From: Thermotogota bacterium
GTDB lineage: Bacteria; Thermotogota; Thermotogae; Thermotogales; DSM-5069
Assembly (NCBI GenBank): GCA_029551145.1
Contig: JAKPGA010000024.1
Coordinates: 1-64,000, forward strand
DNA: 64,000 nt
Direction of reading: 5' to 3'
The translations under genes and the position numbers were made by a program. Positions 1 to 64,000 of the stretch are shown piece by piece. Position 1 is the first letter of the stretch. The number at the start of each line of letters is the position of its first letter. A model generated the notes under the pieces. The model had not been told where the DNA came from. It searched no databases and saw only the letters and a list, made by a program, of their open reading frames with translations.

Positions 1-8
1 GAACTCAT
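1..8 (-). CDS. 5' tip of a minus-strand gene running off the left edge (product unknown)
   Basis: Minus strand reads GGAGGAG-TATTT-ATG-AGT; good Shine-Dalgarno followed by ATG at 8-6, only 8 nt visible. Confidence 0.35.
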
Positions 9-393
9 AAATACTCCTCCATGGTTCAATTATAGCAAATTTATAACGATAATGCAATATTATTTTATAATTATTGCCATTTCGCAGCGAAAATTATAGT
101 TTCCGAGTAATTGATGCATCCATCCTGTATCCTCAACCTCCTGTAAAAAAGGGGGTTATCTAATCTGGTAACTCAACTATTAGTTTTTGGGACGGTTGAT
201 ATGTTCCCTCAAGCAACAAAAATAAGGGTTTCCTGACATTGCCACATCCGGCAGATCGGCCTCGAGAAAAACTAAATGTCTGGAAGCCCTTTATTTACAA
301 GCTTTTCAGTTTTTTATTTCTCAACCTTTGACATCAATGTGACGCACTCCACATGAATCGGTACCTCAAGATCTAAGTCAGACCGTTGATGTT

Positions 394-879
394 TTGCTGC
401 CAAAACAATCGCTTGACTACTATCTTATGAAATTCAAGCTTCTGTACTGTTATGTTGTGACCCATTGCAGCATCCAAGCCTTTTTGGATGAGGAAATTTA
501 CAACTCTCAGAGATATAACGTCCCTCTTTCCGTTGCAATGGTAAGATTGGGTAATCAAGATGAACTCGCTGTCAGAACGCTGTACGGCTGTGCAAAAAAA
601 CAGGCCAGAGCCTCTGACAAGATCTTTCTTTATGACAAAAGCACCTTGATGGCCTTCTTGCCTTATACACAAATCGATGGTGCAAGGGTTTTTGTCGCAA
701 GGTTACTAAGACGTTCAAGAAGAATAAAAATACCCAAACTTGCTCATTTTCCCCAAGCTGTTTCGGCGGTTTGTCAAATAACACCGCAAATAGCTGATTC
801 CTCAGAACTGATATTGAGACTTGAGGATGCCCTTTCAGAGGCTTTGATGAAAGCTCAGCAGATTGTGGTAGTAGAATGA
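394..879 (+). CDS. Degenerate GGDEF-like domain protein (no GGDEF signature); possibly a 5'-truncated or decayed gene
   Basis: FLDEEIYNSQRYNVPLSVAMV resembles the GGDEF domain N-terminal region; the expected RYGGDEF position reads FLYDKSTLMAFLP; no convincing start/RBS. Confidence 0.4.
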   Translation: MLPKQSLDYYLMKFKLLYCYVVTHCSIQAFLDEEIYNSQRYNVPLSVAMVRLGNQDELAVRTLYGCAKKQARASDKIFLYDKSTLMAFLPYTQIDGARVFVARLLRRSRRIKIPKLAHFPQAVSAVCQITPQIADSSELILRLEDALSEALMKAQQIVVVE

Positions 880-881
880 AC

Positions 882-908
882 AAAGGGCGGTTGTTAACCG
901 CCCTTTTA
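882..908. terminator. Bidirectional stem-loop terminator
   Basis: AAAGGGCGGTT-GTT-AACCGCCCTTT followed by T on both strands, between convergent genes; overlaps the serA stop. Confidence 0.8.
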
Positions 909-1817
909 GATACCAAGTTCTTTAAGAATCCGTTCAACTAACTCTTTACCCACTCTTTCTTGTGCCTGGCATGTGGAGGCACCTATGTGCGGGGTCGCAA
1001 CAACGTTTTGCAGTTGAAGGAGCTTTTTTCTGAGCTCATCCTGCGGTGGCTCGACTTCGAAAACATCGAGCGCAGCTGCATAAACCTTACCGCTAACGAG
1101 TGCGTTGTAGAGTGCTTGCTCGTCGATTACTCCTCCGCGTGATGCATTCACTATTATTACCCCATTTTTCATTTTTTCGATCGCTTCCGCGTTTATCATG
1201 TGCTTTGTCTGTTCATTAAGTGGCACATGCAAGGTTATGAAATCAGAGAATTTGTACAGCTCATCAAGGTTGACCATTTCCACACCCTGAAAACTTGGTA
1301 CCAACGGATCATACGCCAGTACTTTCATTTCAAAAGCAAGGGCTCTCTTTGCCACCTCTTTGCCTATCATCCCAAGACCTATGATACCCAAGGTTCTTCC
1401 GAAGAGTTCGTGCCCTTCAAGCTCTTTCTTGGTCCAAAGCCCTTCCTTCAAGTCCTTTGTTCCTCTGGCTATATGTCTGGCCGCGCTCAGCATTAAGCCA
1501 AACGTGAGTTCTGCAACAGAAACTGCGCTTGCACCCGGTGTGTTCAACACCTTTATACCTTTCTCTTTTGCTGCAACAACGTCAATGTTGTCCAGACCAA
1601 CACCTGCTCTACCAATGATTCTGAGTTTCGTGCCTTTTTCAATGATCTCCCTGTTCACCTTTGTCGCACTTCTAACTATTAACACTTCAACTTGAGGCAT
1701 GAGCTCCAGCAGCTTTTCCTTTTCAAGATGTTCGCTTGTTACGTCGAGCTGAGTACGTGATTTGAGTAAATTCAGCGCCTCTTGATCCAGTGGATCATTC
1801 ACATGAACTCTTATCAT
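906..1817 (-). CDS. serA: D-3-phosphoglycerate dehydrogenase (short form)
   Basis: D-2-hydroxyacid dehydrogenase fold, [16 protein letters not shown] Rossmann motif, [19 protein letters not shown] motifs. Confidence 0.85.
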
Positions 1818-2959
1818 CCAGCAACCCCCTCACGATAAAATACTTCCATCGCGGCCTTGACACCTTCACCGAATTTCACAGGATAGCCAAGTTCATGCAG
1901 AGTGAATTCAAGAGCGGAAATAGCAGTGATGCTGTCAAACATAGATACATATCCAAGGTGTGCTATCCTAAAGATCTTGTTTGTCAAATGCCCTTGCCCG
2001 CCGGCTATGGTAACACCATACTTGTCTCGCATTATTTTTGTTATCTTCTTGCCGTCCACATTTTCTGGCACCTTTACAGCCGTGCAGACATTTCCAGGTC
2101 GCTTGGAAAGTAATTCAAGTCCAAGAGCTTTCACCGCACTCCTCGTAGCCTCTCCAAGCACTCTGTGTCTGTTCCAAACGTTCTCTATGCCTTCTTCTTT
2201 GAGCATCTTGACGCTTTGATTGAGCATGTATATCATGTTTACGGCCGGAGTCCACGGGTTATCGGGATAATTCTTATCGTAGTACCTCAAATCGTAGTAA
2301 TATTTTGGACACTTGTTTTGCTCAACTAATGCCCAGGCCTTCTTGCTAAGAGTGATGAATCCCAAGCCTAGTGGCATCATAATACCTTTCTGTGAACCAC
2401 TTACAACTACATCAACACCCCATTCATCCATCTTCAGAGGTTCTGCAAGCAAGCCACTCACTTCGTCGGTTACAAGAACGCGGTCTGTGTTTTTTGTGAG
2501 CTCCGCGATAGCCTTCAAATCAATGACTGTGCCTGTGGATGTTTCACTGTGGGTTGTGAAAATAACCTTTGCTTCGGGATGCTTTTTCATCGCTGTTTCA
2601 ATCTGCTCAGGAGTAACTGCGTCACCCCAGTTGGTTGCAATCTCAATCACTTCAATGCCAAAGGCTTGACAGATTTCTTTCCATCTTTCGCCGAACTTCC
2701 CGGAGACCACTACTATTGCTTTCTCACCAGGATTGACCAAGTTGGTTACGGCAGCTTCCATGGCTCCTGTTCCAGACGAAACAAACACGTAGACCCTGTT
2801 CGACGTCTGGAAGAGATATCTGGCTTCATCAAGAGTTTTCTCAATTATCTCGAGAAACTGTGGTGTGTGATGGTGGATCGTTTCCTTTGCTCCTGCGAGC
2901 AGAATGTCTATCGGTACTGGAGTTGGCCCTGGTGCCATGATGTAGTTCTTTTTCAACAT
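1814..2959 (-). CDS. Class V PLP aminotransferase (serine-pyruvate / alanine-glyoxylate family)
   Basis: [10 protein letters not shown]-terminus, [20 protein letters not shown]-lysine region; 4-nt overlap with serA. Confidence 0.85.
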
Positions 2960-3026
2960 AAGAACACCTCCTTGGATTCGTTCCGACTGTAGTTTATCAC
3001 GGCAAACTGAGAGTTATGAAAAGCCC

Positions 3027-3078
3027 TTGCATGCAAAATTTTGCATGCAATCTTTTGCGTTATGCAATTTTTTGCATA
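3027..3078. promoter_or_regulatory. Tandem inverted-repeat operator candidate in divergent intergenic region
   Basis: Perfect 24-bp palindrome TTGCATGCAAAATTTTGCATGCAA (3027-3050) plus TATGCAA-TTTT-TTGCATA (3061-3078) overlapping a possible -35. Confidence 0.7.
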
Positions 3079-3100
3079 GCACGTAAAATGCCATTAGAAC
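3072..3100 (+). promoter_or_regulatory. Candidate promoter of the aminotransferase/butyrate operon
   Basis: TTGCAT - 17 nt - TAGAAC. Confidence 0.4.
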
Positions 3101-3161
3101 AGCAAAAGCTATCTACAATCATGTTGGCACGAATTTGATATGCTACACATGGGGTGATTTG

Positions 3162-4397
3162 ATGCAGAACACACAATATCATTTTTCAAAACTCGCTGGT
3201 AAACTTAAATCTTCCATGATAAGGGAATTGCTGAAATACGCCAACGTACCAGGTGCTATTTCTTTTGGCGGTGGTACCCCAGATCCTGAGACATTCCCAA
3301 GGCATGAACTTGCGCAAATCGCTTCGGAAATAATTGAAAAAGAATACAAATACACACTCCAGTACTCTGTAACTGAAGGTGATCCAGAACTCGTAAGACA
3401 GATACTGGTTTTGTTGAAGAGAGTGTACGGTATAGATGGACTTTCCAGTGAAAATATCCTTATAACCGTAGGATCTCAGCAAGCATTGGAACTTGTTGGT
3501 AAGATTCTACTCGATCCGGGTGATTACGTTTTAGTTGGAGATCCAGAATATCTTGGTGCACTAAGTGCTTTCAGAATGAGAGACCCACAATTCTTAGTCG
3601 TCAAATTTGATGATGATGGTCCAGATATCAATATGGTTGAACAAAGGATAAAGGACTTGGAAGAATCTGGCCAGATAAGATATCTCAAGTTCATATATGT
3701 GGTGTCAAACTTTCAAAACCCATCGGGTATCACGACCAGTTTTGAAAAAAGAAGGGCTCTTGTCGAAATCGCACAGAAATATGATGTACTAATTGTTGAA
3801 GACGATCCTTACGGTGTATTAAGATTCGAAGGTGATTTCGTTCCTTCGATGATGAAGATCGGCGGTACTGAAAGAGTAATCCTTCTAAACACTTTCAGCA
3901 AGATCCTCTGTCCAGGTCTAAGGATCGGAATAATTGTTGCAGATAAATCGATCATCAGAAAAGCTGTACTTGCAAAACAAGGCAGCGATCTGTGTAGCCC
4001 GTCACTGACTATGAGGCTTGCGGCAAGATACCTCGAAAGGTACGATGTTCTTGAACAAATAAAAACTGCTGTGACGTTGTACAAGCAGAAAAAAGATGCT
4101 ATGGTGAAGGCACTTGAAGAGAATTTTGGCGATATTCCGGGTGCAAGGTGGACCAACCCACAAGGAGGATTGTTCATCTGGTTCACGCTTCCTGAGGAAT
4201 ACAACACGATGGAGATGTTCGAGTTTGCTGAGCAGAACAAGGTTTTCTACATACCGGGGGAGGCTTTCAGACCACACGATGAACCTTCTTCCTCAATGAG
4301 GATGTCTTTCTGTTTACCATCGATAGAAGGTATCTACGAAGGTGTCAGAAGGTTAAGGGACGCCTTTGAGAAATATAGAGCCTCCAAGGGGTTGTGA
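3162..4397 (+). CDS. Class I/II PLP aminotransferase (2-aminoadipate/branched-chain type)
   Basis: ISFGGGTPDPETFP, VEDDPYGVLRFEG, NTFSKILCPGLRIG; start placed at MQNTQ after GGGGTGA; ORF extends upstream to 3135. Confidence 0.8.
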   Translation: MQNTQYHFSKLAGKLKSSMIRELLKYANVPGAISFGGGTPDPETFPRHELAQIASEIIEKEYKYTLQYSVTEGDPELVRQILVLLKRVYGIDGLSSENILITVGSQQALELVGKILLDPGDYVLVGDPEYLGALSAFRMRDPQFLVVKFDDDGPDINMVEQRIKDLEESGQIRYLKFIYVVSNFQNPSGITTSFEKRRALVEIAQKYDVLIVEDDPYGVLRFEGDFVPSMMKIGGTERVILLNTFSKILCPGLRIGIIVADKSIIRKAVLAKQGSDLCSPSLTMRLAARYLERYDVLEQIKTAVTLYKQKKDAMVKALEENFGDIPGARWTNPQGGLFIWFTLPEEYNTMEMFEFAEQNKVFYIPGEAFRPHDEPSSSMRMSFCLPSIEGIYEGVRRLRDAFEKYRASKGL

Positions 4398-4400
4398 GAT

Positions 4401-5463
4401 GTGTACAAGATTCTGGTCATAAATCCCGGATCAACTTCTACAAAAATAGCCGTGTATGAAGATGAGAAATGCATATTCTCTCAGAAAGTTGAACACAGTG
4501 TTCAAGATCTTGATAGTCATCCAAATTTCATGGATCAACTTCAGTTCAGGAGAAAGAACATAGTTGAGTGCCTTGAAAATTCTGGTTTTCAAAGATCTGA
4601 TTTTTCAGCCATAGCAGCGCGTGGTGGAATATTACCACCGCTTGAAAGTGGTACGTATCTTGTGACTGAGAAAATGGTGCATTATCTGAAGCATCTGTCT
4701 CCAGTTAAGCATGTTTCAAACCTTGCCGCAGTAATTGCTTATGAACTTGCTGATGGTAAAATACCTGTTTACATAACAGATCCTGTTTCAGTGGACGAAA
4801 TGGTTCCACAAGCGAGGTTATCAGGTATACCAGAGATAGAAAGGAAAAGCCTGCTTCATGCTTTAAACATAAAAGCTGTTTGTAGGAAAGTAGCTTCTGA
4901 ATTCAACAAAACTTACGGGGAACTAAACTTTGTAGCGGTCCATCTCGGTGGTGGAATATCCGTTGCAGCCATCGAAAAGGGAAAGATCATCGATGTGAAC
5001 AACGCAAATGACGAGGGACCGTTCAGCCCAGAGAGGACCGGTGAGTTGCCGGTTGGCGATGTAGTTAGAATGTGTTTCTCAGGGAAATACACAAAAGATG
5101 AGCTCAAGAAGAAATTCATAGGAAAAGGTGGACTTGTCGCCTATCTTGGAACGAACGATCTGAGAGAAGCGCTCAGCATCGCCAAAGTTGACAAAAAGGC
5201 AGATCTAATTGTTCAAGCGATGGCTTACCAAATAGCCAAGGAGATCGGTGGCATGTGCGCTATCTTGCGTGGTAAAGTCGATGCAATAGTTCTAACTGGT
5301 GGAATGTCGCATAGCAATGATCTCGTAGATAGGATAAGAGGTTACATTTACAGATTTGCTCCGATTTTTGTGGTACCCGGTGAATTTGAAATGGAAGCTC
5401 TTGCACTGGGTACTCTGCGAGTTCTCAGAGGTCAAGACATTCCCAAGTCATGGGGTGATCCCA

Positions 5464-5471
<8 letters not shown>
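4401..5471 (+). CDS. buk: Butyrate kinase (paralog 1)
   Basis: [52 protein letters not shown] motifs of the acetokinase family. Confidence 0.85.
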
Positions 5472-8090
<2,619 letters not shown>

Positions 8091-8094
<4 letters not shown>

Positions 8095-8321
8095 GAAGAG
8101 CCTACATAGAAATTGACGTTGAAAGATGCAAAGGCTGTGGTCTGTGTATAAATGCATGTCCACAGAGGATAATTAGGTTTTCAGATAAATTCAACAGCAA
8201 AGGGTATCATCCTGCAGAACAATACGACCCAGATGAAAAATGCCCTGGTTGTGGGTTCTGTTATATGATGTGCCCAGACACGTGCATCACGGTTTTCAAA
8301 GCGGTACAACCTGTGAGGTGA
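8091..8321 (+). CDS. 2x[4Fe-4S] ferredoxin subunit of 2-oxoacid:ferredoxin oxidoreductase
   Basis: CKGCGLCINACP and CPGCGFCYMMCP. Confidence 0.85.
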
Positions 8322-9379
8322 TGTATATGAAAAAAGTGATGATGAAAGGTGTAGAAGCAATAGGAGAAGCTGCCATAAAGGCCGGCTGTCGCAACTACTT
8401 TGGATATCCCATCACTCCACAGAGTGAACTCACTGAGTACATGGCTCGGCGATTGCCCGAAGTAGGAGGGAGTTTTCTACAAGCTGAAAGCGAAGTGGCA
8501 GCCGTGAATATGCTCTACGGTGCTTCAAGTGTGGGAAAAAGGGTGATGACCTCCACATCGTCCCCTGGTTTCAGTCTGATGCAGGAAGGGATTTCTTACA
8601 TAGCTTGCGCACAGTTACCAGCAGTTTTCGTGAATGTCGTCCGCGGTGGGCCGGGTTTGGGTGATATTCAACCATCTCAAGGAGATTATTTTCAAGCAAC
8701 AAAAGGTGGTGGACACGGTGACTACAGATTAATCGTCCTCTCTCCTTCGACTGTGCAGGAAGCCACCGAGTTGACGCTGCTCGCTTTTGATCTTGCCGAC
8801 AAGTACAGAAATCCTGTGTTGATCTTCGCTGATGGCTTGCTTGGCCAGATGATGGAACCAGTTGCATTTGAGGAAAAAGAAATAACCTACGACAACAGTC
8901 ACTGGGCTCTTACTGGTTCGAAAAACAGACCACCAAGGCAAGTTACATCCTTTAATATAGACCCTTACGGGCTGGAAAAGATGAACATAGAACTGCAGAA
9001 GAAGTATCGGCAAGTAGAGGCGAACGAGACGAGATATGAGGAATTTCTGATCGAGGATGCCGATATTCTGATCGTTGCACACGGAACGGTTGGAAGAATC
9101 GCAAAAAGTGTAGTAAGAATGGCTCGTGAAGAAGGTTTGAAGATTGGGTTATTCAGGCCGATAACCCTATACCCATATCCCTATGATGCTCTATCGAAGG
9201 CCGCGCAGGAAAAATCTTTGGTTTTAACCGTCGAGATGAGTTCTGGACAGATGCTTGAGGATGTCAAACTTGCAGTTTGCGGAAAAACCAAAATCGAGTT
9301 CTATGGAAGAATGGCAGGAGTCGTTCCAACACCAGAGGAGATCTTCACTCATCTCAAGACTCTGATTAGGGGGCAATGA
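8321..9379 (+). CDS. 2-oxoacid:ferredoxin oxidoreductase alpha subunit (KorA/VorB-like)
   Basis: KGVEAIGEAAIKAGCRNYFGYPITPQSELTEYMA; ATG at 8321. Confidence 0.85.
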   Translation: MYMKKVMMKGVEAIGEAAIKAGCRNYFGYPITPQSELTEYMARRLPEVGGSFLQAESEVAAVNMLYGASSVGKRVMTSTSSPGFSLMQEGISYIACAQLPAVFVNVVRGGPGLGDIQPSQGDYFQATKGGGHGDYRLIVLSPSTVQEATELTLLAFDLADKYRNPVLIFADGLLGQMMEPVAFEEKEITYDNSHWALTGSKNRPPRQVTSFNIDPYGLEKMNIELQKKYRQVEANETRYEEFLIEDADILIVAHGTVGRIAKSVVRMAREEGLKIGLFRPITLYPYPYDALSKAAQEKSLVLTVEMSSGQMLEDVKLAVCGKTKIEFYGRMAGVVPTPEEIFTHLKTLIRGQ

Positions 9380-10137
9380 AGATGGAATTCACAGCCGTAT
9401 ACAAGATGCCCGATTCTTTGAGTAAAAAACCTTTTACTTATTGCCCAGGTTGCCACCACGGGATCGTTCACAGACTGGTAGCAGAAGTAATAGATGAACT
9501 GGGAATAAGAGAAAAAACGATAATAGTTGCACCTGTCGGATGCTCAGTCTTCGCGTACGAGTTTTTCAATACCGATGGGACGGTTGCTCCACATGGAAGG
9601 GCTACCGCTGTGGCTACTGGGATGAAGCGTGCAAGACCGGATCTTGTGGTTTTCACATATCAGGGTGATGGCGATTTGGCTGCAATAGGAACCGCGGAGA
9701 CAATTCACACGGCAAACAGAGGAGAAAGAGTGACGACGATATTCATAAACAACGCAATATACGGTATGACAGGCGGACAAATGGCTCCTACAACCTTACT
9801 GGGCATGAAGACTACAACCTCTCCTTACGGCCGTTCACCTGAAAGAGAAGGCTACCCCGTGCATATGTGTGAGATATTGAAGGAACTCAAAGGTGTAGCA
9901 TTCTTGGCAAGAACAAAGGTAACAACACCAAAGGATGTTCTAACAACGAAAAAATACATAAAAAAAGCCTTCTTGGCTCAGACAAAAGATATAGGCTATG
10001 GCCTTGTGGAGGTTCTGTCAACGTGCCCAACGAACTGGGGCATGCCTCCAATAAAAGCCATGCAGTGGCTTGAACAGAATATGGTGGTAGAATATCCTCT
10101 TGGTGTCTTCGTGGACAAGGTTGGTGAAGAGAAATGA
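9376..10137 (+). CDS. 2-oxoacid:ferredoxin oxidoreductase beta (TPP) subunit (KorB/VorA-like)
   Basis: FTYCPGCHHGIVHRL, YQGDGDLAAIGTAETIHTANR TPP-binding motif. Confidence 0.85.
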   Translation: MKMEFTAVYKMPDSLSKKPFTYCPGCHHGIVHRLVAEVIDELGIREKTIIVAPVGCSVFAYEFFNTDGTVAPHGRATAVATGMKRARPDLVVFTYQGDGDLAAIGTAETIHTANRGERVTTIFINNAIYGMTGGQMAPTTLLGMKTTTSPYGRSPEREGYPVHMCEILKELKGVAFLARTKVTTPKDVLTTKKYIKKAFLAQTKDIGYGLVEVLSTCPTNWGMPPIKAMQWLEQNMVVEYPLGVFVDKVGEEK

Positions 10138-10673
10138 TGCACAGCATAATCTTCGCCGGTTTTGGTGGACAAGGAGTCATGTTGATGGGCCAGGTTCTTG
10201 CTCAGGCTGGCATGAGCGAGAACAAATACGTGACCTGGTTTCCATCCTATGGTCCCGAAATGCGTGGAGGAACGGCGAACTGTACCGTGGTCGTGAGTGA
10301 AGAGCCTGTGGCTTCACCTGTCGTAGAGATGCCAACCGAAGTTGTGGCAATGAATATACCTTCTCTTTTGAAATTCGAACCAAAGGTTCAAAAGAATGGT
10401 TGTTTGTTCATCAATATCTCGGTCGTCGATAGAAAACCACAAAGATCTGATATCAGGGTCTACGAGATACCTGCGAACGATATCGCTGAGAGGATAGGAA
10501 ACCTCAAGGTTGCCAACATGGTAATGCTTGGTAGCTTTGTCCAAGTTACAAAGTGTGTGAGTATAGATTCACTGATCGAGGCAATGAAGTACAAACTTTC
10601 GGCAAGAAGCTCAGAGATTATAGATTTGAACACAAAAGCGATCTTTGAAGGTGCAAAACACGTAGGCGGATAA
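10134..10673 (+). CDS. 2-oxoacid:ferredoxin oxidoreductase gamma subunit (KorC/VorC-like)
   Basis: [37 protein letters not shown]. Confidence 0.85.
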
Positions 10674-10690
10674 AATAGACCCACCCATTG

Positions 10691-10716
10691 GCCGGAGCCA
10701 AGCTCCGGCATTTTTT
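10691..10716. terminator. Rho-independent terminator
   Basis: GCCGGAGC-CAA-GCTCCGGC followed by ATTTTTT. Confidence 0.85.
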
Positions 10717-11494
10717 ATGGCTCGTAGATCATCTTTACCGTCATACCACCATCGACTGTGAAATTAACACCAGTTATGAAGCCTGATTTCTCATCGTCTG
10801 CAAGGAATAAACACAAATTCGCTATGTCCACTGGATCCCCTACTCTGCCAGCAGGGTGCTGTGAATGATCAACAGGTCGCAGCTGAGGATCTCTTCTGAG
10901 CTCTCTCTTTTTCCACAGAGCGGTCTCTATCCAACCCGGACTTATACACACCACTCTTATTCGATGTTTTGCAAGACTCAAGGCAAGGGAATGGGTCAAA
11001 GCAACAACGCCACCTTTTGACGCCGAATACGGTTCAGTGTCTGGTTCTGACTGAAATGCCCTTGTGCTTGCTATGTTTATGATTACTCCACCCCCATTCT
11101 CGATCATCCACTGTGCACAATACCTGGAACAAAGATATGGACCGGTTAAATTTACCTGTATGACCCTGTTCCATTCATCGAGAGTCCTTTCAAAAATACT
11201 CTTGGTTGAACTGATTGCAGCATTGTTGACAAGAACATCTATCCTGCCATAAATCTCAACCGTCCTTTCGACCATGGCTTTGACAGAGTTTTCATCTGCC
11301 ACATCGGTTTTTACAAAGCTAACTTCAAAGCCTTTGCTTCTCAGCATCGTCTCTCTTTCGAATCCAGCTTCTTCATCAATCTCTGCCAGCACAACTTTCA
11401 TACCGTTACTACAGAAACCATGGGCAATCGCAGCACCTATGCCTTGGCCGGCTCCAGTAACTATGGCCACTTTACCATTGAGCATTCTCAACAC
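10715..11494 (-). CDS. Short-chain dehydrogenase/reductase
   Basis: GKVAIVTGAGQGIGAAIA, YSASKGGVVALTHS, GVNFTVDGGMTV. Confidence 0.85.
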   Translation of the reverse strand: MLRMLNGKVAIVTGAGQGIGAAIAHGFCSNGMKVVLAEIDEEAGFERETMLRSKGFEVSFVKTDVADENSVKAMVERTVEIYGRIDVLVNNAAISSTKSIFERTLDEWNRVIQVNLTGPYLCSRYCAQWMIENGGGVIINIASTRAFQSEPDTEPYSASKGGVVALTHSLALSLAKHRIRVVCISPGWIETALWKKRELRRDPQLRPVDHSQHPAGRVGDPVDIANLCLFLADDEKSGFITGVNFTVDGGMTVKMIYEP

Positions 11495-11497
11495 CCC

Positions 11498-12304
11498 TCA
11501 TAGCAATTTCGCGAGTTTCTCATACGATATCTGTGCTATTTGCTTTGAGTCGAGTTTCCAATATTCTTCATTGAAAAGCTCTACAGAAATCACACCACTA
11601 TAACCGATCTTTCTGAGTGTTTTGATGAAATCACTAAGCGGTAGTATACCATCTGTGGGCATGACTCTGTCTGAATCCTGAACTTGTCTTTTTTCGATCT
11701 TTGGAAGGTCATTGATGTGTACTATGAGTATAGTCGAGGGGTCTGTATTTTCCACGTCTTTGAGTGTTGATCCACCAGCAAAAAGATGACAAGTGTCGAT
11801 CACAAGGCCCACGTTCTTTCGACCCACACTTTCAACTATCTGTCTTGCGAGATTCAGATTGTTGACAGAGCAGTTCCTGAACCCGAGAAACTCAAAGGCA
11901 AGCTTGATCTCATAGTGGTCGGCTAATTTCGAGAATTCCTTCAAAGTTCCTACTGTTTCTTTCTTAATCTCTTCCTGTGATAGTTCTTGTTGAATAAAAC
12001 CTGGAACGACAATCAGAACCTTGGCACGTACATCCTGCGCCAGTGTACAGAGCATTTCACATTCTTCGAGTTTCTCCTTGAAATCTCTACTGAAAGTCGC
12101 TTGCTCAAGAGAATTGATAGAATAAGGTTCGATCCCATGTTTTACAAAGTTACTCAGTATATCTGCCATGCTGTGGTTTTTGAGGGCTTCAAACAACTTT
12201 GTCTTCCAAATCTCAAGTACATCAAATCCAGCTTCACTGGCTGAAACAATGTCACTGAGAAGGTCATATTTCATGGATGTGGCACCATTGAAACCTGTTA
12301 GCAT
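11498..12304 (-). CDS. Sugar phosphate isomerase/epimerase (xylose-isomerase-like TIM barrel)
   Basis: AP-endonuclease-2-type TIM barrel; NVGLVIDTCHLFAGGST, HINDLP; start at MLTGFNG after GGGGG; ORF runs to 12343. Confidence 0.75.
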   Translation of the reverse strand: MLTGFNGATSMKYDLLSDIVSASEAGFDVLEIWKTKLFEALKNHSMADILSNFVKHGIEPYSINSLEQATFSRDFKEKLEECEMLCTLAQDVRAKVLIVVPGFIQQELSQEEIKKETVGTLKEFSKLADHYEIKLAFEFLGFRNCSVNNLNLARQIVESVGRKNVGLVIDTCHLFAGGSTLKDVENTDPSTILIVHINDLPKIEKRQVQDSDRVMPTDGILPLSDFIKTLRKIGYSGVISVELFNEEYWKLDSKQIAQISYEKLAKLL

Positions 12305-12414
12305 AAATCCACCACCCCCATATCCACTACTAGTGAAAGGCACTGATTTCTTAGAGCTAATATTATCACAAATCGGAAGGTCTTTCTAATATAATTTTAC
12401 TGGGAGGAAAAAAG

Positions 12415-13167
12415 ATGAGAATAGTCTTCCTTGGTACAGCTGCAGCTGTTTCGACCTCAAATAGAGATAACACATCTCTTCTTGTGGATGATTTTCTCAT
12501 AGACTGCCCTGGCAGTGCATTTGGAAAAATGAAAAAGATTGGTTATGATCCACTAAAACTCAAAGGTGTGATCATAACGCATGGGCATGTTGATCATATT
12601 TATGGATTACCTTCATTGATCGAGATGCTTCGACTTTCGGCAAGAAAAGAACCTCTGAAAATCTACGTGGGTGAGTATTTTCATGAACTGGTCAAGCTTC
12701 AGCTTGAAATACATGGCCTTCTGCATCAGGAAAATGGTTTTGAGATCAATCTAAAACCCGTGAGTTATGATAAGCAACTATTGATTGAAGATCAAAGGAT
12801 ATCAATTGAGGTCTTCCCTGTGAAACATTCTGTTCCTAACATTGGTTTGAAGATTAGATCTACTGAGTCAGTCGTTATCTATACCAGCGACACCGAATCT
12901 TGCGAAAATCTCATTGATGTTTTCTGCAAAGCGGATCTTCTGATACATGAATCGACATGTAGTTATCTTTATTCAAGGCGAGTTGAAGGACATATCTGTG
13001 CAGAAGATGCGGCAAGGCTCTCACAGTTATCAGATGTGAGGACGCTGTGTTTAGTTCATGTTGGTCCAGAGATAGATGGCAACGAGCAGAGGTTACTTGA
13101 AGAACTCAAAAAGTACTTTCTTGGGCAGATCTTTATTCCCAATGACTTTGATAGAATTATCATGTGA
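12415..13167 (+). CDS. MBL-fold metal-dependent hydrolase (RNase Z-like fold)
   Basis: ITHGHVDHIYGLPSL (variant HxHxDH), YTSDTESCENLID, LIHESTC. Confidence 0.75.
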   Translation: MRIVFLGTAAAVSTSNRDNTSLLVDDFLIDCPGSAFGKMKKIGYDPLKLKGVIITHGHVDHIYGLPSLIEMLRLSARKEPLKIYVGEYFHELVKLQLEIHGLLHQENGFEINLKPVSYDKQLLIEDQRISIEVFPVKHSVPNIGLKIRSTESVVIYTSDTESCENLIDVFCKADLLIHESTCSYLYSRRVEGHICAEDAARLSQLSDVRTLCLVHVGPEIDGNEQRLLEELKKYFLGQIFIPNDFDRIIM

Positions 13168-14438
13168 GGGGGAATTATATGACGAAATTCAGCTATTGGA
13201 AGGTCTTTCTCCTTGGATTTGGATTCTTTGGAATCAGTGTTTTATGGCCTTTGTACAATGCCTATGTTCCGATTTTTCTGAAAGATTTCTCACTTTCATC
13301 TTTCGTCATAGGTATTGTGATGACTATTGACAACATTTTTGCGATCATAATGCTTCCATACATCGGTACACTGAGTGATCAAACGCGCACAAGACTTGGT
13401 AGAAGAAGACCATACATCTTGATTGGAGCACCATTAGGAGCCTTGTTTTTCGCCTTGATACCACTGATGCGGAATTTACACTCTCTATTTCTGATGATGG
13501 CTGTTATAATCGTGATGAATTTCTCAATGGCACTTTTTCGTTCACCTGTAATAGCGCTAATGCCAGACATAACGCCTTCCAATTATAGAAGTCAGGCAAA
13601 CGAAATTGTCAATTTCATGGGTGGGTTCGGTGCATTGCTGGCATACTTCGCAGGCAAACCACTTTATGATGCAAATTACGCCTACCCATTCTTCGTGGGA
13701 GCTTTTCTGATGGTCTTTGCGAACATATTGGTTTGTGTATTTATAAAAGAACCACCAGAGTTTACAAAGTCGCAGGGCAGTACGAATGTCGTAGAAACAG
13801 TCAAGAATGGAAATAAAGAACTGATGAGTAATCTCAGAGATGTATTCCATTCAAAAGAAAAAAGCCTGTTGTTCATACTGCTGTCAATCCTGCTGTGGTT
13901 CATCGGCTTCAACGCACTTGAAACCTTTTTCACAAGCTACGCAAAGTTCTATTTAAACATACCTGAAAGCACGGGCGCACTGGTCCTCGGTGTCTTTTCG
14001 TTGACCTTCATGATCTTCTCTATTCCCGCTGGTTTGATAGGATCAAAGGTTGGCAGAAAGAAGACAATAAGTATCGGCCTTATTTTGCTCATAATATGCC
14101 TGTTAAGCATTGTCATCTTGTCAGCGTTCGTGCAGAATAAATCTTCCCTGTTGTCGATATTGTTCATACTTTTTGCCATAAGCGGTGTTGGCTGGGCATT
14201 GGTAAATGTCAACTCACTCCCGATGGTTGTGGACATGACCAGATCGGAGAAAGTAGGAGGATACACTGGACTGTATTACTTCTTCTCCATGGCAGCCAAT
14301 ATCTTTGCCCCACCGCTTGCCGGTATTTTTATAGACACGATAGGCTATCACTCACTGATGATATTTTCCATAGTTTTCGTATTTCTTTCATTTATCACCA
14401 TGAGATTTGTAAAGAAAGGTGAAGCTACACAGTCATAA
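13164..14438 (+). CDS. MFS transporter (GPH/SLC45-like sugar:cation symporter family)
   Basis: 12-TM-like hydrophobic pattern; GTLSDQTRTRLGRRRPYILIGAPLGAL. Confidence 0.75.
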   Translation: MRGNYMTKFSYWKVFLLGFGFFGISVLWPLYNAYVPIFLKDFSLSSFVIGIVMTIDNIFAIIMLPYIGTLSDQTRTRLGRRRPYILIGAPLGALFFALIPLMRNLHSLFLMMAVIIVMNFSMALFRSPVIALMPDITPSNYRSQANEIVNFMGGFGALLAYFAGKPLYDANYAYPFFVGAFLMVFANILVCVFIKEPPEFTKSQGSTNVVETVKNGNKELMSNLRDVFHSKEKSLLFILLSILLWFIGFNALETFFTSYAKFYLNIPESTGALVLGVFSLTFMIFSIPAGLIGSKVGRKKTISIGLILLIICLLSIVILSAFVQNKSSLLSILFILFAISGVGWALVNVNSLPMVVDMTRSEKVGGYTGLYYFFSMAANIFAPPLAGIFIDTIGYHSLMIFSIVFVFLSFITMRFVKKGEATQS

Positions 14439-14525
14439 GTGTTTTTGATAAAACGATTCTCATGTGGTGAAAAAGTTGAAAGATATTATGGCATAGACCT
14501 TCAGCCCAGAATTGTGCGTTCTGTC

Positions 14526-15569
14526 TCATTGTTCGTATATGAAGAAATTGCCCTTGCGTGAGATTATCTGTACTTGTTCATTTACATTGTAGACTTCTTC
14601 ACTGTTTATAAACAGTACCTCGTCTACACCTTCTATCTTGATCTCGTAGCGATACTTGGACCCCAAATAGAGCTTCCCTATTATGGTACCCTCAAGTCTC
14701 AGATCTCCTTCAGCTATATCAAAGCGTTGTTGAATCGGGAGAACCTTTGTCTCTTCAGCCCTTATCACTACATATACTGTCTCCTTTTGAACTGGAAGTT
14801 TTAGATTACCAACTTCCACAAGCTTCTCACCAGCACATTTGACCTTCACTACGCTGTTGACCCCTATGAAGTCAGCTATAAACAGATCCACTGGATTTTT
14901 GTAAACTTCCTCAGGTGTACCGACTTGAAGCACCTTACCATTGTGCATAATTGCGATTTTGTCGGCGATACTCAGAGCTTCCTCTTGATCATGAGTAACA
15001 TATAAAGTTGGTATCTTCAATCTTTTCTGCAGGGCCTTCAACTCAAACCTTATTCTCATCCTGATCTTAGCATCGAGATTGGACAAAGGTTCATCGAGCA
15101 GTAGCACATCTGGCTGTATGACGATTGCCCTTGCCAAGGCAACACGTTGCTGTTGACCTCCAGACAGTTGACTTGGTTTCCTTTCAGCCAGAGATCTTAT
15201 GTCCAGAAAATCCAAAGCCCATTCTACTCTCTCTCTAATGGTGTTTTTGTCGTACTTTCTTATCTTCAGTCCATAAGCAACATTCTCGAAAACGGTCATG
15301 TGTGGCCATAGAGCATAGTTCTGAAAAAACATGGCTACGTTCCTTTTTTCCGGCGGCAAGTTTGTAACATCCTTGGATTTAATGAGAATCTTTCCAGAGT
15401 CTAACTCAACGAACCCCGCAATCGATCTCAAAAGTGTAGTCTTACCAGAACCACTTGGGCCAATCACCGCGAGTAACTGTGCATCCTCTATATACACATT
15501 CACATCGTCGAGCGCCTTTACTTGGCCATAGGACTTGCAAAGGTTTTGCGTCTGAAGAACAACCATCAT
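14526..15569 (-). CDS. ABC transporter ATP-binding protein (MalK/PotA type; InoK-like by context)
   Basis: IGPSGSGKTTLLRSIAG, LSGGQQQRVALARAIV, LLLDEPLSNLDAK; start at MMVVLQ adjacent to preceding stop. Confidence 0.85.
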   Translation of the reverse strand: MMVVLQTQNLCKSYGQVKALDDVNVYIEDAQLLAVIGPSGSGKTTLLRSIAGFVELDSGKILIKSKDVTNLPPEKRNVAMFFQNYALWPHMTVFENVAYGLKIRKYDKNTIRERVEWALDFLDIRSLAERKPSQLSGGQQQRVALARAIVIQPDVLLLDEPLSNLDAKIRMRIRFELKALQKRLKIPTLYVTHDQEEALSIADKIAIMHNGKVLQVGTPEEVYKNPVDLFIADFIGVNSVVKVKCAGEKLVEVGNLKLPVQKETVYVVIRAEETKVLPIQQRFDIAEGDLRLEGTIIGKLYLGSKYRYEIKIEGVDEVLFINSEEVYNVNEQVQIISRKGNFFIYEQ

Positions 15570-15570
15570 T

Positions 15571-16377
15571 TCAACCTCCCAAGCCGGCAATGTACTCTGC
15601 CTTGAGGAACCTCTCAATGAGCACCATGAAAATCAAAGACGGTATCACCAGTATTATTGCTATCACACTTGCGATCTGAAGATTGTAACCCATGCTCGAA
15701 GTATACATGAGGACCGGTGCTGTTTGTATAAATGGTGCGCCAATGAAAAATGCAGCTGTGAATTCACCCATGGACCACAGGAAAACGTAAATGGCTCCCG
15801 CTATGATACCAGGAATGGCAAGAGGGAATGTAACGGTCCAGAATGTCTTGAACCTGCTTGCTCCAAGATTCTGGGCAACATGCTCAAGTTCAACAGGGAT
15901 AGATTTAAAGGTGGCAGTTATTATCCATAAAGAGAATACCAATGAGGCCATCGTGTGTGCCAAAATGATGCCCCAGATATTTCCCCTAAGACCCATCCTG
16001 CCAAAGATGCTTGCGAGGTTAATGAAAACTGGCAATTGTGGAAAGGTTTGCGGCATCAAGAACAGTAAGAGAAGAACACGTTCGAAAGGTAATTTATACC
16101 TCGCAAAGCCGTACGCAGCCGGAATGGCAAGTGTGATAGAAAATACCACTGTCAGCAGTGCAATCGTCACGCTCAACATCAATGAGTTTAGGACTCTTCC
16201 CTGTCTGAAAACTTCGAGCCAATACCTCAATGTGAATTCCTGAGGTATCGGACTTGGCCAGTACCATACTCTTGCAAAACTCCATATGACAATCCCAACC
16301 AAGGGACCTATCATTATTAGAAGCATGAACACAACGAAAATTACTTTCAATGTAATTCGCCAGATGGAGAATCTCAT
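15571..16377 (-). CDS. ABC transporter permease
   Basis: Binding-protein-dependent permease; EHVAQNLGASRFKTFWTVTFPLAIPGI (EAA loop). Confidence 0.85.
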   Translation of the reverse strand: MRFSIWRITLKVIFVVFMLLIMIGPLVGIVIWSFARVWYWPSPIPQEFTLRYWLEVFRQGRVLNSLMLSVTIALLTVVFSITLAIPAAYGFARYKLPFERVLLLLFLMPQTFPQLPVFINLASIFGRMGLRGNIWGIILAHTMASLVFSLWIITATFKSIPVELEHVAQNLGASRFKTFWTVTFPLAIPGIIAGAIYVFLWSMGEFTAAFFIGAPFIQTAPVLMYTSSMGYNLQIASVIAIILVIPSLIFMVLIERFLKAEYIAGLGG

Positions 16378-17204
16378 CCCTTTATACCCCCTCGCTCAGC
16401 AGCCATGAATCTCAAATAGTAAACAGCAAGAACAATCACTATCAAATAAGAAATAACGCCGAGCGCGTTCGCAACTCCCCAGTCGTTGAAGAAATTGATC
16501 CTGAACATCATATCCACGGTTATCATATTGGGGGTATTGGGACCGATCATGACGAGGATGGTGAGACTGCTTATGGTCCTCACAAAGGTCAGTATCGCAG
16601 CGACCATAATCGATGGTTTGCACATTGGTATGATCACGGTGAAAACAATCTTGCCCTTTGAAGCCCCAAGGTTTCTCGCCGCTTCAATGTATGAACTATC
16701 AAGAGCCCTGAATGCTCCAAGAATTATCAATGCCGCATAAGGCGTCATAACCCACACAAAAGTCCACAGAAGGCCTATCCAACTTCTTGAGAAACCGGGT
16801 AGTTCTTCGACTTTGAGAATCCTTGTGAGAAGACTGTTCAATGTACCGTGTGGCGCCAGAAAAATTCTCATTGCGTGACCAACTATCAAGAATGGTATGA
16901 ACAAGGGTAGACGGTACATAATATCCAAAAATCTCCATTCTTTGAATCTCAAGTAACTCGCCAGAAGAATGCTCAAAACCAGCACAAATCCAACAGTGAC
17001 GGAGGTGATAACGACAGAATAGAGAATATCGCGCGAATATATGTCAAAGGCCTTCGCATAATTTGCCAAACTAAGGAACCCGTCTTTGATGAAACTCATC
17101 CAAATTGCACGAATCAGAGGATAAACATACAGGAGGGCCAAAATCAGAAAAGCAGGTAGGATCAGCAGAAAACCAACGATGCGATTTCTGACTTCCATCT
17201 TCAT
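16374..17204 (-). CDS. ABC transporter permease
   Basis: EAARNLGASKGKIVFTVIIPMCKP EAA loop, multi-TM. Confidence 0.85.
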   Translation of the reverse strand: MKMEVRNRIVGFLLILPAFLILALLYVYPLIRAIWMSFIKDGFLSLANYAKAFDIYSRDILYSVVITSVTVGFVLVLSILLASYLRFKEWRFLDIMYRLPLFIPFLIVGHAMRIFLAPHGTLNSLLTRILKVEELPGFSRSWIGLLWTFVWVMTPYAALIILGAFRALDSSYIEAARNLGASKGKIVFTVIIPMCKPSIMVAAILTFVRTISSLTILVMIGPNTPNMITVDMMFRINFFNDWGVANALGVISYLIVIVLAVYYLRFMAAERGGIKG

Positions 17205-17222
17205 AGACCTTCACCCACAAGA

Positions 17223-17244
17223 GGCAGAGCCTAAAGGCTCTGCC
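17223..17244 (-). promoter_or_regulatory. Intergenic stem-loop between binding-protein and permease genes
   Basis: GGCAGAGCC-TAAA-GGCTCTGCC 5 nt after SBP stop. Confidence 0.7.
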
Positions 17245-17248
17245 CAAC

Positions 17249-18403
17249 TCATTTTTCTACCCACTTTTCGTACGCTTCTTGCATATCTTGTTTGTATGGG
17301 AGCAAAGGCATGGGTTTGCCGTACTTGAGAAGATCTGCCTGTTTCACATCTTTGTAGATCTTTTCAAGGACATCTTTTGTCAGATAAGGTGTCACAAAAT
17401 CGTCACTGATGGCAGGATACCAATTGAATCTTTCAACAATGTACTTTGCTTGCATTTTCGGTGAGGAGACAAGTTCGACAAGTTTCAGAGCGTAGTCAGC
17501 GTTTGCTGCTTTTGTTGGTATTGCGAAGTGCATTGGTTGCCCAGGCATCCCAGGTGCCAATATGATAATTCTGATGTTTGGATCCATTCTTCCTTCGCGC
17601 ATCCAGGTGTAGAACATGTCCACCCAAACCGGTCCCATCCAGATCTCTCCACGGTTGAGTGCATCTAATGTTCCAGCATTTCCAGCAGTCATAGTTACAT
17701 ACTTATTGAATTCTTTGAGTTCTGCGTATATCTGTGGCCAATCTTCCTCATACTTTTTGTCGTATGGTCCGTTGATCAATATATCTGTATTCTTTGATTT
17801 GTAGTACACCCAACCAAAGACAAAAGAGACACCTGACATACCACCTTTAATACCGTTATAGCCGAATTTCCCAGGATTCTTCTTGACCCATTCAACCAAT
17901 TCGGCATATGACTTTGGTGGATCTTTGACAAATCTTGGGTTATATGCGATGGCGGTCTGACTGTGGAACATGGGCATCACGTAGCCATCTACATTGACAC
18001 CGAGCGCCATTTCGTCGGTGTTTCTTATGGCAAGCCTCTTTGCTGTTAGAAAATCTGTGTACTGCCGTATTAACCCTCTTTCGATAGCCCATACTGCCCC
18101 AGTCTCATGAATCACAACGAGATCAACAGCCCACTTGTCTTTTCCTGAGTCCTTCTCAAGCTGCAATTGCTGGATGATCTGTTGAGATCCCGCATCACCT
18201 GGACCGGTACCCACAACTTTGATCTTCACATTTGGATAGACCTTTTCAAACTCTGGAGCGATTTCATACTGGAAGAAATCAACCATGTTCTGATCTCCTG
18301 CAACCATCATTGTCAATGTTAGCTTAACGGGAATATCTTCTTGAGCAATGAGTAAACCCATTACCGCAACAGCGATCAAAAGAACTGTGAAAGCCCTCTT
18401 CAT
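17249..18403 (-). CDS. ABC transporter substrate-binding protein (InoE-like by context)
   Basis: Signal peptide MKRAFTVLLIAVAVMGLLIA; extracellular solute-binding protein fold; ORF extends to 18439. Confidence 0.8.
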   Translation of the reverse strand: MKRAFTVLLIAVAVMGLLIAQEDIPVKLTLTMMVAGDQNMVDFFQYEIAPEFEKVYPNVKIKVVGTGPGDAGSQQIIQQLQLEKDSGKDKWAVDLVVIHETGAVWAIERGLIRQYTDFLTAKRLAIRNTDEMALGVNVDGYVMPMFHSQTAIAYNPRFVKDPPKSYAELVEWVKKNPGKFGYNGIKGGMSGVSFVFGWVYYKSKNTDILINGPYDKKYEEDWPQIYAELKEFNKYVTMTAGNAGTLDALNRGEIWMGPVWVDMFYTWMREGRMDPNIRIIILAPGMPGQPMHFAIPTKAANADYALKLVELVSSPKMQAKYIVERFNWYPAISDDFVTPYLTKDVLEKIYKDVKQADLLKYGKPMPLLPYKQDMQEAYEKWVEK

Positions 18404-18447
18404 AAAAACACCTCCCCTCGGATTGAAGATAGCGATCATTCGTCAAA

Positions 18448-19278
18448 TTATCTTTGAAAAACCTTAAATAGTCTTTGCAAAGTATCATAGGCTATCTTTG
18501 CTGCGTGCTCCGTACCATCTGGAAGTGGTAGGCATTCGACAGAGATGTATCCGTTGTATCCTATGTCATTGAGCACTCTGAAGGTAGATTCGAAATCGTA
18601 GTGACCTGTACCAGGAGCCCATCTATTACTATCTGCGATGTGAAAATGGTAGAGTCTATCAGCCACCAAACGAATGCTTCTTTGAATATCAGCTTCCTCT
18701 ATGTTCATGTGAAAGGTATCTGCCAATATACCGACGTTATTTCTATCGATGATTTGAACAACTCTGTAAGTCTGTTCAAGCGTGTTCAAAAAGTCTATCT
18801 CATACCTGTTCAATGGTTCAATCACCAGCGTTACATTTTTCGATGAAGCGTAATCGGCAATTACTCTCATTTGAGCAGAGAAAATCTCTGCTGCCTGCTC
18901 AAAGGTCCTTGTCTTTCTGCTGCCCCTTATAAATCCTATGATAACCTTGGCACCAAAAGTTGAAGCAAAGTCTATGTGGCACTTTAATCTGTCAGCCGTA
19001 CGATTCCTGACGCTTTCGTCTGGATCGATTAAATTCAACCCTTCAGATAAGAAAGCCTGACCAGTACCAACAGCCGCCACTTCTATACCAAGGTTAACAG
19101 CGACTTCTTTTATCTGGTTCCTATCTACCTTGTCTGGATCTCTAATGGCGATTTCAACGGCGTCATATCCAATCCTTTTTGCCATCTCAACACCTTTTAC
19201 AAGATCTCCCTTGAAAGCCAAAGAATTGAAGGCTGCGTCAGAAGTGCTTATGACAAGTGCTGTTTTCAACTCATTCAC
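18448..19278 (-). CDS. Sugar phosphate isomerase/epimerase TIM barrel (IolO candidate by context)
   Basis: NVGILADTFHMNIEEADI, HFHIADSNRWAPGTGHYDFE (DTPE/xylose-isomerase-like). Confidence 0.75.
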   Translation of the reverse strand: MNELKTALVISTSDAAFNSLAFKGDLVKGVEMAKRIGYDAVEIAIRDPDKVDRNQIKEVAVNLGIEVAAVGTGQAFLSEGLNLIDPDESVRNRTADRLKCHIDFASTFGAKVIIGFIRGSRKTRTFEQAAEIFSAQMRVIADYASSKNVTLVIEPLNRYEIDFLNTLEQTYRVVQIIDRNNVGILADTFHMNIEEADIQRSIRLVADRLYHFHIADSNRWAPGTGHYDFESTFRVLNDIGYNGYISVECLPLPDGTEHAAKIAYDTLQRLFKVFQR

Positions 19279-20065
19279 CTCGCCTTAATAGCTCATAGAC
19301 CTTTTGAAGCGCTTCTTCACCTTTTCCTTCTACATACATCTTTGCAGATTTTCTGATTTCATCTTTTGCCTTCCCAACTGCTATTCCAAACCCAGCTACT
19401 CTTATCATTTGCAGGTCATTCATACTGTCTCCGAGAACGATCACTTCACTCAATGGTACTTTCAATATCCCGCACAATTCTTTCAGCGCACTGGCTTTGT
19501 TCACACCTTTTGGGAGTATCTCAAGCAGATCGTCTTCTGACTTGACAACATCTGCCTCTTCCAAGATCTCAGGTAACTCCATCTCCAATTTATCCAGATC
19601 ATAGGGTTGACCAGCGAAAACTATTTTGGTCACGTTCTGATCGACGAAATCAGAAAGATCTTCAACAGATCTATAGACTATCGCATCTCTAATGAAATAC
19701 GTGGACGCTTTGAGACAAACGTTGTACATATAAACCTCTTCGCTCACGAAGAATGCAACCGTCAAATCTCTTTGTCTCTTGGCCTTCTCAATTATTGTTT
19801 CTACAACCTTTCTGGAGAGGGCGTGTTCGGTTAAGTACTTTCCCTCAACAGGGTCGAAAATCCTCGCTCCGTTGAACAGTATAACGGGAATGGATATGTT
19901 CAGTCTTTCGATGTACTCCTTTGAGGCTGTAAGAGAACGTCCGGTAGCTACGGTGAAGAGCACAGACAGTTCCCGTAATTTATCAACCATCTCAACTGTT
20001 CTTGGTGAAATCGAATGATCGTCTTCTAACAAAGTGCCATCAAGGTCGGAAACGATCAACTTCAT
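19271..20065 (-). CDS. Cof-type HAD-IIB phosphatase
   Basis: MKLIVSDLDGTLLEDDHSIS, VIVLGDSMNDLQMIRVAGFGIAVGKA. Confidence 0.85.
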   Translation of the reverse strand: MKLIVSDLDGTLLEDDHSISPRTVEMVDKLRELSVLFTVATGRSLTASKEYIERLNISIPVILFNGARIFDPVEGKYLTEHALSRKVVETIIEKAKRQRDLTVAFFVSEEVYMYNVCLKASTYFIRDAIVYRSVEDLSDFVDQNVTKIVFAGQPYDLDKLEMELPEILEEADVVKSEDDLLEILPKGVNKASALKELCGILKVPLSEVIVLGDSMNDLQMIRVAGFGIAVGKAKDEIRKSAKMYVEGKGEEALQKVYELLRRGE

Positions 20066-21156
20066 TCATACTTCACCACCGAGAGAGTCGAGCGATCGAA
20101 ATGCAAGCCAACTACCTCGTTGTACTCTGGTAAACTCACAGATGCGGGGTTTTGAATCTCAACTGACATAACTCCGTAGTCTGTCTTGATCTCGAAAAAG
20201 GCACTGGCACCTGTGTAGACCTTGGTTATGACATTCCCCTGAACAATGCCATCCTGTGGTCTCACAAATCTTCCACCTTCAGGTCTTAGCACAAGGTAGA
20301 CCTTTTCACCGGTTTGAAATTGTGTTCCACTACGCATATCGACATCGATTACGACACCATTCGCAATCTTCACTTTGCAACTTTCTCTATCACAGTTCAG
20401 GACAACACACTCAAGGAAATTGGCTTTACCAATAAAACCTGCAACGAATTTGTTGGAAGGATATCTGTAGATCATTTGAGGAGGATCTTGCTGCATGATG
20501 ATACCGTCTTTCATGACGATAACCATATCCGATAGTGTCATCGCCTCAAGCTGATCATGCGTGACATAGATACTTGTTATGCCAAGATTTGATTGGATTT
20601 TCTTCAGTTCTATTCTCATTTGTTCTCTCAATTTAGCGTCGAGATTCGAAAGAGGTTCATCCAGAAGCAGAACCTTGGGCTCAACTACAAGTGCCCTTGC
20701 AAGTGCCACGCGTTGTTGCTGACCACCTGAAAGCTGACTTGGGTATCTTTTCTCAAGACCACTTAGACCGACTATCGAAAGCATCTGTACTACTTTCTCT
20801 TTGATCTCCGTAGAACTGAGTTTTCTATTCTTCAATCCATAGGCCACATTTTCAAAAACATTCATGTGTGGAAACAACGCATAACTTTGAAAAACCATAG
20901 CAGTTGGCCTCTTGTTTGGCGGTTGATCATTCACCACAACTCCATCTATCAAGACATCGCCACTTGTAGCTATTTCAAAACCACCTATGAGCCTCAAAGT
21001 TGTGGTTTTTCCACACCCTGATGGACCAAGCAAAGTCATCAACTGCCCATTCTTCACACCAAAACTTATGTTGTTAACAGCTTTTACAATCGAACCCGTG
21101 CTGGGATCCCTGAACTCCTTGACCAGATCGCGCACTTGAACATAATAATCTGTCAT
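20062..21156 (-). CDS. ABC transporter ATP-binding protein (FbpC/AfuC/PotA type)
   Basis: LGPSGCGKTTTLRLIGG, LSGGQQQRVALARALV. Confidence 0.85.
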   Translation of the reverse strand: MTDYYVQVRDLVKEFRDPSTGSIVKAVNNISFGVKNGQLMTLLGPSGCGKTTTLRLIGGFEIATSGDVLIDGVVVNDQPPNKRPTAMVFQSYALFPHMNVFENVAYGLKNRKLSSTEIKEKVVQMLSIVGLSGLEKRYPSQLSGGQQQRVALARALVVEPKVLLLDEPLSNLDAKLREQMRIELKKIQSNLGITSIYVTHDQLEAMTLSDMVIVMKDGIIMQQDPPQMIYRYPSNKFVAGFIGKANFLECVVLNCDRESCKVKIANGVVIDVDMRSGTQFQTGEKVYLVLRPEGGRFVRPQDGIVQGNVITKVYTGASAFFEIKTDYGVMSVEIQNPASVSLPEYNEVVGLHFDRSTLSVVKYE

Positions 21157-22829
21157 GACATTGCCCTCCTGATCTTTGTTTGATAAGAGAAGTTTATCGT
21201 CAGAAACCTGAGTAGAAACATTGCCACCAAAACGATACCTATTAACACGTAGCTTAGTGCGGCAGCCTGAGCCAGATCACTGTTACCAACTGCGCCGAGA
21301 ATTCTGACGGTTATCAGATTCCATTTTCCTGATACAACAAATATCACCGCGCTTATTGCCGTCATACTTCTCACAAAAGCAGTAAACAGAGCATTGAAAA
21401 AGGCTGGCATCAAAAGCGGTAAGGTGACCTTCCAAAATGTTTTGTTGCTACTGCTACCAAGATCCAAAGAAGCCTCTTCTATAGAACGGTCGATCTGGTA
21501 AAGGGCTGCGACACCATTCTGAACCCCCACTGGCAGTTCCCTGAAAACAAAGATCAGTATGATGATCAAGGCAGTCCCAGTTAAAATGAGAGGTTTCTGA
21601 TTGAATGCGAGCAAATAACCTATGCCAACAACCGTACCTGGAACAGCAAAAGTCAGCAAAGAAACTGCCTCCATGATTCTTCTACCGGGAAATTGCTTTC
21701 TTGCGACCAGATAGGCTATCATGATCCCAAGGATTCCACACAACGGAGTCGCTATACTTGCCAAGATCAAAGTGTCTTTGATGAATTCCCAGTTGTATGT
21801 GAAAGCGAATTTATAGTTTGCAAGCGTGAGTGTATGGTCAACACCCCAGAGCTTGGTGAATGAACCAAACAAAACTGTTCCGTAGAACAAGAAAATCGCC
21901 GTAACAAAAACCAGACAGACAACGGTGAAAATCACCTTCACATACATCTTCGGTTCTAAGGCCCTTACCACAGACGGTTTTCCAGTCACCGTCACATAAG
22001 ACTTTTTGGAGAGCCAATATCTTTGAACGAAGAAGGCAATGAGTGTTGGAATCAGAAGCAAAATGGCAAGCCCAGATCCATAAGATATCCTGTAGGAGCC
22101 AGTTATCTCAAGATATGCCGAAACGCTTAGCACATGGTATCGTCCACCAAGAATTAACGGATTTCCGAAATCCGCCATGGACTGAGAAAAGACAAGAAGC
22201 CAAGCTGAGAGTACACCCGGTAATGACAATGGAAAGGTCACGCGCCAAAAGGTACGCCACTTGTTTGAGCCGAGACTCAGCGATGCTTCTTCAAGATCGG
22301 AACTTATAGATGTGAGTATTGCTTCCAATGTCATGAAGGCAGTTGGGAAATAGGCAAGTGTCTCTACAATGACAAGTCCCCAAAAACCGTATATTTCAAA
22401 AGGTGGTGTTCCGCCAAAAAGACCTTTGGTGAGCACACCGTTTCTTCCCAAAAGTAGTATCGCAGCAAGTGCTATCACAAAAGGAGGGGATATGATTGGA
22501 AAGGTTGCAACAGTTCTGAAAAAACCTTTCATCGGTATATTCACTTTGGCTATGGAATACGCAAATAGATAACCAATAAGAACACTAACCGATGCAACAA
22601 CTATTCCAAGTTTCAGCGTGTTTATGATTGGTGTCACAAAGTATTTCTTGCTGAAAAGCGTCTTATAAACATCAAAATTGTAGATACCGGTCTTCGGCTG
22701 AAAGCTTTTGAGACCAACCATTGTTATTGGATAGAGAACAAAAAGGATCAGAAGAACCCATATGAAAATGATCATAGAAAAAAGCATCGGTTCATTCAAA
22801 ATTCTTTTTATCTGCTTGAACCAGTACAT
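21153..22829 (-). CDS. Fused two-domain ABC permease (FbpB/AfuB type)
   Basis: Two EAA loops (EEASLSLGSNKWRTFWRVTFPLSLPG and EEASLDLGSSSNKTFWKVTLPLLMPA) in one ORF; start at MYWFKQ after GGAGATCAG; ORF runs to 22877. Confidence 0.85.
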   Translation of the reverse strand: MYWFKQIKRILNEPMLFSMIIFIWVLLILFVLYPITMVGLKSFQPKTGIYNFDVYKTLFSKKYFVTPIINTLKLGIVVASVSVLIGYLFAYSIAKVNIPMKGFFRTVATFPIISPPFVIALAAILLLGRNGVLTKGLFGGTPPFEIYGFWGLVIVETLAYFPTAFMTLEAILTSISSDLEEASLSLGSNKWRTFWRVTFPLSLPGVLSAWLLVFSQSMADFGNPLILGGRYHVLSVSAYLEITGSYRISYGSGLAILLLIPTLIAFFVQRYWLSKKSYVTVTGKPSVVRALEPKMYVKVIFTVVCLVFVTAIFLFYGTVLFGSFTKLWGVDHTLTLANYKFAFTYNWEFIKDTLILASIATPLCGILGIMIAYLVARKQFPGRRIMEAVSLLTFAVPGTVVGIGYLLAFNQKPLILTGTALIIILIFVFRELPVGVQNGVAALYQIDRSIEEASLDLGSSSNKTFWKVTLPLLMPAFFNALFTAFVRSMTAISAVIFVVSGKWNLITVRILGAVGNSDLAQAAALSYVLIGIVLVAMFLLRFLTINFSYQTKIRRAMS

Positions 22830-22845
22830 CTGATCTCCTCCAAAA

Positions 22846-22868
22846 TGGCGTGGCAAAACGCCACGCCA
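22846..22868 (-). promoter_or_regulatory. Intergenic stem-loop between binding-protein and permease genes
   Basis: TGGCGTGGC-AAAAC-GCCACGCCA. Confidence 0.7.
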
Positions 22869-22873
22869 AATTG

Positions 22874-23875
22874 TCACATGCCATACTCAATTTCTTCTTT
22901 CCACCTTTCGATGAGTCTGTCCTTCTGTTCACCAAAGTATTCAAAGTCCATTGGTATCACATTCACGTCTTGCATTCTCACGGCACCGGGAGCGACCTTT
23001 GCTTCTGGATTGATCGGTATTCTGTTCCACTGAACCATTAAACTTTGTGCTTCAGCAGAAAGCATCCAGTCAATGAACTTGGCTGCCAGATCTGGTTCAG
23101 GTGCACCCTTGATCATCGACATTGCTCCGATCTCATAGCCAGTTGGTTCCTTCGGGAACGTCAAAATCACTGGATAACCCTTGGCAATGCCTTTTGTTAT
23201 GATGTCGTGAGCAAAAGCTATACCAACCGTTATCTCTCCCAGTCCTGCTTGTGTGACACACGCAGACCCAGAAGTGTTGTAATGGTGGATCTGCTTGTGA
23301 AGTTGCTTCCAGTAATCGAATGCCTTGTCCTCACCCATAACCGCTACAAGTGTGGCAAGTACAGTGTAAGCCGTTCCTGACGTGTATGGATAGGCCAGAG
23401 AGATTCTTCCCTTGAACTCTGGTTTCAACAGATCATACCAAGAAGTCGGTGGCTCCACACCAAGCTGTTTGAGCTGTTCTTGATTGCTCCCAAAGGCGAT
23501 CGCTCCGAAATAGATCCCTACCCAGTAACCATCCGGATCTTTGAATGCCGATGGCACTTTTTCCACAGCTTCAGATTTGTATGGTGCTAACAGCCCTTTC
23601 TTCTTGGCTGCTATCTGATCCAACGCCGGTCCCCCAAACCATACACTTGCCTGTGGATTCTTTGATTCGGCTTCTATTCTTGCCAGAAGTTCTCCAGAGG
23701 ACATTCTTACGACCTGCACTTTGATTCCCGTTGCCTGTTCGAAAGCTTTCACATAGATTGGCCATTCATTCTCATCCAGGGCTGTGTAGATATGCAAAAC
23801 CTGTTCCTTTCCAAAAACAAAAAGTGCAAAGACCACTGCGAGCAAAAATACTAAGAACTTTCTCATTCCAAACAC
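22874..23875 (-). CDS. ABC substrate-binding protein (FbpA/AfuA family)
   Basis: Signal peptide; LHIYTALDENEWPIYVKAFEQATGIKVQVVRMSSGELLARIEAE; adjacent to FbpBC-like genes. Confidence 0.8.
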   Translation of the reverse strand: MFGMRKFLVFLLAVVFALFVFGKEQVLHIYTALDENEWPIYVKAFEQATGIKVQVVRMSSGELLARIEAESKNPQASVWFGGPALDQIAAKKKGLLAPYKSEAVEKVPSAFKDPDGYWVGIYFGAIAFGSNQEQLKQLGVEPPTSWYDLLKPEFKGRISLAYPYTSGTAYTVLATLVAVMGEDKAFDYWKQLHKQIHHYNTSGSACVTQAGLGEITVGIAFAHDIITKGIAKGYPVILTFPKEPTGYEIGAMSMIKGAPEPDLAAKFIDWMLSAEAQSLMVQWNRIPINPEAKVAPGAVRMQDVNVIPMDFEYFGEQKDRLIERWKEEIEYGM

Positions 23876-23882
23876 CTCCCAT

Positions 23883-24707
23883 TCAGCCCTTGTATGGGCC
23901 AGGATATTGCATCTTCTTTGAAGTTACTTCTGCGGCGAGCTCGACAGCCTTTCGCAGATCGTCAAGGGCAGTGATGAAAGTAGACAGGCAGGTGTCACCC
24001 CTTCCTGTTCTACCCTCCAAAGAATAGGGTAAAAACCTTGCTTCATAGAAGCTTTCACCATCGAAAGCATAGACTCCATCTTTATGAGTGGCAAGAACGA
24101 TCTTGGTTCCCATTCCTTGTATCTTTCGACACGCTTCTTTCAAATCTCTTTCGCCGGTGAGCACGAAAGCTTCATTGTTGTCCACTTTGAAAACATCGAA
24201 GAACTTCAAATACTTTCCCTTGTCTTTCCAATCTTGATACCTTAGCTGGCCGTTATCCACGACATTTCTCAAGAAACCTTGTGCATCCGCAGCCAGAATC
24301 TCCCCTCTTTCTCTAACAAATTCGATTAATTCCTCGGGAAATTCGCCATACCAAAGCGCACTCAGAATAATCCTCTCGCAGGATATACCCTCAATATCTC
24401 GTCTTTCAAATCTTTTTCCCAGCGAAAGGACTCTACTGATCCTGTCGTCAGGATTTCCGGTTGGATAGAGATTCTCTATGGTCGTAGTGGTCTCACTTTC
24501 AAGAAACAGAACCTGAACTCCAGTACTTATCATTTCATCGTACAGTGAGCGATCATTGATACTGCATTTTGTTATCACTTCGCATTTAGCACCTAATCTT
24601 TGTGCCGCGATACTACCATAGAAAACACCACCACCTGGTACGGTAACGGTCTTTTGTGTTGTCCTGTTTATATCTTTTGCGACATGACCTATGAAGAGAA
24701 TGTCCAT
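23883..24707 (-). CDS. PfkB-family carbohydrate kinase (inositol kinase IolK candidate)
   Basis: Ribokinase-type ...GRTGRGDTCLSTFITA motif; VPGGGVFYGSIAAQRLGA; cluster context. Confidence 0.75.
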   Translation of the reverse strand: MDILFIGHVAKDINRTTQKTVTVPGGGVFYGSIAAQRLGAKCEVITKCSINDRSLYDEMISTGVQVLFLESETTTTIENLYPTGNPDDRISRVLSLGKRFERRDIEGISCERIILSALWYGEFPEELIEFVRERGEILAADAQGFLRNVVDNGQLRYQDWKDKGKYLKFFDVFKVDNNEAFVLTGERDLKEACRKIQGMGTKIVLATHKDGVYAFDGESFYEARFLPYSLEGRTGRGDTCLSTFITALDDLRKAVELAAEVTSKKMQYPGPYKG

Positions 24708-24721
24708 CGGTATCTCCTTTC

Positions 24722-25471
24722 TCACTTGACCCCCGCGGCCGCTGCGATGACGTCCATTATGTATTGGGGTGTCACATCTTTCCTGAGATAGTCTCCGATC
24801 TTTTCACCATGTTCGAGCAATACCAGCCTGTCAGCTACCTCGTAGACATGATAGATGTTGTGGGTTATAAAAATCACAGAAATACCTCTCTTCTTCGCCT
24901 CTTTTATGTGCTCCAGGACCTTTCTGGTTTCACCAACAGATAGCGCAGCGGTCGGCTCGTCGAGAATTAGAAGCTTCGCACCGAAATAAATAGCTCTTGC
25001 AATGGCGACAGCCTGCCTTTCTCCACCTGACATGAAGGCAACAGTCTCGTCGGGACTTCTCACAGATATCCCTATATCTGCCAATGCATCGAGAACTATC
25101 CGCCTCATTTTTCTTCTTTCGATACATGAGAACGGTCCAATTTTCTTAGTCATTTCGCGTCCAAGGAAAAAATTCCGCCACAGAGGCATCAGATTTATCA
25201 ATGCAAGATCTTGATATACTGTTTCAATACCAAGTTGCCTTGCTTCCCGTGGAGAGCTAAAATTCACCTTGCTTCCCTCAAAGTAGATTTCTCCTTCGTC
25301 GGCCTTATGATATCCGACAAGTATCTTTATCAAAGTTGATTTACCAGCTCCGTTGTCTCCAAGAAGGCCGACGATCTCGCTTGCTTTCACATCAAAATCA
25401 ACTCCTCTGAGCGCTTGAACTCGTCCGAAGGATTTCTTTATGCCTTTCATTTGCACAAGCAAGTCGCTCAT
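24722..25471 (-). CDS. Single-domain sugar ABC ATPase (CUT2, FrcA/RbsA-like)
   Basis: LLGDNGAGKSTLIKILVGYH, MSGGERQAVAIARAIYFGAKLLILDEPTAALSVGE. Confidence 0.85.
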   Translation of the reverse strand: MSDLLVQMKGIKKSFGRVQALRGVDFDVKASEIVGLLGDNGAGKSTLIKILVGYHKADEGEIYFEGSKVNFSSPREARQLGIETVYQDLALINLMPLWRNFFLGREMTKKIGPFSCIERRKMRRIVLDALADIGISVRSPDETVAFMSGGERQAVAIARAIYFGAKLLILDEPTAALSVGETRKVLEHIKEAKKRGISVIFITHNIYHVYEVADRLVLLEHGEKIGDYLRKDVTPQYIMDVIAAAAGVK

Positions 25472-26445
25472 CCCGCCACCTTCTTCCGTATTCTTGCGTT
25501 TATAACAGCAGCTACAATGAGGATGATGCCTATGAAAGCTCTATACCAATAGGCAGGAGCACCCGCGAGCACAAGGCCATTTCTGACCATGCTGATCATC
25601 GTTGCACCTATCAGTGCGCCCAAGATACTGCCGTAGCCCCCTGTCAAAAGTGTGCCTCCCATGACAGCCGACGCGATTGCTTCAAGCTCAAGTTCTTGCT
25701 CTAATGTGGGATCAACTATCTTGAAACGCGCAAAAGTTGTTAGACCCGCAAATCCTGCAAGAATACTGCTTATTACGAAATTCATGATCTTTACGCGTTC
25801 TGAAGGTATTCCGAGTGCCTTAGCAGCCCCAAGATTCCCGCCTGTCGCAAAGGTCCAGTTTCCATATTTGGTTCTTTCAAGAACAAACCAAAATACTATT
25901 GTCAACAACAGGAACCATATCGCAGAATATCTCAGGCCGCCGATTACTCTTCCACCAAGATAGTCGAGCATTTTTATACGCCTGGCGAGCATGATGGGAA
26001 AACCACCAGTTACTGCCAGCAATATTCCTCTCCAGAACATCATCATTCCAAGAGTTGTTATAAAAGAAGGAATCCCTGTTTTCAGAGTAACAAGTCCATT
26101 TATCACACCGATGCCTACTGCAATAGATAGACTCAAAAACAGCGAAAAATATTCATTGAAGTTGTGATTGACCATTATCGCGAAGACCATCGGGGCTACC
26201 GCAAAGACAGCACCAACAGATAGATCAAACTCACCACTTATCATAAGCATACTAACACCAATTGCTATGATCCCAAGTTCTGCAGCCATTGTTAAGGTGT
26301 TCATCAAATTATCCAAAGTTGCAAATCGATTCGATAGAAAAGAGAAAATCACAAAGAAAACTACTATCCCTACAACGGCACCGAATTCCTTTATCCTGAG
26401 AAAATTCAACCAATCGATTTTGTGCTTCAGAGCAATCCCCCTCAA
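25468..26445 (-). CDS. CUT2 sugar ABC permease (RbsC-like)
   Basis: NLMNTLTMAAELGIIAIGVSMLMISGEFDLSVGAVFA, ASAVMGGTLLTGGYGSILGALIGA. Confidence 0.85.
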   Translation of the reverse strand: MRGIALKHKIDWLNFLRIKEFGAVVGIVVFFVIFSFLSNRFATLDNLMNTLTMAAELGIIAIGVSMLMISGEFDLSVGAVFAVAPMVFAIMVNHNFNEYFSLFLSLSIAVGIGVINGLVTLKTGIPSFITTLGMMMFWRGILLAVTGGFPIMLARRIKMLDYLGGRVIGGLRYSAIWFLLLTIVFWFVLERTKYGNWTFATGGNLGAAKALGIPSERVKIMNFVISSILAGFAGLTTFARFKIVDPTLEQELELEAIASAVMGGTLLTGGYGSILGALIGATMISMVRNGLVLAGAPAYWYRAFIGIILIVAAVINARIRKKVAG

Positions 26446-26450
26446 ACAGA

Positions 26451-26474
26451 AGGGGTGGTCACAAACCCACCCCT
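26451..26474 (-). promoter_or_regulatory. Intergenic stem-loop between binding-protein and permease genes
   Basis: AGGGGTGG-TCACAAAC-CCACCCCT. Confidence 0.65.
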
Positions 26475-26489
26475 CTGGAATGATCTTTC

Positions 26490-27422
26490 TCAGCGGTAAC
26501 CAAGCTGAACTGTCTTCTCTACGATATCTACATTGCTCTTATCAACAATTGATGGTCCAGTGAGAACATCTTCGTGTGGAATCAGACCGAATTCCTTGTA
26601 AAGGTACAGAAAAACTATTGGTAGATATCCCTGCAGATATTGTTGCTGATCGATCGTGAATACGACAACTCCTTTCTTGATCGCATCGGTTATCTTTGTT
26701 GTCAAATCAATTGCACCGATCTTGACCTTTCCAACCAGATTCTCTTCTTCAACGAGCTGAATGGCAGGATGTGCACCGAGAGGACCAAGTGTGAATATCG
26801 CATTGGTATCAGGATACTTTGTCAGATAACTCTTGAGCAATGTCAAAGCCTTTGTTGGATCGGTTGTGATATCCAATTTCTCGACTGGTATCTTTTTCTC
26901 ACCGAGTATGTCCATAATTCCCTTTGCTCTCGCTTCAAGACCGGCATGCCCCGGTTCGTGAATCCCTATGACAGCACGCTTTGGAGTGAATTCTTGAAGC
27001 ATTCTTCGAGCCGCATATACACCAGCGAGATACTCATTCATACCAACGTAGCACAGATATGGGATCTTCTGATCTGCGGCTCTATCATCTGGGACGTTGA
27101 TTGCTACCACGGGAATACCCATTTCAATAGCTTTTCTGAGTGGTTCATCGAGTGCGACTGGGTTTGTTATTGTAACAACAAGACCGTCTGGTTTCTTGAC
27201 TATGGCTGAGTTCACAAGATCGATGAACTCCTTCAGAGAGAATTTTTCAGGCCCAAGATAGACAGCATCGACCCCGAATTTCGTTGCTGCATCTTTAACA
27301 CCTTTCATGACGACTCCCCAGAAAGGATCGGCTGGGCCTCCATGAGATACAACATAGAATGTGTAACTCATAGCAGCAACACTAAGCAAGGCAACTAGTA
27401 AGAGCGTTACCAACCTTTTCAC
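26490..27422 (-). CDS. CUT2 sugar ABC substrate-binding protein (RbsB-like)
   Basis: GTG start (VKRLVTLLLVALLSVAAMS signal), periplasmic-binding-protein type 1 fold; ORF extends to 27512. Confidence 0.8.
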   Translation of the reverse strand: MKRLVTLLLVALLSVAAMSYTFYVVSHGGPADPFWGVVMKGVKDAATKFGVDAVYLGPEKFSLKEFIDLVNSAIVKKPDGLVVTITNPVALDEPLRKAIEMGIPVVAINVPDDRAADQKIPYLCYVGMNEYLAGVYAARRMLQEFTPKRAVIGIHEPGHAGLEARAKGIMDILGEKKIPVEKLDITTDPTKALTLLKSYLTKYPDTNAIFTLGPLGAHPAIQLVEEENLVGKVKIGAIDLTTKITDAIKKGVVVFTIDQQQYLQGYLPIVFLYLYKEFGLIPHEDVLTGPSIVDKSNVDIVEKTVQLGYR

Positions 27423-27440
27423 AAAGATCCCCCCTAATAT

Positions 27441-27461
27441 GAAGGCGCTCAAGGCGCCTTC
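27441..27461 (-). promoter_or_regulatory. Intergenic stem-loop upstream of RbsB-like gene
   Basis: GAAGGCGC-TCAAG-GCGCCTTC. Confidence 0.6.
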
Positions 27462-27465
27462 AAAG

Positions 27466-28434
27466 TTACCACATATTTCCCAAGCTGTATATGCTTCTCC
27501 AACCTGGTTCAAATGGCTTCTTCAGCGCGGCGTCCAACTCTTCTTTTGGCCTTTGAGAAAGTTCGTTCGCCGGTGGCAATTTGCCAGCGGGGTAGGTTTT
27601 CATAATATCATTCACAAGCTTCTCCAAGTAGTTCAATAAGGCTTCCACACCTTCTTTAGCCTTCTCTGCACTTGCCTTGGTTGCTTTCCCAACAACGCCC
27701 TCCGGATAAGCAGCAACTTCAATTGGTCCGCCACCCACGTGTCCATACCAGGCAATGGCTCTGTGCAACAAATTGCCGGCTTTGTCGATGTGACCTTCCG
27801 GCATATAGCCCCTTGGTGTGGTATCGACTGCCCATTCTTGATGGCAGAACTCCGGGAAGAGGGCAAGACTCCATGATGTTTCTACCTCATCTGCATGGAT
27901 GAAGTTCGTTTCGTAAGGACCGCCCTCTTGTTTAGTCTTGAACTTGTCCTGAATTGCGTGATACCAGTTCACGTTGAAGATCATCGCGGGTACCTGGAAA
28001 ATCTTCGCAAATTTGTGTATTGCAACCGGTATGACGAATTCCTGACCATGTCCATTCAACAGAATCTGTTTTCTAAAACCTGCATTCCAAAAACCGGCTA
28101 TGGCGCTGACAAGTAAATCAATGAAGGCATCATCTTTCACTGGGACTGTTCCTGGCATGCCAATATGGTGATAGGGATGAAAGCCGTACCATATCGGCTC
28201 TGCTACGGTACATCCTGTCCTTAGAGCTACCTGCTCCGCCATCCTCGTAACCAAGAATGTGTCCTCACCTGTTGGAGCATTTGGTCCGTGGTTTTCAGTG
28301 CTGCCAACTGGGATGATTATCAAATCACATTTTTTCACTCGATCTTCGATCTCTTTCATGGTCATTGTTTGATAATAAACGCCTGACGGCTTTTCCATGT
28401 GGCCTTCCTTTGGCGGTATCTCCCATTTTGACAT
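27466..28434 (-). CDS. Creatininase-family hydrolase (IolN candidate)
   Basis: IIPVGSTENHGPNAPTGEDTFLV, LLNGHGQEFVIPVAI, NFIHADEVETS creatininase motifs; context with IolG/IolM-like genes. Confidence 0.8.
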   Translation of the reverse strand: MSKWEIPPKEGHMEKPSGVYYQTMTMKEIEDRVKKCDLIIIPVGSTENHGPNAPTGEDTFLVTRMAEQVALRTGCTVAEPIWYGFHPYHHIGMPGTVPVKDDAFIDLLVSAIAGFWNAGFRKQILLNGHGQEFVIPVAIHKFAKIFQVPAMIFNVNWYHAIQDKFKTKQEGGPYETNFIHADEVETSWSLALFPEFCHQEWAVDTTPRGYMPEGHIDKAGNLLHRAIAWYGHVGGGPIEVAAYPEGVVGKATKASAEKAKEGVEALLNYLEKLVNDIMKTYPAGKLPPANELSQRPKEELDAALKKPFEPGWRSIYSLGNMW

Positions 28435-28436
28435 AT

Positions 28437-29432
28437 CTATCCCTCCAATTTCACATGTGGGTTACCACTCTCGACAGCTCTGTAACATGCATCTATGATC
28501 TTTATCACCTTGACACCGTCACTCACAGTGACTGGGGGCGCCTTGTGTTCTTTTAGGCAGTCCACAAAAAGCCTGTTTTCAACTATATATCCCCACTTTT
28601 CCTTGAAATCAACCTTCGTGAAATCGTGGCTTTCCACTTCTCTTCCAAGTCCCTTGCAGAAGTGCACCCTTTCCATTTCCTCGTTGGTCATCATCATATG
28701 CTCACCATAGACCTCTACCCTTTCAAAAGGTATCATCCAACTCGCGTGTGCACATGAGGTGAAAGTGCCAATGATTCCGTTTTTCATTCTCATAGTAATT
28801 GCCCAATCATCGATATCTGGATAGACACTTTTTTTGCCAAGAACGAACATCTCTTCAACATCGCCAAAAAGCCAACGAGCCATGTCAAAGAGGTGCAGAG
28901 TACTTTCAAAGAGAAAACCACCGGTATAGGATCTGTCAGAAGTCCAAGGTGGGTTGAGTAGCTCACCCCTGTTCATCTTTATCTGAAAGGAGTATGGCTT
29001 AACTGTTCCATTTTCTATCCTTTCTTTCATAAAAGTATATACATGTGCGAACCTTCTGTTATGACCAACCTGAAATATTGCACCTGTTTCTTTCACCTTA
29101 TTCTCCAAAGCCAGTGCATCTTTCAATGAAATCGTCATTGGCTTCTCGCAGAAAACATTCAATCCAAGATCAAGCGCATTCATCGCGTATTCGAAATGCG
29201 TTTTGTTGGGAGATGTTATATAAACAACGTCCACCCCGTAATCTTTCATTTGTTTTAGGTTATCAAAGGTCTTTGCAGCAAACCTATCTGCCACCGCTTT
29301 TGCTCTATTTTTGTCAACATCCATTACTCCAGCGATCTCGACATCTTCAAAGGTTGAGAGTATCTCCAGGTGGACTTGTCCTATAAAGCCACTCCCTACG
29401 ACCCCAACTTTCACCTTTTCCATAAAGACCAC
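28437..29432 (-). CDS. Gfo/Idh/MocA oxidoreductase (myo-inositol dehydrogenase IolG candidate)
   Basis: VGVVGSGFIGQVHLEIL, FCEKPMTISLKDALALE. Confidence 0.8.
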   Translation of the reverse strand: MVFMEKVKVGVVGSGFIGQVHLEILSTFEDVEIAGVMDVDKNRAKAVADRFAAKTFDNLKQMKDYGVDVVYITSPNKTHFEYAMNALDLGLNVFCEKPMTISLKDALALENKVKETGAIFQVGHNRRFAHVYTFMKERIENGTVKPYSFQIKMNRGELLNPPWTSDRSYTGGFLFESTLHLFDMARWLFGDVEEMFVLGKKSVYPDIDDWAITMRMKNGIIGTFTSCAHASWMIPFERVEVYGEHMMMTNEEMERVHFCKGLGREVESHDFTKVDFKEKWGYIVENRLFVDCLKEHKAPPVTVSDGVKVIKIIDACYRAVESGNPHVKLEG

Positions 29433-29433
29433 C

Positions 29434-30627
29434 TCAAGGATTGAGCATCGTTACTTTGACAAGCTCTTTATCGGTCTGCAGCTTCTTGATGTACTCAGGT
29501 ATTTCTTCAAGTTTTACGGTCTTAGAGATTAACTTTGTCATATCCATTCCTGTTGCCATAAGGCTAATAACTCTTGGGAAATTACCATGTCCAGAGTGAC
29601 CTTGTGAACCAACTATCTGTGCGCGCCTCACTTGAAACACTTCGCCGGTTACTGGAATTTTTGCATCGGCTCTCGCAACTATCACGACGGTGGCGTTTAC
29701 ACCTCTCGCTCTCCAGATAGTCTCCTCTATGTCTTTCCACACAATCTGAGGCAAACCTGTGGCTTCCAAATAGATCTTGGCACCCATGCCATTCGTGCTG
29801 TCCAGAACAGCTTCTACGAAATTCTCCTTTGTTGGATCCAAAACTACATCTGCTCCCAGTTGCAACGCAAGTTTTCTTCTTGTTTCGGAAGGCTCTGAGA
29901 GTATAACCTTTGCCCCACCCGCTCTTTTGAGTACCGCGACTGCTGCGAGTCCTATTGGTCCTCCACCGAGAATAACCACGTTGTCCCCTGGTCTAATTCC
30001 CCCACCTCTTTCTATAACAGCGTTGTAGGCAACCGATGTGGGCTCAACCAGACTGCCAGCCAAAAACAACTTATCGCCTTGATAATCTTTCTCAAGTTCC
30101 TTCAAACTCCACAGGTATTTGGCATCAGATATCACGTACTTTGCGAAAGCACCGTCAATATCAAAGCCTATCTCATGAAGATTCTCACAGTGATTGGGAT
30201 AACCATCAGCACAAGGTCTACAATGGCCACACCAGAACATCTCTTCAGAAGTCACTGGTTCACCCGGTTCAAACCTCTTGTTTGTCCTTCTGTTTATCGC
30301 TTCAGGTCCAGCATCTACAACTATTCCTGAGAATTCGTGCCCGAGGGTCGCTGGAAAACCTGTCAAGCCGGGGTAAAGCATGTAGCCGTCTTGGTCTGCC
30401 TGTGCCATGTGAACATCGCTTCCGCAAATTCCACACGCTTTCACTTGGATCAAAACCTCCGTTGGTTTTTTGATCTTAGGTTCTGGAACATCCTCGACAA
30501 CGACTTGAGGGTATCTCCAGACTTTGCTACCAAGCCAACAAACCTTTCCCTCCACATCCTTTGGACCAAGCTTGAAACCTGGTCTTGGATCCCATTTGGC
30601 ATGCAACCTCACTGCTTTCATTCTCAT
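29434..30627 (-). CDS. Zn-dependent medium-chain dehydrogenase (scyllo-inosose dehydrogenase IolM candidate)
   Basis: KACGICGSDVHMAQ, GHEFSGIVVDAG, WCGHCRPCADGYPNHC, VVILGGGPIGLAAVAVLKRAG. Confidence 0.8.
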   Translation of the reverse strand: MRMKAVRLHAKWDPRPGFKLGPKDVEGKVCWLGSKVWRYPQVVVEDVPEPKIKKPTEVLIQVKACGICGSDVHMAQADQDGYMLYPGLTGFPATLGHEFSGIVVDAGPEAINRRTNKRFEPGEPVTSEEMFWCGHCRPCADGYPNHCENLHEIGFDIDGAFAKYVISDAKYLWSLKELEKDYQGDKLFLAGSLVEPTSVAYNAVIERGGGIRPGDNVVILGGGPIGLAAVAVLKRAGGAKVILSEPSETRRKLALQLGADVVLDPTKENFVEAVLDSTNGMGAKIYLEATGLPQIVWKDIEETIWRARGVNATVVIVARADAKIPVTGEVFQVRRAQIVGSQGHSGHGNFPRVISLMATGMDMTKLISKTVKLEEIPEYIKKLQTDKELVKVTMLNP

Positions 30628-30841
30628 CCCTCCTGCGGCAGCCGTATGGCCCCATTATTAAGTCTATCCATAGTTAACAGAACAGACAAATTTGAAAAAT
30701 GCCGTTCAGAAGGCTTTATACCGTTTTATCATTTCCTTGCTCCATCTATTTTCTGTTTTCTCATTCTTTCACGTGATTTTGTATGATTTCGAATTTGACT
30801 TTCGTAACCCAAACTGATACGATTCAGATGGAGGGATAGAT

Positions 30842-31606
30842 TTATTCGCCGAAGAGAGAAGAAATGTGATTCTTGATCTTTTACAAAAGAAAGGAAAGGT
30901 AACTGTTAACGAACTGACAAAACAGTTGAGGGTCAGCAGTGTGACGATAAGAAAGGATCTTGATTTCTTGGAAGCAAATGGTTCAATAGTTAGGACACAC
31001 GGTGGAGCAATGCTTCCTGATCATTCGCGTTCGGAATGGAATTTTCTAAAGAAAATACATCAGCGTGAGAATGAAAAGAAAAGAATAGCCAAGAAGATCG
31101 TCTCGCTCATCGAAGACGGTGATACGGTGATACTCGATAGCAGCAGTACAAACTACTACGCCACTTTCGAGCTTAGAAAATCAGATCTCTCAATGATCAC
31201 AGTCGTCACGAACAACGTTTTCATAGCCGGCAAATTGATAGAATTGGGCATAGAAGTACTCGTCCTCGGTGGTGTTGTGAGAGAGAACAGCTTGTCTCTC
31301 GTGGGTCCCTGGGCTTTGAGATTTCTGGAAGAAATCAATGTAGATAAGGCATTTTTGGGAACCACGGGTTTTTCTGCAGAAAAGGGCTTCATGACCCCAA
31401 GCGTCGTTGAAGCCGATGTGAAAAAAGCAATGATACGAAGCGCTTCGAAAGTATACATTGTGACAGATTCTACAAAGTTCAACCGTAGTGCCTTTGCTTC
31501 TTTTGCCTTACCTGAGGACATAGACGGTGTAATAACAGATGAAAATATACCGAAGGACTATGAAACTCTATTGATTGAAAGAGGCGTCCAGGTTTACAAG
31601 GCATGA
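30842..31606 (+). CDS. DeoR-family transcriptional regulator (start codon problematic)
   Basis: FAEERRNVILDLLQKKGKVTVNELTKQLRVSSVTIRKDLDFLE; first canonical start is GTG 30866, but conserved AEERR lies upstream with SD GGAGGG before TTA at 30842. Confidence 0.75.
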   Translation, partial: LFAEERRNVILDLLQKKGKVTVNELTKQLRVSSVTIRKDLDFLEANGSIVRTHGGAMLPDHSRSEWNFLKKIHQRENEKKRIAKKIVSLIEDGDTVILDSSSTNYYATFELRKSDLSMITVVTNNVFIAGKLIELGIEVLVLGGVVRENSLSLVGPWALRFLEEINVDKAFLGTTGFSAEKGFMTPSVVEADVKKAMIRSASKVYIVTDSTKFNRSAFASFALPEDIDGVITDENIPKDYETLLIERGVQVYKA

Positions 31607-31620
31607 AAGGGGATGTGAGT

Positions 31621-33099
31621 ATGAGGGAACAAATTGATCTTCTTTTCAAGGAATTCGAAAAACTGACTGCAGGGAAGTATCAAATTTATCCTGAATCAGT
31701 GCATCATTTTGAAGGCTCGAATTTGTTTATGTGCAAAGATAAAGATAAGAAGCTACTCGTGATAATAGGCAAAAAAGGCATATGTGAGAAATTCACAGCC
31801 AGCAAGATCGGCGAGATAGAGAACCTCGATGTAGTTCTTTGCCAACTGTCGCATGAGAACTGCGAAGTGATAAAAGAACTCCTTGGCTTACGTCCAAGCA
31901 GGTGCACGAAAAAGACTTCATTTGGCTTTGGTGACAGACTTGGTATTGCCACACCTGCACATGCCTCAGCTTCAAAGGATCACGATATTTTTCCAATCTT
32001 TGCCCAACAGTCCGTGAGGGAGCTTTCCAGAACACAAAGAACCTTCAGAGACGTGCTGGACAGTGCTGTGTGGGGTGTCTTTGAAAGCGGGTATCGCGAA
32101 AACTTCGGAGCTGACGCGGACCATGTCAAACACACCGAAGATCTGTTAATCGCTGCGCATGAAGGTTATACCATGTACACGTTGGATCCATCTGATTACG
32201 TAAAAGATGTAAGCAAGATGAATCAAAAAGAAATCACCGAGTTCTACCAATCACACCCGGAAAGAAGAGAACTGGAGGCAAGGTACTTGGGAAAAACCTT
32301 CAGTCTTTCAAAGGAAAAACTCGTTATGAGTGAAGAAGATTTCGTAAAAATCTTTGTCACCTACATCGACGTTTTGGAACACGTTGTGAAATGCTATGAT
32401 GCTCTCAGAGGTGTAAGAAGGGATTTCGATCTTGAAGTATCGATAGATGAAACTTCGACACCAACGACTCCGCTTGCTCACATATTCATAGTGCAGGAAC
32501 TGAGGAGAAGAGGAGTCGATTTCCAAACACTCGCTCCAAGATTTGTTGGCCAATGGCAAAAGGGTATAGATTATATAGGGGACCTTTCGATTCTCGAGAA
32601 AGAAATATCAATTCACAGTGAGATAGCAAAAATCCTTTCTGGTTACAAACTCTCACTGCACTCAGGAAGTGATAAATTCAGTGTATATCCTATTTTCGCA
32701 AGATACACCGAAGGCAACCTGCATGTCAAAACAGCGGGAACGAGTTACTTGCAGGCCATGAGAGCAATAGCTGTGACAGATGCTTCGTTGTATCGACAGA
32801 TTCACAAATATGCGCTCACACGTTTTGAAGCAGATAAAGCATCGTATCATGTGACAACAGATCTGAGTAAAGTTCCTGATGTCGACAAGATCAGTGACAC
32901 AGACCTTTCAAAACTCTTCCAAATGCCGGATGCCCGTCAATTGATCCACATAACTTACGGTTCTGTGCTCACGGCGAAGGAATCGGGACATTATCTATTC
33001 AGAGATCGTATTTTCAAGGTTCTTTTCGAAAACGAAAGGCTACACTATGAATTCGTGAAAGATCATATGGAAAAACATCTTGATTTATTGAAAATCTGA
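31621..33099 (+). CDS. uxaE: Tagaturonate epimerase (UxaE family)
   Basis: Resembles Thermotoga UxaE (TM0440 family): FGFGDRLGIATPAHASA, GVFESGYRENFGADADHVKHTEDL; ORF extends to 31603. Confidence 0.75.
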   Translation: MREQIDLLFKEFEKLTAGKYQIYPESVHHFEGSNLFMCKDKDKKLLVIIGKKGICEKFTASKIGEIENLDVVLCQLSHENCEVIKELLGLRPSRCTKKTSFGFGDRLGIATPAHASASKDHDIFPIFAQQSVRELSRTQRTFRDVLDSAVWGVFESGYRENFGADADHVKHTEDLLIAAHEGYTMYTLDPSDYVKDVSKMNQKEITEFYQSHPERRELEARYLGKTFSLSKEKLVMSEEDFVKIFVTYIDVLEHVVKCYDALRGVRRDFDLEVSIDETSTPTTPLAHIFIVQELRRRGVDFQTLAPRFVGQWQKGIDYIGDLSILEKEISIHSEIAKILSGYKLSLHSGSDKFSVYPIFARYTEGNLHVKTAGTSYLQAMRAIAVTDASLYRQIHKYALTRFEADKASYHVTTDLSKVPDVDKISDTDLSKLFQMPDARQLIHITYGSVLTAKESGHYLFRDRIFKVLFENERLHYEFVKDHMEKHLDLLKI

Positions 33100-33113
33100 A
33101 AGGAGTGTTCAAG

Positions 33114-33938
33114 ATGAAGGAAGCTTACAAATTGTTCAGTCTGGATGGAAAGGTTGTGGTGATAACAGGTGGTGCGGGTATCTTGGGTTCGGCAATAGGT
33201 AAAGGGTTAGCAAGATTTGGAGCAAAGGTCGCAGTATGCGATATCAAGAATTTCGATGCAGTGGCCCTTGATTTGCAAAAGGCCGGTTTTGAAGCAAAAG
33301 GTTATCACATGGATGTGCTAAATCTGGAAAGCATCAGACAGGCATGCGATGAAATCTTAAAGGACTTTGGCAAAGTTGATGTTTTGCTCAACGCTGCGGG
33401 AGGAAATATGCCCCAAGCCACAACATCCACTGAACTGAGCTTTTTCGATCTGCCATTGGATGCCTTGCAGAAAGTGGTTGGGCTGAATTTGTTTGGTGGA
33501 GCCATATTACCATCACAGATATTTGGCAAGTTCATGGTGAATAGAAAAGAAGGTGGTTCCATCATAAACATTTCTTCGATGTCGGCTTTCAGACCTTTAA
33601 CACGAACGGTAGGTTATTCCGCCGCAAAAGCCGCGGTGAGTAACTTCACACAGTGGCTCGCGGTTCATCTTGCAATGGAATACAACAAAAATCTGAGAGT
33701 CAACGCGATTGCACCCGGGTTCTTCTTAACACAACAAAATAAATACCTGTTGCTGGATGAGCAGGGAAATCTCACCGCCAGAGGGAAGGCGATAATAGAT
33801 CACACACCTATGGGTAGGTTTGGGGATCCCGACGATCTCATAGGAGTTTGTGTGTGGCTTGCTTCAGACGCATCAAAATTCGTCACAGGTGCTGTCATTC
33901 CTATAGATGGCGGCTTCAATGCGTATTCCGGCGTGTGA
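33114..33938 (+). CDS. SDR-family oxidoreductase (D-fructuronate/D-mannonate oxidoreductase candidate)
   Basis: GKVVVITGGAGILGSAIGKGLA, GYSAAKAAVSNFTQWLA, PIDGGFNAYSGV; directly follows uxaE. Confidence 0.8.
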   Translation: MKEAYKLFSLDGKVVVITGGAGILGSAIGKGLARFGAKVAVCDIKNFDAVALDLQKAGFEAKGYHMDVLNLESIRQACDEILKDFGKVDVLLNAAGGNMPQATTSTELSFFDLPLDALQKVVGLNLFGGAILPSQIFGKFMVNRKEGGSIINISSMSAFRPLTRTVGYSAAKAAVSNFTQWLAVHLAMEYNKNLRVNAIAPGFFLTQQNKYLLLDEQGNLTARGKAIIDHTPMGRFGDPDDLIGVCVWLASDASKFVTGAVIPIDGGFNAYSGV

Positions 33939-33951
33939 GGAAGGTGTAGTG

Positions 33952-35229
33952 ATGAGCTTTGTCGAGAATCTTTCAGGTGAGTTGAGCTCAAAGGAGCTTT
34001 CACAGATAGTCGAGCAGATGTTGCCAGATAAGAGGCTCGAGAAAGTGCTTTTGATACACCCAGATTACACACGCCAGGATTTCTCGGACAAGCTGGTTCC
34101 CCTGATTGTCAAGCATCTCAAAGCAAGGGGATTGAAGGTTCTCCATACCCTGAATGCCAGTGGTACTCATCGTGCCATGACTGAGAAGGAGATTAGAAAG
34201 AAACTTGGACTTTATCAAGAGCAATTCGTCTTTTTCAATCATGAATACGCAAATCCTGATGCCTTGACGACTGTCGGAACTTTGGGCAGAGAATTTGTGA
34301 GCGAAAAGACCATGGGAGATCTCCAGGAACCATTACCAGTAACACTGAACAAGCTGTTCTTTGAAAAATACGATCTGATTATCGTCCTAAGTGGCACTTC
34401 TCCCCATGAATCTACAGGCTTTTCAGGAGGTTTAAAATCGATTATACCCGGCATCGCGGGACCTGATGTTGTTGGACTTTTCCACTGGGCTGCTGTTCTC
34501 ATTGGCATTCCAAGGATCATTGGTTCAGAGGATAATCCAGCGCGAGAAGTCATCAACGAAGCCTGCAAGATAGCCTTCGAAAAGATCAATTCACTGGTCC
34601 TGTTCCTGAACATGGTCTATGAAGAAACCGACAATGGAATCGTTCCAAAAGGTCTTTACACAGGCTTTGGGTTCGAAGGTTCCTTGCAGGCATACAAACA
34701 AGCGGTGAAAGCCAGCCAGAGGATACACATAATCTACTTGGATAAACCCGTTAGGACGGCGGTACAGGTCATAGGGGAAAACTACGACGAAATTTGGACT
34801 GCCGGGAAAGGGTCTTACAAGCTTCAAAGACCGGGTGTTCTTCTACCGGATGGGGAAATCATAATCTATGCACCGCATATCAAAACCTTTCATTCAAACC
34901 CGCAAATGGACAGCGCGATACGCCAAATAGGTTACCACTGCAAGGGTTATGTAAAACAATTCATAAAGAAACACCCAAGATTCGATCTGAACGTTGCGGC
35001 ACATGTCATAAATGTGAGAGGTGACGGCACCTTTGATGCGGTGACAGGAAGAGAAGAATTCGCTTTCAAGGTAACACTTGCGACATCTATATCGAAACAA
35101 GAATGCGAAGCAGTCGGGCTTTCATACCGCGATCCAAGATCGATCGAAAAAGAGGATTTTCAATCAGATGACTGCCTCTGGATCGAACATGGTGGAAAAT
35201 TCCTTTACGATCTGAAAAAGGAGGCATAG
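33952..35229 (+). CDS. LarA-superfamily (nickel-pincer lactate racemase-like) hydroxyacid racemase/epimerase
   Basis: HPDYTRQDFSDKLV, LNASGTHRAMTEKE, SGTSPHESTGFSGGLKSIIPGIAGPDV motifs. Confidence 0.8.
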   Translation: MSFVENLSGELSSKELSQIVEQMLPDKRLEKVLLIHPDYTRQDFSDKLVPLIVKHLKARGLKVLHTLNASGTHRAMTEKEIRKKLGLYQEQFVFFNHEYANPDALTTVGTLGREFVSEKTMGDLQEPLPVTLNKLFFEKYDLIIVLSGTSPHESTGFSGGLKSIIPGIAGPDVVGLFHWAAVLIGIPRIIGSEDNPAREVINEACKIAFEKINSLVLFLNMVYEETDNGIVPKGLYTGFGFEGSLQAYKQAVKASQRIHIIYLDKPVRTAVQVIGENYDEIWTAGKGSYKLQRPGVLLPDGEIIIYAPHIKTFHSNPQMDSAIRQIGYHCKGYVKQFIKKHPRFDLNVAAHVINVRGDGTFDAVTGREEFAFKVTLATSISKQECEAVGLSYRDPRSIEKEDFQSDDCLWIEHGGKFLYDLKKEA

Positions 35230-35232
35230 AAG

Positions 35233-36555
35233 ATGAGAAATGTTGTGATTGCCCAATCTGGCGGACCAACATCTGTTATAAACAACAGTCTACGTGGTGC
35301 GATTGAGACCTTCATGAACAGTGGTAAGGTAGGCAAGATCTATGGTGCGAGGATGGGTATACTGGGAGTTTTGAATGAAGAACTCATCGACATCAGTGCT
35401 CAAGAACCTATGCAGATCAAACTCCTCGAAAAAACCCCTTCGGCTGGTGTCTTAGGAAGTTGCAGGTACAAAATCAAATCTCAAGAAGATTTAGAAAGAA
35501 TTGTCGAGGTTTTCAAAGCACACAATGTGGGATATTTTCTTTACTGTGGTGGCGAAGATTCTATGGACACGGCAAACAAAGTGAGTCAACTCGCCCACGA
35601 AAAGGGACTTGAGGTCATCTGTGTAGGTATTCCAAAGACAATAGACAACGATCTTGGTGGCAAACTCCAACCAGACGGTACCTTTGCAATATGTGACCAC
35701 GATCCTGGTTATGGAAGCGTTGCGAGAAACACGGCGATGAATGTCCTTGAAGCTAACGAAGAGAATAAGGCAAGCTACACAAGTGATCCCGTTCTTGTGA
35801 TAGGAGTTATGGGCAGGAAAATGGGATTCATAACGGCTTCGGCGAGACTGGCTGATCCAAGCAGAGAGATGCCACTGTTGGTAATCCTTCCCGAGGCATT
35901 GTCTCAAGATGACTATAAATCCAACCTCGAATACATCACCGAAAAGGTCAATGAAACACTCAAAGACCACAAAAGATGCATCATCGTCATTGGTGAAGGT
36001 GTCAATGTCGGTGATCTGGGAATACTGAAAGACAGCTTTGGTCACGCACAGTTCAGTGCCGCTGAGAGAAGCGCCGAACAAGTACTGGCGAATTACTTGA
36101 ATGGCCTCGATAGGAAAGATGAAAAGGGAAGGGCGAAAAGTAGGCTCGTTGTCCCTGGCATTGCGAGGTATGAAAAACCGGGAACAAGACAGAGAAGAGA
36201 GATTGCGTATATCTCAGAAGTGGATTTGAAAGAAGCTTATGAAGTTGGTGCATTCGCAGCAAAACTTGCGCTCAATGGTGAAACAGGCTATATGGCAACG
36301 ATTCTGAGAGTGCCCGGTCGGGAATATGCGGTTGAATACTCGAAAATACCGTTGAGTGTCGTAGCAAACTCTGCAAGGGAATTTCCAAGAGAATGGATAA
36401 GTGATAACAAAGTCGACGTTACAGATGACTTCATCAAATGGGCAATGCCTTTGATAGGCGGTCCACTGCCTGAGTTTGCCAACTTCAAGCAGATAATGGC
36501 ACCAAAACTTTGTGCTTCGTACGTCCCCACAGGTTTAAGACAACAAGGAGCGTGA
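35233..36555 (+). CDS. Diphosphate-dependent 6-phosphofructokinase-like protein
   Basis: AQSGGPTSVINNSL, CGGEDSMDT (D instead of ATP-PFK Gly), GIPKTIDNDLGG (K instead of ATP-PFK Gly), GVMGRKMGFITA. Confidence 0.8.
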   Translation: MRNVVIAQSGGPTSVINNSLRGAIETFMNSGKVGKIYGARMGILGVLNEELIDISAQEPMQIKLLEKTPSAGVLGSCRYKIKSQEDLERIVEVFKAHNVGYFLYCGGEDSMDTANKVSQLAHEKGLEVICVGIPKTIDNDLGGKLQPDGTFAICDHDPGYGSVARNTAMNVLEANEENKASYTSDPVLVIGVMGRKMGFITASARLADPSREMPLLVILPEALSQDDYKSNLEYITEKVNETLKDHKRCIIVIGEGVNVGDLGILKDSFGHAQFSAAERSAEQVLANYLNGLDRKDEKGRAKSRLVVPGIARYEKPGTRQRREIAYISEVDLKEAYEVGAFAAKLALNGETGYMATILRVPGREYAVEYSKIPLSVVANSAREFPREWISDNKVDVTDDFIKWAMPLIGGPLPEFANFKQIMAPKLCASYVPTGLRQQGA

Positions 36556-36559
36556 GTCG

Positions 36560-37606
36560 ATGGCGTACGTCAGATTAACACAGAAAGATCTGAAAGAAAA
36601 ACCAAGAGAACAACTGCTGAATTTCAAAAGAAAAAGGAAATTCTTGATAGCGATCGACACAGATGGATGTGTCACGGATAACATGAATGGAAAGCAAATT
36701 CTGATCTTCCATCCGCATTTCATGGAATTCTACAATCTATGGGAGATAGAATCATACTACAGAGAAATCGCAGAATACTACAATCTTTTTTCTGAACATC
36801 GAGGTTGCAATAGATTTATCGCCATTCAATTGATCCTGCGCGCTCTGTACAGCAGAAAAGATGTGAAAGATGTAGTTGAGCGAAAAAACATAAAATTGCC
36901 AGATCTGAGCCTCGTTGAAGATTTCATAGAATATGCAAAAGGCAAGAATCTGGGACTTGGTAATCAAGCATTGGAAAAGTACATCAACGAAGAGAGACCC
37001 AAAACCTTTGGCTTGTACAAATTACTTGGATGGAGCGAGGCAGTCAACAGAACCTTTCCACATATTTCAGCCGAAATACCCCCATTCGATGGCGTTGAAG
37101 AGGCCGTAAAGCTTATGTCCAAACACGCAGATATCATAATTGTTTCACAGACACCTTATGATGATCTTGCGGATTACTGGGAAAAATACAACCTTGCAGA
37201 GTACATAGATCTCATCGCAGGTCAAGAGATGGGAACAAAGGCTCAGCACATAGAACTTGCCAAAAAAGCAGGTGGGTATAAAGATGACGAAGTTCTCATG
37301 ATAGGCGATGCGATAGGCGATCTGAAAGCCGTTAAGTCAAACAACGGTTTGTTCTATCCTATCGTACCTGGAGAAGAAGAAAAATCGTGGCGCGAATTTC
37401 CAGAAGCATTCGAAAGATTTCTACATGGGAATTATGCCGGAGAGTATGAACAAAGTCTCATGCACAATTTCAATGAAGTGCTTTCACAAAAAGAACCATG
37501 GGATCAACCAGGATATGATCACATTGAGCATTACAAGAAGTATCAAAATCTGAGAATACAGTTGTACAAGAAATTCAATCCCGCTGGAAGATTATTTGTT
37601 GTATAA
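36560..37606 (+). CDS. HAD-superfamily hydrolase
   Basis: FLIAIDTDGCVTDNMNG motif I variant, IIVSQTPYDDL, DDEVLMIGDAIGDLKAVKSN. Confidence 0.75.
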   Translation: MAYVRLTQKDLKEKPREQLLNFKRKRKFLIAIDTDGCVTDNMNGKQILIFHPHFMEFYNLWEIESYYREIAEYYNLFSEHRGCNRFIAIQLILRALYSRKDVKDVVERKNIKLPDLSLVEDFIEYAKGKNLGLGNQALEKYINEERPKTFGLYKLLGWSEAVNRTFPHISAEIPPFDGVEEAVKLMSKHADIIIVSQTPYDDLADYWEKYNLAEYIDLIAGQEMGTKAQHIELAKKAGGYKDDEVLMIGDAIGDLKAVKSNNGLFYPIVPGEEEKSWREFPEAFERFLHGNYAGEYEQSLMHNFNEVLSQKEPWDQPGYDHIEHYKKYQNLRIQLYKKFNPAGRLFVV

Positions 37607-37626
37607 GCCGCTTGTGAAGGCGGCTT
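37605..37626 (+). terminator. Probable terminator hairpin
   Basis: AAGCCGC-TTGTGAAG-GCGGCTT then AATTT. Confidence 0.5.
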
Positions 37627-37770
37627 AATTTCTGCCATTTTACATAGAACAAAGGTTGATGAATAGACTTGCTCTAATGATTTTTTAATAACGGGACAGT
37701 ATTTTTTGTCTCAACGGTGTCCTACCGATTGAAAGGAAGGACACGATATGTGCATAAGGGGGGATAGACA

Positions 37771-38259
37771 GTGTTAAGGAAGCTTATCTTGGTCTCTGCC
37801 GTTGTCAGTCTATTGTTCTTGGGAAGTGCAGCTACCTTCAGAAACAAAACTTGGAGTGGCGCAGACTTTCCTTACATTGGTGCTTTGTTCTGCCATGATG
37901 GTGACTATGTGAAATTCTGGTGTACTGCGGAGATGCATAGTTTCTATTTCATGACCAAGAGTGACAGCTGGGCTTATATTGAATTCTACATCGACGGTGT
38001 GGGTCAGGGAACTGTGAATCAAATCAAAAACAAGTGGAATGGCAAGCACTTTTCCAAAGCAAATTGGCAAAAGTTTGACTTGGGGTCCAACTTCTGGGGT
38101 CATTTTGTCGAGATTCATCTCGTTGAGAACAGAACCGTCAACGGACAGTACTGTTCTGAGAACGACATCATGATAAAGCTGGAGGACAACGGCTACGCCG
38201 CCACTTGGAAGAACGTAGATTCTATGAGTTATTGTGATTTGGATTTGAACGCAAAATGA
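37771..38259 (+). CDS. Orphan secreted protein (signal peptide, 4 cysteines in mature part)
   Basis: GTG start after GGGGGG; signal MLRKLILVSAVVSLLFLGSA; no recognised domain. Confidence 0.6.
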   Translation: MLRKLILVSAVVSLLFLGSAATFRNKTWSGADFPYIGALFCHDGDYVKFWCTAEMHSFYFMTKSDSWAYIEFYIDGVGQGTVNQIKNKWNGKHFSKANWQKFDLGSNFWGHFVEIHLVENRTVNGQYCSENDIMIKLEDNGYAATWKNVDSMSYCDLDLNAK

Positions 38260-38260
38260 A

Positions 38261-38290
38261 ACTGGGTTCCCTGTGAGGGAACCCAGTTTT
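38261..38290. terminator. Rho-independent terminator between convergent genes
   Basis: ACTGGGTTCCCT-GTG-AGGGAACCCAGT followed by TTT. Confidence 0.85.
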
Positions 38291-38320
38291 ACGTCTTCAT
38301 CACTGAAAGCTTCTGAAGAT

Positions 38321-39487
38321 TCATGGATTACTCAATCGACCCATGAACAGAATCAAATCATGGGTTTTATCATATATGAAGAACAAGAATGGTTTGTCAG
38401 CTTTAAATATAACAGGTATTGATGGTCCCATTTTTATGTTGATTATGACAGCTGTACTCGCTGTTGCTTCAGTTCCTTCCTCGTTTACGTCGACAAATGA
38501 TTGATGAATAACATCTTTGATCTTCAGCATCGTTGTTCCGTCCATCTTCGAAAAATCTGCTTCATCTGTGAAGGCATCTATCATACCCATAGCCACAAGC
38601 GTCTTCTTCAAATTCAACCTACATTCCATTTTGAATTTTGGAAGGTAAACATCAACTTTTTCTGTCCGTAGGTTATTCACCCATTCCTTGAAAAGGACCA
38701 GTGAAAGCTTACCTTCTACATCTTCTAAACTCTTACCCTTCAAAGGAAGTACGATGATCATCGACAGTTCGTCACCTGCGTAAGGTAATTCGAGAACCTG
38801 AACCAGCGAATCTTCTGTATAGGCTGCCGTGAGGCTTTCAAACATCATTTCTACTTGTTTTTCTTGTTTATTACTGACATAAAAGGTTTCCTTTTTTGTT
38901 AAAGACGGATCGAAAGGTTTTGCCCAATTGCCTTTGAAGTATATTGCGTTTGTCAAAACAAGCTTTGTCAATGAATCTATATCACCCGGTTTGATGATGT
39001 CTTTTATTCTCTGGTTAGTCTTCTCTTCAACCCAATTGTTGATCCTTTGCCTTGCTTCCTCCGTTGTTTCAGCAAAATCAACATAATTGAGTCCTGAAGA
39101 GTAGTATTTTTGAACCTTGTCTATGAATTCCTTCAGAAATGGATATCCTTCTTGTGCCCACATGGAATTAGCGATGGACAGTTGATACTTTTCATTTGGC
39201 TGATTCAGAGAACTTATCAGTTCAGAGAAACCACTATGAAGCGTTTCATCATCGAGATTGAAATGAAGTACATCTTTCATTTGCTGGGCAGTATTATCAG
39301 CTGCACCAATGTAAGCCATGGCAAGGGCAGTACTGATACTGAAAGGTGAAAGGAATATGTTACCTGGTTGCTTCGACAAAGTTCTATATATATCAAACGC
39401 AAAGAGATTTGATGAATCATAAACTGTGCCAAAGCCTATGGTTGCTACAAGTACACCCAAAAAAACCACTGAAAAGAGTCTTTTCAT
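38321..39487 (-). CDS. Secreted serpin (inhibitory-type serine protease inhibitor)
   Basis: Signal peptide; NIFLSPFSISTALAMAYIGA; VLTNAIYFKGNW; hinge VDVNEEGTEATAST; KADKPFLFFIYD. Confidence 0.9.
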   Translation of the reverse strand: MKRLFSVVFLGVLVATIGFGTVYDSSNLFAFDIYRTLSKQPGNIFLSPFSISTALAMAYIGAADNTAQQMKDVLHFNLDDETLHSGFSELISSLNQPNEKYQLSIANSMWAQEGYPFLKEFIDKVQKYYSSGLNYVDFAETTEEARQRINNWVEEKTNQRIKDIIKPGDIDSLTKLVLTNAIYFKGNWAKPFDPSLTKKETFYVSNKQEKQVEMMFESLTAAYTEDSLVQVLELPYAGDELSMIIVLPLKGKSLEDVEGKLSLVLFKEWVNNLRTEKVDVYLPKFKMECRLNLKKTLVAMGMIDAFTDEADFSKMDGTTMLKIKDVIHQSFVDVNEEGTEATASTAVIINIKMGPSIPVIFKADKPFLFFIYDKTHDLILFMGRLSNP

Positions 39488-39704
39488 AGTGATCCCTCCC
39501 TTGAAGGTCCTACAATTTTAAGACTTGTCCACGCCAAATGAGTTCTACCCAAGATTGCCATATATGTGAAACGCGGAAAGTCAGACATGAACCATACTGA
39601 CCTGTGTGAGAAATAAATATTAGAGTATTCTTAAATTTTGGACATTTTACAACCTTGAAGGCATACACTTAAAGTGTGAAAAACAAAAATGGAGGTGACT
39701 ATCT

Positions 39705-40283
39705 ATGAAAAAAAGGTTTGCACTTGGTCTCATAGTTTTACTGTTGGCAGTTGGTACGATTTTCGCAGCATCTTCAACGTTAACAACAGGCGATGTTGAA
39801 TCTCTGCAGTACATGGTCTAAGAAGAAAAGCTCGCAAGAGACGTCTATCTGGCACTCTATGAGATCCACAACATAGCCATTTTTAAGAACATTGCCCAGT
39901 CGGAACAGACACACATGGAGGCAATTGAGAATCTTCTTGTTATGTACAATATTCCAAATCCCTTGCAGAGCGATGAAATTGGAAAATACGCAGATGAGAG
40001 ATTCGAAACACTTTACAAAGCACTTGTTGCTGATGGTGGAAAGTCATTTGCCGATGCACTGAGTGTTGGCGTGAAAATCGAGCAGATGGACATCAAAGAC
40101 CTGCAAGAAGCGATATCAAAGACCAACAACGTTGACCTCAAAAGGGTGTTCAACAACCTAATGCAAGGATCAGAACACCATCTTAAGGCATTCTCAGCCC
40201 AGACATCGGAAAATCAATTCAAGTATGGGAAGATGAATCAAAAAGGCGGGACACAAAGACGCGCTCGAACAGGTCGTGGATAG
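39705..40283 (+). pseudogene. DUF2202 ferritin-like secreted protein interrupted by in-frame TAA
   Basis: MKKRFALGLIVLLLAVGTIFAASSTLTTGDVESLQYMV*EEKLARDVYLALYEIHNIAIFKNIAQSEQTHMEAI...; TAA at 39819-39821, same frame otherwise open. Confidence 0.8.
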
Positions 40284-40307
40284 AATAACAAAAGAAATTC
40301 ATCAACA

Positions 40308-40336
40308 AAAAAGGGAGCGATTTCACTCCCTTTTTT
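40308..40336 (+). terminator. Rho-independent terminator
   Basis: AAAAAGGGAG-CGATTTCA-CTCCCTTTTTT. Confidence 0.7.
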
Positions 40337-40376
40337 CACACTTTTTCTATGATCGTTATTGAGCTTCAACCGCACT

Positions 40377-40586
40377 TCATCGCAGAGAGTCTATCGATCT
40401 CATTATCAATTTCCATTCTTCAGGAGAAAACCTAAGATTCCTACCCGAAACAATCGCATGTACTTGAAACTTTCCAGATCGAACCTCACGTCTGTCTTGT
40501 GGCTCAAGCATCAAAAAAGGAAAGCTACGATCATTTGAAATCTCCACTATTTCGCTATAGGGGAACCGAAGTAAATGCAGAAACTG
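40377..40586 (-). pseudogene. Start-less open reading frame; possible C-terminal gene remnant
   Basis: QFLHLLRFPYSEIVEISNDRSFPFLMLEPQDRREVRSGKFQVHAIVSGRNLRFSPEEWKLIMRSIDSLR* preceded by in-frame TAG; no ATG/GTG/RBS near the 5' end. Confidence 0.35.
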
Positions 40587-40984
40587 CTAAGTTGAGCTAC
40601 GTGAAAGGGTTAGACAGGAAAAGAAGATGAAATGATGTTTGCTTTATAATAATTCGGTAGATCCAAAACATTTCTTGGGCATGATAATTCCAATGGATTA
40701 GACCTATGCCATATTACAGCAACTATCCATACAAATCTGTACGGGCAAGCTTGTCCAATATATATTATACGAAAGACAAAATCTAACAATTTTCTCCAAA
40801 CACTTATCCGATCAGCAAAATAATCATTTTCTGAAAGAAAACTCTCATTCAACAAGTGTTTTAGAACTTATATGAGATTAACTTCGATCAATCATCTTTG
40901 TGCTGGGACAAACACTGTTTTCGGAACCCAGCGTTTTACAAAATTGTACGGGGAGAAAGTATCCACATCCAGCCCTGCCCAGAT

Positions 40985-41977
40985 CTAGGCTTTTATTTCG
41001 ATCTGGGTGATCGGCACGTTTGCCACGGCTGTTTGTGGAATTACTATGTGCTCCGGCAAGGTGTAACTTATGCTACCAACTCGATCAAGAATCAAAGTTC
41101 TAACATCTGTGGATTTTGGTGTTGATGTGAGCACTATAGCACTGCTTGGATTGAAGTTCCCATAGGTATGGGGAATCGTTCTTGTCTGACCATTTTGATA
41201 GGTTACCGTGATCCAATAAACCATGTAGTAGTCCCATGGACTTGACGACGGTTCTGAGTTCAAAATGACCGTCACCTTCAGCGACTGTCCCAATTCGAAT
41301 GGCTCAGGTTCAACTAAGATATCTGAGATGTCTTTTGGCTGATAATATTGAACTGCCGTCTGCTGAGATTGTGCTTGCTGAGTCTTTTCTATAAACTGAC
41401 ATCTTCCAAAGGGCGATGTGACAGGTCTTGAACAAGTCCAAGCTCTTTGAGCTCCTATATGAAAACCGGATAAGGGTTGTTCATAAACAGGCTCCATATC
41501 AAGATCTGCTATTATTGAAAAATCCCTGCACACCAGAGGAGAAGAGGTTCTCCATCCCCATATCTCTTTGAAACCTGCATCCAAATCTGCTTTTGTGACA
41601 AAAAATCCAACGATTTGAAAACCACCGTACTGGTAGTTGCTTGGAAAGGCAGAACCTGGGCCGGAGTATGTCAACAAATTGGTTTCTGTCTCGCTCAACT
41701 TCAGGCCAATGAGCCTGAGCGTCATGATTTTTTGTTCGCCTTCTTTTAGATCAAAAGAATGAGCGGCACCAGCCATTACCCTTGTGAAGTTGATTCTGAC
41801 TCCCACATTCAGCATATCTTGTTCGTAAAACGGTTCTGGGCTCACCAATATGTTGATTGAGTGAACTGTGAAACCACCCGGCGTTACGTGGGTCAAAGGG
41901 AGTTTTATCTGTCCGAAACATAGAACCACGGCAAGGAGAACTATTGATAGTGTTGCAATTCTTTTCACACTAAACAC
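40985..41977 (-). CDS. Secreted protein of unknown function with internal duplication
   Basis: Signal peptide VKRIATLSIVLLAVVLCFG; ILVSPEPFYEQDMLNVGVRIN and ILVEPEPFELGQSLKVTVILN repeats. Confidence 0.7.
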   Translation of the reverse strand: MFSVKRIATLSIVLLAVVLCFGQIKLPLTHVTPGGFTVHSINILVSPEPFYEQDMLNVGVRINFTRVMAGAAHSFDLKEGEQKIMTLRLIGLKLSETETNLLTYSGPGSAFPSNYQYGGFQIVGFFVTKADLDAGFKEIWGWRTSSPLVCRDFSIIADLDMEPVYEQPLSGFHIGAQRAWTCSRPVTSPFGRCQFIEKTQQAQSQQTAVQYYQPKDISDILVEPEPFELGQSLKVTVILNSEPSSSPWDYYMVYWITVTYQNGQTRTIPHTYGNFNPSSAIVLTSTPKSTDVRTLILDRVGSISYTLPEHIVIPQTAVANVPITQIEIKA

Positions 41978-42025
41978 CCCCTTGGCTTAAGAGAATTATA
42001 TCATTCAAATGGATCATGGTATCAA

Positions 42026-43396
42026 TTACTTCACTCTATATTCCTTCCACTTTCCTTGTGAAAAAACAAATAGGGAATAAAGCAATTCTGCAACTTCTGC
42101 AACAATAAAAGAAAACCAGATGTACACACTTGGTAATTTCAGAATTACCGCCACAAGTATTACATACGGAAGTTGAACAAACCATCTTCCAATTATACTT
42201 GAAAACATCGCGGGAAGAGTGTACCCAGCTCCGAAGAAACTACTCATCAATGAAATAGAAAAAGCGGCGATCAACATTGACCATGACCCGATCCTAACTG
42301 CCGAAATTCCTTCCTGAATGACATCCTTTTCGTGAACAAAAAGATTCATAATTACTTGTGGATACAAATTGGCGAACACAACAAGAACAAGTACGAACAA
42401 AGAACCATATAAAGCTGAAAGATAAACTGTCTTCTCTGCCCTGTGGACCTTGTTCGCTCCCAGATTCTGCCCAACAATCGCACTGGATCCCATCGAGAAA
42501 CCCATCAGAGGTACAAAAGCAAGTCCCATGAGTCTGCCCACGACACCGACAGTTGCCAGAGTTGCCGAACCATATAGACTGAGCACTTTGGTCAAAATCG
42601 CGTTGGAAGCACTTCTCATAAGCATCTCCACACCGCTCGGTAAACCTATCGTCAAGAGTTTCAAGTCAATCTCTCTGTTGAGCCTAAATAAACCGGCGAG
42701 TGTAATCTTGACATTGCTTCGTCCTTTCAGAAGAGTCCCAAATCCCCATATGAACGCAACAACAGTTGATATAACAGTAGCAATTGCTGCACCACTAACT
42801 CCCATATTGAAACCGCGTATTTCTAAGATGGGAACTCTATCAAACATGAAAATCGGATCGAGGACAACGTTCAAAATCGCGCTGGTTCCCATTATCACCA
42901 TCGGAAGTCTCGATTCACCTGTCATTCTCTGGGCTGTGTAGGTCGAGTAGGTCGCAAAGAAAACTGGCATGAAGAAAGTTCTCCAGTAACCATAATCAAG
43001 ACCTGCTTTGATTACTTCCAAATCTTTGCTGAAAAAACTCATCAGTGGTTTAAGAAAAACCACCATGATACCCGATGCGATTAGTGCGACAAAAACTTTG
43101 AAGACTATCGTTTGTTCGATCACCCTGTTCATCCGTTCATAATCTCTGGCTCCGTAGTTCTGCGAAATCAAAGAAGTCGAACTCATGCCAATTATCTCAT
43201 TGAGCACCTCGACCAGCCAGAAGATAGTTGAAAAAACCGTCACACCTGCGATAGCTTTGGCAGATATTCTTCCGACCCAGAACATGTCCACAATATCGTA
43301 CAGACTCTGCAAAGCAAAACCGCCCATAGTGGGCAACGCCATATAAAAAAGATTTTTAGTCAAACTACCCTGTGTAAGATCTCTGCTCAACTGCAT
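42026..43396 (-). CDS. MATE-family efflux transporter
   Basis: LTQGSLTKNLFYMALPTMGGFALQSLYDIVDMFWVGR, ALVGQNxG-like SSAIVGQNLGANK. Confidence 0.9.
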   Translation of the reverse strand: MQLSRDLTQGSLTKNLFYMALPTMGGFALQSLYDIVDMFWVGRISAKAIAGVTVFSTIFWLVEVLNEIIGMSSTSLISQNYGARDYERMNRVIEQTIVFKVFVALIASGIMVVFLKPLMSFFSKDLEVIKAGLDYGYWRTFFMPVFFATYSTYTAQRMTGESRLPMVIMGTSAILNVVLDPIFMFDRVPILEIRGFNMGVSGAAIATVISTVVAFIWGFGTLLKGRSNVKITLAGLFRLNREIDLKLLTIGLPSGVEMLMRSASNAILTKVLSLYGSATLATVGVVGRLMGLAFVPLMGFSMGSSAIVGQNLGANKVHRAEKTVYLSALYGSLFVLVLVVFANLYPQVIMNLFVHEKDVIQEGISAVRIGSWSMLIAAFSISLMSSFFGAGYTLPAMFSSIIGRWFVQLPYVILVAVILKLPSVYIWFSFIVAEVAELLYSLFVFSQGKWKEYRVK

Positions 43397-43410
43397 TCAC
43401 CCTGAATGCA
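43392..43410 (-). promoter_or_regulatory. Inverted repeat overlapping MATE start codon
   Basis: TGCATTCA-CCC-TGAATGCA. Confidence 0.6.
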
Positions 43411-43430
43411 CATAAGATTTTGCGCACGAA

Positions 43431-43458
43431 ATTATAGCATTTTCAGTGACTTTTTCAA
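43431..43458 (-). promoter_or_regulatory. Sigma70-type promoter for MATE gene
   Basis: Minus strand TTGAAA - 16 nt - TATAAT. Confidence 0.65.
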
Positions 43459-43615
43459 AATAACAGATCTTCATGGAATTGTAACAGAGGTGGAAGCTCA
43501 ATGAGATTCACCTTGAAAAGGAGAGTAAGACAAAGAAATACTACGAATTTCACAGCTAAGTGGCATAGACCCCATTGTGTTAGCAATATCTGCCAAAGAA
43601 GATTGTCAGTGAGTC

Positions 43616-43644
43616 TTGACGAAAAAACAAAACAAGTGTAATGT
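43616..43644 (+). promoter_or_regulatory. Candidate promoter of sugar ABC operon
   Basis: TTGACG - 17 nt - TAATGT. Confidence 0.5.
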
Positions 43645-43657
43645 CAAATCGCAGTTA

Positions 43658-43677
43658 TCCCGGTAACGTTACCGGGA
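43658..43677. promoter_or_regulatory. LacI-type operator
   Basis: Perfect 20-bp palindrome TCCCGGTAACGTTACCGGGA with central CG; LacI-family gene at operon end. Confidence 0.8.
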
Positions 43678-43694
43678 ATATGGGAGGTGTACTC

Positions 43695-44921
43695 ATGAAG
43701 AAGTTTCTGGTCATCTGCTTTGCCATCCTGACAGTTTTCACAGCCTTAGCCAAAGAAAAGATCGTCGTGAACAGTTATATGTCGGACCCGGCGCCAAGAA
43801 AGGCCTTTGCAGATCTGGTAAAAATCTTCGAAGAGAAATACCCAGATTACGAAGTCGTCATAAATACTTTTGCCCATGAAGATTTTAAGACCCTTCTGAG
43901 AACGTGGCTTGCGGCACCAAAGGGGACTGCAGATGTCGTGACTTGGTTTGCGGGTGAACGAATGAGATATTTCGCAGAAATGGGACTGATTGCGCCACTG
44001 GAAGAAGTATTTGAGGGATCAAGATGGGAAAATTACTTCCCCACGTCATTCAAGAGTACATGTTCTTACAATGACAAAATCTACTTTGTACCCCAGAGTT
44101 GGTATTGGTGGGGTGTTTATTACAGAAAGTCTGTTTTTGAGAAATTCGGCATAAAAGAGCCAAAAACTTGGGAAGAATTTCTGAATGTGTGTGAGACACT
44201 CAAGAAGAATGGCATCTCACCAATAGCAATCGGCACGAAGTTCCCATGGACGGCTGCCGGCTGGTTTGATATTCTGAACCTGAGAATTAATGGACTGGAT
44301 TATCACATCAATCTCACGGCTGGTAAGGTACCATACAATGATCCAAAGCTTCTGAAGGTTTTTGAGTATTGGCGCCAACTAATCGATAAGGGTTACTTAC
44401 TTGCAAACCACACTTCGTATGAATGGCAAGAAGGTGCGACCTTCCTGTTCCGAGGACAGGCAGGTATGTATTACATGGGACAGTTCATAAAAGATGTGGC
44501 ACCCGCCGAAGTAAAAGATGATCTCGATTTCTTCAGATTCCCAGTAATTGATCCGTCAATTCCTCTGTACGAAGAAACGCCTATCGATGGTTTCATGATA
44601 CCTTCTAACGCACCCAACAAGAAGGGAGCAGTTGTCTTTCTCAAATTCATAGCTTCGAAAGAGGCACAGGAGAAATTTGCCAAAGACTTGGGAAGACTCG
44701 CTGCGAATGTTGAAGTGACTCCACCGGATGAACATGCAAAGAAAGGTCTTGAAATGGTCCTTGCTTCCTCTGGTGTTGCACAGTTCTACGACAGAGACAC
44801 CAATCCAGAGATGGCTGAAGTTGGCATGAATGCGTTCATAGAGTTCATGCAAAACCCAAGCAAAGTCACCTCGATACTTGACAAATTAGAGCAAGAAAGA
44901 AAGAGAATCTATTCAAAGTGA
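43695..44921 (+). CDS. Sugar ABC substrate-binding protein (CUT1)
   Basis: Signal peptide; FKTLLRTWLAAPKGTADVVTWFAGERMRYFAEMGLIAPLEEV; ORF extends to 43641. Confidence 0.85.
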   Translation: MKKFLVICFAILTVFTALAKEKIVVNSYMSDPAPRKAFADLVKIFEEKYPDYEVVINTFAHEDFKTLLRTWLAAPKGTADVVTWFAGERMRYFAEMGLIAPLEEVFEGSRWENYFPTSFKSTCSYNDKIYFVPQSWYWWGVYYRKSVFEKFGIKEPKTWEEFLNVCETLKKNGISPIAIGTKFPWTAAGWFDILNLRINGLDYHINLTAGKVPYNDPKLLKVFEYWRQLIDKGYLLANHTSYEWQEGATFLFRGQAGMYYMGQFIKDVAPAEVKDDLDFFRFPVIDPSIPLYEETPIDGFMIPSNAPNKKGAVVFLKFIASKEAQEKFAKDLGRLAANVEVTPPDEHAKKGLEMVLASSGVAQFYDRDTNPEMAEVGMNAFIEFMQNPSKVTSILDKLEQERKRIYSK

Positions 44922-44929
44922 TAAACTTC

Positions 44930-44951
44930 CCTGTGGGCGCTTGCCCACAGG
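44930..44951 (+). promoter_or_regulatory. Intergenic stem-loop between binding-protein and permease genes
   Basis: CCTGTGGGC-GCTT-GCCCACAGG. Confidence 0.7.
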
Positions 44952-44977
44952 ATTCAACTTTATGGAGGAAAAGATAC

Positions 44978-45850
44978 GTGAAGAGAGATAGACTGACACC
45001 TTATCTGTTTGTAGCAGCCCCACTTTGTATGTATTCAATTTGGGTTATCTTTCCGATCCTTCAAACCATTGCTGTCAGTTTCACAAAGTGGGATGGTATG
45101 ACGAAAATGAAATTCGTAGGCCTGGAGAATTTCAAGAGGCTCGTGTCTGATAACTATTTTGGCTTGTCTCTGCTGAACAACATCAAATGGATGGTTGGTT
45201 TTGTGGTGTTATCCATACCTGTCGGTCTAATCTTCGCGATGTTGATGGATCAGAAATTCCCGGGCCATAAAGTATACAAGTCACTGATCTATTTGCCAAT
45301 GGCTCTCTCATTTGTAGTCATAGGTCAGATCTGGTCATGGGTGCTTGAACCAACAGGAGGTGTGATTAACACATTTTTCCGATTCATAGGATTGGAACAA
45401 TTCGCTAAGCCTTGGTTGAGCGACCCTAAAATAGTAACCTATTCACTCATAATGGCTGCGCTGTGGAGGCAAATCCCCTATGCAATGATTCTTTTCCTCG
45501 CAGGTCTGAAGAACGTTTCAAAGGAGTTAGTTGAGGCGGCAATAGTGGATGGTGCGACTCCGGCCCAAAGATTCTGGTATGTGATATTACCTGCACTGAA
45601 GCCAGCAATGGTGATAGCAATAACCGTTAACATTATTGACTCACTCAGGGCTTTCGACATAGTTTTTGTCATGACTCGTGGTGGACCCTATTATTCTTCA
45701 AGTGTAATGGCAAACTACATGTATGTTCAGGCATTTCACAATTACAGAATGGGATATGGTGCTTCGATAGCCGTGGTACAGTTCGGTATCACGCTTGGTT
45801 TCATAATAATGTATCTGCTGAATGTATTGAAGAGGGAGGAAAGAGAGTGA
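44978..45850 (+). CDS. Sugar ABC permease (MalF/UgpA type)
   Basis: GTG start after GGAGG; EAAIVDGATPAQRFWYVILPALKP EAA loop; ORF extends to 44918. Confidence 0.85.
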   Translation: MKRDRLTPYLFVAAPLCMYSIWVIFPILQTIAVSFTKWDGMTKMKFVGLENFKRLVSDNYFGLSLLNNIKWMVGFVVLSIPVGLIFAMLMDQKFPGHKVYKSLIYLPMALSFVVIGQIWSWVLEPTGGVINTFFRFIGLEQFAKPWLSDPKIVTYSLIMAALWRQIPYAMILFLAGLKNVSKELVEAAIVDGATPAQRFWYVILPALKPAMVIAITVNIIDSLRAFDIVFVMTRGGPYYSSSVMANYMYVQAFHNYRMGYGASIAVVQFGITLGFIIMYLLNVLKREERE

Positions 45851-46677
45851 AAAGGTTCTCGAAAGCCTTTTTGTTCTATGTGCTCTCAACACTGATAGTT
45901 GTTATATGGATGATACCTTTCATCGTAGCCTTTTTCACGTCATTCAAGACGATGGATGAGATATTCATGTTGAGGAATTTCTGGTCACCTCCGAGGAACT
46001 GGACAATAGAGAATTTCAAGATCGCTTGGACAGAAGGAAGAATGCAAAGGTATTTTCTGAATACCTTCTTGGTGACTTCAATTTCAGTATTGGCAACGCT
46101 CTTTCTATCGAGTCTCAGTGCGTTTGCATTGTCTTGGTACAACTTCAAACTGAAGACGGTAATTTTGGTAATCTTTGTTGCAGGGATGCTCATACCCTTT
46201 CAAATGCTCTTGATACCTGTGTACAGATTCTCCCTTGCGACAGGTTTGTACGACTCACTAATGGGAGTGATACTCTTTCATGTTGCTTTTCAGATAGGTT
46301 TCTGCACATTCTTCCTGCGTAATTTCATGGTGACAATACCAACAAGTTTGTTTGAGGCGGCGAAAATCGATGGGGCGAATCCATTCGTTATCTACTCAAA
46401 GATAATAATGCCTCTTGTCACACCTGCTGTTGCTGCCCTATCTATACTGGAATTCACATGGATATGGAACGATTACCTGTGGTCTTTGATATTGCTCCAA
46501 AGCGACTCGAAAAAGACAGTTACAATAGGGCTGACAGCACTTCAAGGTCAATGGATCTCGAGCTGGAATGTTATCGCGGCAGGTGCGCTTTTGGCAGCGA
46601 TTGTACCTGTTACAGTTTTCTTGATTTTCCAGAGATACTTCATAGAGGGTCTTACCTTAGGCAGTGTAAAGGGTTAA
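45847..46677 (+). CDS. Sugar ABC permease (MalG/UgpE type)
   Basis: EAAKIDGANPFVIYSKIIMPLVTPA EAA loop. Confidence 0.85.
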   Translation: MKRFSKAFLFYVLSTLIVVIWMIPFIVAFFTSFKTMDEIFMLRNFWSPPRNWTIENFKIAWTEGRMQRYFLNTFLVTSISVLATLFLSSLSAFALSWYNFKLKTVILVIFVAGMLIPFQMLLIPVYRFSLATGLYDSLMGVILFHVAFQIGFCTFFLRNFMVTIPTSLFEAAKIDGANPFVIYSKIIMPLVTPAVAALSILEFTWIWNDYLWSLILLQSDSKKTVTIGLTALQGQWISSWNVIAAGALLAAIVPVTVFLIFQRYFIEGLTLGSVKG

Positions 46678-46739
46678 TTCCATGTTGTAAAATATGGTTC
46701 AAAGACCAAGATATTTTCTTGCTCATGGGAGGGCGGAGT

Positions 46740-47726
46740 TTGAAAAAGTTCGTCACAATAAAAGACATAGCAATTAGGGCTGGAGTGTCCATAAACACGG
46801 TTTCAAGGGCTTTGAACAATAAACCGGATATAAGTGCACAAACAAAACAGAAGGTTTTGCAGGCAGCAAAAGAGCTCGGATATATAAAAGATTCAAATGC
46901 CCTTTCACTTAAAAATGGTAAAACAAGGATCATAGGTGTTGTTTTTGAGGATAGTTCAAATCCATTCTATGCAGAAGTATTTAAAGGTATAGAATTCAGT
47001 GCAAGAAAGCATGGTTACCAGATAATCCTGATGAATACCGAAAGGGATTACATCAACGAGATACAAGCTGTCAGGACTCTGATCGAAAAGAGAGTCGATG
47101 GTATGATAATTTCTCCAACTCAGTTCGATGATAAGGACATCGAGCATCTAACAAATCTTGACTACCCTTTCGTGATTCTTGGAGTTCATTTTGAAAACTC
47201 TCAGCTTGATGAAGTCTACTCTGACGATTTTACAGGCGGCTACCTTGCCACACAGCATCTTCTGCAAAGAGGACGGCGAAAGATCTTGATGATCAACGGT
47301 TATATGTACAAATCTGTTGCCAAAATGCGGTATCTCGGCTATGTCAAAGCCATGCAAGAATATGGATTGCAACCTTATCACATGGTTGAAATCGAGGAAG
47401 GTTATGAATCATCATTCAACAAGATCATTGAACTGAGAAATCTCGAGTATGATGCAATATTCTGTTTCAACGATGTTTTTGCAATCGCAGCATTGAAAGC
47501 TTTGCGAACACTGGGAAAAGATGTGCCTGAAGATGTATCAATTGTTGGCTACGATGACATATCTTACGCATCCTTTGTACATCCGACTCTCACGACTGTG
47601 AGAATCGATAAATTCCAAGAAGGTATAATCGCCTTCGAACTGCTTTATGAAAAGCTCAACGGAAAACGAGACAATCCCAAACAAGTTGTCTTAGATGTTG
47701 ATCTCGTTGTTAGAGAAAGTGCTTAA
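46740..47726 (+). CDS. LacI-family transcriptional regulator
   Basis: VTIKDIAIRAGVSINTVSRALNNKPDIS HTH; TTG start after GGAGGG. Confidence 0.85.
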   Translation: MKKFVTIKDIAIRAGVSINTVSRALNNKPDISAQTKQKVLQAAKELGYIKDSNALSLKNGKTRIIGVVFEDSSNPFYAEVFKGIEFSARKHGYQIILMNTERDYINEIQAVRTLIEKRVDGMIISPTQFDDKDIEHLTNLDYPFVILGVHFENSQLDEVYSDDFTGGYLATQHLLQRGRRKILMINGYMYKSVAKMRYLGYVKAMQEYGLQPYHMVEIEEGYESSFNKIIELRNLEYDAIFCFNDVFAIAALKALRTLGKDVPEDVSIVGYDDISYASFVHPTLTTVRIDKFQEGIIAFELLYEKLNGKRDNPKQVVLDVDLVVRESA

Positions 47727-49135
47727 TACTTCAGATAATGATTTCTCATTTCTCTGTTGAAGGGCAAATCTAAGATATCTTTCAGTACACTTTCAACTTG
47801 TTCGTATGATCTTGTTCTGGGATCTCTTATGAGAATTTCCTTTAGAACATCTATGTCCCCTGTTTTAAAAGCTTCAAGGGCCCATCTCATTCTCAGAATC
47901 CTTGGCATGAGATACATCTGTTTTACTCTCTCAGTTAGTTCTGGTTCTATCTTTTCAGGATGTATACCATCCTTATCAACTGTCACAGGGACTTCTACAA
48001 TCACATCATCGGGTATATCAGAAATAGCTCCTTTGTTCTCTATATTCAACACAAGACGTGTCTTCTTGTCGTTGACCATTGCATTTATGAAAGGAATGTG
48101 CTGCTCTTTGCTCTCAGGGTCCTTTGTGAAAATATCTGGCATGATCTGCGTGAGCATCAGTGAGCGATTCTGTTGTAGCTTATTTGCAAGTCCCAAAAGC
48201 ATCTTCCTGGTTTTTCTGAGTTGCTCGTAGAAACGTGGTCTTTCTATCTCGTTGTCAATACCACCGAACTTACCGTACCACCTCCTCTTGATCTCAAGGT
48301 TGTAATGATACTTCCAGGTTCCACATCTCACAGTATCACCTATGGGCAACATACCATATAACCTGTACATATCTATCGCAGCCGGTGAAAGGTCTACATT
48401 CCATGGATCCTTTGGTTCCCATTTGTGTGAATTACTTTCTATCCATTTATCGAGAAATCTATAAGCATTCATTCCTTCAAATTCGAATCTATTCAGCCAT
48501 ATTGCGTGGTTCACACCTGCGACTTGCCATGTCAACCTTTCAGGATTCAAGCCAATTGTTTTCGCTACTTCATATACATGTGCATAGCCGTGACAAAGGC
48601 CAACGACTTTCACTCTCGTAAGATCTTTTATCATTTGTGTTATCTCAAAAACAGGATTAGCCGTCTGCAGAAACCAAGCATCAGGGCAGATTTTCTCAAC
48701 CATCTTGGCTATCTCAAGAGACATCCTCAGCTGATTGTAATTGGTCAGTGTGTAATAATCGGAAACCATATTAAATTCCTGGCTGTCTATGCCTCTGTAG
48801 TAACCATGTCTTTCACCAATATCTCTGACAATCTCATATTGTACATAACCGTCTTCGTGACTTTCAGCCCGTGCAAGGGCCAGGTTAATTACAAAATCAG
48901 CTCCTTTCAGTGCTTTTTCCAAGTTAGTCGTACTCTGAACCTTAAACTCCCTTCCAAGCTCTGTTATGTATTTCTCAACGAGCAAATGTGTTGCACTCAA
49001 TCTTTCCGGGTCTATGTCCATCAAGGATAACTCCACATCCTTCAAATCTTCGGTGTGTGCAAGATCACCAATCAACTTGATCGTGTATCTAACACTACCG
49101 GCTCCAACAAAGGCTATTTTCAGTGGTTCTGACAT
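47723..49135 (-). CDS. GH4 glycosidase (NAD/metal dependent), alpha-glucuronidase-like by CHGY motif
   Basis: KIAFVGAGSVRYT NAD motif, VVGLCHGYAHVYEVAK, VAGVNHAIWL. Confidence 0.8.
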   Translation of the reverse strand: MSEPLKIAFVGAGSVRYTIKLIGDLAHTEDLKDVELSLMDIDPERLSATHLLVEKYITELGREFKVQSTTNLEKALKGADFVINLALARAESHEDGYVQYEIVRDIGERHGYYRGIDSQEFNMVSDYYTLTNYNQLRMSLEIAKMVEKICPDAWFLQTANPVFEITQMIKDLTRVKVVGLCHGYAHVYEVAKTIGLNPERLTWQVAGVNHAIWLNRFEFEGMNAYRFLDKWIESNSHKWEPKDPWNVDLSPAAIDMYRLYGMLPIGDTVRCGTWKYHYNLEIKRRWYGKFGGIDNEIERPRFYEQLRKTRKMLLGLANKLQQNRSLMLTQIMPDIFTKDPESKEQHIPFINAMVNDKKTRLVLNIENKGAISDIPDDVIVEVPVTVDKDGIHPEKIEPELTERVKQMYLMPRILRMRWALEAFKTGDIDVLKEILIRDPRTRSYEQVESVLKDILDLPFNREMRNHYLKY

Positions 49136-50115
49136 ACCTGAATTACCCTCCCTGTGTCAGCAGACTCTCTGGCTAATAAAGCAATTTCAGTTGCCAATAT
49201 GCTGTCGTAGGGTGTTACCATACATGATCCTGTCCCATCTATCTGGGAAAGAAATTCCGAAAATATCTGTTTTTCGGGCAAAAGTGGGATGTAATTTTCT
49301 CCCTTATCGTTCAAAAGAAGAACTCTATTCTCGAAGACCTCGATTATCCCTCGCGTACCTACAATTCTCACCCTATCATCGTCGTGGGTAGGTGCTGCAT
49401 TTGGTCTTAAATAATCAATGCTAATCGATGCAAAGATTTCTTGTTCAAGAACAAAATGACACAAAGCAGTTGACTCAAGTTCTCCATGGCCGTTGTTACT
49501 AATCCTTGAATGTGTAGCGTAGACATTCAGAAAACCTTTTTGAGTGAACCAATTTATCCAGTCTATCGCATGTATACCAACCCAAAGGATTGTCCCACCA
49601 TAAGTATCTCTTCTTCTGTAGAATTCTGGCCTTTTGCCCAATTTGTACGATTTCTGTGTGTTCAGCAGCCTTATCTGACCAATCTCACCACCATCCAAAA
49701 GGGCTTTCGCTGTGAGAAAATGCGGCTTGTATCTCAAGCCAAACATCGCTGCAAAGAATACTTCGTTCTTCACTGTCCCAAATAGCTTTTTGATTTTCTC
49801 CAATTCTTCAAAGGAAGTTGCTATTGGCTTTTCAACGAAGGTATGGATTCTTCTACTAAGCGATTCACACAAGATTCTGGAATTAGCGTTGAAAACAGTG
49901 TTCACAACGACTACATCTGGTTTTTCCCTGTCGAGCATTTCTTGATAACTCTTATATTCATTCGGTGTGATATTCATTTCACTCAGAGCTTTTTTCAAAG
50001 GCGTCACATCCTCACCCTTAGACCCTGGTGCAATTGCAACGATCTTCCAATTGCTTTTGAATCCTCTCAACGCGTAATGGAAATGTCCACTCGAACCTAT
50101 GATGCATATTTTCAT
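49120..50115 (-). CDS. Gfo/Idh/MocA-family oxidoreductase
   Basis: IIGSSGHFHYALRGF N-terminus, HTFVEKPIATSFEELEKI. Confidence 0.75.
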   Translation of the reverse strand: MKICIIGSSGHFHYALRGFKSNWKIVAIAPGSKGEDVTPLKKALSEMNITPNEYKSYQEMLDREKPDVVVVNTVFNANSRILCESLSRRIHTFVEKPIATSFEELEKIKKLFGTVKNEVFFAAMFGLRYKPHFLTAKALLDGGEIGQIRLLNTQKSYKLGKRPEFYRRRDTYGGTILWVGIHAIDWINWFTQKGFLNVYATHSRISNNGHGELESTALCHFVLEQEIFASISIDYLRPNAAPTHDDDRVRIVGTRGIIEVFENRVLLLNDKGENYIPLLPEKQIFSEFLSQIDGTGSCMVTPYDSILATEIALLARESADTGRVIQVCQNH

Positions 50116-51314
50116 ATGTTCTCACCTTTTATGCCATCATAGTTAGTGAGATCGACCAGCTCTCCTCTTTGTGCCCATGGCACACCCATTTCCGAAAACA
50201 GTTTGTCGTTCTCGAAAGCATCTGCCATTGTAGTAGATAGATTTTCCACCCAGATCATGTCTTGTTCCTTTCTAAGAACTTTTTCTGGGAAATCATTGAT
50301 CCTCGAAGACTCGTGTGCACCATTTATCACCAGTGTGTGTGCAAGTGCTGATTCCAGAGGACAAATTACTTCTGTCTTGCCTCTTATTTTCTCTATCGTC
50401 ACCCAAAGTTTTCTCATATTACCGTGATCGATGGTACCATATGTGTGTTCTTCTCCATTTTTGTAGAACACAACTAATTTGTTTTCACCAACCTTTGGAT
50501 CATTGAAGATAACCTTTCCATTCTCAAACTCATACTCAAAGTACGGTCCAAACTTATCCTTTGAAGCATGCGTAGCATAGAACAGGATTTCGATGTTTTT
50601 TATCCATATCCTCATACAACATGTGTCAAAACTTTCTATCCTGTTTGCTCTGTACAATTCCGCTTGTACCGCTTCTGGGAATGCCGTGTTTAGGAGATCA
50701 TCACCGAGTATGAAGAACATGTTGTGCAAAAAATGAGCAGCGGCATTGTTTGCAACACTGTCCAAGATCCATCTGTCGTTCATTCTGATTCGACCAGCCC
50801 ATGGAGATCTTGTATAATAAGTGTTGTCCCTGGGCCAAAGGACAACAGTCTTGAGTCTCAATGGTTTGCCCAGTTTATCTGCTAATATGTCCTGCTTCAG
50901 TTTTAGAAACACAGGGTCATAAACCCACTGAAACCCTATCGCAACAGTCTTTTTGAACCGGTCTCTGTATTCAATCATCTTTCGAACCTCTTGTACAGTA
51001 GCTGCCGCAGGCTTTTCGCAAAGTACATTGCTCCCATGCTCCAAAGCAAAACAAGTTTGTTCGCAGTGGTAGTGAATGGGCGAAGATATCACAGCAAGAT
51101 CAGCTGTGCAGGATTCATAGAAGCTGGCCATATCTTGATAGATTGGTATCTTCATATCTCTTATAACATCATAGAATTTACTTCTACTCGCTTGGGGATC
51201 CACCGCACCGACAATCTGAATGGCATGGTCTTCCATCTTGCTAAATAAGTGTTCGACATATTTTGCGCCATATCCACCTATGCCAACTAAAAGGAGTGAC
51301 ACATGCTCCTTCAT
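50112..51314 (-). CDS. Gfo/Idh/MocA-family oxidoreductase
   Basis: LLLVGIGGYGAKYVEHLF, VLCEKPAAATVQEVRKMI. Confidence 0.8.
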   Translation of the reverse strand: MKEHVSLLLVGIGGYGAKYVEHLFSKMEDHAIQIVGAVDPQASRSKFYDVIRDMKIPIYQDMASFYESCTADLAVISSPIHYHCEQTCFALEHGSNVLCEKPAAATVQEVRKMIEYRDRFKKTVAIGFQWVYDPVFLKLKQDILADKLGKPLRLKTVVLWPRDNTYYTRSPWAGRIRMNDRWILDSVANNAAAHFLHNMFFILGDDLLNTAFPEAVQAELYRANRIESFDTCCMRIWIKNIEILFYATHASKDKFGPYFEYEFENGKVIFNDPKVGENKLVVFYKNGEEHTYGTIDHGNMRKLWVTIEKIRGKTEVICPLESALAHTLVINGAHESSRINDFPEKVLRKEQDMIWVENLSTTMADAFENDKLFSEMGVPWAQRGELVDLTNYDGIKGENI

Positions 51315-51334
51315 TGCTGATCATCCTTTCGAAG

Positions 51335-52162
51335 CTAATATTTCAGACCGCCAGCCATGATACCCCTCATGAAGAAGCGCTGGAAGAGTAAGAAAATGAT
51401 CAAAGTTGGAATTATCGTCAGTGTGGAGAATGCAAGTATAGTATTCCATGGCACTCCACCGTACTCGCCTTGAATTACCGCAAGCGCAAGTTGCAGGGTG
51501 TACAGACTTCTTCGGTTTACAACAAGCAGTGGCAATACAAAATCGTTCCATCTCCATGTAAACGAGAATATGGCAAGCGCTGCCACCAAAGGTTGTGAAA
51601 GCGGCATGACGATCTTCCAGAAGATCTGCCATTCATTTGCTCCGTCAATCTTAGCGCTTTCGAGCATTTCATCCGGGATATCCCTCATATATTGTATCGC
51701 AGTGAACATGCCCGTTGGTGTATAGACCGCGGGTAGAATGAGTCCCCACAGATTGTTTATGAGCTCAAGTCGCTTTATTATCACAAACAATGGAACCATA
51801 ATGACTTGTGCACTGATGAACAAAGTCATAACTACAAGTCTGTTGAGAGCATACTTCCCAGGAAATGTTCCTTTCGCCAAGCCATAACCTGCCATCACAC
51901 AAATTATTACGGTGATTAACGTAGCAACAATGGAAACAAATAGTGTGTTCTTGAGGTATGTGAGTAGTTCCTGGTTGCGAATTGCCTCTTGGTAACCCTG
52001 GAGCGTTGGTGATGTTGGAAAGATGGTGGGCGGGTATCTGTATACCTCTTGCAGACTTTTGAATGAAGTGGCAACTGAATAATACACAGGAAGCATATAG
52101 AAGACAAGAGCAAGAACAAGAAAGATCCATTTTATAGCCTTTGCCATCGGGTCCCCTCCCAA
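51335..52162 (-). CDS. Sugar ABC permease (CUT1)
   Basis: ESAKIDGANEWQIFWKIVMPLSQPL. Confidence 0.85.
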   Translation of the reverse strand: MGGDPMAKAIKWIFLVLALVFYMLPVYYSVATSFKSLQEVYRYPPTIFPTSPTLQGYQEAIRNQELLTYLKNTLFVSIVATLITVIICVMAGYGLAKGTFPGKYALNRLVVMTLFISAQVIMVPLFVIIKRLELINNLWGLILPAVYTPTGMFTAIQYMRDIPDEMLESAKIDGANEWQIFWKIVMPLSQPLVAALAIFSFTWRWNDFVLPLLVVNRRSLYTLQLALAVIQGEYGGVPWNTILAFSTLTIIPTLIIFLLFQRFFMRGIMAGGLKY

Positions 52163-53026
52163 TTACCTGTTTTCTCTCACTCTTAATGTGGTCATGGCTA
52201 TCACAAACGATATCAGTAAAAACACAACTGACATCGCATATGCATATCCTATTCTGAACTGCGTAAAGGCACTATTATATATATAAAGGGGTGTAACCAT
52301 CGTCGAATAACCAGGACCCCCGCCGGTTAAGACGTAGATACCCGCGAAGTCCCTGAAAACATGCGCGATAGCAGTTGTCAGAACAAGAAGATTCGTATTC
52401 CTAAGGAGTGGAAAAGTCACATACCAGAAGATCTGCCATTTGTTTGCCCCATCAATCTTTGCAGCTTCATGGTACTCTTCTGATATGTTCTGAAGCCCCG
52501 TGATAAACATCATCATCAACAATCCAGTCATTGCCCATGTTCTCAACAATGCTATAGAAAACAAAGCCGGTGCTGGCTTGAGCAACCAGCCTATGGGACT
52601 CAACCCACAAGATTTCAAAATGTGGTTCAAAAGTCCAAGATCATAAGATAGAAGCCACTTCCACATGGTGGTTCCCGCGACGGCAGGCATCATGTATGGC
52701 CAGTAAAAGAATGCTCTGAGTATCTTCGAAGATCTCGTCTCTCTGTAAAGGGCAAGTGCGAGAGCCATTGGTATAAAAAAGGTCATTGGTACGGTCAGGA
52801 TAAGCAATTTTATGGAAACCCATATGGAATTCCAAAACCACTTATCTTCGAGCATCAACCTGAAATTATTCCAGCCAACGAATTTAGGTGGCCTAAGCAG
52901 GTCCCAACTGTAGAAACTCATTGTAAAAATACTGGCGATAGGAATTAGAACGAATAACGAAAGAAAAACAAGTGCAGGTACAACAAAGATGAATCTGCTC
53001 TTGACAAGGCTACTCAAATTCACCAT
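52163..53026 (-). CDS. Sugar ABC permease (CUT1)
   Basis: EAAKIDGANKWQIFWYVTFPLLR. Confidence 0.85.
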   Translation of the reverse strand: MVNLSSLVKSRFIFVVPALVFLSLFVLIPIASIFTMSFYSWDLLRPPKFVGWNNFRLMLEDKWFWNSIWVSIKLLILTVPMTFFIPMALALALYRETRSSKILRAFFYWPYMMPAVAGTTMWKWLLSYDLGLLNHILKSCGLSPIGWLLKPAPALFSIALLRTWAMTGLLMMMFITGLQNISEEYHEAAKIDGANKWQIFWYVTFPLLRNTNLLVLTTAIAHVFRDFAGIYVLTGGGPGYSTMVTPLYIYNSAFTQFRIGYAYAMSVVFLLISFVIAMTTLRVRENR

Positions 53027-53043
53027 CCTCCATTGATGAGTAT

Positions 53044-53063
53044 GGGGTGCCTGGCAGCACCCC
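53044..53063 (-). promoter_or_regulatory. Intergenic stem-loop between binding-protein and permease genes
   Basis: GGGGTGC-CTGGCA-GCACCCC. Confidence 0.65.
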
Positions 53064-53073
53064 GTTGAACATG

Positions 53074-54339
53074 CTATTTCTTGGAGCCAAGCTCTGACAG
53101 TAATCGATCGTATTCTTTTCTCAAATTCTTTATCATTTCATCAACATTTATCTGCCCAGCAACAGCAGCAGAAGCTTGATTTTGGATCGCCGTTTGCATG
53201 TTGGAATAGAGTGTCGAGTTTCTAATAGTGACAACCCAAGCCGGTGTGACTTCTGCGAGTCTTCCACAAACGGCTTGGACCAAATCCATTATCGGGTTGT
53301 CATACTTAACTGTATGCTCTTTATACGCAGACATGTGATATGTTGTCCTCAGATAAATATCATATCCCAGACCTCTCCAGCCTATCCAAAGTGCGAATTT
53401 GGCAGCAGCCTCTTCTCTATCTTTTTTACCAGTTCTGAATGCTCCGAAGAATCTCCCGCCTTCCAGGCTGAGCCATTCAGCATCCTTGGGTAAATAGGCA
53501 GGTGCGAAATTCTTACCAGCTTTGAGAAGATCGAGTGTACTCCAGCTGCCAGCCCATAACACTGCTGATAACCCGCCGGTAAAAGCCATATTCGGATCCT
53601 GGTTAGATATCCATTCTGCTGGCACCATGAGGTTTTGTTTGAAAAGATCGACAAATTCTGTGAGCATCTGCTTTGCTTTTGGATCTTTGTCAAGTGTGAA
53701 ATCTAAGTTCTCATCAAGAATCTTCACGCCTCTGATGCCCAGGTAATTGAACAGTCTCTCAGCAGTGCGTTGCATTGACATCGCATAAGGGATATTGTTG
53801 GCCTGTTTTACCTTCTTCAGGACGTCGATAAATTCTGCCCAAGTCCATGGGTCACTCCTGCCACCAAACGGAGGATAAGGGATCCCGGCCTTCTTGAAAT
53901 AATCCACATTTACCCAGAGACACTGCATTGTAAAATGAAGTGGTACGTATCTCACAGCATCTCCGTCCGTTACACGTATTCTTACAACGTCATACATTGC
54001 GTTCTTAAACTGTTCAGGAGTGATTCCCAGATATTTCTGAACATACTGTGTCAGATCAAGCATGTACTGCATGTAGCCGGGGGCATAAGGATATGTGATT
54101 GTTACAAGGTCGGGGAGATCTCCACCCATGATACCAAGTCTTACCTTCTGCTCATATTGGGCGTAAGGTACATCGACAATCTCAAAATCGACATCGGGAT
54201 TCAATTTCTTGTACTCGGCTATGGCTGCTTCTAACCCTTGCCTTTCAGTTCCACCACCCGACCAAACTACAAGTTTTACAGCCCCCATTGCTGAAACAAC
54301 TAAAACAAATAGCATGACTCCAACAAAAAACCGTTTCAT
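53074..54339 (-). CDS. Sugar ABC substrate-binding protein (CUT1)
   Basis: Signal peptide MKRFFVGVMLFVLVVSAMGA; LVVWSGGGTERQGLEAAIAEYKKLNP; ORF extends to 54360. Confidence 0.85.
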   Translation of the reverse strand: MKRFFVGVMLFVLVVSAMGAVKLVVWSGGGTERQGLEAAIAEYKKLNPDVDFEIVDVPYAQYEQKVRLGIMGGDLPDLVTITYPYAPGYMQYMLDLTQYVQKYLGITPEQFKNAMYDVVRIRVTDGDAVRYVPLHFTMQCLWVNVDYFKKAGIPYPPFGGRSDPWTWAEFIDVLKKVKQANNIPYAMSMQRTAERLFNYLGIRGVKILDENLDFTLDKDPKAKQMLTEFVDLFKQNLMVPAEWISNQDPNMAFTGGLSAVLWAGSWSTLDLLKAGKNFAPAYLPKDAEWLSLEGGRFFGAFRTGKKDREEAAAKFALWIGWRGLGYDIYLRTTYHMSAYKEHTVKYDNPIMDLVQAVCGRLAEVTPAWVVTIRNSTLYSNMQTAIQNQASAAVAGQINVDEMIKNLRKEYDRLLSELGSKK

Positions 54340-54707
54340 AGATAAAACCTCCCTTCCCAAAGTTGTAGGTAAAAGTGGACCAAAAAAATTTTATCAAAAC
54401 TTATTGATTATTTCAACCAATCGCACCTATGTTTACAATCACACGCTTAATCGCACACATACCGTCCAGATAATAATTGTATTGACCAACTTGAGAAGCA
54501 TCTATCACTTAGATCTACCTTTCAGAAAGCCCATCACACATCACTGAAAGAAACGGAACATAGTGGTTTCTGCATTCTAAGAATTCAAGAGAACATGATG
54601 AAAGCCCATCTGAAAAAAATTTTGCATAACAGTATATAATCAATGATGATTGTTTGACATCTACACGCAGGGAAAAAGAACTACCAACTAAGTATGGAGG
54701 GAGAACA

Positions 54708-56042
54708 ATGGACCTTGAGGAACTCATTCTACAGGAAATATCTGAACCGTCTATACCAGACAGAGAGTTTCTTATAACTGAATTTGGCGCAATTGCTGAT
54801 GGAAAAAGCGATTGTACAGATGCTTTTGAGAAAGCGATAGATACACTAACAGATATAGGTGGTGGGAAAATCGTTGTACCTGCGGGCGAGTACCTAACAG
54901 GTCCAATACACATCAAAAGTAATATCGAGCTTCATCTTGAGACTGGAGCAAGAATAAAGTTCATCCAAGATCCCCATAAGTATCTGCCTGTGGTTTTGAC
55001 GAGATTCGAAGGTATGGAATTGTATAATTATTCGCCATTCATTTATGCATACGATCAACAAAACATAGCAGTGACCGGTAGTGGTGAATTAGATGGGCAA
55101 TCCGATAACCAGCACTGGTGGTTCTGGAAAGGGAAAGAAGAATTTGGTTGGCAGGATGGGTTACCAGAACAATCATCTGATGTCAAAAGATTGAGTCAGA
55201 TGGCAAGAGACCAAGTGCCTGTGGAGAAAAGAATCTTTGGTGCAGGGCATTATCTCAGACCGAACTTCATACAGTTTTACAGATGCAGTAATGTGCTGAT
55301 AGATGGAATCAAGATAGTAGATTCACCTATGTGGTGCATACACCCTGTTATGTGCACGAACGTCATTATCAGGAATGTGAGAATCGAGAGTCAAGGACCG
55401 AATAACGACGGTATTAATCCAGAGTCGTGTACTTATGTATTGATAGAGAATTGTCATCTTGATACAGGGGATGATTCAATTGCAATCAAATCTGGCAAAA
55501 ACGAGGATGGCAGGAGAATCAATATGCCTTCCCAATATATTCTGATAAGAAACAACGTGGTTCACAGCAAGCACAGTCATGGAGGAGTTGTGATAGGCAG
55601 TGAAATGTCTGGAGGTGTTAAAAACGTTCTTGCCTATCAAAACGTGTTCATCAATCTCGAAAGGGTTTTGAGAATCAAGACAAATACCGTTAGGGGAGGA
55701 TTCGTGGACAACATATTCTTCAAAAACAATGTCGCGGTAAATATCTCTCATGAAGCAATCGTTGTAGACTCACTTTACGATGGCGAAACAGGCAGTAATC
55801 CTCCAATCGTGAGGAATATTTACGTGGAAGAGTTCAAATGTATCAATGCAAAGTACGGTCTGTTGATCAAAGCATCTGGCGAATGCAAAATAGGTAATAT
55901 AGTGATGGAAAACTCACATATCTCGTCAGTGAATACCCCTCTGTGGGTCGAGAACGCCGAGCAAGTGTTCATCCGAAAGTGCAGTTTCAACAACTTGTGC
56001 ATTGAAGAGCTTGTCATACGAGGTAGTTTAAAACTTCTTTGA
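54708..56042 (+). CDS. GH28 polygalacturonase-family glycosidase without signal peptide
   Basis: GPNNDGINPESC, GDDSIAIKSG, HSHGGVVIGSEM, RIKT motifs; ATG after GGAGGG; ORF extends to 54654. Confidence 0.85.
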   Translation: MDLEELILQEISEPSIPDREFLITEFGAIADGKSDCTDAFEKAIDTLTDIGGGKIVVPAGEYLTGPIHIKSNIELHLETGARIKFIQDPHKYLPVVLTRFEGMELYNYSPFIYAYDQQNIAVTGSGELDGQSDNQHWWFWKGKEEFGWQDGLPEQSSDVKRLSQMARDQVPVEKRIFGAGHYLRPNFIQFYRCSNVLIDGIKIVDSPMWCIHPVMCTNVIIRNVRIESQGPNNDGINPESCTYVLIENCHLDTGDDSIAIKSGKNEDGRRINMPSQYILIRNNVVHSKHSHGGVVIGSEMSGGVKNVLAYQNVFINLERVLRIKTNTVRGGFVDNIFFKNNVAVNISHEAIVVDSLYDGETGSNPPIVRNIYVEEFKCINAKYGLLIKASGECKIGNIVMENSHISSVNTPLWVENAEQVFIRKCSFNNLCIEELVIRGSLKLL

Positions 56043-56073
56043 TTCTTGGAATCAGTATCGATTTGACACAGTT

Positions 56074-56104
56074 TGTGGTATCGTGGTATTATCATAGTAC
56101 CACA
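56074..56104. promoter_or_regulatory. TGGTA/TACCA operator candidate
   Basis: TGTGGTA-TC-GTGGTA-TTATCATAG-TACCACA upstream of SBP gene. Confidence 0.5.
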
Positions 56105-56120
56105 ATTGGGAGGTGAAACC

Positions 56121-57386
56121 ATGAGGCGGCTTTCTGTGATAGTATTGCTGATTGCGGTATTGGTAACGATGAGCTTCGGAGCTATCACTCTCACCATGGT
56201 CGAAACAATCACAAGTCCTGCTCGTACAGAACTGCTGAGGCAGCTTCTGGATGAATTTGAAGCAACACATCCTGGAATCAAGGTTGAGTTGATTTCTCCC
56301 CCTTATGAGAGTTCTGATCAAAAACTCATAATGATGCTCAACACCAAGCAGAAGGTTGATGTTTTCGAAGTACGCGACAACTTCCTTGCGATTCACGTGA
56401 ACAACAAGAATCTGCTGGACCTCACCGAATTTGTCAAACAATGGGACGGATGGAACGATCTTCTTGATCTGACAAAGACAGCCGCGACAAAGGTGGAAGG
56501 AAAGACTTATTACATCCCATACGGTTTCTTCATCAAGGCTCTGTTCTACAGGAAAGACATTCTTGAAAAAAACAACATACCTGTCCCACAGACAATGCAG
56601 GAACTCTATGAATATGCTAAGAAGTTGACAGTACCATCCGAAGGGAAGTATGGCTTTGCGTTCAGAGGCGGTGCAAGTGAGCATTCGTTCTCAGAGATAG
56701 TTATCATGTCGTATGTGCCCAATATCGATCCAAGAGCAGACAGAGGTTATCTGACAACAGATGGTGTACCATATCATGACACACCTGGCGCAGTAGAAGG
56801 CTTGAAAATGTGGATAAAACTCTACAACGACTGCTCTCCAAAAGATTCTCTGAACTGGGGCTGGGCAGAACAAGTAAATGGTTTTGTCTCTGGCATGACA
56901 CCATTCTTGATTCAAGATCCTGATACAGTGCCAATAGTTGAAAGAAGACTCGGTGATCCAAATCTTTACGGTGTTGCACCAATGCCTGTCGGTCCCCATG
57001 GAAAGGTCTACTTGGATTATGGGAACGCTGGTTGGGGTATAGCCTCCTATTCGAAGTACAAAAACGAGGCTTGGGAACTGGTAAAATTCCTATCTTCTCC
57101 TGAGGTAAATGCTAAGTTTTCACAATTGAACGGCACTATTCCAAACTGCAGGTCTGCTTTTGCCGACCCATACTACTCCACAGGTCCATACAGAGCATGG
57201 TATGAAGAACTCACCAATCCTGACAAATACATCTTCTACGAAAGACCAGTGCACATGTCTGGATTCCCAGCTTATGCTGAAAAGCACAAGAACGATATAC
57301 AGAACATAATCTTGGGAAAGAAAGACTTGAACCAAGCAGTAAAAGAATGGGCTGAATTCTGGAAGAAAGAATATGGGATAAAGTAA
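56121..57386 (+). CDS. Sugar ABC substrate-binding protein (CUT1)
   Basis: Signal peptide MRRLSVIVLLIAVLVTMSFG; FEATHPGIKVELISPPYESSDQKLIMML; ORF extends to 56073. Confidence 0.85.
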   Translation: MRRLSVIVLLIAVLVTMSFGAITLTMVETITSPARTELLRQLLDEFEATHPGIKVELISPPYESSDQKLIMMLNTKQKVDVFEVRDNFLAIHVNNKNLLDLTEFVKQWDGWNDLLDLTKTAATKVEGKTYYIPYGFFIKALFYRKDILEKNNIPVPQTMQELYEYAKKLTVPSEGKYGFAFRGGASEHSFSEIVIMSYVPNIDPRADRGYLTTDGVPYHDTPGAVEGLKMWIKLYNDCSPKDSLNWGWAEQVNGFVSGMTPFLIQDPDTVPIVERRLGDPNLYGVAPMPVGPHGKVYLDYGNAGWGIASYSKYKNEAWELVKFLSSPEVNAKFSQLNGTIPNCRSAFADPYYSTGPYRAWYEELTNPDKYIFYERPVHMSGFPAYAEKHKNDIQNIILGKKDLNQAVKEWAEFWKKEYGIK

Positions 57387-57390
57387 TCTG

Positions 57391-57413
57391 AGTGGGGGCG
57401 ATTAGCCCCCACT
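57391..57413 (+). promoter_or_regulatory. Intergenic stem-loop between binding-protein and permease genes
   Basis: AGTGGGGGC-GATTA-GCCCCCACT. Confidence 0.7.
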
Positions 57414-57433
57414 TATTAGGAGAGAACTATCAC

Positions 57434-58306
57434 ATGGTCAAGGACAGGAAATTCATCTTCTTCATGATTCTGCCGAGCTTTTTGTTTATAAGTATTGTCA
57501 CTTTTCTACCTGCGATCAGATCGGTTTTTATGGCATTTCAGGATTACAACATGTATTTCTTGACAAAGAAATTCATCGGTTTTGAGAACTTCACAGATGC
57601 TTTCAGTGATCCTATTTTCGTTCAAGCTGTTAAGAACACGGCAGTTTGGGTCCTGCTTTCTCTTCTTCTACAATTCACACTTGGTTTTTCACTGGCATTA
57701 TTGCTGAGAAAGCCTTTCAAAGGCAGAGGCGTATACACCGCTCTTGTGTTCTACCCTTGGGCTGTTTCTGGTTTTGTAATAGGTCTTCAGTGGCGATGGA
57801 TGTTCCATGGTTCTGCTGGCGTTATAAATGACCTTCTTTTGAAGGCGGGACTTATAAAGGAAAGAATAGCCTTTCTTTCAGACCCGCACTATGCACTTTA
57901 TTCCGCTATTGTCGCAAACATTTGGTATGGCATTCCATTTTTCGCCATCATGCTTCTCGCTGCCCTTCAATCTGTACCACAGGAACTGTATGAAGCGGCT
58001 AAGATAGATGGAGCAAATGCTTTTAGACAATTCATCAACATAACAATTCCCTATGTCAAACCAGTAATAATAAACACAACACTGATCAGATTCATCTGGA
58101 TCGTTAATTTCCCAGATATCATCTTCTCAATGACAAATGGTGGGCCTGCTGGCAGTTCACATATACTTTCAACACTCCTGATAAGCAAAGTGTACAACGA
58201 ATATAACTACGGAGTTGCATCAGCCATTGGGGTAATCATAATGCTGATTCTCGTAACCTATGCGTATTTCTATCTGAAATTCAGCCGTACCGAAGGTGGT
58301 TTTTGA
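57434..58306 (+). CDS. Sugar ABC permease (CUT1)
   Basis: EAAKIDGANAFRQFINITIPYVKP; ORF extends to 57392. Confidence 0.85.
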   Translation: MVKDRKFIFFMILPSFLFISIVTFLPAIRSVFMAFQDYNMYFLTKKFIGFENFTDAFSDPIFVQAVKNTAVWVLLSLLLQFTLGFSLALLLRKPFKGRGVYTALVFYPWAVSGFVIGLQWRWMFHGSAGVINDLLLKAGLIKERIAFLSDPHYALYSAIVANIWYGIPFFAIMLLAALQSVPQELYEAAKIDGANAFRQFINITIPYVKPVIINTTLIRFIWIVNFPDIIFSMTNGGPAGSSHILSTLLISKVYNEYNYGVASAIGVIIMLILVTYAYFYLKFSRTEGGF

Positions 58307-59130
58307 TGAAAAGACTCTTCGTTGCTCTTAGGATACTGGCTTTGGCCATCTTCCTTGTATGCGCGCTTTTCCCACTTTACTGGACACTTGTCACTTCACT
58401 GAAGGGACCAACAGAGATGTACACTTACCCGATCACTTACTGGCCAAAACACATCACCTTTGAAAATTACAGATATCTTTTGAAATCCTTGAACTTCGCA
58501 AGATACACACTTAACAGCATATTTGTTTCTCTTTTCTCTGCGCTTATTGCTTTAATTGTCGCTTCCTTTAGTGGATATGTGATGGCACGAAAACAATTCT
58601 CAGCAAACAAGATACTCTTCTTCCTGTTGTTCATAACTCAAATCATCCCCGGCTTCATGCTCATGTCCTCTATATATGTGATGTTTGGACCAATTGGCTT
58701 GGTTGACAACCTTTTTGTTCTCATTTTTCTTTATACAGGCATAATGGTGCCTTTTTCATCAATTATGATGAAGGGATTTTTCCAGAGGATACCCGAAAGT
58801 ATTGAAGAAGCTGCTTTGATTGACGGTTGTAAGAAGCTGCAGATGCTTTTCAAAGTTGTCTTCCCGGTCACGGCACCTGGGCTTGCGGCAACCTTTTGCT
58901 TTGCCTTCGTAAATTGTTGGAATGAATTATTTCTCGCAATCATGCTGCTCAACAGCGAGTCAAAGAAAACAATTCCGGTTGGTTTGAACTCATTTGTTGG
59001 AAAGGCGGACATAGATTGGGGTGCGATGGCCGCTGGTGTGCTGATTGCTCTGCTCCCCGCCATGCTTATTTTTGCCTTCGCTCAGAAATACATCGTGCAA
59101 GGGCTGACGCAGGGTGCAGTGAAAGAATGA
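58306..59130 (+). CDS. Sugar ABC permease (CUT1)
   Basis: EAALIDGCKKLQMLFKVVFPVTAPG. Confidence 0.85.
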   Translation: MKRLFVALRILALAIFLVCALFPLYWTLVTSLKGPTEMYTYPITYWPKHITFENYRYLLKSLNFARYTLNSIFVSLFSALIALIVASFSGYVMARKQFSANKILFFLLFITQIIPGFMLMSSIYVMFGPIGLVDNLFVLIFLYTGIMVPFSSIMMKGFFQRIPESIEEAALIDGCKKLQMLFKVVFPVTAPGLAATFCFAFVNCWNELFLAIMLLNSESKKTIPVGLNSFVGKADIDWGAMAAGVLIALLPAMLIFAFAQKYIVQGLTQGAVKE

Positions 59131-59145
59131 GAGGAGGAAAAATCC

Positions 59146-60306
59146 ATGGATATCACTGAGATTCTCCACAGTCACGCAGAAGAAGGGTTTTCGTTCAATC
59201 CTGTTAGCGTTCCAATATACGAAACTTCTATTTTTTCTTTTAAGACATTTGAAGAGTTTCAAAACTCTCTTCTAAACGAATTTGAAGCGCATCTTTACAG
59301 CAGAGGTAAGAATCCAACGGCAGAGATAGTGGAGAGAAAAGTCGCAGCCCTTGAGAAAGCAGAAGATGCAAAACTCTTTGCTTCTGGAATCGCTGCAATC
59401 AGTGCGGCAACAATGGCGTTTTTGAAGAGTGGAGATCACGTGATTTGTGTGAGAGACGCCTATGGTTGGACAAACAAACTGTTTTCCAGCTACTTGAAAA
59501 GATTCGGCGTTGAAGTCACATTTGTCGATGGAATGACTCTGGAAGACTTCGCGAGAAACACAAGAACCAACACAAGACTCTTCTTTCTCGAGAGCCCCAC
59601 AACCTTCACGTTCAGATTACAAGATCTGGTTTCGATTGCGAATTTCGCAAAAGAACACAACATAAAGACAGTAATAGACAACACTTGGGCGACACCTATC
59701 TTTCAGAACCCCGTGGAATTTGGAATAGATATAGTCGTTCATTCGGCAAGCAAGTACATTGGTGGCCACAGCGATGTAGTAGCCGGTGTGGTAATTGGAA
59801 GAAAAGAAGATATAAGATACATCTTCAACACCGAGTTCATGAACATTGGCGCAACAATAGGACCGTTTGAAGCTTGGTTACTGTTGCGGGGTCTCCGTAC
59901 AATTCATATCAGAATGCAGAAACACATGGAGAATACCTTGAAGGTCATAGACTATCTTGAAACGGTCCCAGAGGTAGAGGAGATATTCTATCCGTTCTAT
60001 CCGAAACACCCACAGTATGAGCTCGCCAAGAAACAAATGAGAGGTGGTAGTGGTCTGTTCAGTATCAAACTGAGGGTGAAGAGTCTGGAAAGCATAGTTA
60101 CCTTCACCAACAGTTTGAAGATATTCAGAAGGGCTGTCAGTTGGGGTGGCTACGAGAGCCTTGTTATGCCTTATGCAGTTACGAACAAAGATGGTTTAAC
60201 TGAGAAAAACAAGATGGTACGGTTTCATATTGGATTGGAAAATCCCGATCTTTTGATAAATGATCTACAGGGAGCCTTTCAGGCTATGAGGAAAGCAAAA
60301 CCTTGA
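59146..60306 (+). CDS. Cys/Met-metabolism PLP enzyme (trans-sulfuration family)
   Basis: VVHSASKYIGGHSDVVAGVV PLP-lysine motif, YSRGKNPTAEIVERKVAALEKAEDAKLFASGIAA. Confidence 0.85.
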   Translation: MDITEILHSHAEEGFSFNPVSVPIYETSIFSFKTFEEFQNSLLNEFEAHLYSRGKNPTAEIVERKVAALEKAEDAKLFASGIAAISAATMAFLKSGDHVICVRDAYGWTNKLFSSYLKRFGVEVTFVDGMTLEDFARNTRTNTRLFFLESPTTFTFRLQDLVSIANFAKEHNIKTVIDNTWATPIFQNPVEFGIDIVVHSASKYIGGHSDVVAGVVIGRKEDIRYIFNTEFMNIGATIGPFEAWLLLRGLRTIHIRMQKHMENTLKVIDYLETVPEVEEIFYPFYPKHPQYELAKKQMRGGSGLFSIKLRVKSLESIVTFTNSLKIFRRAVSWGGYESLVMPYAVTNKDGLTEKNKMVRFHIGLENPDLLINDLQGAFQAMRKAKP

Positions 60307-60940
60307 TGTCCATCTCGATGATCATTCGGACCATTGATTTTGCTCTTGAAACATCTTTCTTAACAACGGCATCCAACAACTCCATATGGTAGGGCAGGCT
60401 TGCCCTACCAAAGGTTCTCTCAACAAATGGTGGATGCCAGATGGCGCTGAAAAGATCATAAAAAGCTTCAAAAAAGTTCATCAGCACGGTATTCTTGGAC
60501 ATCTCAAAGAACTTCCTGTGAAACCTCATATCTTCATCAGGATCAACAAGATCAAGGTTTTTCAGTTCATTGACCGCGTTGAGCAGTTCATCTTCAGATG
60601 AGTTTCTGATGGTCAGCTCAACGGCGAGTTCCTCCATAGTACCCCTGACCCTCAACAGATCGATTATGAACTCCCTTGATGGAGAGAATTTCACCGAGAA
60701 AGTGGCTTCAAAAGAGAGTTCGTGCAAGTCGCTCGCAACGAAAATCCCTTTGGGAGCTTCAACCTTGACAACACCTTTTTCTTCCAGTTTTTTGATCGCC
60801 TCACGCACAGTCGTTCTACTCACTTGAAAGATTTGAGCAAGCTCTCTCTCTGAAGGGAGCTTATCTGATGGTCTGAGTCCCATTCTGACTATGTACCTTA
60901 CTATCTCGTTTTTCAACCATTCAGACGATGTTTTTTTCAT
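60284..60940 (-). CDS. GntR-family regulator (FCD/FadR subfamily)
   Basis: LRPSDKLPSERELAQIFQVSRTTVREAIKKLEEKGVV; FCD-like C-terminus. Confidence 0.85.
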   Translation of the reverse strand: MKKTSSEWLKNEIVRYIVRMGLRPSDKLPSERELAQIFQVSRTTVREAIKKLEEKGVVKVEAPKGIFVASDLHELSFEATFSVKFSPSREFIIDLLRVRGTMEELAVELTIRNSSEDELLNAVNELKNLDLVDPDEDMRFHRKFFEMSKNTVLMNFFEAFYDLFSAIWHPPFVERTFGRASLPYHMELLDAVVKKDVSRAKSMVRMIIEMDIKVLLSS

Positions 60941-62001
60941 TCGATCACCGTATGTACCCCATCACTGCTCTTTATCCTGATAAGCGTGGGTTTCTTACCG
61001 AATTTCGCATAGTAACTCTTCTCTAATTCACCAAAAACTTCTTCGATACAACCAGATTTGGCGATCACAAGAACACTTCCCCCGAATCCACCCCCGACCA
61101 TTCTGGCACCAACTATCCCAATCTCTCCTTTTAGGAAGCCAACTATAAAATCGGTTTCATCACAGGAAACCTCGTAAAGATCCCTCAAACTCACATGTGA
61201 CTCGTACAAGAGTGTACCGAGGAAGAAAATCTCCGAGTTCTTCAGTGCCTTAACTGCAAGCAACACACGCTTGTTCTCATCGAGTACATGTCTTGCACGT
61301 CTCTTCAGGACTGCTTCCAGTTTCGTGAGATCTTCATAATTCACATCTCTGAAAGACTTCTTGTTCAACTTCTCTAAGATTGTCTCGCACTCCTCGCGCC
61401 TTTTGTTGTACTCAGATGAAGACAACTCGTGTTTTGTATTCGAATCAATCAAAGCAACCTCAAAATTGTTCAGGTTCAACGGAACGTAATCATAGCTGAG
61501 ATTCGAAGTATCGAGGAAGATTGCATGATCCTTCTTGGCAAAAACTGCTGTAAATTGATCCATCACACCACATCTAACACCTACAAATTCTCTTTCTGCC
61601 TTCACTCCAATTTCTACAAGTTCCATCTTGTCTATCTTTAGATCGAAGATCTGGCTTATTCCATAAGCTGTCGCTATCTCAAGGGCAGCTGAACTTGAAA
61701 GTCCTGCTCCAACAGGAAGAGTAGAAGTAACTGTGATCTGAACAGGCTCTGTCTTGTAGCCGTGTTCTTCAATAGCCCATATGACGCCCATTATGTAATC
61801 TGTCCACTTACCAAGCCTTTGAAATTTCTTCAATACAACTGTCTCATTCATCATCTGTGAAGTGAATTTGTACTCACTGCTCGGTGTAATTTCAACTTCA
61901 ACATGCTTGTCGATTGCAAAGGGCAGAACAAATCCGTCATTGTAATCTGTGTGTTCGCCGATGATATTCACCCTTCCAGGTGCTCTGAACCTTGGCATCA
62001 T
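60937..62001 (-). CDS. galK: Galactokinase
   Basis: APGRVNIIGEHTDYNDGFVLPFAI, LPVGAGLSSSAALEIATA, GARMVGGGFGGSV. Confidence 0.95.
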   Translation of the reverse strand: MMPRFRAPGRVNIIGEHTDYNDGFVLPFAIDKHVEVEITPSSEYKFTSQMMNETVVLKKFQRLGKWTDYIMGVIWAIEEHGYKTEPVQITVTSTLPVGAGLSSSAALEIATAYGISQIFDLKIDKMELVEIGVKAEREFVGVRCGVMDQFTAVFAKKDHAIFLDTSNLSYDYVPLNLNNFEVALIDSNTKHELSSSEYNKRREECETILEKLNKKSFRDVNYEDLTKLEAVLKRRARHVLDENKRVLLAVKALKNSEIFFLGTLLYESHVSLRDLYEVSCDETDFIVGFLKGEIGIVGARMVGGGFGGSVLVIAKSGCIEEVFGELEKSYYAKFGKKPTLIRIKSSDGVHTVIE

Positions 62002-62966
62002 ATTCCCTCCACTTTGGCATTCTTCAACATCTTAGCAGCTTCTTCGGGTATCACTGGATTTATGAAAGCCCACGTACCTGTCTCAACACTCGCCATCCAC
62101 TTGATTTTATCTCTATCTCTCTTAGGCGGATTGAACTCAACGTGAAAATGGAACATACTGTTTTCTTCATCACAGTTGAAAGGCCTTTGAAAGAACATCA
62201 TCATGTAAGGAAATTCTTGATCAAAGAGTTTATCATATTTCGCGGTGACAACCTTTAATACATGTGCAAATTCACTTCTTTCACTGGAAGAAAACTCAAA
62301 AATAGCACTCAAATGCCTTTTTGGGTAAATGTGCACCTCAAAGGGAAACCTCGCATAAAATGGCACCAGCGCCACAAATGAATCTGTCTCGTAAACAACT
62401 CTCTCTCGCTTTTTCACTTCATTTTCCACTATCTCGCATATCAGACATTTCTTCTTCTCTTCATACCACTTGTTCATTGCCTCGATCTTTGCCCGGATCC
62501 TCTTCGGTAAGAATGGAAAGGCATAGATTTGACCGTGTGGATGGGGAAGGCTCGCTCCAACTTCCTTACCTCTGTTTTCGAATATAAAAATATACTTCAC
62601 AAAACCGTGCTTTGAGAGCTCAACAGTTCTGTCGACCCACATCTCGACAAGTTTCTCTATCTGTTTTAAAGGCATTCCCGGTAAGGCTGTGTTGTGATCT
62701 TTTGTGTAGACAACGACTTCACAAACACCGAAAGACCTTGCTTTGCTGTAAAAACCGTCTTCTTCTATTTCTGGCGGATCTTTCTTCAAAGCGGGAAATC
62801 TGTTCTCAAAGGTGACAAGGTCATAGTCTTCTGGAAGCTCAAGACCACCAACACAGATCGGGCAACTCTGCTGTGATGGTTGAACTGGCCTCTTCTGAGT
62901 TTCTGCAGAAACTATTATCCATTCATCGGTCAATGGATTGTATCTGAGTTCAAGCAATGTGCTCAC
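61998..62966 (-). CDS. galT: Galactose-1-phosphate uridylyltransferase
   Basis: NPLTDEWIIVSAETQKRPVQP, ASLPHPHGQIYAFPFLP, HFHVEFNPP. Confidence 0.95.
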   Translation of the reverse strand: MSTLLELRYNPLTDEWIIVSAETQKRPVQPSQQSCPICVGGLELPEDYDLVTFENRFPALKKDPPEIEEDGFYSKARSFGVCEVVVYTKDHNTALPGMPLKQIEKLVEMWVDRTVELSKHGFVKYIFIFENRGKEVGASLPHPHGQIYAFPFLPKRIRAKIEAMNKWYEEKKKCLICEIVENEVKKRERVVYETDSFVALVPFYARFPFEVHIYPKRHLSAIFEFSSSERSEFAHVLKVVTAKYDKLFDQEFPYMMMFFQRPFNCDEENSMFHFHVEFNPPKRDRDKIKWMASVETGTWAFINPVIPEEAAKMLKNAKVEGI

Positions 62967-64000
62967 CCTTCACGGTAAAAATAGAAAGATCTTCCATCTT
63001 CGCGGATCTTTATATGTCTCACAAGGTGAAAAGCAGGTTTATCTTCAAAATCCAATACCCGTGAACCCAAAACCAGTTTTTTGCACGTATTGTATTTGTC
63101 AAGATAAGTCAATTCAAGCGTTTGATCCATCATCCTACTGATCTGGTAAGTCTTAGCATATTCTATTTTTATTGGCGCTTTGCAGACCACGCCCAGATTC
63201 AAAACGCTACATATTTTCAGAAGGCTTTCATCAAGATCATCTGCTTGCAGGTAAAATCGAATAACCTTCGAAAAGAGCAGTTGGTTTATGAATTCTCCTG
63301 TCCGACCTGGTGTGTCAATGATCAAGCCATCGACCAAACCAACTGCGCTCAGCACCGAAATCCCCTTTGCGATGAGGATTGAATCCCCCAAAACCTTTCT
63401 AAGAGTTTCAACGTCCTTTCTGTGGTTATTACTGAACGTCACAACAAAAGATTTGAAACCCAAGTTCTTCAATTCTCTTATTCTGTTTTGGTCACTCTGG
63501 TCGACAACAACACCAGGTAAAAGATTATGAGCCGCACACAAATTCAAGAACCGTTCAGCTTTCTCCGGTTTAGTCAGAGCCAAAATAGTGCGCTCATTGT
63601 TTTCGAGAGCATTCAGAACTTTATCCGCCTGATCGAAGTCTGTCAACAGCACAGAATAAGGCTCGGAAAGCTGATGAACCTTGTTCTCGCAAGCCATCAA
63701 TCCCAGATATTGCTCTATGAGAAACTGTTCATCGTAACCATCCAGTACAACCAGCGGATCAAGTTCAGCACATTCACCTTCTGTATCAATATCGCAATAA
63801 CCTATATATTTATTACCTTCATGTTCTATTCTATTCGACGCATTCTTCTGGCTCAGGAAACCTATGAGAAGATTTTTCCCTATGACACAAAAATCGGTCA
63901 AACATCTTGCTCCATCTAAACTCACATTGAAGACTTGTATTCGTCCATGAGCACCACGAACTTTGGCATTCACTCTTTTCCCAAAATCAATATCCAGGAT
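62963..64000 (-). CDS. Protein of unknown function, 5' end beyond right window edge
   Basis: Frame stays open to position 64000 (ILDIDFGKRVNAKVRGAHGRIQVF...); 4-nt overlap with galT. Confidence 0.6.
   Translation of the reverse strand: MLDIDFGKRVNAKVRGAHGRIQVFNVSLDGARCLTDFCVIGKNLLIGFLSQKNASNRIEHEGNKYIGYCDIDTEGECAELDPLVVLDGYDEQFLIEQYLGLMACENKVHQLSEPYSVLLTDFDQADKVLNALENNERTILALTKPEKAERFLNLCAAHNLLPGVVVDQSDQNRIRELKNLGFKSFVVTFSNNHRKDVETLRKVLGDSILIAKGISVLSAVGLVDGLIIDTPGRTGEFINQLLFSKVIRFYLQADDLDESLLKICSVLNLGVVCKAPIKIEYAKTYQISRMMDQTLELTYLDKYNTCKKLVLGSRVLDFEDKPAFHLVRHIKIREDGRSFYFYREG

Follow-up and report, generated by a model that had tools for sequence, protein, structure and literature searches.

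Organization of the locus

The window, that is, the whole stretch of 64,000 nucleotides that was analysed, belongs to a Thermotogales genome (G000; 2.1 Mb in 73 contigs) whose nearest named relatives are Pseudothermotoga MAGs. It contains an operon of six plus-strand genes, DeoR-uxaE-SDR-larA-PFK-HAD, which extends from 30866 to 37606, neighbouring genes overlapping or lying a few bases apart, and which is opposed by minus-strand inositol genes (iolM, an iolG-like gene, iolN, genes for a ribose-type ABC transporter, a TM0415 ortholog and, farther off, iolO). The principal features are as follows.

30866..31606, + strand: DeoR-family regulator that opens the operon (PF00455/PF08220); place conserved in genomes of this family (f1) and of family f11
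31621..33099, + strand: uxaE, tagaturonate/fructuronate epimerase (PF16257, 648 bits)
33105..33938, + strand: SDR, predicted fructuronate reductase of the D-mannonate oxidoreductase type (PRK08277, 362 > 281 bits)
33952..35229, + strand: gntE, predicted LarA-superfamily D-mannonate/D-gluconate 2-epimerase, GntE2/LarAH20 ortholog (4NAR, 8e-164; Thermotoga gntE, 58-60%; catalytic residues invariant)
35233..36555, + strand: divergent paralog of PPi-type phosphofructokinase, candidate gluconate kinase (PRK14072, 357 > 273 bits; 3K2Q/3HNO; subfamily alignment; neighbourhood)
36560..37606, + strand: HAD-superfamily hydrolase, partner of the PFK paralog, probably a phosphatase (HAD_2; conserved motifs; HAD fold)
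29434..30627, - strand: iolM, scyllo-inosose 3-dehydrogenase (NF041097, 525 > 450)
28437..29432, - strand: iolG-like inositol dehydrogenase (best match TIGR04380, 184 bits, under the cut-off of 355)
27466..28434, - strand: iolN, 3-dehydro-scyllo-inosose hydrolase (NF041098, 538 > 245)
23883..24725, - strand: TM0415 ortholog, PPi-dependent myo-inositol kinase (1VK4/5YSP, 1.9e-76; RTGRGD motif retained; PMC5931981)
18448..19278, - strand: iolO, 5-keto-L-gluconate epimerase, predicted to supply D-tagaturonate to UxaE (NF041099, 428 > 300)

The initial annotation had placed uxaE, the SDR gene and the LarA homolog at 31621-35229, divergent from IolM/G/N. Both the open reading frames and the divergent arrangement are confirmed, and IolO can be added to the inositol genes. 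The PFK and HAD genes, which lie beyond these three, belong to the same operon, with gaps of 3-4 bases. The UxaE match covers the full length of the profile (positions 1-475 of 475), and the locus contains, with the TM0415 ortholog and the PFK paralog, thus two possibly PPi-using kinases. Promoter and terminator scans gave results no better than chance. A full-length serpin gene (PF00079, 432 bits; 38321-39487 of the window) follows the operon and is encoded on the other strand. Elsewhere in the data, contig C26 ends in short repeated frames (L133:12904-13931) that look as if a CRISPR array had been translated as protein.

Identity of the LarA homolog

The open reading frame of the LarA homolog spans 33907-35229 and matches Lar_N with 84 bits, with the probable start at 33952, where its orthologs begin. 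The motifs DYTR, SGTHR and GFSGGLKSIIPG, recognized at first inspection, are present together with the other catalytic residues. The closest solved structure is 4NAR (8e-164; the second-best match reaches only 4e-9), which was deposited under the title 'putative uronate isomerase', and whose sequence as displayed matches the gntE gene of a Thermotoga genome (G035, alignment A1). LarAH18 hexonate epimerase (NF052594), the top NCBIfam match, was rejected as an identification because it scores 192.5 of 500 bits and the 4NAR match is far better.

Sixteen other Thermotogales genomes each have one GntE ortholog, 58-86% identical, and identity to the Thermotoga gntE products is 58-60%. The equivalents of D72, R75, H108, H174, K184, H200 and Y294 are invariant across 21 GntE sequences, in which the hexonate signature of groups 18-20 (an E(V/S) loop plus W; here E153, S154, which is A in some, and W179) is also invariant or nearly so. 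Between G000 and G009, both of which are without larBCE, gntE has a dN/dS of 0.05 (0.03-0.08 for its operon partners).

Assays of T. maritima GntE2/LarAH20 have demonstrated D-mannonate to D-gluconate epimerisation, with the nickel-pincer nucleotide (NPN) as cofactor and an optimum at 80-90 C (PMC7583248). Because of the 4NAR match, this assayed ortholog and the invariant residues, there is a strong case by orthology that GntE of the window is likewise a D-mannonate/D-gluconate epimerase, which was the activity first proposed for it. Its predicted mechanism would follow that of T. maritima, with proton-coupled hydride transfer on NPN held by Lys162 and His178, and with His73 and His152 as the acid/base pair.

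A predicted route from inositol to gluconate

From the gene content we infer the reactions in this organism. IolG, IolM, IolN and IolO would convert inositol to D-tagaturonate, which UxaE would epimerise to D-fructuronate; the SDR would reduce D-fructuronate to D-mannonate, and GntE would invert C2 to give D-gluconate. After phosphorylation, Gnd would pass the product into the pentose phosphate pathway, and G000 does contain a gnd ortholog (611 > 427 bits). This is the route drawn in the initial annotation, and it is still the best reading, but it does not amount to a new metabolic branch: an operon of T. maritima, gnd-uxaR-uxaE-uxaD-gntE-gntK, which is UxaR-regulated and pectin-induced, is already published (PMC3750489). 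Thermotoga loci and G034 show the same gene order. We consider the locus to be the Pseudothermotoga form of this known Thermotoga uronate-to-gluconate module, attached to an inositol locus (probability roughly 0.78). The gene order, orthology, residue conservation, selection and presence of gnd are all direct observations. What is new is an orphan GntE, without larBCE, and a PFK/HAD pair displacing gntK.

The iol/uxaE/SDR/gntE arrangement is kept in six other genomes of the family, and association with inositol genes is also seen in G104 and G105, which belong to another family; no iol genes flank the uxaE-SDR-gntE block of G008. A broad scan of contigs with the gntE alignment gave no more than five loci. 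In a Ca. Atribacteria MAG, uxaC is accompanied by uxaE-SDR-gnd-gntE (L127:5747-11293), so the module occurs outside Thermotogota.

Exit from mannonate

UxuA, which the pathway was originally said to bypass, is indeed not in the window. A uxuA gene is, however, present elsewhere in G000 (C10:19690-20751) and in five other members of the family, and is absent from G008, G009 and G010, which retain gntE. A strict bypass is therefore needed only in these three sister species, for which, with uxuA as the dehydratase family searched, no way out of mannonate other than gntE was found. The presence of uxuA in G000 and in four genomes of genus g4 offers an ordinary route from mannonate. If UxuA handled mannonate, gntE would serve only overflow or a related hexonate. 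We regard this as quite unlikely, given that the three species without uxuA keep gntE, that uxuA of G000 lies away from the inositol locus, among alpha-glucosidase AglA and xylose genes, and that the linkage of gnd to gntE points to gluconate and 6-phosphogluconate.

Cofactor supply

To our knowledge, LarB, LarE and LarC are the sole makers of NPN. The initial annotation had suggested looking for their genes in the genome, with absence taken as refuting its proposal. Profile and protein searches, from which all gene presence and absence was taken, gave no match to larB, larC or larE over the cut-off in any of the 11 genomes from the family to which the window belongs, several of them assembled into a single contig. 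In f1, LarB matches of 30-52 bits were not counted, as they cover the carboxylase-domain part of the model alone, in short, PurE-like open frames; nor were LarE matches of less than 55 bits, which are partial, lie within larger open frames and resemble other PP-loop ATPases. The three genes are also absent from G034 (99% complete), despite the full T. maritima-type operon there. Among 45 Thermotogales genomes, larC and larE exceed the cut-off in all seven Thermotoga genomes and nowhere else; larB does so in six of the seven, the last being a fragmented assembly with broken pieces of the gene. In Thermotoga genomes the three genes are mutually adjacent. LarC was also looked for in G045 and G046, two further MAGs with gntE (one from a Thermotogae bacterium, one from a Ca. 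Atribacteria bacterium), and neither has it. An assembly gap was rejected as the cause because several of the genomes that lack larBCE are single-contig at 99% completeness.

The gntE gene itself is present in nine of the 11 family genomes (4/4 of the window's genus and 5/5 of genus g4), and also in G034. The label 'nickel-dependent' is in tension with a genome that has no larB, larC or larE. We read the missing genes as a problem of cofactor supply and not as a refutation of GntE function, because residues that bind a cofactor are not expected to stay invariant after its loss. Since gntE is clearly under selection without larBCE, the source of the cofactor is a real puzzle, and we infer that in this family it is imported or made by an undescribed route.

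It could instead be proposed that these genomes contain an orphan GntE with no need of NPN, its fold serving a different cofactor or a different chemistry. The persistence of gntE where larB, larC and larE are missing, throughout the family and in G034, and the lack of LarC in G045 and G046, would fit such a change. On the other hand, the NPN-binding and catalytic residues examined do not vary between genomes with and without larBCE, and all LarA homologs with detected activity, including T. maritima GntE2, required NPN (PMC7583248). The same change would also have to have occurred in a second LarA homolog of G000, and we consider an NPN-free GntE very unlikely. This second homolog is of the LarAH6 malate racemase type (561 > 500 bits; G000:C14:17293-17880, L055:9273-10532) and adjoins genes for a galactarate-dehydratase-like protein and a TctA-like transporter, again in a genome without larBCE. 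Contamination is not favoured as its origin, as the GC content and tetranucleotides of the contig match G000.

Returning to import or an undescribed route, the retention of a strongly selected LarA enzyme without LarBCE in nine of 11 family genomes points to cofactor uptake or to an unknown pathway, and thermophiles with complete genomes make the question testable. A literature search turned up no description of a LarA enzyme in Thermotogae unaccompanied by LarBCE. For LarA homologs in general, annotation as nickel-dependent is unsafe without a check for larBCE.

The kinase position

In eight genomes (G034-G041), gntK starts about 9 bases past gntE. In eight other Thermotogota genomes, from four families (G000, G009, G010, G104, G105, G106, G052 and G068), the position directly downstream of gntE is taken by the PFK paralog together with the HAD gene; a ninth copy of the paralog, in G049, is sited elsewhere and not after gntE. 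The gntK gene and the PFK paralog never co-occur in the slot after gntE. The suggested check of the genome for gntK found no ortholog in G000 (the best FGGY protein is 30% identical to GntK), the kinase-fold gene downstream of gntE being PFK-like. In five of the eight PFK-slot genomes (G104, G105, G106, G052 and G068) gnd is immediately upstream of gntE, and G068 has an SDR-gnd-gntE-PFK-HAD block without uxaE or inositol genes alongside, so the PFK/HAD pair goes with gluconate and not with inositol.

The PFK paralog keeps the catalytic Asp (D138) and the PPi determinants Asp109 and Lys135. Its equivalents of R162 and H249 are Pro and Thr, respectively, in all nine members, while the R252 equivalent is retained; the roles of these residues in binding the 6-phosphate of fructose 6-phosphate are presumably those of E. 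coli PfkA, from which we assigned them. The subfamily alignment shows three conserved insertions. The best fold match is 3K2Q, and the AlphaFold model, which is middling (pLDDT 76), was used for the fold alone. The HAD motifs DTDGC, S(Q/K)TP, K and GDxxGDL are conserved across eight orthologs, and the HAD model matches general HAD relatives alone.

The simplest reading of the PFK paralog, and one we put forward tentatively, at somewhat under even odds, is that it has taken over from GntK as a gluconate 6-kinase, probably a PPi-dependent one; this reading adds to the best explanation of the locus. It is consistent with the mutually exclusive use of the slot after gntE, with gnd-bearing clusters in which the kinase is the one step missing between mannonate and ribulose 5-phosphate, and with retained PPi determinants combined with altered 6-phosphate-binding residues and the insertions. 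G000 also has four other PFK-family genes, available for glycolysis. Against this, six gntE-bearing genomes (G003-G008) have neither the PFK paralog nor a gntK ortholog; one of them, G008, has lost the PFK gene and keeps only a decayed HAD pseudogene (L046:8680-8988) behind an intact gntE. Of the seven FGGY kinases of G000 that were typed, three are xylulokinases and two are glycerol kinases; the remaining two are unassigned, one of them lying within a TRAP/hydroxyacid cluster, so the assignment of gluconate kinase is not certain. We know of no PFK-fold enzyme that acts on gluconate, and a literature search found no PFK-family gluconate kinase.

The PPi-PFK ancestry of the paralog, and the transketolase gene that follows it in the G104 and G105 clusters, would also suit a PPi-dependent kinase of sedoheptulose 7-phosphate or fructose 6-phosphate, acting in the pentose phosphate pathway after Gnd and transketolase. 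This seems rather unlikely to us, as the phosphate-binding residues are remodelled, transketolase is not adjacent in the other clusters for which flanking sequence was available, and the gluconate kinase step would be left without a cluster gene. A gluconate kinase with the PFK fold, if confirmed, would be a new activity for the PFK family and, if it uses PPi, would join the very few PPi-dependent kinases known. The joint proposal, that GntE works in lineages unable to make NPN by LarBCE (through import or an undescribed route) and that its gluconate enters the pentose phosphate pathway via a PPi-dependent PFK-family kinase, is possible but doubtful.

Comparison with known systems

Relative to PPi-dependent phosphofructokinases of the PRK14072 type (3K2Q, 3HNO), the PFK paralog has the same fold, PKTIDND and MGR catalytic motifs and PPi determinants, but differs in its identity (34-40%), its altered phosphate-binding residues, its three insertions and its linkage to gntE and HAD. 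GntE resembles T. maritima GntE2/LarAH20 (4NAR; PMC7583248) at 58-60% identity, with the catalytic and NPN residues and the hexonate signature all kept, although the host genome here is without NPN biosynthesis genes.

The operon as a whole shares with the pectin/galacturonate operon of T. maritima (uxaR-uxaE-uxaD-gntE-gntK) its uxaE and gntE orthologs and their order, an SDR gene between them and the same predicted chemistry. Here, however, it is linked to inositol genes rather than to pectin, its regulator is DeoR instead of GntR, its SDR is not a uxaD ortholog (about 31% identity), the gntK slot is taken by PFK and HAD, and the genome is without larBCE. Orthologs of IolM, IolN, IolO and TM0415 of the T. 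maritima inositol pathway (IolGMNO plus TM0415; PMC5931981, PMC3750489) are present; unlike in T. maritima, the inositol genes are directly divergent from the uronate/gluconate operon, and ribose-type ABC transporter genes are included in their operon.
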